The notes beneath the pieces are model-generated. The model was given only the letters and a program-made list of their open reading frames with translations. It was not told where the DNA came from and made no database searches. Positions 1 through 41,713 of a stretch of DNA of 41,713 bases are shown here, one piece after another. Numbering within the stretch: the stretch's first letter is position 1; each line of letters starts with the position of its first letter. Origin of the DNA: a virus; IMG/VR virus record IMGVR_UViG_3300017917_002046, positions 1 to 41,713 of that record; one strand, written 5' to 3'. Both the position numbers and the translations under genes were made by a program.

Positions 1-67
1 ACACATAGGGCATCGTGCCTGACATTTCGAGGTTACTTCTAAATGGATTTCTTTTATATCTTGATAA

Positions 68-1072
68 TTATACATTCTTTTTTGTCATCCGTATGTCTGT
101 AGCACAAAGACAATTTTGTTGTGGGCATATGGTGGGTTTAATGATTTTTGGAATAAATTTTTCCTGTAACTTAGAATCATAGATGTTTAATGGGGTATCT
201 AATCCGAAGAGATTCCTTGCTCCACACATGCCTTGTATATCCCCATTTCGTTCTATTCCTAATCTATCTATACCGAGGTTGCATTCCCATCCTTGAAAAT
301 GCTGCCAATCTTTTACTAAAAAATTAAATGTGTCATATTTTACCACATCACCATTATCCAAAATAGCAGAAACGTCAGGTGCAGTATCTTGTATGATTTC
401 CAATTGTTTATAACGATCAATACGATCCTTAGGAGGCATTTTCTTGATTTTTTCAGACATATAATCAATTTGTGTCTGATCAAACGACATTAATTTTCCA
501 TCCAGTAAAACTGGTCTGGTTTTCAATAGCCACGGAGTTGGATGTTCTGTTAGTCTATCGGCAATAGATTCGCATCTATTCCAATTCATAGGATCCATAA
601 GGACGGTTCCATTTATTAATACATCAGGTTCATGATTATATATGTAATCCATTACTTCAATAACATGAGAAGGATCACATCTTTCATTATGAATACTGAT
701 TCCAATGTCATCAAAGTATCTTGAGTATTCTTGCCAAAATCTTAAAGTTCTAGTTCCATTGGTGCTTAATGAAATTTTACAATCCATTCTTTCATTAAAA
801 TGTTCTGCAAACTCTCCTAGATCTGGCCATAGAGTCGGTTCTCCACCTGTTATGTGTATTCTAATATGTTTTTTATTGTGGTGATCTCTGTATATGTTTA
901 CAATATGAGACAGGTTCTTTTTAATTAAATTTAAATCTGTGGGAAATCTATAAAGACCATCATTGCAACCATCAAAACAGTAATGGCATTTATAGTTACA
1001 TGTGGTGCCTACTATAAAGCCTATGTGAAGCCTATCAACTGTGTCATTGTTAATAATTTGTATAGGTTTCAT
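68..1072 (-). CDS. Radical SAM protein with SPASM-like C-terminus (rSAM 1)
   Basis: This is a radical SAM enzyme of unknown substrate, 334 aa. The cluster motif CNYKCHYC places the three [4Fe-4S] ligands at C25, C29 and C32, and a TGGEPT motif (SAM binding) follows near residue 75. The C-terminal third has further cysteines (GWECNLG, GMCG and a final CPQQNCLC) that resemble a SPASM or twitch auxiliary-cluster region. The start ATG overlaps the TGA of the upstream methyltransferase-like gene as ATGA, so the two are translationally coupled. It is the last visible gene of a three-gene minus-strand operon whose first gene is a related rSAM sharing the FQGWxCNxG signature. It is not a convincing QueE, which is shorter and lacks the C-terminal cysteines. 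The fold is certain; the reaction is unknown. Confidence 0.88.
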   Translation of the reverse strand: MKPIQIINNDTVDRLHIGFIVGTTCNYKCHYCFDGCNDGLYRFPTDLNLIKKNLSHIVNIYRDHHNKKHIRIHITGGEPTLWPDLGEFAEHFNERMDCKISLSTNGTRTLRFWQEYSRYFDDIGISIHNERCDPSHVIEVMDYIYNHEPDVLINGTVLMDPMNWNRCESIADRLTEHPTPWLLKTRPVLLDGKLMSFDQTQIDYMSEKIKKMPPKDRIDRYKQLEIIQDTAPDVSAILDNGDVVKYDTFNFLVKDWQHFQGWECNLGIDRLGIERNGDIQGMCGARNLFGLDTPLNIYDSKLQEKFIPKIIKPTICPQQNCLCATDIRMTKKNV

Positions 1073-1662
1073 TTCTTACCGATGATCATAAATCTTTTAT
1101 ATAGAGGAAGTTCTAATTCACCCTTCCATAAGACTTTTATGTTGCTTTGTTGTTCAAATTGATCTAAACTATCAGCTGTTCTAATATGCTCGGGTATGTT
1201 ATAATTATTACTTTGTAATACAAGCAAACTATCTTTAGGAGTATAATTTAACCAACTGTTATATTGTGCCTGTGTAAGATGTTCACAACTTGTATTAATC
1301 ACTATATCAGCACTCATGTGCATAGGCTGACTTATATCTACTATGCTGGCACGGAATCTACCCTGCATCTCCTCTAGCTTGTTCATAGCTTCTGCAATAG
1401 GCTTACAGGTGGGATCAATGTCATAGCTGGCAATATGCGTAATTGGTATATTACTTTGAAACAACATACTAGCTAATACTCCTACCCAACCTGCACATAT
1501 TTCTATGCTAGATGCTAAGTGTATATGTTTGTTTAAATTATCAATTAGCCATTCTTTACTTTTAAGCTGTCCAGACCAAAAGGCATCCATGGTCCGCATA
1601 GGATCTGGACTTTGTCGGATAGCCTGCATCCAATAGTGTAGGTGTTCAGTATCTATTTGCAC
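1069..1662 (-). CDS. SAM-dependent methyltransferase-like protein between two radical SAM genes
   Basis: This 197-aa protein has the outline of a class I (Rossmann) methyltransferase: a hydrophobic strand with a weak motif I (SSIEICAGWVGVLASML), an acidic end of strand 2 (ASYDIDPTC) and a motif IV-like segment (VINTSCEHL). Motif I lacks the usual GxGxG, so SAM binding is inferred. It starts with GTG, inside the last codons of the upstream rSAM gene, and ends in a 4-nt overlap with the downstream rSAM gene. The sandwich position implies that it acts on the same substrate or pathway as the two rSAM enzymes. The specific substrate is unknown. Confidence 0.72.
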   Translation of the reverse strand: MQIDTEHLHYWMQAIRQSPDPMRTMDAFWSGQLKSKEWLIDNLNKHIHLASSIEICAGWVGVLASMLFQSNIPITHIASYDIDPTCKPIAEAMNKLEEMQGRFRASIVDISQPMHMSADIVINTSCEHLTQAQYNSWLNYTPKDSLLVLQSNNYNIPEHIRTADSLDQFEQQSNIKVLWKGELELPLYKRFMIIGKK

Positions 1663-2633
1663 TTTGGTATTTTACTATCTGCCGAGCTTACACAACTAGG
1701 AGTAACGCATATTCTAGGTTTAGATATTAAGTCAAATCCTTCCGTGAGTGTGCCTAATCTGTGATCATGGCAGCTGTATGATCTCTTTACTTCGTTGCCT
1801 CTTATTATAACACTTTGATATCCGCTATTACAGGTCCATCCTTGGAATTGATTGAATCCATAGGCATTGAATCTTTCTGCTTGATCAAATAGGTATTCAT
1901 TATTGTCTGCATCGTATAGTGCTATTTGATAAATTTCTTCGCCTTGTGTTTTTTGCGGAAAGCCAGTCTGCATTATATCAATCATTTCATCAGTGTAACC
2001 ATCAACTACACGACTAGCAGTAGGATCGCTCTGCGGTTTTAGTGTTACACTAATTCCTCTTTTATAGAATCGTTCACAGCGTTCATACAACTCGTAAAAT
2101 TTTTCCGGCACCATAACTTGGTTGATTGTGACATGAACCAGTTCATACATTAATTGTAGACATTTGTCTCCGAATTCCTGTTCCTTGGCGAACTCATCAT
2201 GATAGCTGGCCGTGATACTTCTACGCTGTAACAGCTCTGTGTTCCGGCACCATGTTCCCCACCATTTGCTGCCGGGGCTGAGATTGGTGGTCATGTGTAT
2301 GCTTTGGTATGTGCTTTGTTTTTCATCTAGATGTTTGACCAGGTCTAGGAGATTTTTATAAGCAGTAGGTTCTCCTCCGCTGAAACTCCAATGGAACTCA
2401 GTGAATCCATTTTGTCGGGCTTGACGTTTGATCTCATCGATTGTTTGTTTATAAACTTCTAGACTGGCATAATCAGGATTATCTGACCTAGCATACGGCC
2501 AACAATAACTACAGTTGTAGTTGCAGAACCTACCCAGGATCCAACTCACGGCAAACAAGGGTTTGGTTAACATAGTTCGTTGTCCAAACCGGACTATATG
2601 TTGAAACGGAATTTCTTGAAAGTTTGTAGTCAT
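1653..2633 (-). CDS. Radical SAM protein with SPASM-like C-terminus (rSAM 2)
   Basis: This is the first gene of the minus-strand rSAM operon, 326 aa. The cluster motif CNYNCSYC gives C37, C41 and C44, and FSGGEPT follows near residue 85. The C-terminal part has GWTCNSG, SYSCHDH and a final CVTPSC, a cysteine pattern like that of its downstream paralogue and suggestive of an auxiliary Fe-S cluster. No Shine-Dalgarno lies before the ATG. Instead an ATTAAATA box ends 10 nt upstream of the ATG, so the leader would be only about 5 nt. No precursor-peptide gene is visible next to the operon, so a RiPP role is not supported here. The substrate is unknown. Confidence 0.88.
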   Translation of the reverse strand: MTTNFQEIPFQHIVRFGQRTMLTKPLFAVSWILGRFCNYNCSYCWPYARSDNPDYASLEVYKQTIDEIKRQARQNGFTEFHWSFSGGEPTAYKNLLDLVKHLDEKQSTYQSIHMTTNLSPGSKWWGTWCRNTELLQRRSITASYHDEFAKEQEFGDKCLQLMYELVHVTINQVMVPEKFYELYERCERFYKRGISVTLKPQSDPTASRVVDGYTDEMIDIMQTGFPQKTQGEEIYQIALYDADNNEYLFDQAERFNAYGFNQFQGWTCNSGYQSVIIRGNEVKRSYSCHDHRLGTLTEGFDLISKPRICVTPSCVSSADSKIPKCK

Positions 2634-2643
2634 AATATGCTAC

Positions 2644-2651
2644 TATTTAAT
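2644..2651 (-). promoter_or_regulatory. Late-type TAAATA promoter box for the rSAM operon
   Basis: ATTAAATA on the minus strand, close to the T4 late consensus TATAAATA. If initiation follows T4 spacing (box about -13 to -6), the start site is near 2638, only about 5 nt before the ATG. The gene has no Shine-Dalgarno sequence. Confidence 0.5.
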
Positions 2652-2661
2652 CACTAAGGGG

Positions 2662-2690
2662 TTGTGTTTCAACAAACAAGGTTATATAAT
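2662..2690 (+). promoter_or_regulatory. Sigma70-like promoter of the tRNA-like gene
   Basis: A perfect -10 hexamer TATAAT (2685-2690) lies 17 bp after a weak -35 TTGTGT (2662-2667). A start 7 nt after the -10 falls at 2697, which is the first base of the acceptor stem of the tRNA-like RNA. The transcript might therefore need no 5' trimming. Confidence 0.45.
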
Positions 2691-2696
2691 AAAGTT

Positions 2697-2809
2697 GTGG
2701 TCGTGAGTGGAATAGGCAGACCTCCCGCTAGTCCCATAGGCTAGAGAGGGGACGGGACGATGAGTATAACTCGCAGTCTTTGTAGGTTCGAAACCTACCG
2801 ACCACACCA
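2697..2809 (+). tRNA. Oversized tRNA or tRNA-like RNA (113 nt), encoded CCA; anticodon unresolved
   Basis: The acceptor stem is perfect: GTGGTCG (2697-2703) pairs with CGACCAC (2799-2805), followed by A and an encoded CCA. The T arm is perfect: GTAGG / TTCGAAA loop / CCTAC (2782-2798). The D region AGTGGAATAGGCAGACC resembles class II (tRNA-Leu-type) D arms. A GAGT-ATA-ACTC hairpin (2762-2772) could be the long variable arm. The best anticodon stem is TCCCG (2723-2727) with CGGGA (2753-2757), but it encloses 25 nt instead of 7. That loop itself folds through CTAG / CC-CATA-GG / CTAG. The extra ~18 nt could be an insertion, an intron-like element, or a sign that this is a tRNA mimic or pseudogene. 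I do not assign an amino acid. Confidence 0.7.
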
Positions 2810-2829
2810 ATATTATAAGGAAATAAAAT

Positions 2830-3027
2830 ATGCCAACAGTAGAACAATTAAAATCACAGTTTGAAGAGTTTCTAGCAGAAGATGCTAAATTTACAGCAGG
2901 CAATGGAGCCGCAGGCACCCGTGCTCGCAAAGCCCTGCAGGAAGTAGCCAAATTAGTCAAGGCTCGCCGAAATGAAATCACCGAAGAAAAGAATGCCCGC
3001 AAAGAAGCCAAAGCAGCAGGCAAGTAA
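2830..3027 (+). CDS. Small basic histone H1/Hc1-like protein
   Basis: A 65-aa, lysine/arginine-rich, mostly helical protein. The central segment GNGAAGTRARKALQEVAK matches the pattern of bacterial and phage Hc1/histone H1-like nucleoproteins (GNKAAGTRARK type), and the tail is KNARKEAKAAGK. A role in binding or compacting DNA is inferred from this family. An AAGGA Shine-Dalgarno precedes the ATG. It is the first protein gene after the tRNA-like gene, and the next gene starts 1 nt after its stop. Its length is close to that of other short phage members. Confidence 0.72.
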   Translation: MPTVEQLKSQFEEFLAEDAKFTAGNGAAGTRARKALQEVAKLVKARRNEITEEKNARKEAKAAGK

Positions 3028-3028
3028 T

Positions 3029-3490
3029 ATGGGCGATCAAGACAACACAGTTGTTCTTGGTACAGGTATTGGCGCTGGCACCGGTTATATATCTGGGGGA
3101 GCCGGCACCGATACCATTACTTTCGATAGTTCTATATGGTCGAATAGCTCAGTGACTATACCAAACGGCGGGTATATTACCAGTACCGGTAGCACCACAG
3201 TTCCATACACTATCACTACCACAGGCACAGGAACTGGCTGGTATCAGAATCCCTCAGTATCCATAGACACAGATGGAATGAAGATCAAAGAGGGCGGTGA
3301 TATTAAAATTGGTGACAAAAGCCTGACCAAAGCCATTGAACAGATCGAAGAACGGCTAGGCATATTACATCCCAATCCTGAACTAGAGGACCGTTGGACA
3401 CAATTAAAAGAACTGCGTCAACAGTATATGGAATTAGAAAAAGACCTTCTTGAAAAAGAAAAGCTGATGAAAATATTAAAGGAATCATAA
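3029..3490 (+). CDS. Putative phage structural protein with C-terminal coiled coil
   Basis: This 153-aa protein has two parts. Residues 1 to about 80 are rich in Gly, Thr and Ser (beta-type, fibre-like). The second half is charged and helical, with IKIGDKSLTKAIEQIEERLG, the segment HPNPELEDRW and a Glu/Lys-rich coiled coil to the end. The IGDKSL...RLGI.PNPELE...W..LK pattern recurs in small conserved proteins of marine T4-like phages and suggests a virion or assembly role, not proven. The ATG at 3029 is preferred over an upstream in-frame start buried in the previous gene. The stop overlaps the ATG of thyX by 1 nt. Confidence 0.65.
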   Translation: MGDQDNTVVLGTGIGAGTGYISGGAGTDTITFDSSIWSNSSVTIPNGGYITSTGSTTVPYTITTTGTGTGWYQNPSVSIDTDGMKIKEGGDIKIGDKSLTKAIEQIEERLGILHPNPELEDRWTQLKELRQQYMELEKDLLEKEKLMKILKES

Positions 3491-4173
3491 TGCATGTTCG
3501 ATTACTCAGTTACAGTCAACCCACACAGGAATTCGCAGATCTGGGCCTCACAGATGCACAGGAACTCATTGCGTATTGCGCCCGTGTCAGCAATCCCTCC
3601 AATCAATTCAACACAGACACAAGCGAGAAACTCATCAGATACTTGGTCAAACACCAACACTGGTCGCCACTCGAAATGGTGTCAGCCTGTATTGAAATCA
3701 CTACCACCCGAGACATTGCACGACAGATCCTTAGACATCGTAGTTTCAGCTTCCAAGAATTCAGTCAGCGATATGCTGACCCTACTAAAGACCTGTCGTT
3801 TGTATTGCGAGAAGCACGAAAGCAAGATCCAAAAAATAGACAAAACTCAATCGCACTTGAACCAACACTCGGGGATGCGTTATTACAAGATGAATGGAGA
3901 GACAAACAACTTGAACTCATCGCATTGGCAAAAGAAGCCTACGAGTGGGCTATCGGTAAAGGCATAGCCAAAGAACAGGCTCGTGCTGTGTTGCCAGAAG
4001 GACTCACAGAAAGTCGCTTGTATATGAACGGTACGCTACGTTCATGGGTTCATTTTATTGAACTGCGTTCAGCGAATGGCACACAGCTAGAACACCAACA
4101 AGTGGCCAGGGCCTGTGCAAAAGTAATCTCAGACATCTTTCCAATGACAGAAAGCCTGGTTGCAAATGGATAA
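3490..4173 (+). CDS. thyX: Flavin-dependent thymidylate synthase ThyX
   Basis: Converts dUMP to dTMP using methylenetetrahydrofolate, FAD and NADPH, supplying thymidylate for phage DNA synthesis. The diagnostic ThyX signature RHRxxSxxxxSxRY is present as RHRSFSFQEFSQRY from about residue 82. The dUMP- and FAD-binding C-terminal segment EQARAVLPEGLTESRLYMNGTLRSW-type region follows, with the conserved run ending in HFIELR. At 227 aa it is normal for the family. Its ATG overlaps the preceding stop, and the following gene starts inside its last codons. No sign of damage. Confidence 0.96.
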   Translation: MHVRLLSYSQPTQEFADLGLTDAQELIAYCARVSNPSNQFNTDTSEKLIRYLVKHQHWSPLEMVSACIEITTTRDIARQILRHRSFSFQEFSQRYADPTKDLSFVLREARKQDPKNRQNSIALEPTLGDALLQDEWRDKQLELIALAKEAYEWAIGKGIAKEQARAVLPEGLTESRLYMNGTLRSWVHFIELRSANGTQLEHQQVARACAKVISDIFPMTESLVANG

Positions 4174-4549
4174 GGAATTCAAAGACTTCTGCGAAAACTA
4201 TGAAATCAGTGTTCTAAACGATTCTAAACGCAGGGCACGATATCATCCTCCCAAGTTCTTTATGGATCCGGAACGTGCAGACATCATCCGAAACGATGTC
4301 ATAGAGTATGAAACTGAGAGGGTCTTTACTATGGAAATACCTGAAGGTAGATTAAAGGCTCTGATAGAACTAGAACGTCGTTTCTTTAAAATGCAACGCC
4401 ATAGCCAAGGCGAAGTTGACATGTTTCAAATACTAATGGAAAAAGAAAGAGAAGAATCATACCTTCGACAAACCAATTCCTCTGTCCAAACCGCCTATGA
4501 GCAGTATTCAATCATGCTCAATTTGGCAGGATACCAACGGAAATTTTGA
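4166..4549 (+). CDS. Conserved phage protein of unknown function
   Basis: A 127-aa, charged, mainly helical soluble protein with no membrane segment or recognised motif. It contains KRRARYHPPKFFMDPERAD near residue 20 and a Glu/Arg-rich helical second half. The ATG at 4166 is preferred to a TTG two codons earlier and overlaps the end of thyX by 8 nt, so it is probably co-translated with it. I do not recognise a function. The gene order thyX then this protein suggests a nucleotide-metabolism or early-gene context only. Confidence 0.72.
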   Translation: MDKEFKDFCENYEISVLNDSKRRARYHPPKFFMDPERADIIRNDVIEYETERVFTMEIPEGRLKALIELERRFFKMQRHSQGEVDMFQILMEKEREESYLRQTNSSVQTAYEQYSIMLNLAGYQRKF

Positions 4550-4566
4550 ATCATTTTTGAATCATC

Positions 4567-4595
4567 TTGACAGGTTTTATAAAATATCGTATAAT
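4567..4595 (+). promoter_or_regulatory. Consensus sigma70-type promoter (TTGACA-17-TATAAT)
   Basis: TTGACA (4567-4572) and TATAAT (4590-4595) are both perfect and separated by exactly 17 bp. The predicted start near 4602 gives a ~30-nt leader with an AAGGA Shine-Dalgarno before the ATG at 4632. It likely drives early transcription of the following block by unmodified host RNA polymerase. Confidence 0.85.
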
Positions 4596-4631
4596 TAAAG
4601 TGTTCAGCAGAATAATCTTTAAGGAATAACA

Positions 4632-5462
4632 ATGCGTAGTCATTATTGGACTTGTTCAAAATTTGCCGATTGGCTTCGTGGCACCACGAAGTTAAAAGCA
4701 GGCACCAGTGAAGAATGGCACGAATGGGAAGAACGAGCCAAATCAGCGTATCCTATCCGTTGGTGGTTAGCTGAAGAAGGGTTAGACTATGTTCAAAACT
4801 TTGTATACTATATACCGGATCGACTAAATGATGTTCGCTACTATATTAATAACCGTTGGGTTTCTCACAGCCATCGTCTTACCGCACATCCTAGAGACAT
4901 CAAACCTGGTTCTTGGCAGGATGTCGGCAATCGCTTTTTGCCTTGCTTGTTCAATGAGCTTGTGGATTTTGTTGAAGTAGAACAGGCCTGGCACTATGTA
5001 ATGTGGAATCCTGAAGAACAAAAGAAATACAATGTTCCCTGGTATCGCAGTGGTTGGCTTCGCTGGCGCACCTGGCGCTGTCCAGAAGCAGGTATGGCCT
5101 ACTTAAATTGGGCCAGTGCTTTGACCAACGAAGAGTTTTTGGAAGAAGGTGAAAAGCATCTAGCCGAACCTACCTATCAAGCCGAAGCCGCTAAAGAGAT
5201 TATTGAGCTTTACACTTGGTGGACCGTTACCTATCGCAATCGCCCAGATCCATATGAAGCCAGTGGGTGGACTGCGGTATGCGAAGAAAACCGGATCGCC
5301 AACGGCGGGCGTTTAAGTTTTGGCATTGAGAAAGATCCTGTTCTTAAAAAGAAAAGTGATAAGGCACACAAGCTTCTCCAAAAAATAGAAAAGGATTATG
5401 CCAAAGAAGAAGAAGAAATGATGATTCGCCTAATTAAAATCCGTGAGAGCCTCTGGACCTAA
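4632..5462 (+). CDS. Conserved phage protein, tryptophan-rich, unknown function
   Basis: A 276-aa soluble protein unusually rich in Trp, Tyr and charged residues (for example RYYINNRW, WRTWRCPEAGMAYLNWAS and YTWWTVTYRNRPDPYEASGW). The C-terminus is a Lys/Glu-rich coiled coil (about residues 235-270). It follows a perfect sigma70-type promoter, so it is probably expressed early, and heads a run of overlapping small phage genes. It resembles uncharacterised proteins of marine T4-like phages by composition and context. No catalytic motif is visible. Confidence 0.75.
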   Translation: MRSHYWTCSKFADWLRGTTKLKAGTSEEWHEWEERAKSAYPIRWWLAEEGLDYVQNFVYYIPDRLNDVRYYINNRWVSHSHRLTAHPRDIKPGSWQDVGNRFLPCLFNELVDFVEVEQAWHYVMWNPEEQKKYNVPWYRSGWLRWRTWRCPEAGMAYLNWASALTNEEFLEEGEKHLAEPTYQAEAAKEIIELYTWWTVTYRNRPDPYEASGWTAVCEENRIANGGRLSFGIEKDPVLKKKSDKAHKLLQKIEKDYAKEEEEMMIRLIKIRESLWT

Positions 5463-5464
5463 TC

Positions 5465-5635
5465 ATGAAATCTTCGGCATTTAGAACTTGGATAAGAGAG
5501 TTGTGGTATGAAAACTGTGAAGAACACTTCCAGGCCAACCTACCTAAATATTCACATGAAGAATATTTTCACAAGTTTAAATGGTGGCTGAAGAGAGAAT
5601 ATAAACACAAAAGGATAAAAGATGCTGTTAGATGA
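5465..5635 (+). CDS. Small conserved phage protein (56 aa), unknown
   Basis: A short reading frame that begins with ATG 2 nt after the upstream stop and ends 14 nt inside the next gene. It encodes a basic and aromatic protein, with FRTWIRELWYENCEEHF near the start and EEYFHKFKWWLKREYKHKR near the end. The coding-like composition, tight packing and resemblance in pattern to short T4-like cyanophage proteins (RTWIRELWY...EYF..YKWWLKREF) support a real gene. Function unknown; too small for a recognisable domain. Confidence 0.72.
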   Translation: MKSSAFRTWIRELWYENCEEHFQANLPKYSHEEYFHKFKWWLKREYKHKRIKDAVR

Positions 5636-5834
5636 TGGTAAAACCCTAGAAGACCTTTACGAAAAATACATGGCCTTCAATCGAGTCATGTTAGAGACGA
5701 ATTCTGCAGTAGAGATAGCATCTATATTAGTAATACAGGGTTTGACCTTTTATAAAACAGTGATGAGCGAAGAAGACTATCAAAAAATGATCAAAAGCAT
5801 TTTTGACCGAAGAGATCAGGTAAAGACATTGTGA
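5622..5834 (+). CDS. Small conserved phage protein (70 aa), unknown
   Basis: A 70-aa acidic helical protein with no membrane segment or motif. It contains a moderately hydrophobic central helix (SAVEIASILVIQGLTFYKTV) that is too interrupted to be a clear transmembrane span. The start overlaps the end of the preceding 56-aa gene by 14 nt, and the stop overlaps the GTG of the next gene by 4 nt, so it belongs to a translationally coupled run. No function recognised. Confidence 0.68.
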   Translation: MLLDDGKTLEDLYEKYMAFNRVMLETNSAVEIASILVIQGLTFYKTVMSEEDYQKMIKSIFDRRDQVKTL

Positions 5835-6163
5835 AAGCACAAACTCCAGCAGAGGGTATCTTAAAGCGCAGTGAATGGGGTGACTCAAAGAGTTACCAAG
5901 TTACCTGCGAGTGCGGTGATTCCAATCATGATCATAATGTTTGGATAGAAGCCGACGATGTCAATATCACCGTGACAATTTATACCACAGCTAAAACCAA
6001 ATGGTGGTCTACTAATAGATGGAAAACTATTTGGATTTTGCTGACTAAAGGTTATGTTGAATATGAAGCAGATTTGATTATGCGTAAACAACAGGCTCTT
6101 AACTATGCAGAAACACTAAAGAAAGCGATCAAGGATGTCGAAGAATTTAAGCAAAAGTCCTGA
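5831..6163 (+). CDS. Conserved phage protein (110 aa), unknown
   Basis: Starts with GTG in a GTGA overlap with the previous stop. The N-terminal half contains CECGDSNHDHNVWIEADD, with a CxC and neighbouring His residues that could bind a metal, and then a beta-rich stretch. The C-terminal ~45 residues form a charged helix (ALNYAETLKKAIKDVEEF). It resembles an uncharacterised protein of T4-like marine phages in pattern. Metal binding is speculation from residue spacing only. It overlaps the next gene by 29 nt. Confidence 0.7.
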   Translation: MKAQTPAEGILKRSEWGDSKSYQVTCECGDSNHDHNVWIEADDVNITVTIYTTAKTKWWSTNRWKTIWILLTKGYVEYEADLIMRKQQALNYAETLKKAIKDVEEFKQKS

Positions 6164-6713
6164 AAGACACACTTTCCAAAAAGAAGGTTATGTCAAACGC
6201 CAGGCTGAAAAAGGTGAACCTGTCAACAAAGACTACCTCGACTGGTTTGAAAAAATCTTAGAAGAACACAATCACAAGTTCGACGACCCCCAAAGCCGTG
6301 TGCGTAATATGGAGTATGATCTCTTGACCACAGATTGGATCTTGGAGAAAGTTCGTGCCAGCGAGACCTATGCACAGAATTTATATGCGGCCATGTGCAA
6401 TAACGGGTTCATTAAATTGGAAGTCATTCCTGTGCTCAAAGGTGAAGAATGGAGTTGCTCATGGCGCTATGCTGGTGGCATAATCGCAGACATGCGGCAA
6501 GAGGGTGACTACATAGATTGGTATTGTAGTGGTATTGCTGGTGGGGATGAACCTGATGTCTATCTCGAAGGCCATGATTTGAAACGCAAGAGCTATGTGC
6601 CAGAAGGTTGTATCACCGACGAGATCCGGACAGATCTCCAACGTCTTGGCTGGGCAGTGGCGCCCGGTGGAGATTGGGAAAAATTTGACAAGGAGACAAG
6701 TGAATCAAAATGA
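6135..6713 (+). CDS. Conserved phage protein (192 aa), unknown
   Basis: A soluble protein of 192 aa. The N-terminal ~60 residues are charged, and the core has SETYAQNLYAAMCNNGF, SWRYAGGIIADMRQEGDYIDWYCSG and a C-terminal EIRTDLQRLGWAVAPGGDW. The aromatic, glycine-rich core is the type seen in a widely conserved but uncharacterised T4-like phage family. It overlaps the upstream gene by 29 nt and the downstream gene by 4 nt (ATGA). No known catalytic motif is seen. Confidence 0.76.
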   Translation: MSKNLSKSPERHTFQKEGYVKRQAEKGEPVNKDYLDWFEKILEEHNHKFDDPQSRVRNMEYDLLTTDWILEKVRASETYAQNLYAAMCNNGFIKLEVIPVLKGEEWSCSWRYAGGIIADMRQEGDYIDWYCSGIAGGDEPDVYLEGHDLKRKSYVPEGCITDEIRTDLQRLGWAVAPGGDWEKFDKETSESK

Positions 6714-6904
6714 CCTGGGAACTTTACGAAGTCTGGGGTGTGGATGAATCTTTCCACGAAGAACTGTTAGAAACAACAAGCAGCAGAAAAGAAGCCATGG
6801 AGCTCGCCGAAACTAATTTGGGTTTAGGATATCTTCAAACTATAGTATACAGAGAAAACGAACATGGCGATTTGGAAGAAGTAGAACGATTTGAACAAGG
6901 TTGA
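6710..6904 (+). CDS. Small acidic phage protein (64 aa), unknown
   Basis: A 64-aa, strongly acidic protein beginning MTWELYEVWGVDESF. The spacing of predicted strand, helix and strand is consistent with a small alpha/beta protein. Its start is coupled to the upstream stop (ATGA), and the -35 element of the next promoter overlaps its stop codon. No function is recognised; a small acidic protein could act as a host-interaction factor, but nothing in the sequence shows this. Confidence 0.66.
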   Translation: MTWELYEVWGVDESFHEELLETTSSRKEAMELAETNLGLGYLQTIVYRENEHGDLEEVERFEQG

Positions 6905-6929
6905 CAACTTGACTATTTGGTGTTATAAT
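6901..6929 (+). promoter_or_regulatory. Consensus sigma70-type promoter (TTGACA-17-TATAAT)
   Basis: Second perfect promoter in the window: TTGACA at 6901-6906, overlapping the stop of the upstream gene, 17-bp spacer, and TATAAT at 6924-6929. The predicted start is near 6936. The leader carries an AAGGAG Shine-Dalgarno before the ATG at 6964. Confidence 0.85.
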
Positions 6930-6963
6930 ATTTGTATTGTTAACCAGCAAGGAGTGAATCTAA

Positions 6964-8136
6964 ATGGCAACTAAACTCAAAAAAGCCAGTATCGCCATAC
7001 GTCAAAACAAAGCTCGTGATCTAAGTCCCAAATGGGATAATCATGAGTCTATGACTGCTGATCAGTTCAGCAAACATTTTAGAGATTCTATGACCTGGTA
7101 TCGTCTTGAAAGCTCAGGTAAAGAACTCAAGCCAAAAGTCATAAATTGGATGAGCGGTCAAGGCTATCCCAAAGACATTATCAAAGCATTCAAGGATACC
7201 AAAGATAATCGTTGCTCTATCACCGTGGGTGCCATAGCTGCCAATCTACTCAAAGGTATGCCTGCGCATCGTCAAGATTTCAACGAAGGTCGCAACACCG
7301 CAGAATGGCTGAGCAAGAGTATTGCTACCATCATCGAAGAAGGTAAAAACGACGAGCAGGAAACAGAAGAAGACCAACAGGTCAAACCAGCTGTGTATAC
7401 ACCTAGTATCCAAGAACGACTGCGTGAAGTTGCCGTGGGCATGACTGTGGAAATCGAAGATGCTATCGAATCATTTCAAGAAGATCCCGACGCATTTGAT
7501 CCCAAGGCATTTAAAATCCTAAATCTCTTGCGTGGTAAACAGGTCAAGGCCGCTCATGCTCGTGTTATCAAGGATTTCTACAAACGCAATCACGATGAAC
7601 TAGTTGAAGCTGCTACCACCAAAGACGAACAGCTCAAAGAAGGTTACAGCCATTTGAGCAAGGCCAACTTGAAAAAGATAACTGGTTTCTACGCTGATAT
7701 TCTGTCAGCCTGCGACATGCTGGCACAAGAAGCCAAGATAAACAAAAAACCTCGAGCTAAGAAACCCACCGACAAAGCCAAATTAGTGGCCAAAATGAAA
7801 TATCTCAAACAGGACGACAAATTAAAGTTGGTTTCTATCAGTCCTCAAGATATCATAGGCAGCAAAGAACTTTGGGTTTTCAATATCAAAACACGCAAAC
7901 TAGGCAAGTATATTGCCTCAGAGTTCGCAGATCTTGGGGTAAAAGGAACTACCATTACAGGTTTTGATGAATTTAAGAGTGTGGCAAAAACCCTGCGCAA
8001 GCCAGAAGAACAGCTAAAAGAGTTCAAAGCAGCCGGTAAAGTAGCTCTCCGAAAGTTCTTAGATGATATCAAAGCAGTAGATATCAAGCTCAACGGACGT
8101 ATCAACGAAGATACAGTTCTGTTAAAAACACAATAA
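6964..8136 (+). CDS. Conserved phage protein (390 aa), basic, unknown function
   Basis: A 390-aa soluble, lysine-rich protein. Residues about 1-125 are globular, about 125-150 form an acidic linker (EEGKNDEQETEEDQQ), and the remainder is largely helical with a basic stretch KKPRAKKPTDKAKLVAKMK near residue 265 that could contact nucleic acid. It has its own perfect sigma70-type promoter and its own intrinsic terminator, so it is a single-gene transcription unit expected early and at high level. I recognise it only as a type of large conserved unknown seen in marine T4-like phages; nucleic-acid binding is inference from charge. Confidence 0.74.
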   Translation: MATKLKKASIAIRQNKARDLSPKWDNHESMTADQFSKHFRDSMTWYRLESSGKELKPKVINWMSGQGYPKDIIKAFKDTKDNRCSITVGAIAANLLKGMPAHRQDFNEGRNTAEWLSKSIATIIEEGKNDEQETEEDQQVKPAVYTPSIQERLREVAVGMTVEIEDAIESFQEDPDAFDPKAFKILNLLRGKQVKAAHARVIKDFYKRNHDELVEAATTKDEQLKEGYSHLSKANLKKITGFYADILSACDMLAQEAKINKKPRAKKPTDKAKLVAKMKYLKQDDKLKLVSISPQDIIGSKELWVFNIKTRKLGKYIASEFADLGVKGTTITGFDEFKSVAKTLRKPEEQLKEFKAAGKVALRKFLDDIKAVDIKLNGRINEDTVLLKTQ

Positions 8137-8153
8137 CAAAGTAAATACTCAGT

Positions 8154-8179
8154 AAAAGCAGGCTTCGGCCTGCTTTTTT
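8154..8179 (+). terminator. Rho-independent terminator with UUCG tetraloop
   Basis: AGCAGGC-TTCG-GCCTGCT hairpin, extended by flanking A/T pairs to about 10 bp, followed by a run of T. It ends the single-gene unit upstream and insulates it from the late-type promoter immediately downstream. Confidence 0.93.
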
Positions 8180-8186
8180 GTTGGCG

Positions 8187-8194
8187 GATAAATA
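8187..8194 (+). promoter_or_regulatory. Late-type TAAATA promoter box upstream of fibre-like genes
   Basis: GATAAATA immediately after the terminator. T4-like spacing would put the transcript start near 8200, 2 nt before the ATG at 8202. No Shine-Dalgarno is present, so the mRNA would be essentially leaderless. Confidence 0.6.
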
Positions 8195-8201
8195 TATTAC
8201 T

Positions 8202-9296
8202 ATGAGCAATATAAATCAAATCTTAGCCGCATTAGCAGATGAAATCCAAGGAATAGCACAACGAGGTGCGCCTGATCCTAAAGAAATCGCACGTAAATTA
8301 CCTTTGAGGTCCCTAACCGGAGATCATATAAACGGCGGCACTATAACTGATTTTGCCAGCACAGGTATCAAAGATACAGCTACTAAAACCCAACTAAAAA
8401 TTGATGAGTTTGGTGTCCATGTTAAAAACCTATTTGTAGAAAACATAGATAATCTACAGGTAAATGGCACTCTAAAAACTCGAGTATTAGAAGTAGACGA
8501 ACTCAAAGCTGATATAAAATTTGAAAAAAACACCCCAATAGTCTTCGGCAGTGATGACCTCGATGGTAAAGGTCTACTATGGGCTGGCAAGGGTTATACC
8601 AAACAACTGGTATTCTTTTCAAACCCAGATAGGATTTTTATGTCGGAAAATCTCGATCTAGGCAAAGGCAAAGGAATCACAGCTAATAATATCCGGCTGC
8701 TGGACGAACAAGAATTAGGTCCTACTGTTACAAAGAGCAGCCTTAGACAGGTAGGTCGTTTGCAGGGATTGATTGTTGACGGTGATATTTCTGTGAGTCA
8801 ATATCTTTCATTCAAATCAGAAACCAATAGGTTGGGACTTGGCACAGAAGATCCCAATGCTGCTCTCAGCATAGTCGACGGTGACGTTGAATTGGTTTTT
8901 GGAACCAAGGACACAGTCAAGGGATTCATAGGAACCTATGCTAGCCATAATCTAGAAATTGGCACAGACAACACAGCAAGAATCATTATTAGCACCAGTG
9001 GCAATATCAATCTAGGAAATCCAAAAATTGCTCCTGTGCAGGTATCTGTGCATGGCAAATTGTCTGTGAGAGTAGCAACTCCGGATCCGGAAGTTGATCT
9101 ACATGTGAATGGTCCTGTGAGATTTAACAACAAATTACAAACAGTGGGTTCCTCATATCCAACTAGTGGATCTTACAATGCCGGTGACATCGTATGGAAT
9201 TCAACTCCCCGAATCAATCAGTATGTGGGATGGGTCTGTGTGCAGGCAGGTGCTCCAGGACTTTGGGAACCATTTGGAAAGATTGGGAATTCTTAA
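8202..9296 (+). CDS. Phage fibre-like structural protein (paralogue 1)
   Basis: A 364-aa, beta-rich, Gly/Asn/Asp-rich protein of tail fibre or adhesin type. An N-terminal ~95 residues (helical start, then LRSLTGDHINGGTITDF) is absent from the next gene. From about residue 125 it matches that gene closely: DLDGKGLLWAGKGYTKQLV, SENLDLGKGKGI, ELGPTVTKSSLRQVGRLQGL and GDIVWN near the C-terminus. The VNGPVRF, GNINLGNP and NRLGLGTEDP motifs are typical of phage fibre repeats. The ATG at 8202 is chosen over an upstream TTG because it sits just after the late box. Its exact place in the virion is unknown. Confidence 0.78.
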   Translation: MSNINQILAALADEIQGIAQRGAPDPKEIARKLPLRSLTGDHINGGTITDFASTGIKDTATKTQLKIDEFGVHVKNLFVENIDNLQVNGTLKTRVLEVDELKADIKFEKNTPIVFGSDDLDGKGLLWAGKGYTKQLVFFSNPDRIFMSENLDLGKGKGITANNIRLLDEQELGPTVTKSSLRQVGRLQGLIVDGDISVSQYLSFKSETNRLGLGTEDPNAALSIVDGDVELVFGTKDTVKGFIGTYASHNLEIGTDNTARIIISTSGNINLGNPKIAPVQVSVHGKLSVRVATPDPEVDLHVNGPVRFNNKLQTVGSSYPTSGSYNAGDIVWNSTPRINQYVGWVCVQAGAPGLWEPFGKIGNS

Positions 9297-10133
9297 ATGA
9301 CTAATAAAATCAATCAACTAACAGACCTATTGAAAGATATCTTAACTGAAGGCAAAGACATCGACACAGCAGAGTTCCCATACATCAACATATCTGGAGA
9401 TATCGAAGGCAAAGGAATTCTTTGGTCTGGTCAGGGTTATAAGAAACAATTAGTATACTTCAGTAGGCCGGATAGATTTTTTGTTTCAGAAAATATCGAT
9501 CTAGCCAAAGATAAAAGTATTTCTATCAACAACGTAAAGATACTAGACGAAACAGAACTAGGACCTACCATCACAAAAAGCAGTCTACGAGAAGTAGGCA
9601 GATTAAAGGGGCTGATCGTAGATGGCGGACTCAGCGTAAATCAATATCTAGTCTACGATGCTGGAACAGATAGATTAGGCATCGGCACAGATCAACCCAA
9701 GTCAACAATTAATATCATAGATCAAAACGTAGATCTAGTTATTGGATCAGCTGATATAAACACCGCAAGAATTGGCACTTACAACTACACCGGTCTAGAA
9801 CTAGCCACTGACAATACCCCTAGAATATCTATCTCTGCAGGTGGCAATATCATCATAGGAAATCCTGCAACAGGTGATTCCAAAGTCAGTATCATAGGTA
9901 GTCTAGGAATCAATATACAAAATCCAGATCCTAGGAGCAGACTGCATGTTAATGGCGCATTAAAATTCAATGACAAACTGCATCTAGGTGGTAGTGAACC
10001 TCCTGTGTCAGGAGCTTTCAACCAAGGAGACATAGTGTGGAATGATTATCCAGCTCCTGGAAAATTCGTAGGTTGGGTATGCACCAAGGCAGGTAGTCCT
10101 GGTCTATGGAGCGGGTTCGGAAGAATTGAATAA
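9297..10133 (+). CDS. Phage fibre-like structural protein (paralogue 2, shorter)
   Basis: A 278-aa tandem paralogue of the preceding gene, starting on the base after its stop. It shares the order GKGILWSGQGYKKQLVYF, SENIDLAKDKSI, ELGPTITKSSLREVGRLKGL, DRLGIGTDQP, GNIIIGNP, LHVNGALKF and GDIVWN. It lacks the N-terminal ~95-residue module, so it may assemble on or with paralogue 1 rather than attach independently. The C-terminal WVCTKAGSPGLWSGFGRIE block matches the WVCVQAGAPGLWEPFGKI block of its neighbour. Probably arose by gene duplication. Confidence 0.78.
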   Translation: MTNKINQLTDLLKDILTEGKDIDTAEFPYINISGDIEGKGILWSGQGYKKQLVYFSRPDRFFVSENIDLAKDKSISINNVKILDETELGPTITKSSLREVGRLKGLIVDGGLSVNQYLVYDAGTDRLGIGTDQPKSTINIIDQNVDLVIGSADINTARIGTYNYTGLELATDNTPRISISAGGNIIIGNPATGDSKVSIIGSLGINIQNPDPRSRLHVNGALKFNDKLHLGGSEPPVSGAFNQGDIVWNDYPAPGKFVGWVCTKAGSPGLWSGFGRIE

Positions 10134-10726
10134 TGCCCAAAGCCGTGGTGATTGGCAACGGCGAAAGTCGCCGAGATATAGATCTCGAAACATATAGATC
10201 AACGCATATCCTGATAGGTTGTAATGCCATTCACAGAGATATTACCGTAAATCATCTAGTCTGTTGTGATAGAAGAATGGCTGCAGAAGCCACAGAGAAT
10301 CCATCAAACAAAGACACATTGATATATGTGAGAACTCATTGGTTTCATTATTTCAGGAAAATACAAAAAAATAAAAATATTAGACCATTGCCAGATCTAC
10401 CATATAAAGGTGAACTAAAACGTGATCATCCCGATCATTGGGGCAGTGGTGGTTATGCTGTGCTATTAGCTGCTGTATTGGGTTTTCATGAAATAGAATT
10501 GATTGGATTCGATCTGTATCCTATCGGTCACACTGTAAACAATATCTACAAAGGCACAGACAATTATAGCCGACCAGAATCACAACCGGTAGATCCCAGT
10601 TATTGGATATATCAGATAGGTCAAGTTTTTACTAATACGGATATCAAATTTGTGATTAGGAATCATCAGCATTGGCAAATTCCCAAGGAATGGCAAAAAA
10701 ATAATGTGACATTTGTTGCATTATAA
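10133..10726 (+). CDS. MptE/DUF115-like or sialyltransferase-like Rossmann protein
   Basis: A 197-aa protein opening with a strand and nucleotide-loop motif VVIGNGESRRDIDL, followed by ILIGCNAIHRD and later GSGGYAVLLAAVLGFHEIELIGFDLYP. This arrangement is that of the MptE-like/DUF115 fold, which is related to CMP-sialic-acid sialyltransferases whose N-terminus also reads VxGNGPS. A role in transferring a sugar, possibly from a CMP-activated acid such as CMP-Kdo, is suggested by the neighbouring kdsA and glycosyltransferase genes but not shown. It starts in a 1-nt overlap with the fibre-like gene and ends over an exact late-promoter consensus. Confidence 0.66.
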   Translation: MPKAVVIGNGESRRDIDLETYRSTHILIGCNAIHRDITVNHLVCCDRRMAAEATENPSNKDTLIYVRTHWFHYFRKIQKNKNIRPLPDLPYKGELKRDHPDHWGSGGYAVLLAAVLGFHEIELIGFDLYPIGHTVNNIYKGTDNYSRPESQPVDPSYWIYQIGQVFTNTDIKFVIRNHQHWQIPKEWQKNNVTFVAL

Positions 10727-10729
10727 ATA
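10722..10729 (+). promoter_or_regulatory. Exact T4-type late promoter TATAAATA upstream of queD
   Basis: An exact match to the T4 late consensus, overlapping the stop codon of the upstream gene. T4 spacing puts the start near 10735, giving a ~100-nt structured leader before queD. This is much longer than any other late leader in the window. Confidence 0.62.
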
Positions 10730-10752
10730 ACATTATAGTAAAATACATCTAT

Positions 10753-10800
10753 AGAGGACTTTAATGACTTTCACCCCTCTCTAAATATTCTGCAAGTCAT
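10753..10800 (+). promoter_or_regulatory. Candidate H-type pseudoknot in the queD leader, with a tiny leader reading frame
   Basis: Stem 1 pairs AGAGG (10753-10757) with CCTCT (10776-10780). Its loop contains ATGACTT (10764-10770), which pairs perfectly with AAGTCAT (10794-10800). Together they form an H-type pseudoknot ending 22 nt before the AGGAGG Shine-Dalgarno of queD. An alternative hairpin ATCAA/TTGAT (10799-10818) would compete with stem 2. The 5' part also holds a 6-codon frame, MTFTPL (10764-10784), with a GAGGA ribosome site. Position before a queuosine-pathway gene invites comparison with preQ1 riboswitches, but the loop does not match the preQ1-I consensus closely. Confidence 0.4.
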
Positions 10801-10834
10801 CAAACTTACTCGCTTGATTTACAGGAGGCAAGAG

Positions 10835-11365
10835 ATGGCGAAATATCTTTCAACAAAAACTTACGGCAACGACAGAGGTCTTAGTTGCTGCTTCAGACAA
10901 TGGCGTGCCACACATAGTCATTGCTCAACACTACACGGTTACTCAATCGGCATTAAACTTGTATTCGAATGTGACACATTAGATGACAAGAACTGGTGTA
11001 TGGACTTTGGCGGACTCAAAGAATTCAAATCGTGGGCAGACTGGATGTTTGATCACACTTTGGTGATAGCTGAAGACGATCCATTGCTAGATCGATTTAA
11101 ACTGATGTCGGGGTGGAGTTCAAATCCAGAACATGATGGCAAACCAGATCGTGTTCAGGTGGAACCTTATCGCAGACAGGGAATCTGTGACCTGCGCATA
11201 GTGCCTGGGGTGGGCTGTGAAATGTTTGCCAAGATGTGCTATGATAAGATGTCTGACCTATTGGCCACAGGCGATCTCCGTTATCCAATTAATCCCACAG
11301 TAAGAGTCAAATCGGTTGAAGTATTTGAACATGCAGGCAATTCTGCAACCTATGAAGGCCAATGA
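10835..11365 (+). CDS. queD: QueD-like 6-carboxytetrahydropterin synthase / 6-PTPS family
   Basis: A 176-aa member of the 6-pyruvoyltetrahydropterin synthase family. QueD makes 6-carboxytetrahydropterin from dihydroneopterin triphosphate, the second step to preQ0 and 7-deazaguanines. Visible: the catalytic Cys and zinc site region SHCSTLHGYS (C30, H34), FDHTLVIAEDDP, and the C-terminal VEVFEHAGNSATY with the conserved Glu. The usual HGH zinc pair reads HGY (Y36), a variant also known in some bacterial homologues. ATG at 10835 is chosen because AGGAGG lies 6 nt upstream. QueC, QueE and DpdA are not in the window, so whether it serves tRNA or DNA modification cannot be told. Confidence 0.85.
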   Translation: MAKYLSTKTYGNDRGLSCCFRQWRATHSHCSTLHGYSIGIKLVFECDTLDDKNWCMDFGGLKEFKSWADWMFDHTLVIAEDDPLLDRFKLMSGWSSNPEHDGKPDRVQVEPYRRQGICDLRIVPGVGCEMFAKMCYDKMSDLLATGDLRYPINPTVRVKSVEVFEHAGNSATYEGQ

Positions 11366-11520
11366 AACAAATATGGAGACTATGGGCTAAGGCACTCGGC
11401 GAAAAGGCAGGTGCCACTGACAGCGAAGCTGATAAAATAGCATTCTTCCGCACAGTAATAGTTCTCACATATATCATCACAAACTGTTTTATTATTGCTG
11501 GTGTGATACGACACTGGTAA
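11362..11520 (+). CDS. Small conserved phage membrane protein (52 aa)
   Basis: A short frame that starts in an ATGA overlap with the queD stop. The N-terminal half is soluble ([15 protein letters not shown], then an acidic TDSEADK). The C-terminal half is one transmembrane helix ([18 protein letters not shown]) ending in RHW. The pattern [11 protein letters not shown]...ITNCFI.AG.IRHW is one I associate with small membrane proteins of T4-like marine phages. Its function is unknown. Its stop codon lies inside the late-type box that precedes kdsA. Confidence 0.72.
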
Positions 11521-11523
11521 ATA
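11516..11523 (+). promoter_or_regulatory. Late-type TAAATA box directly upstream of kdsA
   Basis: GGTAAATA with 5 nt between its end and the ATG. With T4 spacing (+1 six bases after the box) the first transcribed base would be the A of the kdsA start codon at 11529. No Shine-Dalgarno is visible. Confidence 0.55.
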
Positions 11524-11528
11524 TTAAT

Positions 11529-12359
11529 ATGCGCACATTTAATATCAATAGAATAGTAGCCTCTAATGAGAATAAGATATTTCTCATAGCAGGTCCATGC
11601 CAGATCGAAAGTCTAGATCATGCTGAACAAATGGCTGGATCTATCAAAGAAATCTGCGATGATTTAGATATAGATTTCTTGTATAAAAGTAGTTTTGATA
11701 AAGCCAATAGATCAAGTATCTCAACCAAAAGAGGTCCGGGCATAGACCAGGGACTAACCATCCTTAACTCTATCAAACATGTTTTTGGAATACCAGTGCT
11801 GACCGATATACATGAGTCATATCAAGCGCAGTTGGTGGCAGATGCAGGCATAGATGTTATACAGATTCCAGCTTTTCTTTGTCGCCAGACAGATCTATTG
11901 CTGGCTGCAGGATCAACTGGGTGTGTGGTGAATGTGAAAAAAGGACAATTTCTGGCTCCTCAGGATATGAAAAACGTAGCAGAAAAAATCGCATCTACTG
12001 GAAATCATAGGATAATGTTGTGCGAAAGGGGATATACTCATGGATATAACAATCTCGTTGTGGATATGCGTAGCCTACCTATTATGGCAAGCACCGGGTA
12101 TCCAGTGGTCTTTGATGCTACTCATAGTGTCCAACAGCCCGGAGGGCTGGGATCAGTCTCCGGAGGTGATCGCACTATGGTCCCGTTCCTTGCTCGGGCA
12201 GCAGTGGCCACCGGATGTCTAAGTGGTGTGTTCATGGAGACTCATGAAGATCCAGATCATGCTCCCAGCGATGGTCCTAACATGATACCTTTACATCAGT
12301 TAAAAACAATACTTGAAGATTTAGTGGCCATTGATGGAATCGTTAAAAGAAGAACGTAG
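11529..12359 (+). CDS. kdsA: 3-deoxy-D-manno-octulosonate 8-phosphate synthase (Kdo8P synthase), Cys-type
   Basis: Condenses phosphoenolpyruvate with arabinose 5-phosphate to make Kdo 8-phosphate, the entry to Kdo, the inner-core sugar of Gram-negative LPS. Family landmarks: [62 protein letters not shown] and a final [16 protein letters not shown]24 in the AGPC motif, with the later His, Glu and Asp, indicates the metal-dependent class rather than the E. coli metal-independent type (GGMN). At 276 aa it is full length and intact. It overlaps the next gene, a glycosyltransferase, by 26 nt, suggesting a shared sugar pathway. kdsA is rare in phages; acquisition from a bacterium is inferred. Confidence 0.95.
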
Positions 12360-13140
12360 ACGCCTCAAAGCAGAAAAACGTGCAGCCAAAGAATCCTCAC
12401 GTGAATCACGTGAGATTACAACTCCCTCTATCATTACCGATGAAAAGATCACTGTGCTGTGTGTGAGGTTTGGCAACAAGTATGGAAAAGAATATGTGGA
12501 GCGTCTGCGAAACATGGTCTCTCGGCATATCACAGTGCCCTATGAATTTGCCTGTCTCACAGACGATCGGCATCCTATAGAAGGTGTAAGAACTGTATAC
12601 CAACCCAATGCCAATTATCAAAAGGGTTGGTGGCACAAAGTTCATATGTTTGATCCTAACCTACCTCTGGCCGGAAGGATTTTGTATTTGGACCTTGATG
12701 TGGTTATCTGCGATAACATAGACAAACTGGCAGAGTATAAAACAGATTGTTTTATAGGCATACATGATTTTAACAGGAAATTCTATCCCTCTTGGCAGTA
12801 TCTGAATAGTTCTGTGTTAGCATGGAATCACGGATCGGAAAATTACATATGGAATAAATTCAAGGAGAAGCCCAGTGATGCACAGCGTCTACAGGGAGAT
12901 CAAGATTGGATTTGGAAATTAGCCAAGGATCGTGTAAAATTTTGGCCCAAAGATTGGATCATGAGCTACAAGTGGGAAATAAGATCTAAAGAAGAATTGA
13001 TCATGAATAACGGGCGTAGACTATTTAAAACTGTCCGAGACGATATTGAAATCCCAGCAAACTGCTGTGTGGCTGTGTTCCACGGTGAACCCAATCCTTT
13101 AGATGTCCAGGATAAATTTGTTATTGACAACTGGCGTTAA
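12334..13140 (+). CDS. Glycosyltransferase, GT-A fold (GT8-like)
   Basis: A 268-aa putative sugar transferase. A basic charged N-terminal tail ([20 protein letters not shown]) is followed by a GT-A domain starting [20 protein letters not shown]. The metal- and nucleotide-sugar-binding DxD appears as [11 protein letters not shown] (D120, D122), preceded by GWWHKVHMF. Later [10 protein letters not shown] is a typical acceptor-side motif of this family. The ATG at 12334 overlaps the end of kdsA by 26 nt, so the two are co-translated. It probably transfers a hexose to LPS, capsule or a virion protein; donor and acceptor are unknown. Confidence 0.84.
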
Positions 13141-13152
13141 AGATGTTATACT
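13124..13152 (+). promoter_or_regulatory. Sigma70-type promoter with start at the next ATG (TTGACA-17-TATACT)
   Basis: TTGACA (13124-13129) lies inside the end of the glycosyltransferase gene, then a 17-bp spacer and TATACT (13147-13152). A start 7 nt downstream is 13159, the A of the following ATG, so the transcript would be leaderless. No Shine-Dalgarno is present. Confidence 0.75.
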
Positions 13153-13158
13153 AGTAGT

Positions 13159-13389
13159 ATGACATTTACTACACACCAAAGTCAAATTCGTACAATCGCT
13201 CAAGACGATCCTCGTTTTCGCATTGTTGACAAGTTTACGACCTGTGGCAGAGCAGGATTCGAAATTTCAAAACAATGCCCACGAGAGTACGGATTGATTT
13301 TATCCGAATGTATCGATCGTGGCTGGATCAAACCTGTGGCCTATATGACCGAACGTGAACTTCTTATTGCAGGATTATCTAATGGTTAA
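13159..13389 (+). CDS. Small phage protein (76 aa), unknown
   Basis: A 76-aa soluble protein with two cysteines (FTTCGRAGFEISKQCP), then EYGLILSECIDRGWIKPVAYMTERELL. It has its own promoter and appears to be translated from a leaderless message. It overlaps the start of the UV-endonuclease gene by 8 nt, so both are probably made together. I recognise no function; early expression next to a repair gene is the only hint. Confidence 0.68.
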   Translation: MTFTTHQSQIRTIAQDDPRFRIVDKFTTCGRAGFEISKQCPREYGLILSECIDRGWIKPVAYMTERELLIAGLSNG

Positions 13390-14443
13390 ACGCATAGGCT
13401 TTGCCTGCAAGTGGATCAACGATCCTTCCGAAGTTGACGGAATGAAAATAAACGCACGAGATCGAGACTTAAATACAGGGGCTACCACAGTTAGGTGGCT
13501 GCGTGAACATCCCCAAGAAGCAGAACAGCGACTTTGGGATCTAATGGAAAGAAATATTGAAGCCTGCTACAAACTAGTAGAAAGGGTAGGAACACTGGAT
13601 GAAGATCTTAGAATGGTACGACTCTCAAGTGATATACTTCCTGTATACACTGAGCCTAGTTGGAAATGGTATTGGCGGCAACATCACGTCAGAGCCTTTG
13701 CAGAAAAAGGATTTGCCCGAGTGGGTGATTTGGCTAGGCAGAATCGTGTTCGCCTCAGTTTTCATCCTGGTCAGTTTTGCGTGTTGGCGTCTGATAATCC
13801 TGACATCGTAGATCGTTCAATAGAAGAATTTGAATATCATGTGGACATGGCTCGCTGGATGGGCTATGGTCAAACCTTCCAAGATTTCAAGATCAACGTG
13901 CATATCGCAGGCAGACAAGGACCTGCTGGTATAAGATCTGCTCTGTCGAGGATGACACCCGAAGCAAGAAACTGTCTTACTATAGAAAACGATGAAATGA
14001 CCTGGGGAATTGAACACAGCATTGAATTAGTCAATGACTGTGCTTTGGTGCTAGACATACACCATCATTGGATAAAAACTGGAGAATACATTGAAGCAGA
14101 TGATGATCGTGTTAAAAGGATTATTGACAGTTGGCGTGGTGTGCGGCCTGTTATACATTACAGTGTATCACGGGAAGACTGTCTTATTGAGCATCCCAGA
14201 CACATCCGCCCCGATCTTCCGGCCCTCTTAGCACAGGGCTATAAAAAGTCTAAACTCAGAGCACATTCCGAATTTTATTGGAACACAGAGGTAAATGCTT
14301 GGGCTGTGGGGTTTAGAGACAGCTTCGACATCATGTGTGAAAGCAAGGCCAAGAATCTAGCCAGTTTTGCACTCTACGAAGAAGCCAAAAGAATTAGTTC
14401 GCCTTTGGCTTGCGACCACGCTTCGGCGCTGCTTCTGTCTTAG
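13382..14443 (+). CDS. uvsE: UV damage endonuclease (UvsE/UVDE family)
   Basis: A 353-aa TIM-barrel endonuclease that nicks DNA 5' of UV photoproducts and other lesions, starting an excision pathway independent of UvrABC and photolyase. Family landmarks are the N-terminal RIGFACKW, MVRLSSDILP, the metal-site strand LSFHPGQFCVLASDN, CLTIENDEMTW, ALVLDIHHHW and VIHYSVSRE, in the expected order. The ATG at 13382 is chosen because upstream in-frame sequence lies in the previous gene. Length fits the family. The last 50 nt overlap a convergent gene. Functionally it would play the role that DenV plays in T4. Confidence 0.92.
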   Translation: MVKRIGFACKWINDPSEVDGMKINARDRDLNTGATTVRWLREHPQEAEQRLWDLMERNIEACYKLVERVGTLDEDLRMVRLSSDILPVYTEPSWKWYWRQHHVRAFAEKGFARVGDLARQNRVRLSFHPGQFCVLASDNPDIVDRSIEEFEYHVDMARWMGYGQTFQDFKINVHIAGRQGPAGIRSALSRMTPEARNCLTIENDEMTWGIEHSIELVNDCALVLDIHHHWIKTGEYIEADDDRVKRIIDSWRGVRPVIHYSVSREDCLIEHPRHIRPDLPALLAQGYKKSKLRAHSEFYWNTEVNAWAVGFRDSFDIMCESKAKNLASFALYEEAKRISSPLACDHASALLLS

Positions 14444-14639
14444 GTGCAGCAGGCTTCTTGGCAGGGGCTCTTTTCTTGGGAGTTTTGACAGCGATAGATT
14501 TAACCACAGCTTCAGTGGCCTGTTCTGCAACTGGTGTTGGTTCAACCGCTGGAACAGGTGTTTCAACCTTGTATGGTGCTTCTGGTTGAGGCGCAGCCTC
14601 TTTCTTAGCACCAAAAAGTTTTGCCAATAGTTTTAACAT
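14394..14639 (-). CDS. Small basic Ala/Pro/Lys-rich protein with AT-hook-like tail
   Basis: An 81-aa low-complexity protein. It starts with a short amphipathic helix (MLKLLAKLFGAKKEAA), continues with a Pro/Glu/Val linker, and ends in histone H1-like KKRAPAKKPAAPKTEAAPKRGRKPKAN. The KRGRKPK end resembles an AT-hook, so minor-groove DNA binding is plausible. The start is well supported by a perfect AAGGAGG Shine-Dalgarno and a GCTAAATA late box on the minus strand. Its 3' end overlaps the uvsE coding end by 50 nt in convergent orientation. It could be a packaged or chromatin-like protein; not shown. Confidence 0.78.
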   Translation of the reverse strand: MLKLLAKLFGAKKEAAPQPEAPYKVETPVPAVEPTPVAEQATEAVVKSIAVKTPKKRAPAKKPAAPKTEAAPKRGRKPKAN

Positions 14640-14661
14640 GGAATTTCCTCCTTAGGACTTT

Positions 14662-14669
14662 TATTTAGC
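14662..14669 (-). promoter_or_regulatory. Late-type TAAATA box (minus), half of a back-to-back divergent pair
   Basis: GCTAAATA on the minus strand. T4 spacing gives a start near 14656 and a 17-nt leader holding AAGGAGG before the basic-protein ATG. It abuts the plus-strand box at 14670 with no intervening base. Confidence 0.62.
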
Positions 14670-14677
14670 GGTAAATA
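14670..14677 (+). promoter_or_regulatory. Late-type TAAATA box (plus) directly upstream of sod
   Basis: GGTAAATA, 5 nt before the sod ATG. T4 spacing gives +1 at 14683, the A of the ATG. No Shine-Dalgarno lies at a usable distance. Together with the minus box it forms the 16-bp near-palindrome TATTTAGCGGTAAATA. Confidence 0.6.
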
Positions 14678-14682
14678 CTGTT

Positions 14683-15243
14683 ATGGCCCTACATTTTATT
14701 AAAAGTTTAACTGAAACAGCAGATCGGCGTGAGCTTCATCAAGATAAGTTGAAATATGGAAAAGATCAACTTGAACCTGTGATGAGCGAAGCCACCATCA
14801 AATATCACTATGACGGCTTGGCTGCCAAGTATTCAGAAAGATACAACAAAGGCGAAGGAGATCCTGATTTCAATTACGGAGGTGCTATGTTGCACAATAT
14901 CTTCTTTGCAAACTTGACCCCACCCAGAGCTGCTAATAAACCAGAGGGGCTCAGTAAAAGTCTCATAGATGAAAAACACGGCAGTTTTGACAAGTTCAAA
15001 GAAGCCTTTGAAAAAGAAGCCATGGCTATACAGGGCAGTGGCTGGCTTTATATGGACAAGGATGGAGAGATTAAAACTATCCGTAATCATGAATATCGTA
15101 AGAATATGAAGATTGCGCTATTGATAGATTGGTGGGAACATGCCTGGGCCTTAGACTATCAACAGGACAAGGCCAAATATCTCAGTAATATTTGGCGTAT
15201 CATCAACTGGGAAGTTGTTGATATTAGACTACAAGGAGGTTAA
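14683..15243 (+). CDS. sod: Iron/manganese superoxide dismutase
   Basis: Dismutates superoxide to oxygen and hydrogen peroxide. The four metal ligands are visible: H42 (IKYHYDG), H71 (MLHNIFF), D149 and H153 (DWWEHAW, followed by LDYQ). The usual KHH pair after the first ligand is replaced (YHYDGLAAKY), a departure from typical FeSOD/MnSOD second-sphere residues. Length of 186 aa is slightly short for the family; no signal peptide, so it is cytoplasmic. It ends in the Shine-Dalgarno of iscU (AAGGAGG) and the stop abuts the iscU ATG, so it is co-expressed with Fe-S assembly genes, whose products are superoxide-sensitive. The metal cannot be assigned. Confidence 0.88.
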   Translation: MALHFIKSLTETADRRELHQDKLKYGKDQLEPVMSEATIKYHYDGLAAKYSERYNKGEGDPDFNYGGAMLHNIFFANLTPPRAANKPEGLSKSLIDEKHGSFDKFKEAFEKEAMAIQGSGWLYMDKDGEIKTIRNHEYRKNMKIALLIDWWEHAWALDYQQDKAKYLSNIWRIINWEVVDIRLQGG

Positions 15244-15648
15244 ATGGCTTATTCAGATAAAGTTATAGATCATTATGAAAACCCTCGCAACGTAGGCAGT
15301 TTTGATAAAAATGATCCAAATGTTGGCACAGGTATGGTCGGTGCACCTGCCTGCGGTGATGTAATGAAATTGCAGATTAAGGTGAATGATGAAGGTATTA
15401 TCGAAGATGCGAAATTCAAAACGTATGGGTGCGGTTCAGCGATCGCAAGTTCATCACTCATTACGGAGTGGGTCAAAGGTAAGACGCTGGCAGAAGCAGG
15501 ATCTATTAAGAATTCTGAGATTGCCGAACATCTTGCACTCCCCCCAGTTAAAATACATTGCTCAATTCTTGCTGAAGACGCGATCAAAGCGGCTGTAAAT
15601 GATTATCGTAACCGACACGGCTCAAAAGAAAATCAAGCAGTTGCTTGA
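15244..15648 (+). CDS. iscU: Fe-S cluster assembly scaffold IscU
   Basis: Scaffold on which [2Fe-2S] clusters are built from IscS-delivered sulfur and then released to acceptors. The functional residues sit at the same numbers as in E. coli IscU: C37 and D39 (PACGD), C63 (YGCGSA), H105 and C106 (KIHCSI), with the HscA recognition motif LPPVK at 99-103. It should therefore work with the host IscS and HscA/HscB, none of which is encoded here. At 134 aa it is full length. The start abuts the sod stop; the end overlaps iscA by 50 nt in another frame. Confidence 0.95.
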   Translation: MAYSDKVIDHYENPRNVGSFDKNDPNVGTGMVGAPACGDVMKLQIKVNDEGIIEDAKFKTYGCGSAIASSSLITEWVKGKTLAEAGSIKNSEIAEHLALPPVKIHCSILAEDAIKAAVNDYRNRHGSKENQAVA

Positions 15649-15925
15649 ACGTCGTGGTAAGGGCGTAGGAATACGTTTGGGCATCAAGACCACAGGCTGT
15701 TCAGGCTTGGCCTATACTCTCGAATACGTAGATGAATACACAGCAGAACAGGGCGTAACCAACTTTGCTCATCCTGAATTCTGTGTTCTTGTAGATCAAA
15801 AAAGCCTTGTGTATATGCAAGGACTCACAGTAGACTGGGTGCGTAATGGACTTAATGAGGGTTTTGAATTCCAAAATCCCAATGAACGAGATCGCTGCGG
15901 TTGCGGTGAAAGTTTTAGAATTTAG
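15599..15925 (+). CDS. iscA: A-type Fe-S carrier IscA
   Basis: An A-type carrier that receives or transfers Fe-S clusters or iron. The three ligand cysteines are present: C34 (TGCSGLAY), C100 and C102 (RCGCGESF). Other IscA landmarks are ERRGKGVGIRLGIKT and GLNEGFEFQNPN. The pattern is closer to IscA than to ErpA or SufA. The ATG at 15599 lies inside the last 17 codons of iscU, an unusually long out-of-frame overlap. The 3' end overlaps a convergent zinc-ribbon gene by 11 nt. Together with iscU and sod it forms a phage-borne Fe-S and oxidative-stress operon. Confidence 0.94.
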   Translation: MIIVTDTAQKKIKQLLERRGKGVGIRLGIKTTGCSGLAYTLEYVDEYTAEQGVTNFAHPEFCVLVDQKSLVYMQGLTVDWVRNGLNEGFEFQNPNERDRCGCGESFRI

Positions 15926-16202
15926 ACACAGGCAATTCAACACTGGCTGGTAAATCCCAGATCTTTTTCTGTTCCACGCCCTTACGCTGGGCAAATCTTT
16001 TAGAATCACATCCAGAACAGCAATGAAAATAATTATTGCTTAGTCTCTTACGCTGTAGATGTTTGAGATCTCTTGAAAAAATACAATCGCAGTTATCACA
16101 TCTCAAGACCGCCAAGGTCTTTTTTCTTTTGTAGACATGTTCTTGACCGCATTTACTGAGTCTAAAGTATTGATTTTCTTGTGTTTCTATCCTAATGAAC
16201 AT
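15915..16202 (-). CDS. Small zinc-ribbon-like phage protein
   Basis: A 95-aa basic protein with cysteine pairs CDNCDCIF and CCSGCDSKRF separated by about 25 residues, the pattern of a treble-clef or zinc-ribbon fold as in short phage HNH-like and zinc-finger proteins. No HNH catalytic triad is complete, so a nucleic-acid-binding role is more likely than cleavage. It lacks a Shine-Dalgarno and has a TGTAAATA box 4 nt before its ATG. It overlaps the 3' end of iscA by 11 nt, convergently. The tail after the second cysteine pair is unstructured. Confidence 0.68.
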   Translation of the reverse strand: MFIRIETQENQYFRLSKCGQEHVYKRKKTLAVLRCDNCDCIFSRDLKHLQRKRLSNNYFHCCSGCDSKRFAQRKGVEQKKIWDLPASVELPVSKF

Positions 16203-16206
16203 TGTG

Positions 16207-16214
16207 TATTTACA
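16207..16214 (-). promoter_or_regulatory. Late-type TAAATA box (minus) for the zinc-ribbon gene
   Basis: TGTAAATA, ending 4 nt before the minus-strand ATG at 16202. T4 spacing gives a start within one base of the ATG, so the message would be leaderless. No Shine-Dalgarno is present. Confidence 0.5.
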
Positions 16215-16234
16215 TAAGGCTTATAAAACTTTGG

Positions 16235-16242
16235 GCTAAATA
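16235..16242 (+). promoter_or_regulatory. Late-type TAAATA box (plus) for the giant fibre gene
   Basis: GCTAAATA with predicted start near 16248 and a ~25-nt leader. The leader begins close to a GAGC-ATTT-GCTC hairpin (16246-16257) and carries an AGGA ribosome site. It forms a divergent pair with the minus box at 16207. Confidence 0.58.
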
Positions 16243-16272
16243 TTAGAGCATTTGCTCATTCTAGGATAAAAC

Positions 16273-19200
16273 ATGGCACGTAGAATAATTGATATTGGTG
16301 CAGTCGGCAATGACGGCACCGGTGATAGTATAAGAGATTCTTTCCGAAAAGTCAATGATAATTTTAGAGAGTTATACAGCTCTCTTGGATTAGGTGAAAG
16401 GTTACAGTTTATAGGACTGGAAGATGCACCTAGTTCATATGTAGGACAAAACGATCCTGCTACTGGCAGCACTCCTGTCGTAACCATTAACAACACAGAA
16501 TCGGGATTAGCATTTAAACGACTAGTGCCAGGAAATGGTATCAGCATTGATTTCACCACAAATCCCAATCAAATAACTATCAATTCGGATTTTGCATCTA
16601 TTTCAGCTGATCCTAATCCTCAACTGGGAGGAAATTTATCTCTACGGTCTGGCGGAAATCAATTCAGAGTTTTAGATGCAGGAACCACTATCAGTCCTTT
16701 ACAACCTATATTCAAGCATGAATTGGTAAACAAGGCCTATGCAGACACCAAAATCGCCAAAGCCGGGACAGAAGCCATAGATCCTGCAACAGGACAGGTA
16801 GATTCGGCTTTTGGTCGTATGAGTGGACCTCTGATACTTTCTAGAGATCCCGAACCCCAAGATGATGAAACCTATGGAGGTTTGATAGCAGTTACCAAAA
16901 GATATGTTGACGGCTCAGCTTTTGGTAGCAGTGTAAATTTATACGTTGCCTTGTCAGGACAAGACTCGAGACCGGGCGTGCCAGCAAACATCCAAGGTCG
17001 AGCCTTGGCCTATGCATATAGAACCTTAGAAGCTGCGCTTAGAAAGGCTGAAGAACTGGTTCTAGAAGCCAATGTGCAGATAGGTCCCTATAAAAAGGTA
17101 TTGACCTATGGCGGTGGTCTATACGAATGTACCTTGACCTCTATTGAATCTTCTCCTGCTTCTGGTGCTAATTTCGCAGGATATCTAAAGATGAGTGTGG
17201 ACACTGTGACTATTAACAGTGTAGGCACCAACTATTACCCCGGAGATATCTTAGAAATACAAGGCGGAACTATTCCCACAGGTGGTGGTAAATGCTATAT
17301 TCAGGTCTTATCTACCATCACAACACCGGGAGCTATTTTAACTTATAAAATAATTTCCAGTGGATCCTACACCGCGTTGCCGGGATCTACTGCTAGACCT
17401 ACAGTAATTTCAACGTCTGCTGCTCCTGCAGGAATCGGCGCTATAGGCTCCGGAGCTACTTTTGATCTAACCTACAGAGTAGCTTCGGTAACAATCACCA
17501 ATGGCGGCACTGGATATTCTTTGGTATCTGTGAGAATTTCAGGTGGAGGAGGTAGTGGTGCTTTTGGAACTGCTATCGTTACTGCAGGTGTTATCACCAG
17601 TATCACCATCAATGACAAGGGATCTGGATTTACCAGTCTGCCAACCTTAAACGTGGATCTGCCTAGATTCTTGATCTATACAGCAGGCCAACGCACAGAC
17701 TTTACCGGCGACGTGGTTACTAATACTGCAGAAGCTGCCAGAGGCAGAGATATCAGAGAGGGTCTATATCTAAGAGGTGAAACCTCAGGTGCGTTGGCAC
17801 AGATACTTTCACATCAAGGAGCTTTGGAAAGCGGCGGTAATGAGATATTTGATGTTGATATTAAATCTGGATCTTTCCAGACTGGTGAAACCATATCATA
17901 CGGCGACATTTCCAAAGACATACAGATAACAGTATTAGTGGAATCAGGCGAATACTATGAAAATTATCCATTAAAACTTCCTGCCAACACTTCTATTGTG
18001 GGAGATGAATTCCGACGAGTGATTTTCCGTCCTTTACCCGGAACTTCTAGTTCTCCATGGGCCTTCCAAAAATTCCGTAGAGATCTAATCATTGACGGAA
18101 TAGCTGCTACTGATGCTACCACAGAGTTTGCTTACCACTATCTACAAGACCCAAGCCAACCTGTATATCCCAAGATATCAAACCCAGGAGCATATTCTGC
18201 TGCTGCTGCATTAATTACTCTGAATAGAACGTTCCTAGCAGAAGAAATTATTGCATGGATGAACTACAACGTTTTAAATTCAGTGGCACCATTTGGCGCA
18301 GGATTTATTTATGATCAAACAATATGCAAGAGAGATGTAGGACTACTCGTAGACGCTTTTGTTTTTGATTTGAAGTATGGCGGTTATAATAGAACTATTT
18401 CTGCAGGTCTAAAATACTATCAAAGCGCCAGTGCTTTGATTGCCATAACCACACAACTGTCAGAATATCTAGCTGTGTTGACTCATCTAGAGAGTTTGAT
18501 GCTGGACATTATTGATAACACAGTTATCATTCCGGTGAGAAACACCATATATGACCAAATCATAGATCCTGCATATCAAGCAGAATCTGGATCTGACACA
18601 GTGATACATGACCTTATACTGGCACTCAAGGATGTCATAGACGGTTCAGGATCGGTGAATTATCCCAAAGAAAACCAAGAAATGGATGTGTTCTTGGCCA
18701 ACGATGCAGTGCGTTGGCAGGCGATCAGTGCTATAGGCCATGGTGGATTCATGGGTGTGCTTGATCCAGAAGGACAGATCCTTTCAAGATCTCCATACTT
18801 CCAGGAAGCTGCGTCTTTTTCAAGAAGCAAAGACCGCCAGGTGTTTGCCGGTGGTATGTTTGTAGATGGTTTTGCAGGCAATCTCGAATTCACCATAGAC
18901 ACTGTGGTCACTACCACGAGATTACTGGTATCGGGATTGGAGAGATTCCCTGAACTGCCTGCTTCGTTTATCGTGGCAGACAGTTCTTATAGAATCAACT
19001 ATGTGCGAGATTTCGCTTATGATAAAGATGGCAGCACAGCCACTTTTGTGCTAGATGAAACCACCCCTTGGCCGTATCCTGTGTTTGTCTATGATTCAGC
19101 TGGCTGCTACCGAGATGTGGGATTGATCCTAGACGGATTTGGCTACGACATAGTTTTCGGAACGAATTTTTGGACCAGACAGAATGGTTTAACCTATAGG

Positions 19201-22200
19201 ACTGCTCAGGCTGCGCTTGTGATTAATAACCAAAGATCTATCACACTCAGAGCCATAACATTGGCTCATAATTTGGTTAACAGTTATCTGACTGCCTATC
19301 CTACCATACAAACCTCAGTGACCCAGAGCAATGCCACTATCTCCGATATCATAGATAGAGGTGTATCTGGTGCCCCAACCCTGACATTTACACTGCCGCC
19401 CGGAGCCAGCTCAAATTTAACCAACGCATATACTCTATTAATGGCTAACAGAGATTATCTAGTCCAGGAATTGCAGGGTTGGGCCACAGCACAGATAGCA
19501 GGTAATATAGCACCTTGGGCCACTGGAGATACTTATAATACATCAAAATATCAGACTGATATGAGGAGCATGGCTGAAGCAGCCATACATGATCTCATAT
19601 ATGGTGGCAATGCTGCTGTGAGATTAACTGCGCTGAAATATTATAATAATCTCACTGGGGCTGCTCAGTTGTCGACTGGACAGCCCGCTCGTTGGGCATC
19701 GGCAGTGACATATCTCAGCTATCTAATGGGTCGAGTGTGCCAAAATCTTGCTCCGGCTGTGAGTTATTCCGCTCTATCAAGGACCACCGGATCAGCAGGA
19801 TCAGCCGCTGAAGCATCAGCTATCAATACCAATCTCACTGCTGCTTCAAGTGCAATCAGCGCCAACAGTTATACCACAGCACAGTCTTTGATCACTCTGA
19901 CTGCGCCCAGCACTTCGGGCTATACCGCAAACAACATCACTGCCAGGACCATCATCCAAACCAACAAGGCCACGGTGCAACAAGATGTGGTAGATTTCGT
20001 AGACGAATATGGCAACAAATATGAGTTGCTGATGCCAGGAAACAGATCTATGTTGGCCAATGACTTCACACAGATCAACGATCTTGGTTATGGTGCCTTT
20101 GCTACTAATGGTGGATTAATGGAATTGGTTTCTATGTTCACCTACTACTGCCATATCTCATATTATTCAGTAAACGGTGCCCAAATCAGATCTGTGGCGG
20201 GTTCTTCAGCGCACGGTGATTATGCCTTGGTTGCAGAAGGTGCTGATCCATTAGAAGTTCCAACTCCCACCACGGTCTATGAAGAATTTTCACAGAGAGT
20301 AGACTGTTATGCCCCTAGCCCATCCTATTACAACACTGCTGGAGGATTGTTCATATTTGTAAACAATTATGAATATGTGCCATTGGGTGGTTCGGAATTA
20401 GAGATCAAGCACAACTATACCATATATCGCTATCCTGTTACCTCAGTGACTACCACGGACCTACCCGCAGGAGTGGCTCGTTTGAATATCACAGCCGGAA
20501 CCGGTTCCGGCGCTACAGGACTGTTCGATGTAGTAGCTGATGGCGCCAAGATGACCATGCGTCTCAACAACATAGTAAGACTCACTGGTGGTTTAGAGAA
20601 TGTAGCAGTTAGACCTTCAACCGGTTTAAAATTGAGAGAAACCGCAGACTCTGTTTATCGTGTGCTGCAATTCACTTCAACCGTGGATGAAAACGGTCCT
20701 TATGAAATACTGGTCAGCACAGCTACACCAACGCTGTTCAAAGTTTTAGTAACGGTAACAACCATCGCTACCAATGTCTGCACCACCAGCGGTAATCATA
20801 AACTGCGTGTTGGTGATAAGTTTATTCCTACCAGCACTGCCAACGGTTTCACTTCAGGCACTACCTACTATATTCTTACTGTGCCTGCTTATAATCAGTT
20901 CACAGTGTCCACAGCGCCAGGCGGATCTACAACATCGTTGAGCAACGGATCGGGTCTTACAATCAAAGGAGCCAAGACACATAAACTGCTAGAAAATTAC
21001 ACCGTCAGTTTTCAAACTACAGGTTCACTGCCAAATCCACTCAACGGTGATTACACCTACTATGTGTTGGCCACTGACCTCACAGACACAGAGTTTTCCG
21101 TGTCTGAGGACAAGGCAGGCACAGCAGTTTCAATTACCAACACAGGCAGTGGTGTCCACAAATATGCGTTTGAAGGGCTGACTCTGACCAATCTCCGAGA
21201 AAACTATAACTATGTGGACCTCACTGTTTATACTCCGGGGGATTTTACCAGCGATTACAGCACAGGTAGAACATGTACCATAAGCGTGGCTAGCCCCGCA
21301 GTGGTAACTTTAAACTCTCATGGATTCTCAGCTGATCAGGCCATTAAATTCACAACCACTGGAAGTCTACCAACAGGTATCTCAGCTACCTCTAGATATT
21401 TCGTGCTATCCACGGGTCTAGGAGCCAACAGTTTCCGAATCAGCCTTACGCCAGGAGGCACAGCAGTTGATACCACAGGCACACAGGCTGGCACACAGGC
21501 TGTGGGCAGAGTCACAGGAAACACCGGAGACACCACCTTCGCAGTGGTAGGAGTGGGCTCAACTGAAATCAGCAGGGTAGCTGGTTCAAAATTTGTTTTC
21601 TTGGGTGAAGAATATATCGTCAGCACCTATCAATCCGAGGCAGTGACTAATCAACCATTTGCTAGGATAATATTGAATCGGGCGTTGATAAACCCTATCA
21701 ACCAATTGTCATCGGCCTACACTATCAAATCAGCTGTGCCTATAAGATCCAGTGGTTCACTAGGCACATTAACCATACGTATTGCCCTAACACGTGTCAC
21801 AGGTCACGATCTCTTAGAGATCGGCACAGGATCATACGCAGACACAAACTATCCAAAAGAGATCTATGGCCCTAGCGTGAATGCGCTGAATCCAGATGCC
21901 GAAACCGAAGAACGAGACGTTGGTCGCTGTTTCTATGTTACCACTGATCAATACGGTAATTTCCGAGTGGGTCCATACTTCGCAGTAGACCAAGGCACTG
22001 GACAGGTAACATTCTCATCCAGCATCGCTCTGTCAAATCTAGATGGTATTGGTTTTAAACGAGGTGTGCCTATTGCAGAGTTTTCGACAGATTCTGGATT
22101 CACTGACAATGCCACTGACACGGTGCCAACAGAAAACGCCACTCGCATCTACGTCGAACGTAGACTAGGTGTAACACACGATGGTTCTAATGTAGATGCC

Positions 22201-23712
22201 ACACAACTGATTCCTGTCAACACAGGCGGATTCATGGCTCTGAGCGGTCAACTAGCCATGAAGGGCACTATGGACATGGCCAACAACAAGATTACAAATC
22301 TTACCAATCCAACCAGTGCTCAAGATGCTGTGAATCTTAGAAGCTTAACATTGGCCAACTTCCAGAACTGGGCTGGATCAAACGTCCAGGCCGGACAGTT
22401 CATAGTGTTTACCGGAGCTGGAAATACCATCATTAATGCTGATGTAACTGGTGATCTAACATTTGATCTCAGAACTGGCGTTGATTCATCTTTGAACAAT
22501 GTAGATGTGCAATTAAATGCAGGAGTGGTCAACGACAACGAGGTCAATGCCAATGCTGCCATAGCTCAGAGCAAGTTGAACATGACCATAGCCACTGCCA
22601 GAGCTGCTGCTCCCACAGGCTCAGCAGCTGTCATACAGGCTGCCAGCGGACTATCAAGTTTTGACACTGCGCAGTTCACAGTGACCAACGGCTATGTAAC
22701 AGTCAAGAACAATGGCTTGACCAAGGGTAAAATAGAACAGATAGCCACCAAAACAGTGTTGGGCAATTCTAGTTTGAGCACTGCAGACGTCAGTGAAGTC
22801 AGTTTCAGCACTGTGGTTGACTCAGGCCTGGCAGTTAAAAAGAGTCAATACAGTTCACTAGGTTTCCTTAGAAGAACAGGTGCTACCAATACCAGTGATG
22901 CAGATTACACAGTGATCGCAGGTTCTGCAGGATCTAGCGCATCAGTGGGAGCCAGTGAGATCATAGTACGTGATTCCAACGGAGATTTTGGTGGACGCAT
23001 AATTGACATCAGCCAAGTTAAGATCGACACACAGGTGGCTGTTGACACAGCTACCACTGCCACTGGCGGCTACATACGATACTATGGATACAGCACTGCA
23101 GGCGGGGTATTGATTCAAAATGGTTCTTTGGCCGCTGATAAGAAAACTGCTTATTGGAACGACCTGCATCAATTCAAGACCCAGGATGGTGTTTCAGATG
23201 CTCCTATAACTGCTTCCAGCATACAGGTCACAACGTTAACCACAGGAGGTGCCACCACTGCTGGCACTATTACGGGACGTTGGACATTGAGCGGTACCAG
23301 TCCCAATGAATCTAGACTACAGGCCACCTACAGTGCAGACCTTGCTGAAAACTACGAAGGCGACAAAGAATATGAAGTCGGAACCGTATTGATATTCGGC
23401 GGCGAAAAAGAAGTTACCACTACTACTATGGAAAATGACACACGGGTAGCAGGTGTGGTTTCTAATACTGCTGCCTATACCATGTATGAAGCTTGTCCTG
23501 GGCATAAAAATCTTGTGGCTCTACAGGGGCGTGTGCCTTGTAAAGTAGTTGGTAAGATCAAGAAAGGAGATATTTTGGTTACATCTGGAATAGCCGGAGT
23601 TGCCACTGCTGCTCAAGGAGATGTCAAAGTTGGCGTAGTGGTCGGTAAAGCACTGAAAGACTATAACAGCGATCATATAGGTCTATTAGAAATAGCGGTA
23701 GGGAGAACATAA
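16273..23712 (+). CDS. Giant tail fibre / virion structural protein (2,479 aa)
   Basis: The longest gene in the window. Residues 1-45 carry the attachment-type module IDIGAVGNDGTGDSIRDSF...KVNDNFRELY, repeated in other fibre proteins here. Residues ~300-470 hold glycine-rich beta repeats (TNGGTGYSLVSVRISGGGG). Three variants of a (C)xxDVGL...DL.YGG motif occur near residues 684, 944 and 1092. About 1980-2030 reads GGFMALSGQLAMKG, MDMANNKITNLTNP, a standard fibre shaft motif. The last ~150 residues (SADLAENYEGDKEYEVGTV, ending LLEIAVGRT) form a conserved fibre-end domain resembling those next to self-processing or chaperone tips. It probably contacts the host surface. It resembles large cyanophage structural proteins in pattern. 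Confidence 0.85.
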   Translation: MARRIIDIGAVGNDGTGDSIRDSFRKVNDNFRELYSSLGLGERLQFIGLEDAPSSYVGQNDPATGSTPVVTINNTESGLAFKRLVPGNGISIDFTTNPNQITINSDFASISADPNPQLGGNLSLRSGGNQFRVLDAGTTISPLQPIFKHELVNKAYADTKIAKAGTEAIDPATGQVDSAFGRMSGPLILSRDPEPQDDETYGGLIAVTKRYVDGSAFGSSVNLYVALSGQDSRPGVPANIQGRALAYAYRTLEAALRKAEELVLEANVQIGPYKKVLTYGGGLYECTLTSIESSPASGANFAGYLKMSVDTVTINSVGTNYYPGDILEIQGGTIPTGGGKCYIQVLSTITTPGAILTYKIISSGSYTALPGSTARPTVISTSAAPAGIGAIGSGATFDLTYRVASVTITNGGTGYSLVSVRISGGGGSGAFGTAIVTAGVITSITINDKGSGFTSLPTLNVDLPRFLIYTAGQRTDFTGDVVTNTAEAARGRDIREGLYLRGETSGALAQILSHQGALESGGNEIFDVDIKSGSFQTGETISYGDISKDIQITVLVESGEYYENYPLKLPANTSIVGDEFRRVIFRPLPGTSSSPWAFQKFRRDLIIDGIAATDATTEFAYHYLQDPSQPVYPKISNPGAYSAAAALITLNRTFLAEEIIAWMNYNVLNSVAPFGAGFIYDQTICKRDVGLLVDAFVFDLKYGGYNRTISAGLKYYQSASALIAITTQLSEYLAVLTHLESLMLDIIDNTVIIPVRNTIYDQIIDPAYQAESGSDTVIHDLILALKDVIDGSGSVNYPKENQEMDVFLANDAVRWQAISAIGHGGFMGVLDPEGQILSRSPYFQEAASFSRSKDRQVFAGGMFVDGFAGNLEFTIDTVVTTTRLLVSGLERFPELPASFIVADSSYRINYVRDFAYDKDGSTATFVLDETTPWPYPVFVYDSAGCYRDVGLILDGFGYDIVFGTNFWTRQNGLTYRTAQAALVINNQRSITLRAITLAHNLVNSYLTAYPTIQTSVTQSNATISDIIDRGVSGAPTLTFTLPPGASSNLTNAYTLLMANRDYLVQELQGWATAQIAGNIAPWATGDTYNTSKYQTDMRSMAEAAIHDLIYGGNAAVRLTALKYYNNLTGAAQLSTGQPARWASAVTYLSYLMGRVCQNLAPAVSYSALSRTTGSAGSAAEASAINTNLTAASSAISANSYTTAQSLITLTAPSTSGYTANNITARTIIQTNKATVQQDVVDFVDEYGNKYELLMPGNRSMLANDFTQINDLGYGAFATNGGLMELVSMFTYYCHISYYSVNGAQIRSVAGSSAHGDYALVAEGADPLEVPTPTTVYEEFSQRVDCYAPSPSYYNTAGGLFIFVNNYEYVPLGGSELEIKHNYTIYRYPVTSVTTTDLPAGVARLNITAGTGSGATGLFDVVADGAKMTMRLNNIVRLTGGLENVAVRPSTGLKLRETADSVYRVLQFTSTVDENGPYEILVSTATPTLFKVLVTVTTIATNVCTTSGNHKLRVGDKFIPTSTANGFTSGTTYYILTVPAYNQFTVSTAPGGSTTSLSNGSGLTIKGAKTHKLLENYTVSFQTTGSLPNPLNGDYTYYVLATDLTDTEFSVSEDKAGTAVSITNTGSGVHKYAFEGLTLTNLRENYNYVDLTVYTPGDFTSDYSTGRTCTISVASPAVVTLNSHGFSADQAIKFTTTGSLPTGISATSRYFVLSTGLGANSFRISLTPGGTAVDTTGTQAGTQAVGRVTGNTGDTTFAVVGVGSTEISRVAGSKFVFLGEEYIVSTYQSEAVTNQPFARIILNRALINPINQLSSAYTIKSAVPIRSSGSLGTLTIRIALTRVTGHDLLEIGTGSYADTNYPKEIYGPSVNALNPDAETEERDVGRCFYVTTDQYGNFRVGPYFAVDQGTGQVTFSSSIALSNLDGIGFKRGVPIAEFSTDSGFTDNATDTVPTENATRIYVERRLGVTHDGSNVDATQLIPVNTGGFMALSGQLAMKGTMDMANNKITNLTNPTSAQDAVNLRSLTLANFQNWAGSNVQAGQFIVFTGAGNTIINADVTGDLTFDLRTGVDSSLNNVDVQLNAGVVNDNEVNANAAIAQSKLNMTIATARAAAPTGSAAVIQAASGLSSFDTAQFTVTNGYVTVKNNGLTKGKIEQIATKTVLGNSSLSTADVSEVSFSTVVDSGLAVKKSQYSSLGFLRRTGATNTSDADYTVIAGSAGSSASVGASEIIVRDSNGDFGGRIIDISQVKIDTQVAVDTATTATGGYIRYYGYSTAGGVLIQNGSLAADKKTAYWNDLHQFKTQDGVSDAPITASSIQVTTLTTGGATTAGTITGRWTLSGTSPNESRLQATYSADLAENYEGDKEYEVGTVLIFGGEKEVTTTTMENDTRVAGVVSNTAAYTMYEACPGHKNLVALQGRVPCKVVGKIKKGDILVTSGIAGVATAAQGDVKVGVVVGKALKDYNSDHIGLLEIAVGRT

Positions 23713-25217
23713 TGTCATTACCAAATCCAAATATTACACCAGGTCGTCCGCCGCTGCTGTGGAGTGATGTGAACGATGCTTTTACAAAAATCAACGAAAA
23801 TTTTGACAGTATAGCCGCGGCCCTGGCAGTGGCAGGACTTACTCCAATAGAGTTTACAACATTAGATACTTCACTGAAACCAACCACAGATAATCTATAT
23901 GACATAGGAGATATCACACACAAATGGCGGGGGATATATGCCGGTGAACACACAGTGGACGATTCACTCAACGGGTTATGGGCAGGATCTGCACAGATCA
24001 AAGGTGTAGGTTTAACTATCAATCTCCCAGCTAATTCCACTGTGGGAGGAGACCCCATAACTGGTATTGGTACCAGTTTGATCATAGATCCCGCTAAAAC
24101 TTTTTTCAAAGAAATACAGGTCGACAATGACCTCAGTGTAGTAGCGACAGCGTTTGGTTCCACAGTAAATTTATTATCAGGCTCTGGAATAGATCTCACA
24201 GTAAGTTCAGGAGCAGATTCCATTACAGTTGATAACACGGGCATACTATCAATATCAGCAGGCAGCGGTATGTCAGTGTCCACTGTCAGCGGAACTGCCA
24301 CAGTTACCAACAGCGGAGTAAGGAGCCTACAGAGCACAGTGGCTTTGCCTTCAGGTAGAACCACAGGAGCTGGTATCAATATCAGTGGATCCACAGGAGA
24401 TAATCTAAGAGTAACCAATACAGGGGTCATCAGTATATCATCAGGTGTGGGTATTACTGTGTCTCTGGATGCTGCCACAGGTGACGTTACTGTGACCAAT
24501 TCTGCTCCAGCTGTAAACGCCTTCACACAGATAGAAATCAACGGCGACTCCGCGAATAGGCTACTGGCAGATGCTGTCAGCGACGTATTGAATATCAACA
24601 GTGGGGAGGGAATTACCCTTACAAAAAACACAACCACTGACACGTTCACTATCACAGTCAATCCAGTATTTGATCTAAAAGGCAGTGTGTTTGGTGATGA
24701 TTCAAGCCTCATAGTCGATGCAGTGGGAAATAAGGTATATGCTAGTAATGGATTTGTTGGCAATCTCACAGGTAACGTCACAGGAACACTGACCGGTAGT
24801 GTGGTAGGAAATGCAGACACAGCCACAGCCGCTAGCACAGTAACGCTGACAGCAACCAATACCACTGCAGGAACCTATTACCCCACATTTGTAGACACGG
24901 CCACGGGTAATAGATCCGTTAGAACAGATACTAATCTAACTTATAATCCCAACACTAATACTTTAACTGCAGGTACATTTGCCACAGGATCTTTGACTAT
25001 AACTGGCAGCACCATAGGAACAACAGATTCCAGTGGCATAGTCATAGAAGAACTGACCACATTCAACACAGATGTGACTTTTGAGAATGACATAACTGTA
25101 TTACAAAGAATTAGTGTGAATGGCAGTAGAGTTATCAATTTAGCTGAATTAAAATCAATAGTGTCGGCCAGCACCAGTTTCAGTGATTTCCAGGCAAGAA
25201 TAGCGGCAGCAGTATAA
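23712..25217 (+). CDS. Tail fibre / virion structural protein (501 aa)
   Basis: A beta-rich Ser/Thr/Gly protein in a 1-nt overlap with the giant fibre gene. The N-terminus PPLLWSDVNDAFTKINENFD is a divergent copy of the KVNxNF module of neighbouring fibres. Residues ~140-330 are repeats of the type SGSGIDLTVSSGADSITVDN, SAGSGMSVSTVSGTATVTN and SGVGITVSLDAATGDVTVTN. Residues ~340-370 contain GNLTGNVTGTLTGSVVGNA, a classic phage fibre shaft repeat. A short helical end (LAELKSIVSASTSFSDFQARIAAAV) may trimerise or cap the fibre. Host target unknown. Confidence 0.8.
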   Translation: MSLPNPNITPGRPPLLWSDVNDAFTKINENFDSIAAALAVAGLTPIEFTTLDTSLKPTTDNLYDIGDITHKWRGIYAGEHTVDDSLNGLWAGSAQIKGVGLTINLPANSTVGGDPITGIGTSLIIDPAKTFFKEIQVDNDLSVVATAFGSTVNLLSGSGIDLTVSSGADSITVDNTGILSISAGSGMSVSTVSGTATVTNSGVRSLQSTVALPSGRTTGAGINISGSTGDNLRVTNTGVISISSGVGITVSLDAATGDVTVTNSAPAVNAFTQIEINGDSANRLLADAVSDVLNINSGEGITLTKNTTTDTFTITVNPVFDLKGSVFGDDSSLIVDAVGNKVYASNGFVGNLTGNVTGTLTGSVVGNADTATAASTVTLTATNTTAGTYYPTFVDTATGNRSVRTDTNLTYNPNTNTLTAGTFATGSLTITGSTIGTTDSSGIVIEELTTFNTDVTFENDITVLQRISVNGSRVINLAELKSIVSASTSFSDFQARIAAAV

Positions 25218-25228
25218 TGGAGCCATAA

Positions 25229-25828
25229 ATGACCAAACAAACTATCAACGTAGGCACAACAGCCAATGACAAGAAAGGCGATAGCCTACGGGCCGCGTTC
25301 CAAAAAGTAAATGCCAACTTCACTGAATTATATGTGGCACTGGGACTAGACAGCGGCGGATTGAATCTTGGAGCATTTGAATTCTCAGGTAGTGTGATCT
25401 CCACCACTGATAGCAGCACCATAGTAATTGATCAAGCAACCACTATAACCGGCGACCTAACTGTGAATGGAGATATAGTTGCCGGTGATCAAATCGTGTT
25501 CGGCACTGCCAAACTTAGAATAGCCAATGACGGAGCTATCTACGTCAATGATCAATTAGCAGCAACACCCGGTGGGTCACCAACTTGGAGTTCTATCACA
25601 GGTAAGCCCACGTTTGCCACAGTAGCAACATCAGGGGCCTATGCTGACCTATCAGGCCGGCCCTCAGACATCAGTCAATTCACAGATACAGGAAATTTAT
25701 TAGCAGCATTGGTCAGTGTAGGCAGCACTCCTCCGGCCAGTCCTGCTACCGGCAAACTATGGTACGATACTAACAGTGGAAGGATGTATATCTATTACAG
25801 TGGCGCATGGGTTGATGCTAACCCCTAA
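25229..25828 (+). CDS. Tail fibre protein (199 aa)
   Basis: Begins with the clearest copy of the shared fibre module: INVGTTANDKKGDSLRAAF...KVNANFTELYVALG. The middle has TITGDLTVNGDIVAGDQIVFG and WSSITGKPTFATVATSGAYADLSGRPSDISQF, standard shaft motifs. The C-terminus PATGKLWYDTNSGRMYIYYSGAWVDANP is the small WYDTNxGxxYIYxxGxWV tip found on many phage fibres and also resembles the start of the next gene. It is much shorter than its neighbours and may be a connector between baseplate and longer fibres. Confidence 0.8.
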   Translation: MTKQTINVGTTANDKKGDSLRAAFQKVNANFTELYVALGLDSGGLNLGAFEFSGSVISTTDSSTIVIDQATTITGDLTVNGDIVAGDQIVFGTAKLRIANDGAIYVNDQLAATPGGSPTWSSITGKPTFATVATSGAYADLSGRPSDISQFTDTGNLLAALVSVGSTPPASPATGKLWYDTNSGRMYIYYSGAWVDANP

Positions 25829-25840
25829 TCGAGGAGCGAT

Positions 25841-28800
25841 ATGTTAAGTTTTCCAAATAGTCCACGATCAGGACAGAGTTATGCGGCTCCTAATGGACAG
25901 ATCTACGTGTTCGACGGAATAAAATGGTTAGGCACTACTGTCAGCGGCGGAGGTGGTGGCACCACAACAATAACGAACAACATTGAGAATCCTTTTACAT
26001 TTAGTGTGGCCGCAGATGATTCAACTCAAAGAGAAGTATCCAGCGGTGAAGTAATTAAGTTCATCGGATCCGGATCAATTACCACTGCCAGCGATGCCGA
26101 AGGCAATATCACTATCACAGGTTCAGGCGGGGGCGGCGGTAGTACAGCCTGGGCCGACATTACTGGTAAACCTACAATACCTACATTAACCAGTCAGCTA
26201 ACTAATGACAGTGGGTTTTTAACTTCAGTAGGTACTATCAGTTATAATGATTTATCAAATAAACCTAACCTTGCTGGCACATATCAATTTTCAGTAGCAG
26301 CAGATGATTCGACACAGAGATTAGTATCTACAGATGAAGTAATTAAATTCTCCGGTTCAACATACATTACCACAGCCAGTGATACAGAAGGAAACATTAC
26401 TATTTCTTGGTCAGGTGATCAAGCAGTGTCAACTTCTTCTGCTGTTAAATTTAACACAGTACGTTCAAATATTTTAGCCCCTCTTACAGTAGGTGCCACA
26501 CAGTATACAATTACAAATATACAAAGAGAAACTCCTTGGACAAATCCTTATATTACAGTCAGTGGTTCTTTGGCTCCGGGATTTACCAGCGGAGCTTTAC
26601 TTGAGATTTCAGGAGTTACAACTCCTTCACAGGCCAACGGATCTTGGTATGTACAGTTCCGCAGTTCTAATTCTTTTAGGATTTATACCAATAGCGGATT
26701 AACCGTAGCACCTGATTCTACAAGTTGGGCTGCATATACTGGCAGCGGTATTGTTAAACTACCAGATACACCTACTGATTTAACCATAACTAACAATTCT
26801 TTTGTTTGGACTTTTGGTATAGATGGAACATTAAACTTGCCAGAAACTACCAGCGTTGGTAATGCTATAGTACAATCTGCTTATAATGTTCAAATTAACT
26901 CTAATGCCCAGTTATGGACATTTGGCACAGATGGCAGAACAACATTGCCCGGAGTTGGAGGATATTCTTATATTGACACTGACAGTCAGTTACAGATTAA
27001 CGCTAACGGATCAATTTGGGCCTTTGGCACAGATGGCGTACTAACATTACCTAATGGTTCTACTATTGGCGACGGTGAATCAGGGACCGGTGTTCCAATA
27101 ACCACAACCCGTGGTACTATATTACTAGGCAATCAAGCAGATTGTGCGGGCGGGGAAAGTCATTTCCACATAATGAAAGGTGGTCAGCAGGAGATTGATT
27201 TATTCTTAGGCGATGATAACAACTATGTAAAATTGCCAAGCACTGGCGGAGTTGAGATTTCCTCGTCAGAAATTGGTAGTCAACATTATTGGACATTTGG
27301 CACAGATGGTTCAATAACATTCCCTGACGCAACTGTACAGACCACAGCCTACACAGGCACAGCCAACATAGCAAGAAACATAGAATCGGAAGGTGATGTT
27401 AACGTCCGAGTCAACCTCACAGACTCAACACAGAATGTTTGGACCTTTGGCGAGGACGGCAGCTTTACTGTGCCCAATGGCATCAGTAGTTTTGCTAACT
27501 TTGAAGTAAAGATCAACGCTAATGATAGCACACTACAGACATTTAAGTTTGGTGAAGATGGTAGCATCACTCTACCTAACAACAGTCAGATCCGCACAGG
27601 TTCTACAACCTATGATGCGGCCTTGGCAATTTGGGAAAGCGCAAGACAACAGTTTGAACTTCAAGCAACAAATCTTGGAATTACTGCCACAGGCTGGCCG
27701 TTTATCGAGTGGCGAGTAAACGGTGAAAATGCTACTGAGTATTTGGCAGAACTCACTCGTGCTTGGCAAATACAACAACAATATCCCCAAGTTGATCCTC
27801 TGGTATTTGTTCCTCCTATTTCAGCCTCTGCCTACAATCAAATCAGAACCGCAATCACCACAGTTCGAACTGCCTACGGAAGTGTAGACTCGGGTGTGAG
27901 TATTTCATCAGGATTGGGTTATTCTTGGAATTTCAACGAGACTGGTACTCTAACTCTACCTGGTGCTACTACAATAATCGGCGGGGGCGCAAATACCTTT
28001 ACTCTATACACCAACAGTCCTACTAACACCAACGGTCTCGAAGTAAGCAGTAATACCGAAACTAATTTGTTTAATCAGAGCAAGGTTAATATTATTGCCA
28101 ATGTCAACGGTGTATCAAACAAGGTTTGGAAATTTGACACCGATGGTTCATTAACACTGCCCAGCGAGGGCAAGATCATCAATGGCTCTCATCAGTGGAC
28201 ATTTGGTTCAACTGGCCTAATATCATTAGGTGCTACCTACGGCGGCATATATGCTAATCAAACCACAGGCAGAATCAGCATTGGTGATTCTATTAGTTCA
28301 GGCGGTGTCGGTGCTGCGCCAAGTAAAGTGTTCTATGTTGGCGGTAATGATTGGGTGGCAAGGATCGCCGGATATGCTGATTCAAATGCTCCTGTGTGGA
28401 CATTTGGTGACGACCGTAGCCTAAACATTCCAGGCAGCATTACCAGCAGCGGAGATATTGACATCGAGATTAATCTCACAGACTCAACTATGAGACGCTG
28501 GACGTTTGGTGAAGACGGCGACACCGTTATACCGGGAGATATCAAGAGTGATAGTGGTATCAACATTGAAATTAATCTTGCAGATTCAACAAAGCGCATA
28601 TGGCAGTTTGGTGAGGATGGCAATTTAGAAACACCCGGAGATGTCACAGCCTCAGGAAACATCACAGGCAATATCCTAAAGATAGAAGATGGCGTACACG
28701 AAAAATCTCAGGCATTGTCGAGCGCCACAGGTGTAGTAACACACGACTGTTCGTTGGGACATGTATTCTATCATACAAGCCCATCAGCTAACTGGACTGC

Positions 28801-29038
28801 TAACTTTACCAATCTAAATCTTGCATCCGGTTATGCTACCACAGTTTCTTTGATCATTGTACAAGGCGGCACAGGATACTATCCTAATGCTGTACAGATT
28901 GCCGGTAGTGTTCAGACTATTCTTTGGCAGGGTAATACAACACCAACTGTGAGTACCAATAGAACTGATGTAGCTTCTTTTAGCATTATCAACAACTCAG
29001 GAACTTACGTAGTTCTTGGACAGATCACAGGATTCTAA
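25841..29038 (+). CDS. Long tail fibre with repeated WTFGxDG motif (1,065 aa)
   Basis: Residues 1-35 (FPNSPRSGQSYAAPNGQIYVFDGIKW) resemble a sugar-binding or collar motif. A unit beginning FSVAADDSTQR and ending ITTASDxEGNITI occurs twice, near residues 45 and 150, flanking a shaft segment (DITGKPTIPTLTSQLTNDSGF). From residue ~320 to ~930 about twelve copies of W(T)FGxDGxLxLP occur at irregular spacing, with intervening strands. The C-terminal ~100 residues (HDCSLGHVFYHTSPSANWTANFTN to VVLGQITGF) form a distinct end domain. A GAGGAG ribosome site precedes the ATG. The repeat suggests a beta-structured shaft or receptor-binding array. Confidence 0.82.
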   Translation: MLSFPNSPRSGQSYAAPNGQIYVFDGIKWLGTTVSGGGGGTTTITNNIENPFTFSVAADDSTQREVSSGEVIKFIGSGSITTASDAEGNITITGSGGGGGSTAWADITGKPTIPTLTSQLTNDSGFLTSVGTISYNDLSNKPNLAGTYQFSVAADDSTQRLVSTDEVIKFSGSTYITTASDTEGNITISWSGDQAVSTSSAVKFNTVRSNILAPLTVGATQYTITNIQRETPWTNPYITVSGSLAPGFTSGALLEISGVTTPSQANGSWYVQFRSSNSFRIYTNSGLTVAPDSTSWAAYTGSGIVKLPDTPTDLTITNNSFVWTFGIDGTLNLPETTSVGNAIVQSAYNVQINSNAQLWTFGTDGRTTLPGVGGYSYIDTDSQLQINANGSIWAFGTDGVLTLPNGSTIGDGESGTGVPITTTRGTILLGNQADCAGGESHFHIMKGGQQEIDLFLGDDNNYVKLPSTGGVEISSSEIGSQHYWTFGTDGSITFPDATVQTTAYTGTANIARNIESEGDVNVRVNLTDSTQNVWTFGEDGSFTVPNGISSFANFEVKINANDSTLQTFKFGEDGSITLPNNSQIRTGSTTYDAALAIWESARQQFELQATNLGITATGWPFIEWRVNGENATEYLAELTRAWQIQQQYPQVDPLVFVPPISASAYNQIRTAITTVRTAYGSVDSGVSISSGLGYSWNFNETGTLTLPGATTIIGGGANTFTLYTNSPTNTNGLEVSSNTETNLFNQSKVNIIANVNGVSNKVWKFDTDGSLTLPSEGKIINGSHQWTFGSTGLISLGATYGGIYANQTTGRISIGDSISSGGVGAAPSKVFYVGGNDWVARIAGYADSNAPVWTFGDDRSLNIPGSITSSGDIDIEINLTDSTMRRWTFGEDGDTVIPGDIKSDSGINIEINLADSTKRIWQFGEDGNLETPGDVTASGNITGNILKIEDGVHEKSQALSSATGVVTHDCSLGHVFYHTSPSANWTANFTNLNLASGYATTVSLIIVQGGTGYYPNAVQIAGSVQTILWQGNTTPTVSTNRTDVASFSIINNSGTYVVLGQITGF
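26803..28645 (+). repeat. About twelve protein-level WTFGxDG repeats in the long fibre gene
   Basis: Copies read, for example, WTFGIDGTLNLP, WTFGTDGRTTLP, WAFGTDGVLTLP, WTFGTDGSITFP, WTFGEDGSFTVP, FKFGEDGSITLP, WNFNETGTLTLP, WKFDTDGSLTLP, WTFGDDRSLNIP, WTFGEDGDTVIP and WQFGEDGNLETP. The DNA copies differ widely at third positions, so they are old or selected at protein level. Confidence 0.85.
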
Positions 29039-29039
29039 G

Positions 29040-29717
29040 ATGTTTGGATCGTTTACTGGTTCATTTAAATTTGGTCGTAGAAAGAAAATAGTTGTTGCTT
29101 CCGGTCCAGATTTAACGGGAACTACCCAAGTTGCCTGGACCGACAATACTTATTTTAACGCCTATAGTTCTCAATCAGGATCTACAACCTATCCTAGCTC
29201 ACCTATCAGTTTCTATGGTAGTAACAATACCAGTTTCGGTTTATGGTATGCTCATAAAGCATTAACTGTTGCCGCAGACGGGGTTAATAGATTTGGATTT
29301 AATCCTCACTCTACTCAAGTCAGTTCTACTAGAACTTGGTATTATGCTATTAGCAGTTCTAGTACCCTAGCATCTTTTGGAACAACATCAACCATATTTA
29401 GATCAGAAGTCGCTGCATTAACCGGCGGAACTTTTCGAGAATTTACAGTTACGTCTGCTATAAGCATCCCTGCTGGTAGATATTTTTTAATAGGCTGTTA
29501 TACCAACTATTTTAGAAACGTTAAAGATCTAGCAGCATCTCGTACCGCATACATCAACGGCGAACCCGTAGTAACTGCAATTAATCAAATCTACTGGGCT
29601 CCGCAGGGAGGAAATTCAGCAGGCGGTGTTCCTAACCAACTAGGCGGATCGAGAACAGATAACACCTTATACACGGGTAAAGTGTTTATGGACAGCATCA
29701 AATTTCAATTAGCATAA
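29040..29717 (+). CDS. Putative fibre tip / adhesin protein (225 aa)
   Basis: A 225-aa protein with a basic start (GSFTGSFKFGRRKKIVV) and then a Ser/Thr/Gly/Tyr-rich beta domain (for example SSPISFYGSNNTSFGLWYAHKALTVAADG). It lacks the shared fibre N-terminal module and shaft repeats, so it could be a separately encoded tip or a small adhesin bound to the preceding long fibre. The ATG at 29040 lies 1 nt after the previous stop. No enzymatic motif. Function inferred only from place and composition. Confidence 0.66.
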   Translation: MFGSFTGSFKFGRRKKIVVASGPDLTGTTQVAWTDNTYFNAYSSQSGSTTYPSSPISFYGSNNTSFGLWYAHKALTVAADGVNRFGFNPHSTQVSSTRTWYYAISSSSTLASFGTTSTIFRSEVAALTGGTFREFTVTSAISIPAGRYFLIGCYTNYFRNVKDLAASRTAYINGEPVVTAINQIYWAPQGGNSAGGVPNQLGGSRTDNTLYTGKVFMDSIKFQLA

Positions 29718-29720
29718 AAC

Positions 29721-29728
29721 GGTAAATA
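29721..29728 (+). promoter_or_regulatory. Late-type TAAATA box
   Basis: GGTAAATA just after the previous stop, with predicted start near 29734 and a 13-nt leader containing a weak GAGAG ribosome site before the ATG at 29747. Confidence 0.55.
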
Positions 29729-29746
29729 TACTAAAGAGAGCGGATT

Positions 29747-30322
29747 ATGGCCATACAAACAATTAATATCGGAAACGTGGTAAACGACGGGCTGGGCGAT
29801 GATCTACGCACGGCCTTCCAGAAAGTCAACGCAAACTTCACAGATTTAAGTGCGCAGTTAACTATCACTGCATCTAACGTAGGCACCACCGGTGTGGGAG
29901 TTTTCAAACAGAAAACTGGCACTAATTTAGAATTCAAGAAACTGATATCAGGCACAAAGATTCTACTGGATGAAACAGCCACTGCGGTGATAATCAATAA
30001 CACAGCTCCAGATGCTTTTGTGAGATTTGACACAGACGCTGGATCAATGCTGGCCAGCACACATCAACAGATCACGTTGGCAGGAACATCTGCACCCGGA
30101 TCTACCACTAGCAGAAAAGACATTGAAGTAACCAGCTTTGGTTCTACCGTTTCCTTCAAGACCATAATTCCTGTCACTGACATACTTACTTCCTATGATT
30201 TTGGCAGCATAACAGGTCAGTATAACAATGCCATGCAGGTTGCGTTCCAGGCCACTAATTTGGATTTTGGAACTATAACTCTTCCAGGAAGAATAGACCT
30301 AGACTGTGGCACGATAGTTTAA
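29747..30322 (+). CDS. Tail fibre protein with shared attachment module (191 aa)
   Basis: Starts with INIGNVVNDGLGDDLRTAF...KVNANFTDL, the same N-terminal module as three other fibre genes here. The rest is a small beta-rich domain (GTTGVGVFKQKTGTNLEFKKLISG, then ITLAGTSAPGSTTSRKDIEV), ending TLPGRIDLDCGTIV. It has a late-type box of its own and leads the gene for the Ig-like protein by 10 nt. Probably a short fibre or baseplate connector. The exact role is not visible. Confidence 0.76.
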   Translation: MAIQTINIGNVVNDGLGDDLRTAFQKVNANFTDLSAQLTITASNVGTTGVGVFKQKTGTNLEFKKLISGTKILLDETATAVIINNTAPDAFVRFDTDAGSMLASTHQQITLAGTSAPGSTTSRKDIEVTSFGSTVSFKTIIPVTDILTSYDFGSITGQYNNAMQVAFQATNLDFGTITLPGRIDLDCGTIV

Positions 30323-30332
30323 GGAGAACCAG

Positions 30333-32807
30333 ATGATTACCTGGATCACTCCAGCAGGTAGACTTAATTTACTCACAGAAAGGATCACTATAGATATACC
30401 TTTATCTGCATCGTCTGATCATGGTGAAATAACTTATTCTCTAATAGCCGGTAATCTTCCTAGAGGTCTAAGATTATCCGATGGCCATATCAAAGGTTCT
30501 CCTACAGAAGTTCGCGTCTACACAGAAAGCAAATTCGTGATAAGAGCAGACGACGGTGCGGATCTAGAAGATCGAACCTTTTCGTTAGCTGTAGATGGTT
30601 CTGACGCACCTGTTTGGTTGACCAAAGAAGGATTCCTTAATGTTGGCCAAGGAGAGGCCTACTTTGTTCTAGATAATGCCAAGGTAGATTTCCAGCTCGA
30701 AGCCTACGACAGCGACGTGATAGCCGGAGACACACTGGAATTTTATCTAGTGCCCAATGGTGGACTGCTACCGCCTGGACTGAATTTAAGCAAAGACGGA
30801 CGAATATCCGGATTTACTGATCCTATCTTCGCTCTGGAATATGACAGAGACACCACCGGTGGTTATGACACAGCTCCCCTAGATGTTACTCCATTGGACT
30901 ACATTGAAGCGAGATCAAATGGTTATGACACATTCTACTACGACGATGTAACCTACGACTACAACGAACCTAGCAGGGTTCCAAGAAGACTGAGCAGGAT
31001 CTATAACTTCGTGGTTGCTGTAACGGATGGAATATACACAATAAATAGGCTGTTCAAGATATATGTGGTCACTGAGGAGTTCTTACAAGCAGACAACAGT
31101 ATAACACAGGTTGATACCAATTTATTCCAAGCAGATGCATCCAGTTTTAGGATTCCTATATGGATCACTGACAGTAATTTGGGCAGATTTAGAGCTAATA
31201 ATTATGTAACTATTTTCTTAGAAGTCTATGATCCGCCAAGCCTCACAGGCACTATCACTTATTTCCTGCTAGCTCACAATCCAGATAATACCGATAGTGA
31301 AATTCCCCCAGGACTGGAGTTAGACACAGTCACAGGCAATTTGGCCGGAAAAGTTCCTTATCAGGCCAGAGTCAGCAAAACTTATAGATTCACAGTCAGA
31401 GCCACTAGTTTTCCGATTTCTTTGTCAAATGTATCCTACGATTATAAAGGTTCATGGAATGCTTCACCTAACTATTTTGTTAATGATGCTGTGTCATTCC
31501 TTGATATAGTTTATATCTGTATCAAAGCTCACAGAAATAGAGCTCCTACAGATCAAGAATATTGGTATCCCAGCACTACCCATGCTGACAAAACATTTTC
31601 TGTCACGGTGGTAGGAGAAATAGAAAGTGCTGTAGAATGGATCTCAGACAGTGACCTTGGCACCATAAAGCCCAATCAATCTAGCCAAAAATATGTAGAA
31701 GCCCGCAGTCTGCTCTATGGTGGTCGTATAGGTTTTCAATTTATCAGCGGCTCTTTGCCTCCTGGACTAAGTTTTTATCCCACAGGCCTAATAGAAGGCA
31801 AAGTCAAACAATTTGCCGACGATTCCGGTCCAGGTCTGACTAGATTCTATGAAAGAGCAGATAGTCTGGCTCCCGTTGAAGACAGTTCGACCCTATCCAG
31901 AGATTTTTCTTCCACGTTTGATGGTGGAGACACCACCTTTGATAAGATTTTTACCTTTACTGTTAGAGCCAGAGACAGCGTTAATTTTGCTGTGTTAGAC
32001 AAAACTTTTTTCCTAAAGGTAATATCTGATACTACCAAAACATTCGCTAATCTATATCTCAAAGCATATCAGACCAAGAACAAGAGACTTGACTGGTATA
32101 ATTTTATCACTGATTCGACTATATTCAAACCAACTGATTTATATAGATACGGAGATCCCAATTTCGGAGTGCAATCATCTATAAAAGTTTTGGTTTATGC
32201 AGGCATCGAAAGCGTCAAAGCCGTGAACTATGTCCAGGCCATGAGCAGAAATCACTACAATAAAAGATTGAAATTCGGAGATATAAAAACTTCCAAGGCC
32301 AAAGATCCCAACACTCAGGAAACGGTCTATGAAGTGATATATGTGGATGTGGTCGATGATTATGAAAAAAATGGTAGATCAATAAGTTCTACTATTAATC
32401 TTTCGGATCATATCAACAGCAAGGTCCTTATCAGCTACGATTCTATAAAAGCAGACAGTGATATTCCTTTTGTCAGTGATCGGGATCATCAAAGGATCTT
32501 TCCTAATTCTATAAAAAACATGAGAAAAAGAATAGCCGCGGTAGGTGACAACGACCGAGAATTCTTACCTTTATGGATGCGCAGCATACAAGATCAAGCA
32601 GCTTATGAGACCGGGTATACCAAAGCACTGATACTGTGTTACTGTCAACCAAACAGTGCTGTCAACGTTTTGGCCAGGATCAAGGCCAGTGGCTTCGATT
32701 TCAAAGCCATAGACTTTGAAGCAGATCGATATATAATAGATATCATAGACGGATCTATAGAGGATAAATACCTAGCATTTCCGCAACGTGGAGAAAAACT
32801 ACCGTGA
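30333..32807 (+). CDS. Large virion protein with putative Ig-like (He_PIG-type) domains (824 aa)
   Basis: The N-terminal half holds repeats of the putative-Ig/cadherin-like type: GEITYSLIAGNLPRGLRLS..GHIKGSPTEV, then EFYLVPNGGLLPPGLNLSKDGRISGF, GTITYFLLAHNP with IPPGLELDTVTGNLAGKVP, and GRIGFQFISGSLPPGLSFYPTGLIEG. This LPPGLxxxxxGxIxG signature is known from cyanophage structural proteins and surface adhesins. Residues ~570-824 are a separate alpha/beta domain (LYLKAYQTKNKRLDWY to AFPQRGEKLP) without known motif. An AAGGAG Shine-Dalgarno precedes the ATG. It is likely part of a tail or baseplate-linked fibre. Confidence 0.8.
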   Translation: MITWITPAGRLNLLTERITIDIPLSASSDHGEITYSLIAGNLPRGLRLSDGHIKGSPTEVRVYTESKFVIRADDGADLEDRTFSLAVDGSDAPVWLTKEGFLNVGQGEAYFVLDNAKVDFQLEAYDSDVIAGDTLEFYLVPNGGLLPPGLNLSKDGRISGFTDPIFALEYDRDTTGGYDTAPLDVTPLDYIEARSNGYDTFYYDDVTYDYNEPSRVPRRLSRIYNFVVAVTDGIYTINRLFKIYVVTEEFLQADNSITQVDTNLFQADASSFRIPIWITDSNLGRFRANNYVTIFLEVYDPPSLTGTITYFLLAHNPDNTDSEIPPGLELDTVTGNLAGKVPYQARVSKTYRFTVRATSFPISLSNVSYDYKGSWNASPNYFVNDAVSFLDIVYICIKAHRNRAPTDQEYWYPSTTHADKTFSVTVVGEIESAVEWISDSDLGTIKPNQSSQKYVEARSLLYGGRIGFQFISGSLPPGLSFYPTGLIEGKVKQFADDSGPGLTRFYERADSLAPVEDSSTLSRDFSSTFDGGDTTFDKIFTFTVRARDSVNFAVLDKTFFLKVISDTTKTFANLYLKAYQTKNKRLDWYNFITDSTIFKPTDLYRYGDPNFGVQSSIKVLVYAGIESVKAVNYVQAMSRNHYNKRLKFGDIKTSKAKDPNTQETVYEVIYVDVVDDYEKNGRSISSTINLSDHINSKVLISYDSIKADSDIPFVSDRDHQRIFPNSIKNMRKRIAAVGDNDREFLPLWMRSIQDQAAYETGYTKALILCYCQPNSAVNVLARIKASGFDFKAIDFEADRYIIDIIDGSIEDKYLAFPQRGEKLP
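32763..32770 (+). promoter_or_regulatory. Possible late-type TAAATA box inside a gene end
   Basis: GATAAATA lies within the last codons of the 824-aa gene. T4 spacing would give a start near 32776 and a ~28-nt leader before the GTG at 32804, which has GGAG upstream. It may be coincidental because it lies in coding sequence. Confidence 0.3.
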
Positions 32808-33385
32808 CCAGCAATATTAATTACGCAGCAATAAATGAAAACTTTCCTGTAGCAGGGCAAGATAACGACACCCAGACATTCCGTGACAATTTTGACACGA
32901 TCAAAACCAACTTTTCAGCAGCCAAGACAGAGATCCAGGATCTACAGGATAACTCAGCTAGGACAGATGAGTCCAATGATTTTTTATATAATGTAGTAGG
33001 CAGTCTCACGCTGCAGGATGCTTATCTAAGAAAGAAAGATTATGGCACCGCAATAGTGGCCGCCACACAGGAAATATCATTCAAACAGGCTCTGTATCAC
33101 GTTATCAAGTTTGGAAACAACTGTGCTGTGTCTTTCATAGAATTTCCAACAGCGGTAGTAGATGCTGGCGGTCTAGGTCAAATGGGCAAAGCTACTCTAG
33201 AACTCTACGGAGATGGCACAGCTAGAACACTGACTTTTACCACCACAGGCAGCACAGTTATTAAAAAATCTTCTGGGTTTCCCGGAACCTTTACAGTAAC
33301 ATCTGCTACCAATCCTGTGTTTGTGGAAGTATGGCAACACAGCACAAACATTATATTTTTAAATTACCTAGGCACATTCAGCTGA
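32804..33385 (+). CDS. Virion structural / fibre-associated protein (193 aa)
   Basis: Starts with GTG in a 4-nt overlap with the upstream stop. The N-terminal region DNDTQTFRDNFDTIKTNFSAAKTEIQDLQDN is a divergent version of the fibre module (xTFRxNFxxIKxNF) followed by a short coiled coil. The C-terminal ~110 residues are a beta domain (KQALYHVIKFGNNCAVSFIEFP to FVEVWQHSTNIIFLNYLGTF) of the kind seen at the end of cyanophage tail fibres. It closes the fibre block. The next gene starts in a 1-nt overlap. Confidence 0.74.
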   Translation: MTSNINYAAINENFPVAGQDNDTQTFRDNFDTIKTNFSAAKTEIQDLQDNSARTDESNDFLYNVVGSLTLQDAYLRKKDYGTAIVAATQEISFKQALYHVIKFGNNCAVSFIEFPTAVVDAGGLGQMGKATLELYGDGTARTLTFTTTGSTVIKKSSGFPGTFTVTSATNPVFVEVWQHSTNIIFLNYLGTFS

Positions 33386-33615
33386 TGATTCATCCTTTTG
33401 TGGGCAATCTATCCGATCTAAAAGATCAGGATGTAGAAAACAAACTGATCGAATTGAACAAAAAATACCACACCGCTGTTCGTTTGGGCAGCAAAGATCT
33501 CTTGACACAGTTATATACTTGTATTACAATATACAGAGAAGAACTCGCAAAAAGAAACTCTCAGAAATTGAAACAAGCAGATAATGATTTAGGTCAATTG
33601 ATCAATGTCGACTAA
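33385..33615 (+). CDS. Conserved phage protein (76 aa), unknown
   Basis: A 76-aa soluble helical protein starting MIHPFVGNLSDLKDQDVENKLIELNKKY. The pattern PFxGxLSxLxxxxxxxKxxxLxKKY followed by ...YREELAKR is a short conserved protein of T4-like phages that I know only as an unknown. ATG at 33385 is chosen because it overlaps the previous stop and upstream in-frame sequence belongs to the fibre-associated gene. The gene contains a sigma70-like promoter for the following block and overlaps the DnaE-like gene by 11 nt. Confidence 0.7.
   Translation: MIHPFVGNLSDLKDQDVENKLIELNKKYHTAVRLGSKDLLTQLYTCITIYREELAKRNSQKLKQADNDLGQLINVD
33502..33530 (+). promoter_or_regulatory. Sigma70-like promoter inside a gene (TTGACA-17-TACAAT)
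   Basis: TTGACA (33502-33507), 17-bp spacer, TACAAT (33525-33530). It lies in coding sequence, but its position at the border between the fibre block and the replication block is sensible. Predicted start near 33537, upstream of the DnaE-like, co-chaperonin, MazG and clamp-loader genes. Confidence 0.55.
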
Positions 33616-34066
33616 CACACTCAACCAACTAATCGAAGGAGTCATCAGGCACGGTCCTGACATCCTAGATCACTGTCTCTGCTCCGACGATTTGACACAG
33701 TATATCAATCGAATAAATCAAGAACATCTGGATTATCCAATACCACCAAAAGTCATAGATTCCAAAAACTGGTTCATACCCCAAGAATACAAACACATGG
33801 ATATAGAAGGATTTTTGCTAGATAAATGTCCAAAACAGAACTATGATCGATTGACACAAGAACTAGCTCTATATAGAAAACATGATATGATTCCTGTGCT
33901 ACGCACCATGAAATATGTGGTAGATACTCTGAGATCTAATAACATAGTTTGGGGTGTAGGTAGAGGATCCAGCGTGGCCAGTTATGTGCTCTTTTTACTA
34001 GGGGTTCATAAGATAGACAGTGTTAAATACAAACTACCAATAGAAGAATTCTTCAAGGAGATATAA
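33605..34066 (+). CDS. Stand-alone DnaE-like fragment (DNA polymerase III alpha-type motif)
   Basis: A 153-aa protein whose second half matches the start of the catalytic palm of bacterial DnaE: YDRLTQELALYRKHDMIPV, then NNIVWGVGRGSSVASYVLFLLG (GRGS at 119-122) and KIDSVKYKLPIEEFF. In DnaE the corresponding run is VGPGRGSGAGSLVAY..GIT.IDPLKY.L.FERF. The protein stops before the PDIDxDF segment with catalytic aspartates, and has no PHP domain, so it cannot be a polymerase by itself. A nucleotide- or partner-binding remnant or an inhibitor or adaptor of host Pol III is possible. The upstream part (residues 1-80) is unrecognised. Confidence 0.75.
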   Translation: MSTNTLNQLIEGVIRHGPDILDHCLCSDDLTQYINRINQEHLDYPIPPKVIDSKNWFIPQEYKHMDIEGFLLDKCPKQNYDRLTQELALYRKHDMIPVLRTMKYVVDTLRSNNIVWGVGRGSSVASYVLFLLGVHKIDSVKYKLPIEEFFKEI

Positions 34067-34067
34067 A

Positions 34068-34298
34068 ATGGGAAGAACATACACAAGTATGCGTGGCAAA
34101 GAAGTAGACATGGAAAAAATGAATCTGCGTTTTGAAAAAACACCAGCAGTGGGCAATATGAAAGTAAATGCCCGGGGTGACGAGATCGGCGAGGGTGGCA
34201 AGATTGTTCGCACTCGAGAACAGGTCTTGGCAGATTACTATGCAAATAATCCCAGCGCACATAGAGAAGAAGTCGCGACCAGAGCCAATAAAAAGTGA
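34068..34298 (+). CDS. Small conserved phage protein (76 aa), unknown
   Basis: A 76-aa basic, probably flexible protein: MGRTYTSMRGKEVDMEKMNL, TPAVGNMKVNARGDEIGEGGKIVRTREQVLADYY, and a Lys/Arg end. The TPAVGN..VNARGD..G.GGKI pattern is one I associate with a short, widely conserved T4-like phage protein of unknown role. AAGGAG precedes the ATG 7 nt upstream. It sits between the DnaE-like fragment and the co-chaperonin, so it might be a virion assembly factor, but nothing demonstrates that. Confidence 0.7.
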   Translation: MGRTYTSMRGKEVDMEKMNLRFEKTPAVGNMKVNARGDEIGEGGKIVRTREQVLADYYANNPSAHREEVATRANKK

Positions 34299-34306
34299 GA
34301 GTTTAG

Positions 34307-34705
34307 ATGGCCACACAATTCGAAGCACGACAAATGCAGGTGCGCCCCCTGCCGAGAGATATTCTAGTTTATAATATGGATATGGGCGAACAGAAGACCA
34401 GTTCAGGGATTATCATACAAAGCGACGACGGCAAAGCACATGGTGTTAAGCCGCGTTGGGCTCAGATTTATAAGATAGGAGATCAATGCCGATTGGAAGT
34501 CAAACCTGGTCAATGGATCCTTATCGAACACGGACGCTGGACCAGAAAGATCAAGATCGACGATGGTGAATCTATCAAAGAAGTTCAAAAGGTAGAAGTC
34601 GATTCTATTCTGGCTGTGTCAGATCAAAAACCCAACGATGTTTACATTGGAACAGAATTCTCCAATGGTTCTAGTCTAGACATCCGACCAGACGACTTTG
34701 TATAA
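34307..34705 (+). CDS. GroES-like co-chaperonin (T4 gp31-like)
   Basis: A 132-aa GroES-fold protein. Landmarks: VRPLPRDILVYNMDMG at the start of the barrel, a mobile-loop-like KTSSGIIIQSDDGK (GroES has KSAGGIVLT), then WAQIYKIGDQC, VKPGQWILIEHGRW and VEVDSILAVSDQ (GroES ESDILAIV). An extra C-terminal ~25 residues (PNDVYIGTEFSNGSSLDIRPDDF) are absent from GroES. It should replace or supplement host GroES in folding phage proteins such as the capsid with host GroEL, as gp31 does in T4. Length exceeds GroES (97 aa) and gp31 (111 aa). No sign of damage. Confidence 0.85.
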   Translation: MATQFEARQMQVRPLPRDILVYNMDMGEQKTSSGIIIQSDDGKAHGVKPRWAQIYKIGDQCRLEVKPGQWILIEHGRWTRKIKIDDGESIKEVQKVEVDSILAVSDQKPNDVYIGTEFSNGSSLDIRPDDFV

Positions 34706-34944
34706 TGGGTTTCAAGAAAAATTGGGATGTCGCAGACATCTCTAATCAGATTCATTCTCTAACCAGAGAGTGTGTTAGTAATTACAACGACGGATTCACT
34801 GCCTTCGAGTGTAAAAAAGATCTCTACCAATTAAAACACTTAATTGATCACGCATTGAGTAGAGCCCCGAAATTCGGAGATATGGAACAGCAGTGGTTGA
34901 CAGAACAAGAACAAAAGCGTATCATAAGATTACTAAAGTCTTAA
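34705..34944 (+). CDS. Small conserved phage protein (79 aa), unknown
   Basis: A 79-aa helical soluble protein: FKKNWDVADISNQIHSL, ECVSNYNDGFTAFECKKDLYQLKHLIDHAL, ending TEQEQKRIIRLLKS. It starts in a 1-nt overlap with the co-chaperonin gene and precedes the MazG-like gene by 9 nt, inside a replication operon. I recognise no domain; it could be a small regulatory protein. Two cysteines, no motif. Confidence 0.7.
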   Translation: MGFKKNWDVADISNQIHSLTRECVSNYNDGFTAFECKKDLYQLKHLIDHALSRAPKFGDMEQQWLTEQEQKRIIRLLKS

Positions 34945-34953
34945 GGAGAACCC

Positions 34954-35325
34954 GTGACTAATCCGTTTCGAGATCAAGAAAAGTTCATGCAGGCCTGCGA
35001 TCAAAGCGTAGATGACTACGACTTTTCACAATATTCAATGTACCTTAAATTAATTGATGAAGAAGTTACTGAATTAAAACAGGCTGTAATCAATAACGAT
35101 GATGTCGAACAATTAGATGCACTGATTGATATACTGGTTGTAACCATTGGTGCTATTCACTCAATGGGTGCTGATGCCGAAGGTGCATGGAAAGAAGTCA
35201 TGCGAACTAATTTTGCTAAAATTGATAACGAAACAGGCAAGGTTCGCAAGCGTGAAGATGGCAAAGTTCTTAAACCTCTAGGATGGATACCTCCTAATCT
35301 TAAACCGTTTGTGGAGAAAAAATGA
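34954..35325 (+). CDS. mazG: MazG-like nucleoside pyrophosphohydrolase
   Basis: A 123-aa all-helical member of the MazG/PRA-PH superfamily, which hydrolyses NTPs or dNTPs (or, in phages, possibly ppGpp) to monophosphates and pyrophosphate. The metal-binding EExxE motif appears as LIDEEVTELKQAV and the second helix as QLDALIDILVVTIGAIHSMG, with the acidic residues spaced as in the family. The C-terminal KVRKREDGKVLKPLGWIPPNLKPF is typical of the phage MazG subgroup. GTG start, preceded by AAGGAG. It overlaps the clamp loader by 4 nt, linking nucleotide pools to replication. Confidence 0.82.
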   Translation: MTNPFRDQEKFMQACDQSVDDYDFSQYSMYLKLIDEEVTELKQAVINNDDVEQLDALIDILVVTIGAIHSMGADAEGAWKEVMRTNFAKIDNETGKVRKREDGKVLKPLGWIPPNLKPFVEKK

Positions 35326-36245
35326 AAGAATTATGGGTAGAAAAATACCGTCCTAAGACTGTAGACGGATATGTGTTTAGAGATGATCATCAAAAGAAAC
35401 AGATCTCGACCTGGATCAAAGATCAAAGTATCCCTCATCTATTGTTAAGCGGCACTGCCGGTATCGGTAAGACCACTCTCGCCAAGGTTCTGATTAATGA
35501 ACTGGGTATAGAAGATTATGATGTTCTAGAGATAAACGCTAGTCGAACTAATTCTGTTGATGATGTCAGAGACAAAATCACAAACTTTGTTCAGATGATT
35601 CCTTTTGGTCCTTTTAAGGTGGTACTATTAGATGAAGCAGATTACCTATCTCCAAACGCTCAAGCGGCACTTCGAGGTGTTATGGAAGAATATCATGCAA
35701 CCGCACGATTCATTCTTACTTGCAATTATCCTAACAGAATCATTCCTGCTCTGCATAGTCGATGTCAAGGATTCCACGTTGAACGAACAGATATTACTGA
35801 GTTTACCGCTCGTGTTGCTACTATTCTTGTTGAAGAAAATATTGAATTCGATCTTGACACACTAGATCTCTATGTCAAGGTCACATATCCAGACCTTAGA
35901 AAATGCATAAATCTCGTGCAACAAAACATCCAAGAAGGTAAATTGTCTCAGCCTAACAAAGGCGATAGCGGAGAAGCTGACTGGAAGTTTGACATGGTTG
36001 AACTTTTCAAGGCTGGCAAAATATCCGAAGCACGTAAAATGCTCTGTGGAAAACTACGTGCAGAAGAAATGGAAGAAGTATTTGTGTGGCTCTACAATAA
36101 TCTTGAGATTTTCGGTTCAGAAGAAAATCAAGACAAAGCCATTCTTATAATTAAACAAGGTCTAGTAGATCATGCGCTGATTGTAGATCCAGAAATTAAT
36201 TTGTCAGCCACATTGGTCAAACTATCTAAACTTGATGTCAGATAA
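35322..36245 (+). CDS. Sliding clamp loader subunit (T4 gp44-like, RFC small-subunit AAA+)
   Basis: A 307-aa AAA+ ATPase that loads the sliding clamp. Visible: N-terminal WVEKYRPKTVDGYV (RFC box), Walker A GTAGIGKTT at 44-52, Walker B VVLLDEADYL near 100-109, sensor motif ARFILTCNYPNRI and the LHSRC arginine finger. The C-terminal ~110 residues form the helical collar region. Size and motifs match T4 gp44 and archaeal RFCS, not bacterial DnaX. It couples to mazG by ATGA and overlaps the next gene by 11 nt. No gp62 or clamp gene (gp45) is visible in the window. Confidence 0.93.
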   Translation: MKELWVEKYRPKTVDGYVFRDDHQKKQISTWIKDQSIPHLLLSGTAGIGKTTLAKVLINELGIEDYDVLEINASRTNSVDDVRDKITNFVQMIPFGPFKVVLLDEADYLSPNAQAALRGVMEEYHATARFILTCNYPNRIIPALHSRCQGFHVERTDITEFTARVATILVEENIEFDLDTLDLYVKVTYPDLRKCINLVQQNIQEGKLSQPNKGDSGEADWKFDMVELFKAGKISEARKMLCGKLRAEEMEEVFVWLYNNLEIFGSEENQDKAILIIKQGLVDHALIVDPEINLSATLVKLSKLDVR

Positions 36246-36726
36246 TCATTCTAATGTTGCCAAAGGCAAAGACAGTTTTGATTCTCATATAGGCGACAGT
36301 TTAATTGCATTTTTTAACAAAAATGTAACTCCTTATCCTACAGAAGTGGGATCCCCGGCATTTGATCTAATACCCATAGCAAAACAAAAAGATATCATGG
36401 TGAATGTGGCTCGTATGCACGGGCAACAAGAATACAACAGGATCATGGAATTAGTAGCTGTGCTTCAACGACAAGCTGCCAGCATCAAACGTAGATTAGA
36501 AATCACTAACTGGGTTCATGCTGCCAAGTATGAATTCCAAACATATCATGGCCAGATCTATTGGTTATGTTATGACACTAAAAAAAATTTATCAAGGTTG
36601 GTACACAACGGCCCTAATGATTGGAGCACTGGAGCTCCTGAAGATTGGGAATATATCTGCCGTGTAAAATGGTTAGGCGATTATACATGGGTAGAAGTAG
36701 ATGAACAAGGAAATTCCATAGAATGA
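36235..36726 (+). CDS. DUF2452-like conserved phage protein
   Basis: A 163-aa protein whose core DLIPIAKQKDIMVNVARMHGQQEYNRIMELVAVLQRQA, followed by NWVHAAKYEFQTYHGQIYWLCYD and GPNDWSTGAPEDWEYICRVKWLGDYTWVEVD, matches the pattern of DUF2452, a family of unknown function in phages and some bacteria. The ATG at 36235 is preferred to a TTG one codon earlier; it overlaps the gp44-like gene by 11 nt. It sits where T4 carries gp62, but does not resemble it. Function unknown. Confidence 0.78.
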   Translation: MSDNHSNVAKGKDSFDSHIGDSLIAFFNKNVTPYPTEVGSPAFDLIPIAKQKDIMVNVARMHGQQEYNRIMELVAVLQRQAASIKRRLEITNWVHAAKYEFQTYHGQIYWLCYDTKKNLSRLVHNGPNDWSTGAPEDWEYICRVKWLGDYTWVEVDEQGNSIE

Positions 36727-36965
36727 ATGAAAGATACATGATCGTCACTTATATTAAAAAGCCCAATGGTATGTGGGACGAAGTGACTGAATTTAAAAAT
36801 AATCTAAGATCAAAACATATTCAATCTGCCAAGGTCGTTTTAGATTTCAAGGAAAAGAAATGCGTAGTCAACAGCCTCAACAAGGAAGCCGGCTACGACG
36901 ATATGTTGGAGTTCTATAAAAGAGTATTAGGGGATCGGCTGACCCCCTACCTCCCTAAAGATTAA
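36723..36965 (+). CDS. Small conserved phage protein (80 aa), unknown
   Basis: An 80-aa alpha/beta protein (NERYMIVTYIKKPNGMWDEV, SAKVVLDFKEKKCVVNSLNK, DDMLEFYKRVLGDRLTPYLP). Strand-helix-strand order is visible. It starts in an ATGA overlap with the DUF2452-like gene and its last 4 nt overlap the convergent phoH gene. I recognise it only as a type of small T4-like cyanophage unknown. The end of the replication block. Confidence 0.7.
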   Translation: MNERYMIVTYIKKPNGMWDEVTEFKNNLRSKHIQSAKVVLDFKEKKCVVNSLNKEAGYDDMLEFYKRVLGDRLTPYLPKD

Positions 36966-37702
36966 GAATCACCGTATATAGCTAGGATCTCCTTGACCGC
37001 CTCATGGCGTTCTACATCCTGTATGTCAAAATGCACTATGTCGACATATCTGTGATTTTCAAAATTGTTGTAGAGCTGCAAAAACTCCAGCAGTCCATTG
37101 TTACTGGGTCGATCGGCCTGTTGTAAATCTCCAGTAACCACCATCTTGCTGCCCTGACCAAGACGTGTCAATAACATCTTCATCTGGCTGGGTGTGGCAT
37201 TTTGCATTTCATCAGCGACAATCACTGCATTTTTAAAAGTTCTGCCTCGCATATATGCTAGAGGACTGGTTTCAATCACCCCCTCTTTTACAAAATTTTC
37301 TATTTCTCTAGCATTGAAGTTTTCAGCAAAAACATCAAAAATAGGCTTGGTCCAGGGCTCCATTTTCTGGTTAAGATCCCCGGGCAAGAATCCGTGTTGC
37401 TCATCAACACTTACAGCAGGTCGAGTTATTATGATCTTGTCTGCACCACCGTATTTTAATTGATCGATAGCCCACTGAACACCCAGCATGGTTTTACCCG
37501 TACCGGCTGGACCGATAGCGAATATAATCATTTTCTTGGGATCGTTTAGTTTTAGTAGATAAGTCTCTTGACTTAGATTCTTGGGATAGATTTGAACTCG
37601 TCTGCGTTTTTCGTTTAATCTATGATCGATATTTATAACGTTGCTGGGAAATCGTGGATCATACTGCTCTTTTTGCTGAACTTGCGTTCTTTTTCTCTTC
37701 AT
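36962..37702 (-). CDS. phoH: PhoH-like ATPase
   Basis: A 246-aa P-loop NTPase of the PhoH family, common in marine phages; in bacteria PhoH is linked to phosphate stress and RNA metabolism. Walker A is GPAGTGKTMLG near residue 83, Walker B-like VIVADEMQNATPSQMKMLL, and VVTGDLQQAD follows. The N-terminus is basic (KRKRTQVQQKEQY), with HRLNEKRRRVQIYPKNLSQE before the core. It is encoded on the minus strand against its neighbours, with its own promoter-like box and a structured leader. A GGGGGG run 12 nt upstream could serve as Shine-Dalgarno. Role in the phage unknown. Confidence 0.93.
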   Translation of the reverse strand: MKRKRTQVQQKEQYDPRFPSNVINIDHRLNEKRRRVQIYPKNLSQETYLLKLNDPKKMIIFAIGPAGTGKTMLGVQWAIDQLKYGGADKIIITRPAVSVDEQHGFLPGDLNQKMEPWTKPIFDVFAENFNAREIENFVKEGVIETSPLAYMRGRTFKNAVIVADEMQNATPSQMKMLLTRLGQGSKMVVTGDLQQADRPSNNGLLEFLQLYNNFENHRYVDIVHFDIQDVERHEAVKEILAIYGDS

Positions 37703-37735
37703 ATAAGGTTAGCCCCCCTTTTTATGTGTTAGGCA

Positions 37736-37758
37736 CGGACCCTAAACCGTAGTGTCCG
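37736..37758 (-). promoter_or_regulatory. Stable hairpin in the phoH leader
   Basis: CGGAC (5 bp), one C/T mismatch, CTA / AACCG loop / TAG, then GTCCG: a near-perfect stem-loop in the intergenic region. With the minus-strand TAAATA box at 37776-37783, it would lie about 12 nt into the phoH transcript. No U run follows on either strand, so it is not a terminator. Confidence 0.45.
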
Positions 37759-37775
37759 CAGGCCGAACACAAAGT

Positions 37776-37783
37776 TATTTAAC
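37776..37783 (-). promoter_or_regulatory. Late-type TAAATA box (minus) for phoH
   Basis: GTTAAATA with predicted start near 37770 and a ~67-nt leader containing the hairpin at 37736-37758. It forms a divergent pair with the plus-strand box at 37824. Confidence 0.45.
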
Positions 37784-37823
37784 AATAGAGATTAAAAGTA
37801 ATGTGTAATGATTAAATTTTCGC

Positions 37824-37831
37824 GATAAATA
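37824..37831 (+). promoter_or_regulatory. Late-type TAAATA box (plus) for the downstream structural and lysis block
   Basis: GATAAATA; T4 spacing gives a start near 37837, so the leader would be about 9 nt and begin directly with the GGAG ribosome site of the next gene. Confidence 0.58.
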
Positions 37832-37845
37832 CAAAGGGAGAAGCT

Positions 37846-38391
37846 ATGGCAGACATTAAAGATATAATTAAAAACATAGAAAACATATACGGTTCTAACA
37901 ATAGCTTGAATATGCTCAAGGACTTTGAGCGTGTCATAGACGAATTAGACGTATATGTATTCGATAACTGGCTCGATGGTGAATTAGTTTCAGGACCCAA
38001 CGAGGGCCGTTATTTTGTAGAATGCACTTTTATGTGGCCTAAAGATCAAATGCCTGAACCGGCAGGTGGCAAGCGTTTATTAGAATACGGTTGCAAGGTA
38101 CAGGTCGCAGAAAGCGAGATCGCAGAAGTAAGAAAAATCCGTAAACCAGAAGATATCCGAGTTGGGACTAGAAAAGGCAAGATCGATCACAAGCCTGTAT
38201 GGATGATCAAGATTGCTATGCCTAAGAAGTTGATGAGTGATATCAACAGAGGCTATACAGAATTAGACAAAAACAAGATAGAAGACATAGTCAGCGCATC
38301 GGCAGTGAACGCTCACATCGATCCAGCAGAAATACAAGCACAGGAAATGGCAAATGCAGAACAACAACCAGCAGAAGCACCAGCAGCTTAA
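37846..38391 (+). CDS. Conserved phage protein (181 aa), probably virion or assembly-related
   Basis: A 181-aa protein with an alpha/beta core (DFERVIDELDVYVFDNWLDGELVSGP, YFVECTFMWPKDQMPEP, GCKVQVAESEIAEVRKIRKPEDIRVG, KIDHKPVWMIKIAMPKKLM) and a Glu/Ala/Gln-rich flexible tail (QQPAEAPAA). This core is one I associate with a conserved unknown of marine T4-like phages. The late-type box in front of it fits a late structural role. The next gene starts inside its tail (38-nt overlap in a different frame). Confidence 0.72.
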   Translation: MADIKDIIKNIENIYGSNNSLNMLKDFERVIDELDVYVFDNWLDGELVSGPNEGRYFVECTFMWPKDQMPEPAGGKRLLEYGCKVQVAESEIAEVRKIRKPEDIRVGTRKGKIDHKPVWMIKIAMPKKLMSDINRGYTELDKNKIEDIVSASAVNAHIDPAEIQAQEMANAEQQPAEAPAA

Positions 38392-39115
38392 CGAAGGACT
38401 ACGTCCCGAGGACCTCAAAGAGATGGTGCGTAATACCTTTGATGTAGACACCTTCCGTTCCAAGATGGGCGAAGATCAAGATGTCTGTGTGGTCAGCTTC
38501 AAGGTAAAAGATCGTTCACCTGCTAAAGACCTAATGGAGTTTATCGAGAAGGGATATCCTTTCGTTCTAGATGCAGATGTAAGTTCAGGCGAAGACAACA
38601 AAGGTGAATATTCTGTATTTGTAGAAATCAGTCGCACATCTAAACTAGCAGAACAGATCAAGGAACTTACCTATGGTGTTAAAAAATTAACAGGCATTGA
38701 AGATTTCAAGTTCAAGTATTACAAAGAATCACAAATACACGAAGCCACCGAAGATAATTTCAAAAATCATATTCCCTCAACTTCCGGCGAATATAACGGT
38801 TATGTAAATAAAGTTAGAACTGAAGATATCAAACGATTTTTCACAAAGACCCTAATGGATGATTTGACCTTAGATGGAACTGTTATCACAATCCATAAGC
38901 CATTTAACAAACAGGTCAAATTAGAAATCATCAAAGACAGTGCAACAGAATCTATCCTAGAGGGAATAGAGGACGGTTATACTGTAGACGAAGCAGCTAC
39001 CAGTGAAATGTTTTGGCTGACCAAAGTTTTAGGCGATTACAGCATCAATAAAGTTGGAGAGAATTTTGTTTTCAACAATGGTGATCGTTCTATGTTATTA
39101 AAAAGGATAGACTAA
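38354..39115 (+). CDS. Conserved phage protein (253 aa), probably virion or assembly-related
   Basis: A 253-aa protein starting inside the previous gene's tail. After a Gln/Asn-rich start come GLRPEDLKEMVRNTFDVDTF, SKMGEDQDVCVVSFKVKDRSPAKDLMEF and GYPFVLDADVSSGEDNKGEYSVFVEI, a pattern typical of a T4-like phage family of unknown function, then KKLTGIEDFKFKYYK and a C-terminal alpha/beta part ending FVFNNGDRSMLLKRID. The two genes probably form a pair. No enzymatic motif. A start at a later Met is possible but would lose the conserved N-terminal helix. Confidence 0.74.
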   Translation: MQNNNQQKHQQLNEGLRPEDLKEMVRNTFDVDTFRSKMGEDQDVCVVSFKVKDRSPAKDLMEFIEKGYPFVLDADVSSGEDNKGEYSVFVEISRTSKLAEQIKELTYGVKKLTGIEDFKFKYYKESQIHEATEDNFKNHIPSTSGEYNGYVNKVRTEDIKRFFTKTLMDDLTLDGTVITIHKPFNKQVKLEIIKDSATESILEGIEDGYTVDEAATSEMFWLTKVLGDYSINKVGENFVFNNGDRSMLLKRID

Positions 39116-39750
39116 TGAGCTTTACATTTGAATTTACCAAACAACAGCTAGGACAAATGATTCCTGGCAACCAGTATCTAGACCACTGGTTTGAAGCACT
39201 CTGCGAGATTCTTCCAGATTATGAAATCAATACACCACAGCGTGTGGCTGCTTTCGTAGCACAGTGCGCTCATGAATCAGGTGGATTCAAAATCCTAAAA
39301 GAAAATCTAAACTACAAAGCACCTAGCCTACGCAAGATTTTTCCTAAGTATTTCCCCGATGATGCCACAGCTAATCACTATGCTGCATTACCTAACAAGC
39401 AAGAAGCTATCGCTAACAAAATTTACGCTAACCGCATGGGCAATGGCGATGAGGCCAGTGGCGATGGATTCCGCTACTGCGGTCGTGGTCTGATCCAGTT
39501 GACTGGTAAGGAAAACTACACATGGTTCGCAGCATCATTAGACATTCCTGTAGAAGAAGCTTCTGAATATCTACAGACATTCGAAGGTGCTGTTCAATCA
39601 GCCTGTTGGTTCTGGGAAACAAACAATCTAAATCAATGGGCAGACAAAGGTGATATCCTTACATTGACCAAACGCATCAATGGTGGAACTATTGGTCTAG
39701 AAGATCGCATCAAACATTACAATCACGCCCTACATGTTCTAGGAGCCTAA
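39115..39750 (+). CDS. Endolysin, glycoside hydrolase family 19 (chitinase/lysozyme class I fold)
   Basis: A 211-aa peptidoglycan-degrading enzyme. Likely acid catalyst E54 in QCAHESGGF, second acidic residue E63 (LKENLNY), and the fold signatures FRYCGRGLIQLTGKENY and ITLTKRINGG-type segment (TLTKRINGGTIGLEDR). The N-terminal MSFTFEFTKQQLGQMIPGN has no signal peptide, so release probably depends on a holin. No cell-wall-binding domain is seen; the length fits a single-domain GH19. It starts in a 1-nt overlap with the previous stop and heads the lysis cassette. Confidence 0.92.
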   Translation: MSFTFEFTKQQLGQMIPGNQYLDHWFEALCEILPDYEINTPQRVAAFVAQCAHESGGFKILKENLNYKAPSLRKIFPKYFPDDATANHYAALPNKQEAIANKIYANRMGNGDEASGDGFRYCGRGLIQLTGKENYTWFAASLDIPVEEASEYLQTFEGAVQSACWFWETNNLNQWADKGDILTLTKRINGGTIGLEDRIKHYNHALHVLGA

Positions 39751-39751
39751 C

Positions 39752-40216
39752 ATGTGGATGCTGGCTTGGGTACCTGATAGTTTTTTGCTGTATGTAGTCC
39801 ATATGGTCTTGGCTATAGGTGCTGTAGGCGTTTTTCTTAGTTTCTTTTTACTGCACAGAGTAGTGCGTTGGTTTCCTGCACTAGCACCGTATCATTTACT
39901 AATTCAAATTGTCAGCGTGACACTGTTGGTTGCAGGTGTATACTTCAAAGGCGGCTACGACACTGAAGCAGCCTGGAGAGCAAAGGTCAAAGAAGCAGAA
40001 GCAAAAGTTGCCCAAGCAGAGAAAGCCAGCGTCGATCTAAACAAGCGCCTAGACGAAGAAAAGAAAAAGAAACAAAAAGTCCGAGTAGAATATTACAATA
40101 CAGTTAAAACAGAAATTAAAGAAGTAGAAAAACTTATAGACTCTGATTGCAAGTTAGACCCTAAAGTTAACGAATTAGTTAATAAGGCTGCTAAAAATCC
40201 GGAGGCTAAAAAATGA
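39752..40216 (+). CDS. Putative i-spanin-like inner membrane protein with coiled coil
   Basis: A 154-aa protein with two transmembrane helices (about residues 12-34 and 46-64) linked by a positively charged loop (HRVVRW), then a long charged coiled coil (about residues 70-130; AEAKVAQAEKASVDLNKRL) and a Lys-rich end. The positive inner loop puts both ends outside, so the coiled coil is periplasmic, as in i-spanins such as Rz. Classical i-spanins have one helix; this has two. It overlaps the lipoprotein gene by 4 nt, like Rz/Rz1 pairs. The pair would fuse or disrupt the outer membrane at lysis. Confidence 0.78.
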   Translation: MWMLAWVPDSFLLYVVHMVLAIGAVGVFLSFFLLHRVVRWFPALAPYHLLIQIVSVTLLVAGVYFKGGYDTEAAWRAKVKEAEAKVAQAEKASVDLNKRLDEEKKKKQKVRVEYYNTVKTEIKEVEKLIDSDCKLDPKVNELVNKAAKNPEAKK

Positions 40217-40482
40217 AAAGACTAGCTCTCCTGCTTCCTGCAATTTTACTCACAGGTTGTTTGGCCACAGCACCAGTGGTGCCTAAATGGCCTGATGTTC
40301 CTAAGGATCTGTTAGAAGCCTGCCCTGATCTCAAAACAGTAGATCCTGCAAATGAAAAACTCAGCGTAGTGATCGACACTGTGGCTGATAATTACAAGCA
40401 ATACTACGATTGCAGAGCAAAGGTAGATGATTGGATAACATGGTATAAAGGCCAGCAAAAAATTTGGGAAACACTTAAATAA
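40213..40482 (+). CDS. Putative o-spanin-like lipoprotein
   Basis: An 89-aa secreted lipoprotein. The signal peptide KRLALLLPAILLTGC ends in a lipobox LTGC with lipidated C16, followed by Pro-rich VVPKWPDVPKDL and a charged region. The AKVDDWITWYKGQQ end could interact with the partner. Overlap with the upstream coiled-coil membrane protein and the combination of lipoprotein with a Pro-rich segment are typical of o-spanins (Rz1). Alternative: an unrelated phage lipoprotein. Confidence 0.78.
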   Translation: MKRLALLLPAILLTGCLATAPVVPKWPDVPKDLLEACPDLKTVDPANEKLSVVIDTVADNYKQYYDCRAKVDDWITWYKGQQKIWETLK

Positions 40483-40509
40483 TCATAGCACATTCATAAG
40501 GAGCGATTA

Positions 40510-41076
40510 ATGGCTAACCCAGTAGATACAGTATTAAAGATGTTCACGAAAGATGCGAAAGATCCAGATGCTCCAAAGCCAGCACCTGGTAGCCGCAGTG
40601 AACGTGAAGCTAAAATCAAAGACAAGGCAGGTATGGTTATCTCCGTATTTGCTCTATTCCTAGCAGTTAACAGTTGGTACAGTGGTAAATTGTCTAGCAC
40701 AGTTTTAAACAATACACTAGGTGCTAATAATGCCTGGGCTCAGTATCAGGCAAAGAACAACAGATTGGTCAGTTACGAAATCGCCAGCAAGACAACCAAT
40801 GATCCTAAACTACGTGCAGAATTCAAAGCAGAAGCTGTGAGAATGGATAGTGACAAGAAAGAAATCGCTGTGAATGCACGTAAGATGGAAGCAGATAGAG
40901 AGCTAGCAAAGAAATCTAGTCCATGGATAGGTTATGCCAGCACAGCCTATCAATTAGCCATCGTGGTATTATCAGCCAGTATCCTTGCGGTAAGCATGCC
41001 GATGTTTTGGAGTAGTTTTATCGTGGCAGGGATTGGGATAGCATTGAGCCTTAATGGATTATTCCTTTGGTTCTAA
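40510..41076 (+). CDS. DUF4337-like membrane protein in the lysis cassette
   Basis: A 188-aa membrane protein. N-terminal soluble ~40 residues, TM about 42-57 (AGMVISVFALFLAVNSW), a coiled-coil middle (NAWAQYQAKNNRLVSYEIA, then ...ARKMEADRELAKK) and two more hydrophobic segments at 145-188 (AIVVLSASILAVSMPMFW). The order TM, NNAWxQYQAK coiled coil, EADRE, two TMs is that of DUF4337, a bacterial membrane family of unknown function. In phage context it could be an antiholin or accessory membrane protein, not shown. AAGGAG precedes the ATG. Confidence 0.75.
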   Translation: MANPVDTVLKMFTKDAKDPDAPKPAPGSRSEREAKIKDKAGMVISVFALFLAVNSWYSGKLSSTVLNNTLGANNAWAQYQAKNNRLVSYEIASKTTNDPKLRAEFKAEAVRMDSDKKEIAVNARKMEADRELAKKSSPWIGYASTAYQLAIVVLSASILAVSMPMFWSSFIVAGIGIALSLNGLFLWF

Positions 41077-41095
41077 AATATTTAAGGAGCAATAA

Positions 41096-41581
41096 ATGAG
41101 CGAAGAAATCAAAAGCGAAAGCGAAAAGAAAAAAGAAGATTGGATGAACAGCAAATGGCGTCCAATGATGGGTTGGATGTATATGTTTGTGTGTGCCATG
41201 GATATGGTGGTATTTCCTATTCTATGGAGTTTATTACAAACATTGACTCATACTCCTATCACACAATGGAATCCACTAACTCTACAAGGTGCAGGCTTAT
41301 TCCACATTGCAATGGGTGCTGTGTTAGGTATCGCAGCTTTTGGTCGCACACAGGAAAAATTGCAAGGTGCGAACAATGGTGGAGCACAAACACCAGCAGC
41401 ATTTAGTCCTACTCCATCGGCACCAAGCAGCTTCCCGGCTCCAACAGCACCAAGTTTCCCAGCAACAAGCACCTCAAGTAGCTTTGGCGGAAGCAACTTC
41501 AGCAGTGCGACGCCAGCAGCACCTATGATAAGCAGCACAGGTAAACCAATGCCTGTGCAACCCGCTCAACCAGAAATTTAA
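41096..41581 (+). CDS. Putative holin (3-TM, GTA-holin-like)
   Basis: A 161-aa membrane protein with an N-terminal charged segment (SEEIKSESEKKKEDW), then KWRPMMGWMYMFVCAMDMVVFPILWSLL and GLFHIAMGAVLGIAAFG, giving two to three membrane segments in ~70 residues. The SKWRPxxGWxYxxVC start resembles 3-TM holins of the gene-transfer-agent type (PF11351). The last ~75 residues are Pro/Ala/Ser-rich and probably flexible in the cytoplasm. Placement after endolysin and spanins supports holin. The number of membrane passes is uncertain. Confidence 0.78.
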   Translation: MSEEIKSESEKKKEDWMNSKWRPMMGWMYMFVCAMDMVVFPILWSLLQTLTHTPITQWNPLTLQGAGLFHIAMGAVLGIAAFGRTQEKLQGANNGGAQTPAAFSPTPSAPSSFPAPTAPSFPATSTSSSFGGSNFSSATPAAPMISSTGKPMPVQPAQPEI

Positions 41582-41591
41582 GGAGAAAGAT

Positions 41592-41713
41592 ATGAAACAT
41601 CTTTTAGCATTAGTGATCGCAGCAGTATTTTCAACAGTGGCAGTAGCAGCAGATGCACCTGCAAAAACAGAAAAAGTTTGTATTAAAACCAAAGATGCCA
41701 AAACAGGCAAAGA
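41592..41713 (+). CDS. Secreted small protein, N-terminal part only (runs off the window)
   Basis: Forty codons are visible before the window ends. The start has AAGGAG upstream. MKHLLALVIAAVFSTVAVAADAPA is a clear Sec signal peptide with probable cleavage after AVA-A or AAD. The mature start TEKVCIKTKDAKTGK contains one Cys, a pattern I loosely associate with small periplasmic proteins of freshwater betaproteobacteria, but that is recall, not evidence. Function unknown. It belongs to the lysis operon by position. Confidence 0.7.
   Translation, partial: MKHLLALVIAAVFSTVAVAADAPAKTEKVCIKTKDAKTGK

Follow-up and report, generated by a model that had tools for sequence, protein, structure and literature searches.

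Phages that encode many radical SAM (rSAM) enzymes have been described from several lineages. The Campylobacter phages CP220 and CPt10 each carry 11–12 rSAM genes, with an exchangeable cluster of five rSAM genes and a putative glycine amidinotransferase (PMC2853527). A T4-like environmental phage from TARA is described with 12 rSAM genes (PMC5332604), and pelagimyophages are described with rSAM cassettes in a variable host-recognition region, beside many glycosyltransferases (PMC7029224). Jumbo phages and cyanophages also contain surface-sugar or secondary-metabolite clusters with epimerases, 2OG oxygenases and methyltransferases, for which surface decoration or an antibiotic-like product was proposed (PMC7824862). 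As CP220/CPt10, the TARA phage and the pelagimyophages all carry rSAM clusters, multi-rSAM phage clusters are not new, and the locus analyzed here is a variant of them.

The window, that is, the whole stretch of 41,713 nucleotides analyzed, is a linear 41.7-kb virus fragment (IMGVR_UViG_3300017917_002046) whose sequence is cut at base 1. An earlier note on this DNA had proposed three overlapping minus-strand genes at its start, and the corresponding open reading frames were confirmed. These genes, termed A, B and C in order of transcription, and their surroundings are as follows.

1–67, no strand: end of contig; in relatives the cluster continues, for example in L003 with rSAM3 (SPASM), rSAM4 (NF033640), a 218-aa protein and further C-like rSAM genes.
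68–1072, minus strand: gene C, the second rSAM enzyme, 334 aa.
1069–1662, minus strand: gene B, a predicted class I SAM-methyltransferase-fold protein, 197 aa, GTG start.
1653–2633, minus strand: gene A, an rSAM enzyme, 326 aa.
2697–2809, plus strand: tRNA-like RNA, 113 nt, divergent from A.
2830–3027, plus strand: Hc1 (histone H1-like) gene, Pfam PF07432, 57.9 bits.
3490–4173, plus strand: thyX, Pfam PF02511, 154 bits, in a flanking block of conserved order.

The phage carrying A, B and C is probably a jumbo phage, because the clamp-loader protein of the record has its nearest match (56%) in jumbo phages of the PA5oct type and one relative of the locus lies on a 281-kb record. A freshwater (lake) origin of the phages is suggested by the sample types and by the closest parallels in the literature. 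Deposited phage genomes yielded no close relatives of A, B or C. The GC content of the A–B–C operon is 36.7%, compared to 42.5% in the rest of the window.

The three genes are tightly packed, with an overlap of 4 nt (ATGA) between B and C and of 10 nt between A and B, the latter overlap having precisely this length in 64 loci. All three genes are under strong purifying selection, with dN/dS values of 0.03–0.13 wherever dS was unsaturated. Viral relatives numbered well over 80 each for A and B (for A, about 80% identical, 584 or more) and 21 for C, the nearest relative of C being that of L003 (77%).

Both A and C are rSAM proteins, as had been claimed, with scores of 44.6 and 49 bits, respectively, toward Pfam Radical_SAM (cut-off 29.5). 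The cysteines of the rSAM motif lie at the positions given before, in CNYNCSYC of A (C37/C41/C44) and CNYKCHYC of C (C25/C29/C32); A additionally contains SGGEPT, and the FQGWxCNxG segment said to be common to A and C was found in both. The description of both proteins as SPASM-like was too strong, as neither matches PF13186, the Pfam SPASM model (about seven C-terminal cysteines, two auxiliary clusters). Instead, A has four extra cysteines (C268, C288, C309 and C314), invariant in the alignments of 55 phage and 8 bacterial sequences. This number suggests one auxiliary Fe–S cluster, as in a twitch domain, rather than a full SPASM domain, and judged by its cysteines the C-terminal region of A fits the one-cluster twitch type. 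C has extra cysteines at C264, C283, C316 and C321, among which C283 is not invariant in the alignment. The AlphaFold model of A (pLDDT 82) consists of an rSAM barrel and a C-terminal part, and its top Foldseek matches were EpeE, MoaA, anSME and PqqE. These share the barrel and a C-terminal region with A, at TM scores of 0.4–0.5 and 12–17% identity, values that imply no functional identity.

Clear membership in a known rSAM subgroup with a known substrate, which the earlier note had named as an outcome that would refute its reading, was not observed, as none of the three proteins reaches the cut-off of a named subgroup. Toward NF033640 (N_Twi_rSAM, with the SPASM/twitch domain N-terminal to the rSAM core), A and C scored 32 and 29 bits (cut-off 170); no peptide-maturase model reached its cut-off for either protein, and the MoaA, QueE and NrdG2 models also remained below their curated cut-offs. 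The scores toward prokaryotic viperin (NF038283, cut-off 180) were 38 bits for A and 62 bits for C, in both cases over the rSAM core only. The best structure matches in the profile search with C were again viperins, and for the rSAM cores of both A and C the highest-scoring models were those of the viperin, MoaA, NrdG2 and QueE types. The cluster could accordingly be read as nucleotide, cofactor or nucleic-acid-base chemistry, in which viperin-, MoaA- or QueE-like reactions yield a modified nucleotide, cofactor or DNA base. We regard this as improbable, since the matches cover the rSAM core alone at scores far below the cut-offs (62 versus 180 bits for C and viperin), and no partner genes for base modification were observed adjoining A–B. 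A viperin-, MoaA-, QueE- or NrdG2-like function of A or C was rejected because the alignments are confined to that core and score so low.

B matched no Pfam, NCBIfam or PHROG family, and a PDB profile search gave nothing significant. Its AlphaFold model (pLDDT 94.6) matched many PDB methyltransferases in Foldseek, with a best E-value of about 1e-9 and TM scores of 0.55–0.71. We are confident, on the strength of this model, in assigning B a class I methyltransferase (Rossmann-like) fold, in support of the methyltransferase-like character proposed earlier. Motif I is atypical, also as proposed; in the 47-sequence alignment of the B family it has the unusual but conserved form xGGWxG, and D81 and D83 are invariant. 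SAM binding and methyl transfer are the predicted role of B.

To define the genomic context, about 174 viral loci were gathered by scanning viral contigs for C, A and B; their ORFs were called mechanically and grouped into families with blastp. In these relatives, the genes seen here stand at the start of a cluster of 10–35 kb that contains a further two conserved rSAM families, rSAM3 (Radical_SAM plus SPASM) and rSAM4 (N-terminal SPASM). Gene A is followed by B directly, or by an inserted C-like rSAM or other gene and then B, and rSAM3 and rSAM4 are present in most loci. Unlike A, B and C, rSAM4 is a clear member of the NF033640 subfamily (425 bits, cut-off 170), a model whose name carries no substrate. 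At least 7 kb of sequence downstream of A was available in 70 phage loci. Of these, 67 contain B, 63 rSAM3, 58 rSAM4 and 54 the complete set A+B+rSAM3+rSAM4, the co-occurrence of bait pairs being biased upward because the loci were baited by A, B or C. Synteny among relatives, the absence of which had likewise been named as evidence against the earlier proposal, is widespread.

The gene order in L003 (A, B, C, rSAM3, rSAM4, a 218-aa protein and another rSAM) indicates that the window is cut after the third cluster gene. As the contig ends at base 1 and the relatives continue for tens of kilobases, the operon seen here is incomplete, and the three-gene operon of the earlier note represents the opening section of a large multi-rSAM cluster. 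The extent of that cluster is apparent from 13 relative records with 7–19 rSAM matches each, including 19 in the 281-kb record (L052, 281,658 bases) and 15 in the L131 record (82,851 bases). From A onward over about 33 kb, the 281-kb record contains A, rSAM3, B, a cold-shock/glutathione-peroxidase fusion, an epimerase of the NDP-sugar epimerase/GMD type, a 2OG oxygenase, small families and rSAM4. After rSAM4, more rSAM genes, an SGNH protein and a PP-loop protein follow on the opposite strand, and further on lie a PLP-like protein, an amidinotransferase and a member of the B12-type rSAM family. The amidinotransferase is nearest, over its full length, to the inosamine-phosphate amidinotransferase 1bwd (E = 1.1e-94). 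PLP, 2OG/AspH, PP-loop and SGNH genes are found in some of the phage clusters.

Several features of these clusters were noted in their own right. The phage amidinotransferase nearest to the inosamine-phosphate amidinotransferase of the streptomycin pathway is at L349:13200–14258 (plus strand). The fusion of a cold-shock domain to a glutathione peroxidase domain inside an rSAM cluster was seen at L060:10526–11257 as well as in the 281-kb record. A family of proteins that measure about 230 aa and carry a D(G/A)D motif is common to phage and bacterial rSAM clusters (L022:2257–4698, L020:4885–6483, L214, L213 and L211) and in phages also occurs as repeats inside one protein. It had no significant match in Pfam or the PDB, including a PDB profile search, and on inspection it looked GT-A-like.

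The composition of the cluster varies strongly between phages. This variability, together with the metabolic role suggested for the rSAM genes of the Campylobacter phages (PMC2853527), would be consistent with a general metabolic boost by unrelated auxiliary rSAM genes that share no product. The fixed A/B overlap and the retention of A, B, rSAM3 and rSAM4 together in both phages and bacteria (see below) make such an assortment quite improbable.

The tRNA-like RNA beside the cluster had been put forward as a possible clue to the target of the enzymes. This element combines a 7-bp acceptor stem ending in ACCA, a 5-bp T arm, a D-type arm and a long variable arm with a hairpin that replaces the anticodon arm and lacks a canonical anticodon loop. 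The acceptor and T stems are 100% paired in 42 sequences, with seven pairs changed on both sides; none of 500 shuffles reached the observed values, and no slid version came close. A usual anticodon arm (5-bp arm, 7-nt loop, U33) was found in 0 of 50 distinct elements, and many of the hairpins are capped by GNRA, UUCG or CUUG tetraloops. ARAGORN did not call the element, and Rfam returned only a chance miRNA match.

The RNA is highly conserved and lies beside A in 105 loci, at a median distance of 64 nt and always divergent on the opposite strand, as would suit a cluster that modifies this RNA or an amino acid charged on it. We consider such a target highly improbable, and the proximity does not hold up as a clue. 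An independent scan with the RNA motif placed A beside the RNA in 59 of the 74 loci with room for it and found the RNA without A in the other 15, while several A-bearing phages had no strong match to the RNA model. Bdellovibrionota clusters with A lack the RNA, scoring no higher on the model, the E-values of which are rough, than ordinary tRNAs. Moreover, the RNA and the phage backbone block share the same strand. As the RNA and the cluster separate in both directions, the RNA is probably neither the target of the cluster nor a component of the enzyme pathway. It belongs to the phage backbone. The conserved backbone block that borders the cluster starts with Hc1, and its order is kept in relatives. 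A occurs in at least two phage backbones, in one of which Hc1 is conserved next to the cluster.

A bacterial counterpart emerged when bacterial genomes were scanned once with the alignment of A, a scan the reach of which was limited by the two peptide patterns used. It returned five loci, all in Bdellovibrionota MAGs and about 50% identical, and in three of them A is accompanied by rSAM3 and rSAM4. Among 291 sampled Bdellovibrionota genomes, A was present in 17 and B in 28; every genome with A also has B, compared to 11 of the 274 others (Fisher's exact P = 1.6e-20, uncorrected for kinship of the genomes). As A and B were searched separately here, these counts are free of the bait bias of the phage loci. 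All four core families (A, B, rSAM3 and rSAM4) occur in Bdellovibrionota chromosomes, where A adjoins rSAM3/rSAM4 and often B, which lies within about 3–8 kb of A in several genomes. The conserved overlap, the synteny and this co-occurrence in bacterial genomes support the proposal that the genes are tightly coupled in one pathway. Phage and bacterial A sequences are split by one fully supported branch of the tree, which argues against recent sharing within this sample. A transfer in recent times from one group to the other was considered and none was seen, as the two sets of A lie on opposite sides of that branch.

Several of the bacterial clusters hold GT2 glycosyltransferases (families b6 and b7). 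The ~230-aa DGD-motif family and C-like rSAM genes are also present, and PP-loop, SGNH and AspH-like genes occur in single cases. Members of family b6 (L219:13684–15186 and L222:2137–3642) are GT2 enzymes with an N-terminal stretch bearing a CxxxCxxC-like motif. The association of B with glycosyltransferases extends to genomes that lack A. In six A-negative genomes with B, the regions within 8 kb of B together contain 15 GT2 genes, compared to 0.31 expected from genome-wide counts, and these genes are spread over five of the six genomes.

The GT2 neighborhood of B, which is the firmest pointer, together with the phage epimerase, the amidinotransferase and the lack of a conserved small ORF, favors a carbohydrate or aminocyclitol reading. 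We tentatively propose, at somewhat less than an even chance, that the A/B/C cluster encodes tailoring enzymes of a carbohydrate or aminocyclitol-type pathway, for surface decoration or a small molecule. The substrate, left open earlier among sugar, nucleotide, tRNA and protein, is thereby narrowed, with the genome context favoring carbohydrate-type chemistry over tRNA, DNA and RiPP modification. A sugar cluster would be expected to carry glycosyltransferases and nucleotide-sugar enzymes beside the core; the glycosyltransferase association is strong for B in bacteria, and some phages have the epimerase and the amidinotransferase, but such genes are not universal. Several observations count against the carbohydrate reading. 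The NDP-sugar epimerase and amidinotransferase are found in a minority of phage clusters; the clear GT2 genes come from bacterial clusters, the phage clusters not having been scanned systematically; and the GT2 link concerns B and not A or C directly. In addition, the structures nearest to A include the peptide epimerase EpeE besides MoaA, and 2OG/AspH enzymes occur with peptides too.

These last two observations define the main rival, in which the rSAM/SPASM/twitch enzymes, the methyltransferase and the 2OG oxygenases act on a ribosomal peptide (proteusin-like), a virion protein or a host protein. Many rSAM proteins with SPASM or twitch domains work on peptides, EpeE is the best structural match of A, AspH/2OG, PLP-like and B12-type rSAM genes are present in clusters, and prepilin-like genes lie near some of the bacterial copies. 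We nevertheless judge peptide or protein modification to be unlikely. No conserved precursor peptide was found in the phage clusters, the commonest small same-strand ORF family occurring in 9 of 165 loci, in a search that covered the cluster strand near the loci and would not reach divergent or distant precursors. This result upholds the absence of a precursor claimed for this locus and makes a RiPP whose precursor is encoded close by less likely. The peptide-maturase models, all below cut-off for A and C, point the same way, and GT2, epimerase and amidinotransferase genes would be unexpected beside a peptide pathway. Two clusters of small ORFs upstream of A (9 and 15) were considered as peptides and rejected, as they are the antisense of the Hc1 gene and the tRNA-like gene.

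Under the carbohydrate or aminocyclitol proposal, the enzymes would share one substrate, and the product would be a glycan on the surface of the infected cell or a small compound resembling an aminosugar or aminocyclitol. A, C, rSAM3 and rSAM4 would use SAM-derived radicals to alter unreactive C–H bonds of a building block, by epimerization, dehydrogenation, deoxygenation or cross-linking, and B would transfer a methyl group. The epimerase, amidinotransferase, PLP, 2OG/AspH, SGNH and PP-loop enzymes may vary the decoration from phage to phage, and the phage might benefit, for example, by masking receptors against competing phages. A more far-reaching version, which we hold possible but doubtful, is that A, B, rSAM3 and rSAM4 form the four-enzyme core of an undescribed radical pathway common to freshwater jumbo phages and Bdellovibrionota. 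Its previously unknown glycan or aminocyclitol-type product would be diversified by up to some fifteen further rSAM enzymes.

Among the known systems, the CP220/CPt10 module resembles the present cluster in combining many rSAM genes with an amidinotransferase, and those phages are cultured. The resemblance does not extend far in sequence, as the rSAM protein of the related phage CP21 is only about 21% identical to A, and B and C had no match in the CP220/CPt10 lineage at the cut-offs used. The TARA phage and the pelagimyophages are T4-like aquatic phages with many rSAM genes, set beside A/B/C here by description and not by sequence; the portions of those accounts drawn on here describe no core family, methyltransferase partner or bacterial counterpart. 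The description of the jumbo phage and cyanophage clusters mentions no rSAM enzymes (the word 'radical' occurs 0 times). Multi-rSAM phages have been noted since 2010, and the papers cited here, in the portions drawn on, proposed no conserved core, cellular counterpart or substrate class. A core whose members stay together both in lake phages and in the chromosomes of Bdellovibrionota provides four defined enzymes and a chemical class to look for, so that the puzzle of why lytic phages carry a dozen radical enzymes becomes testable.
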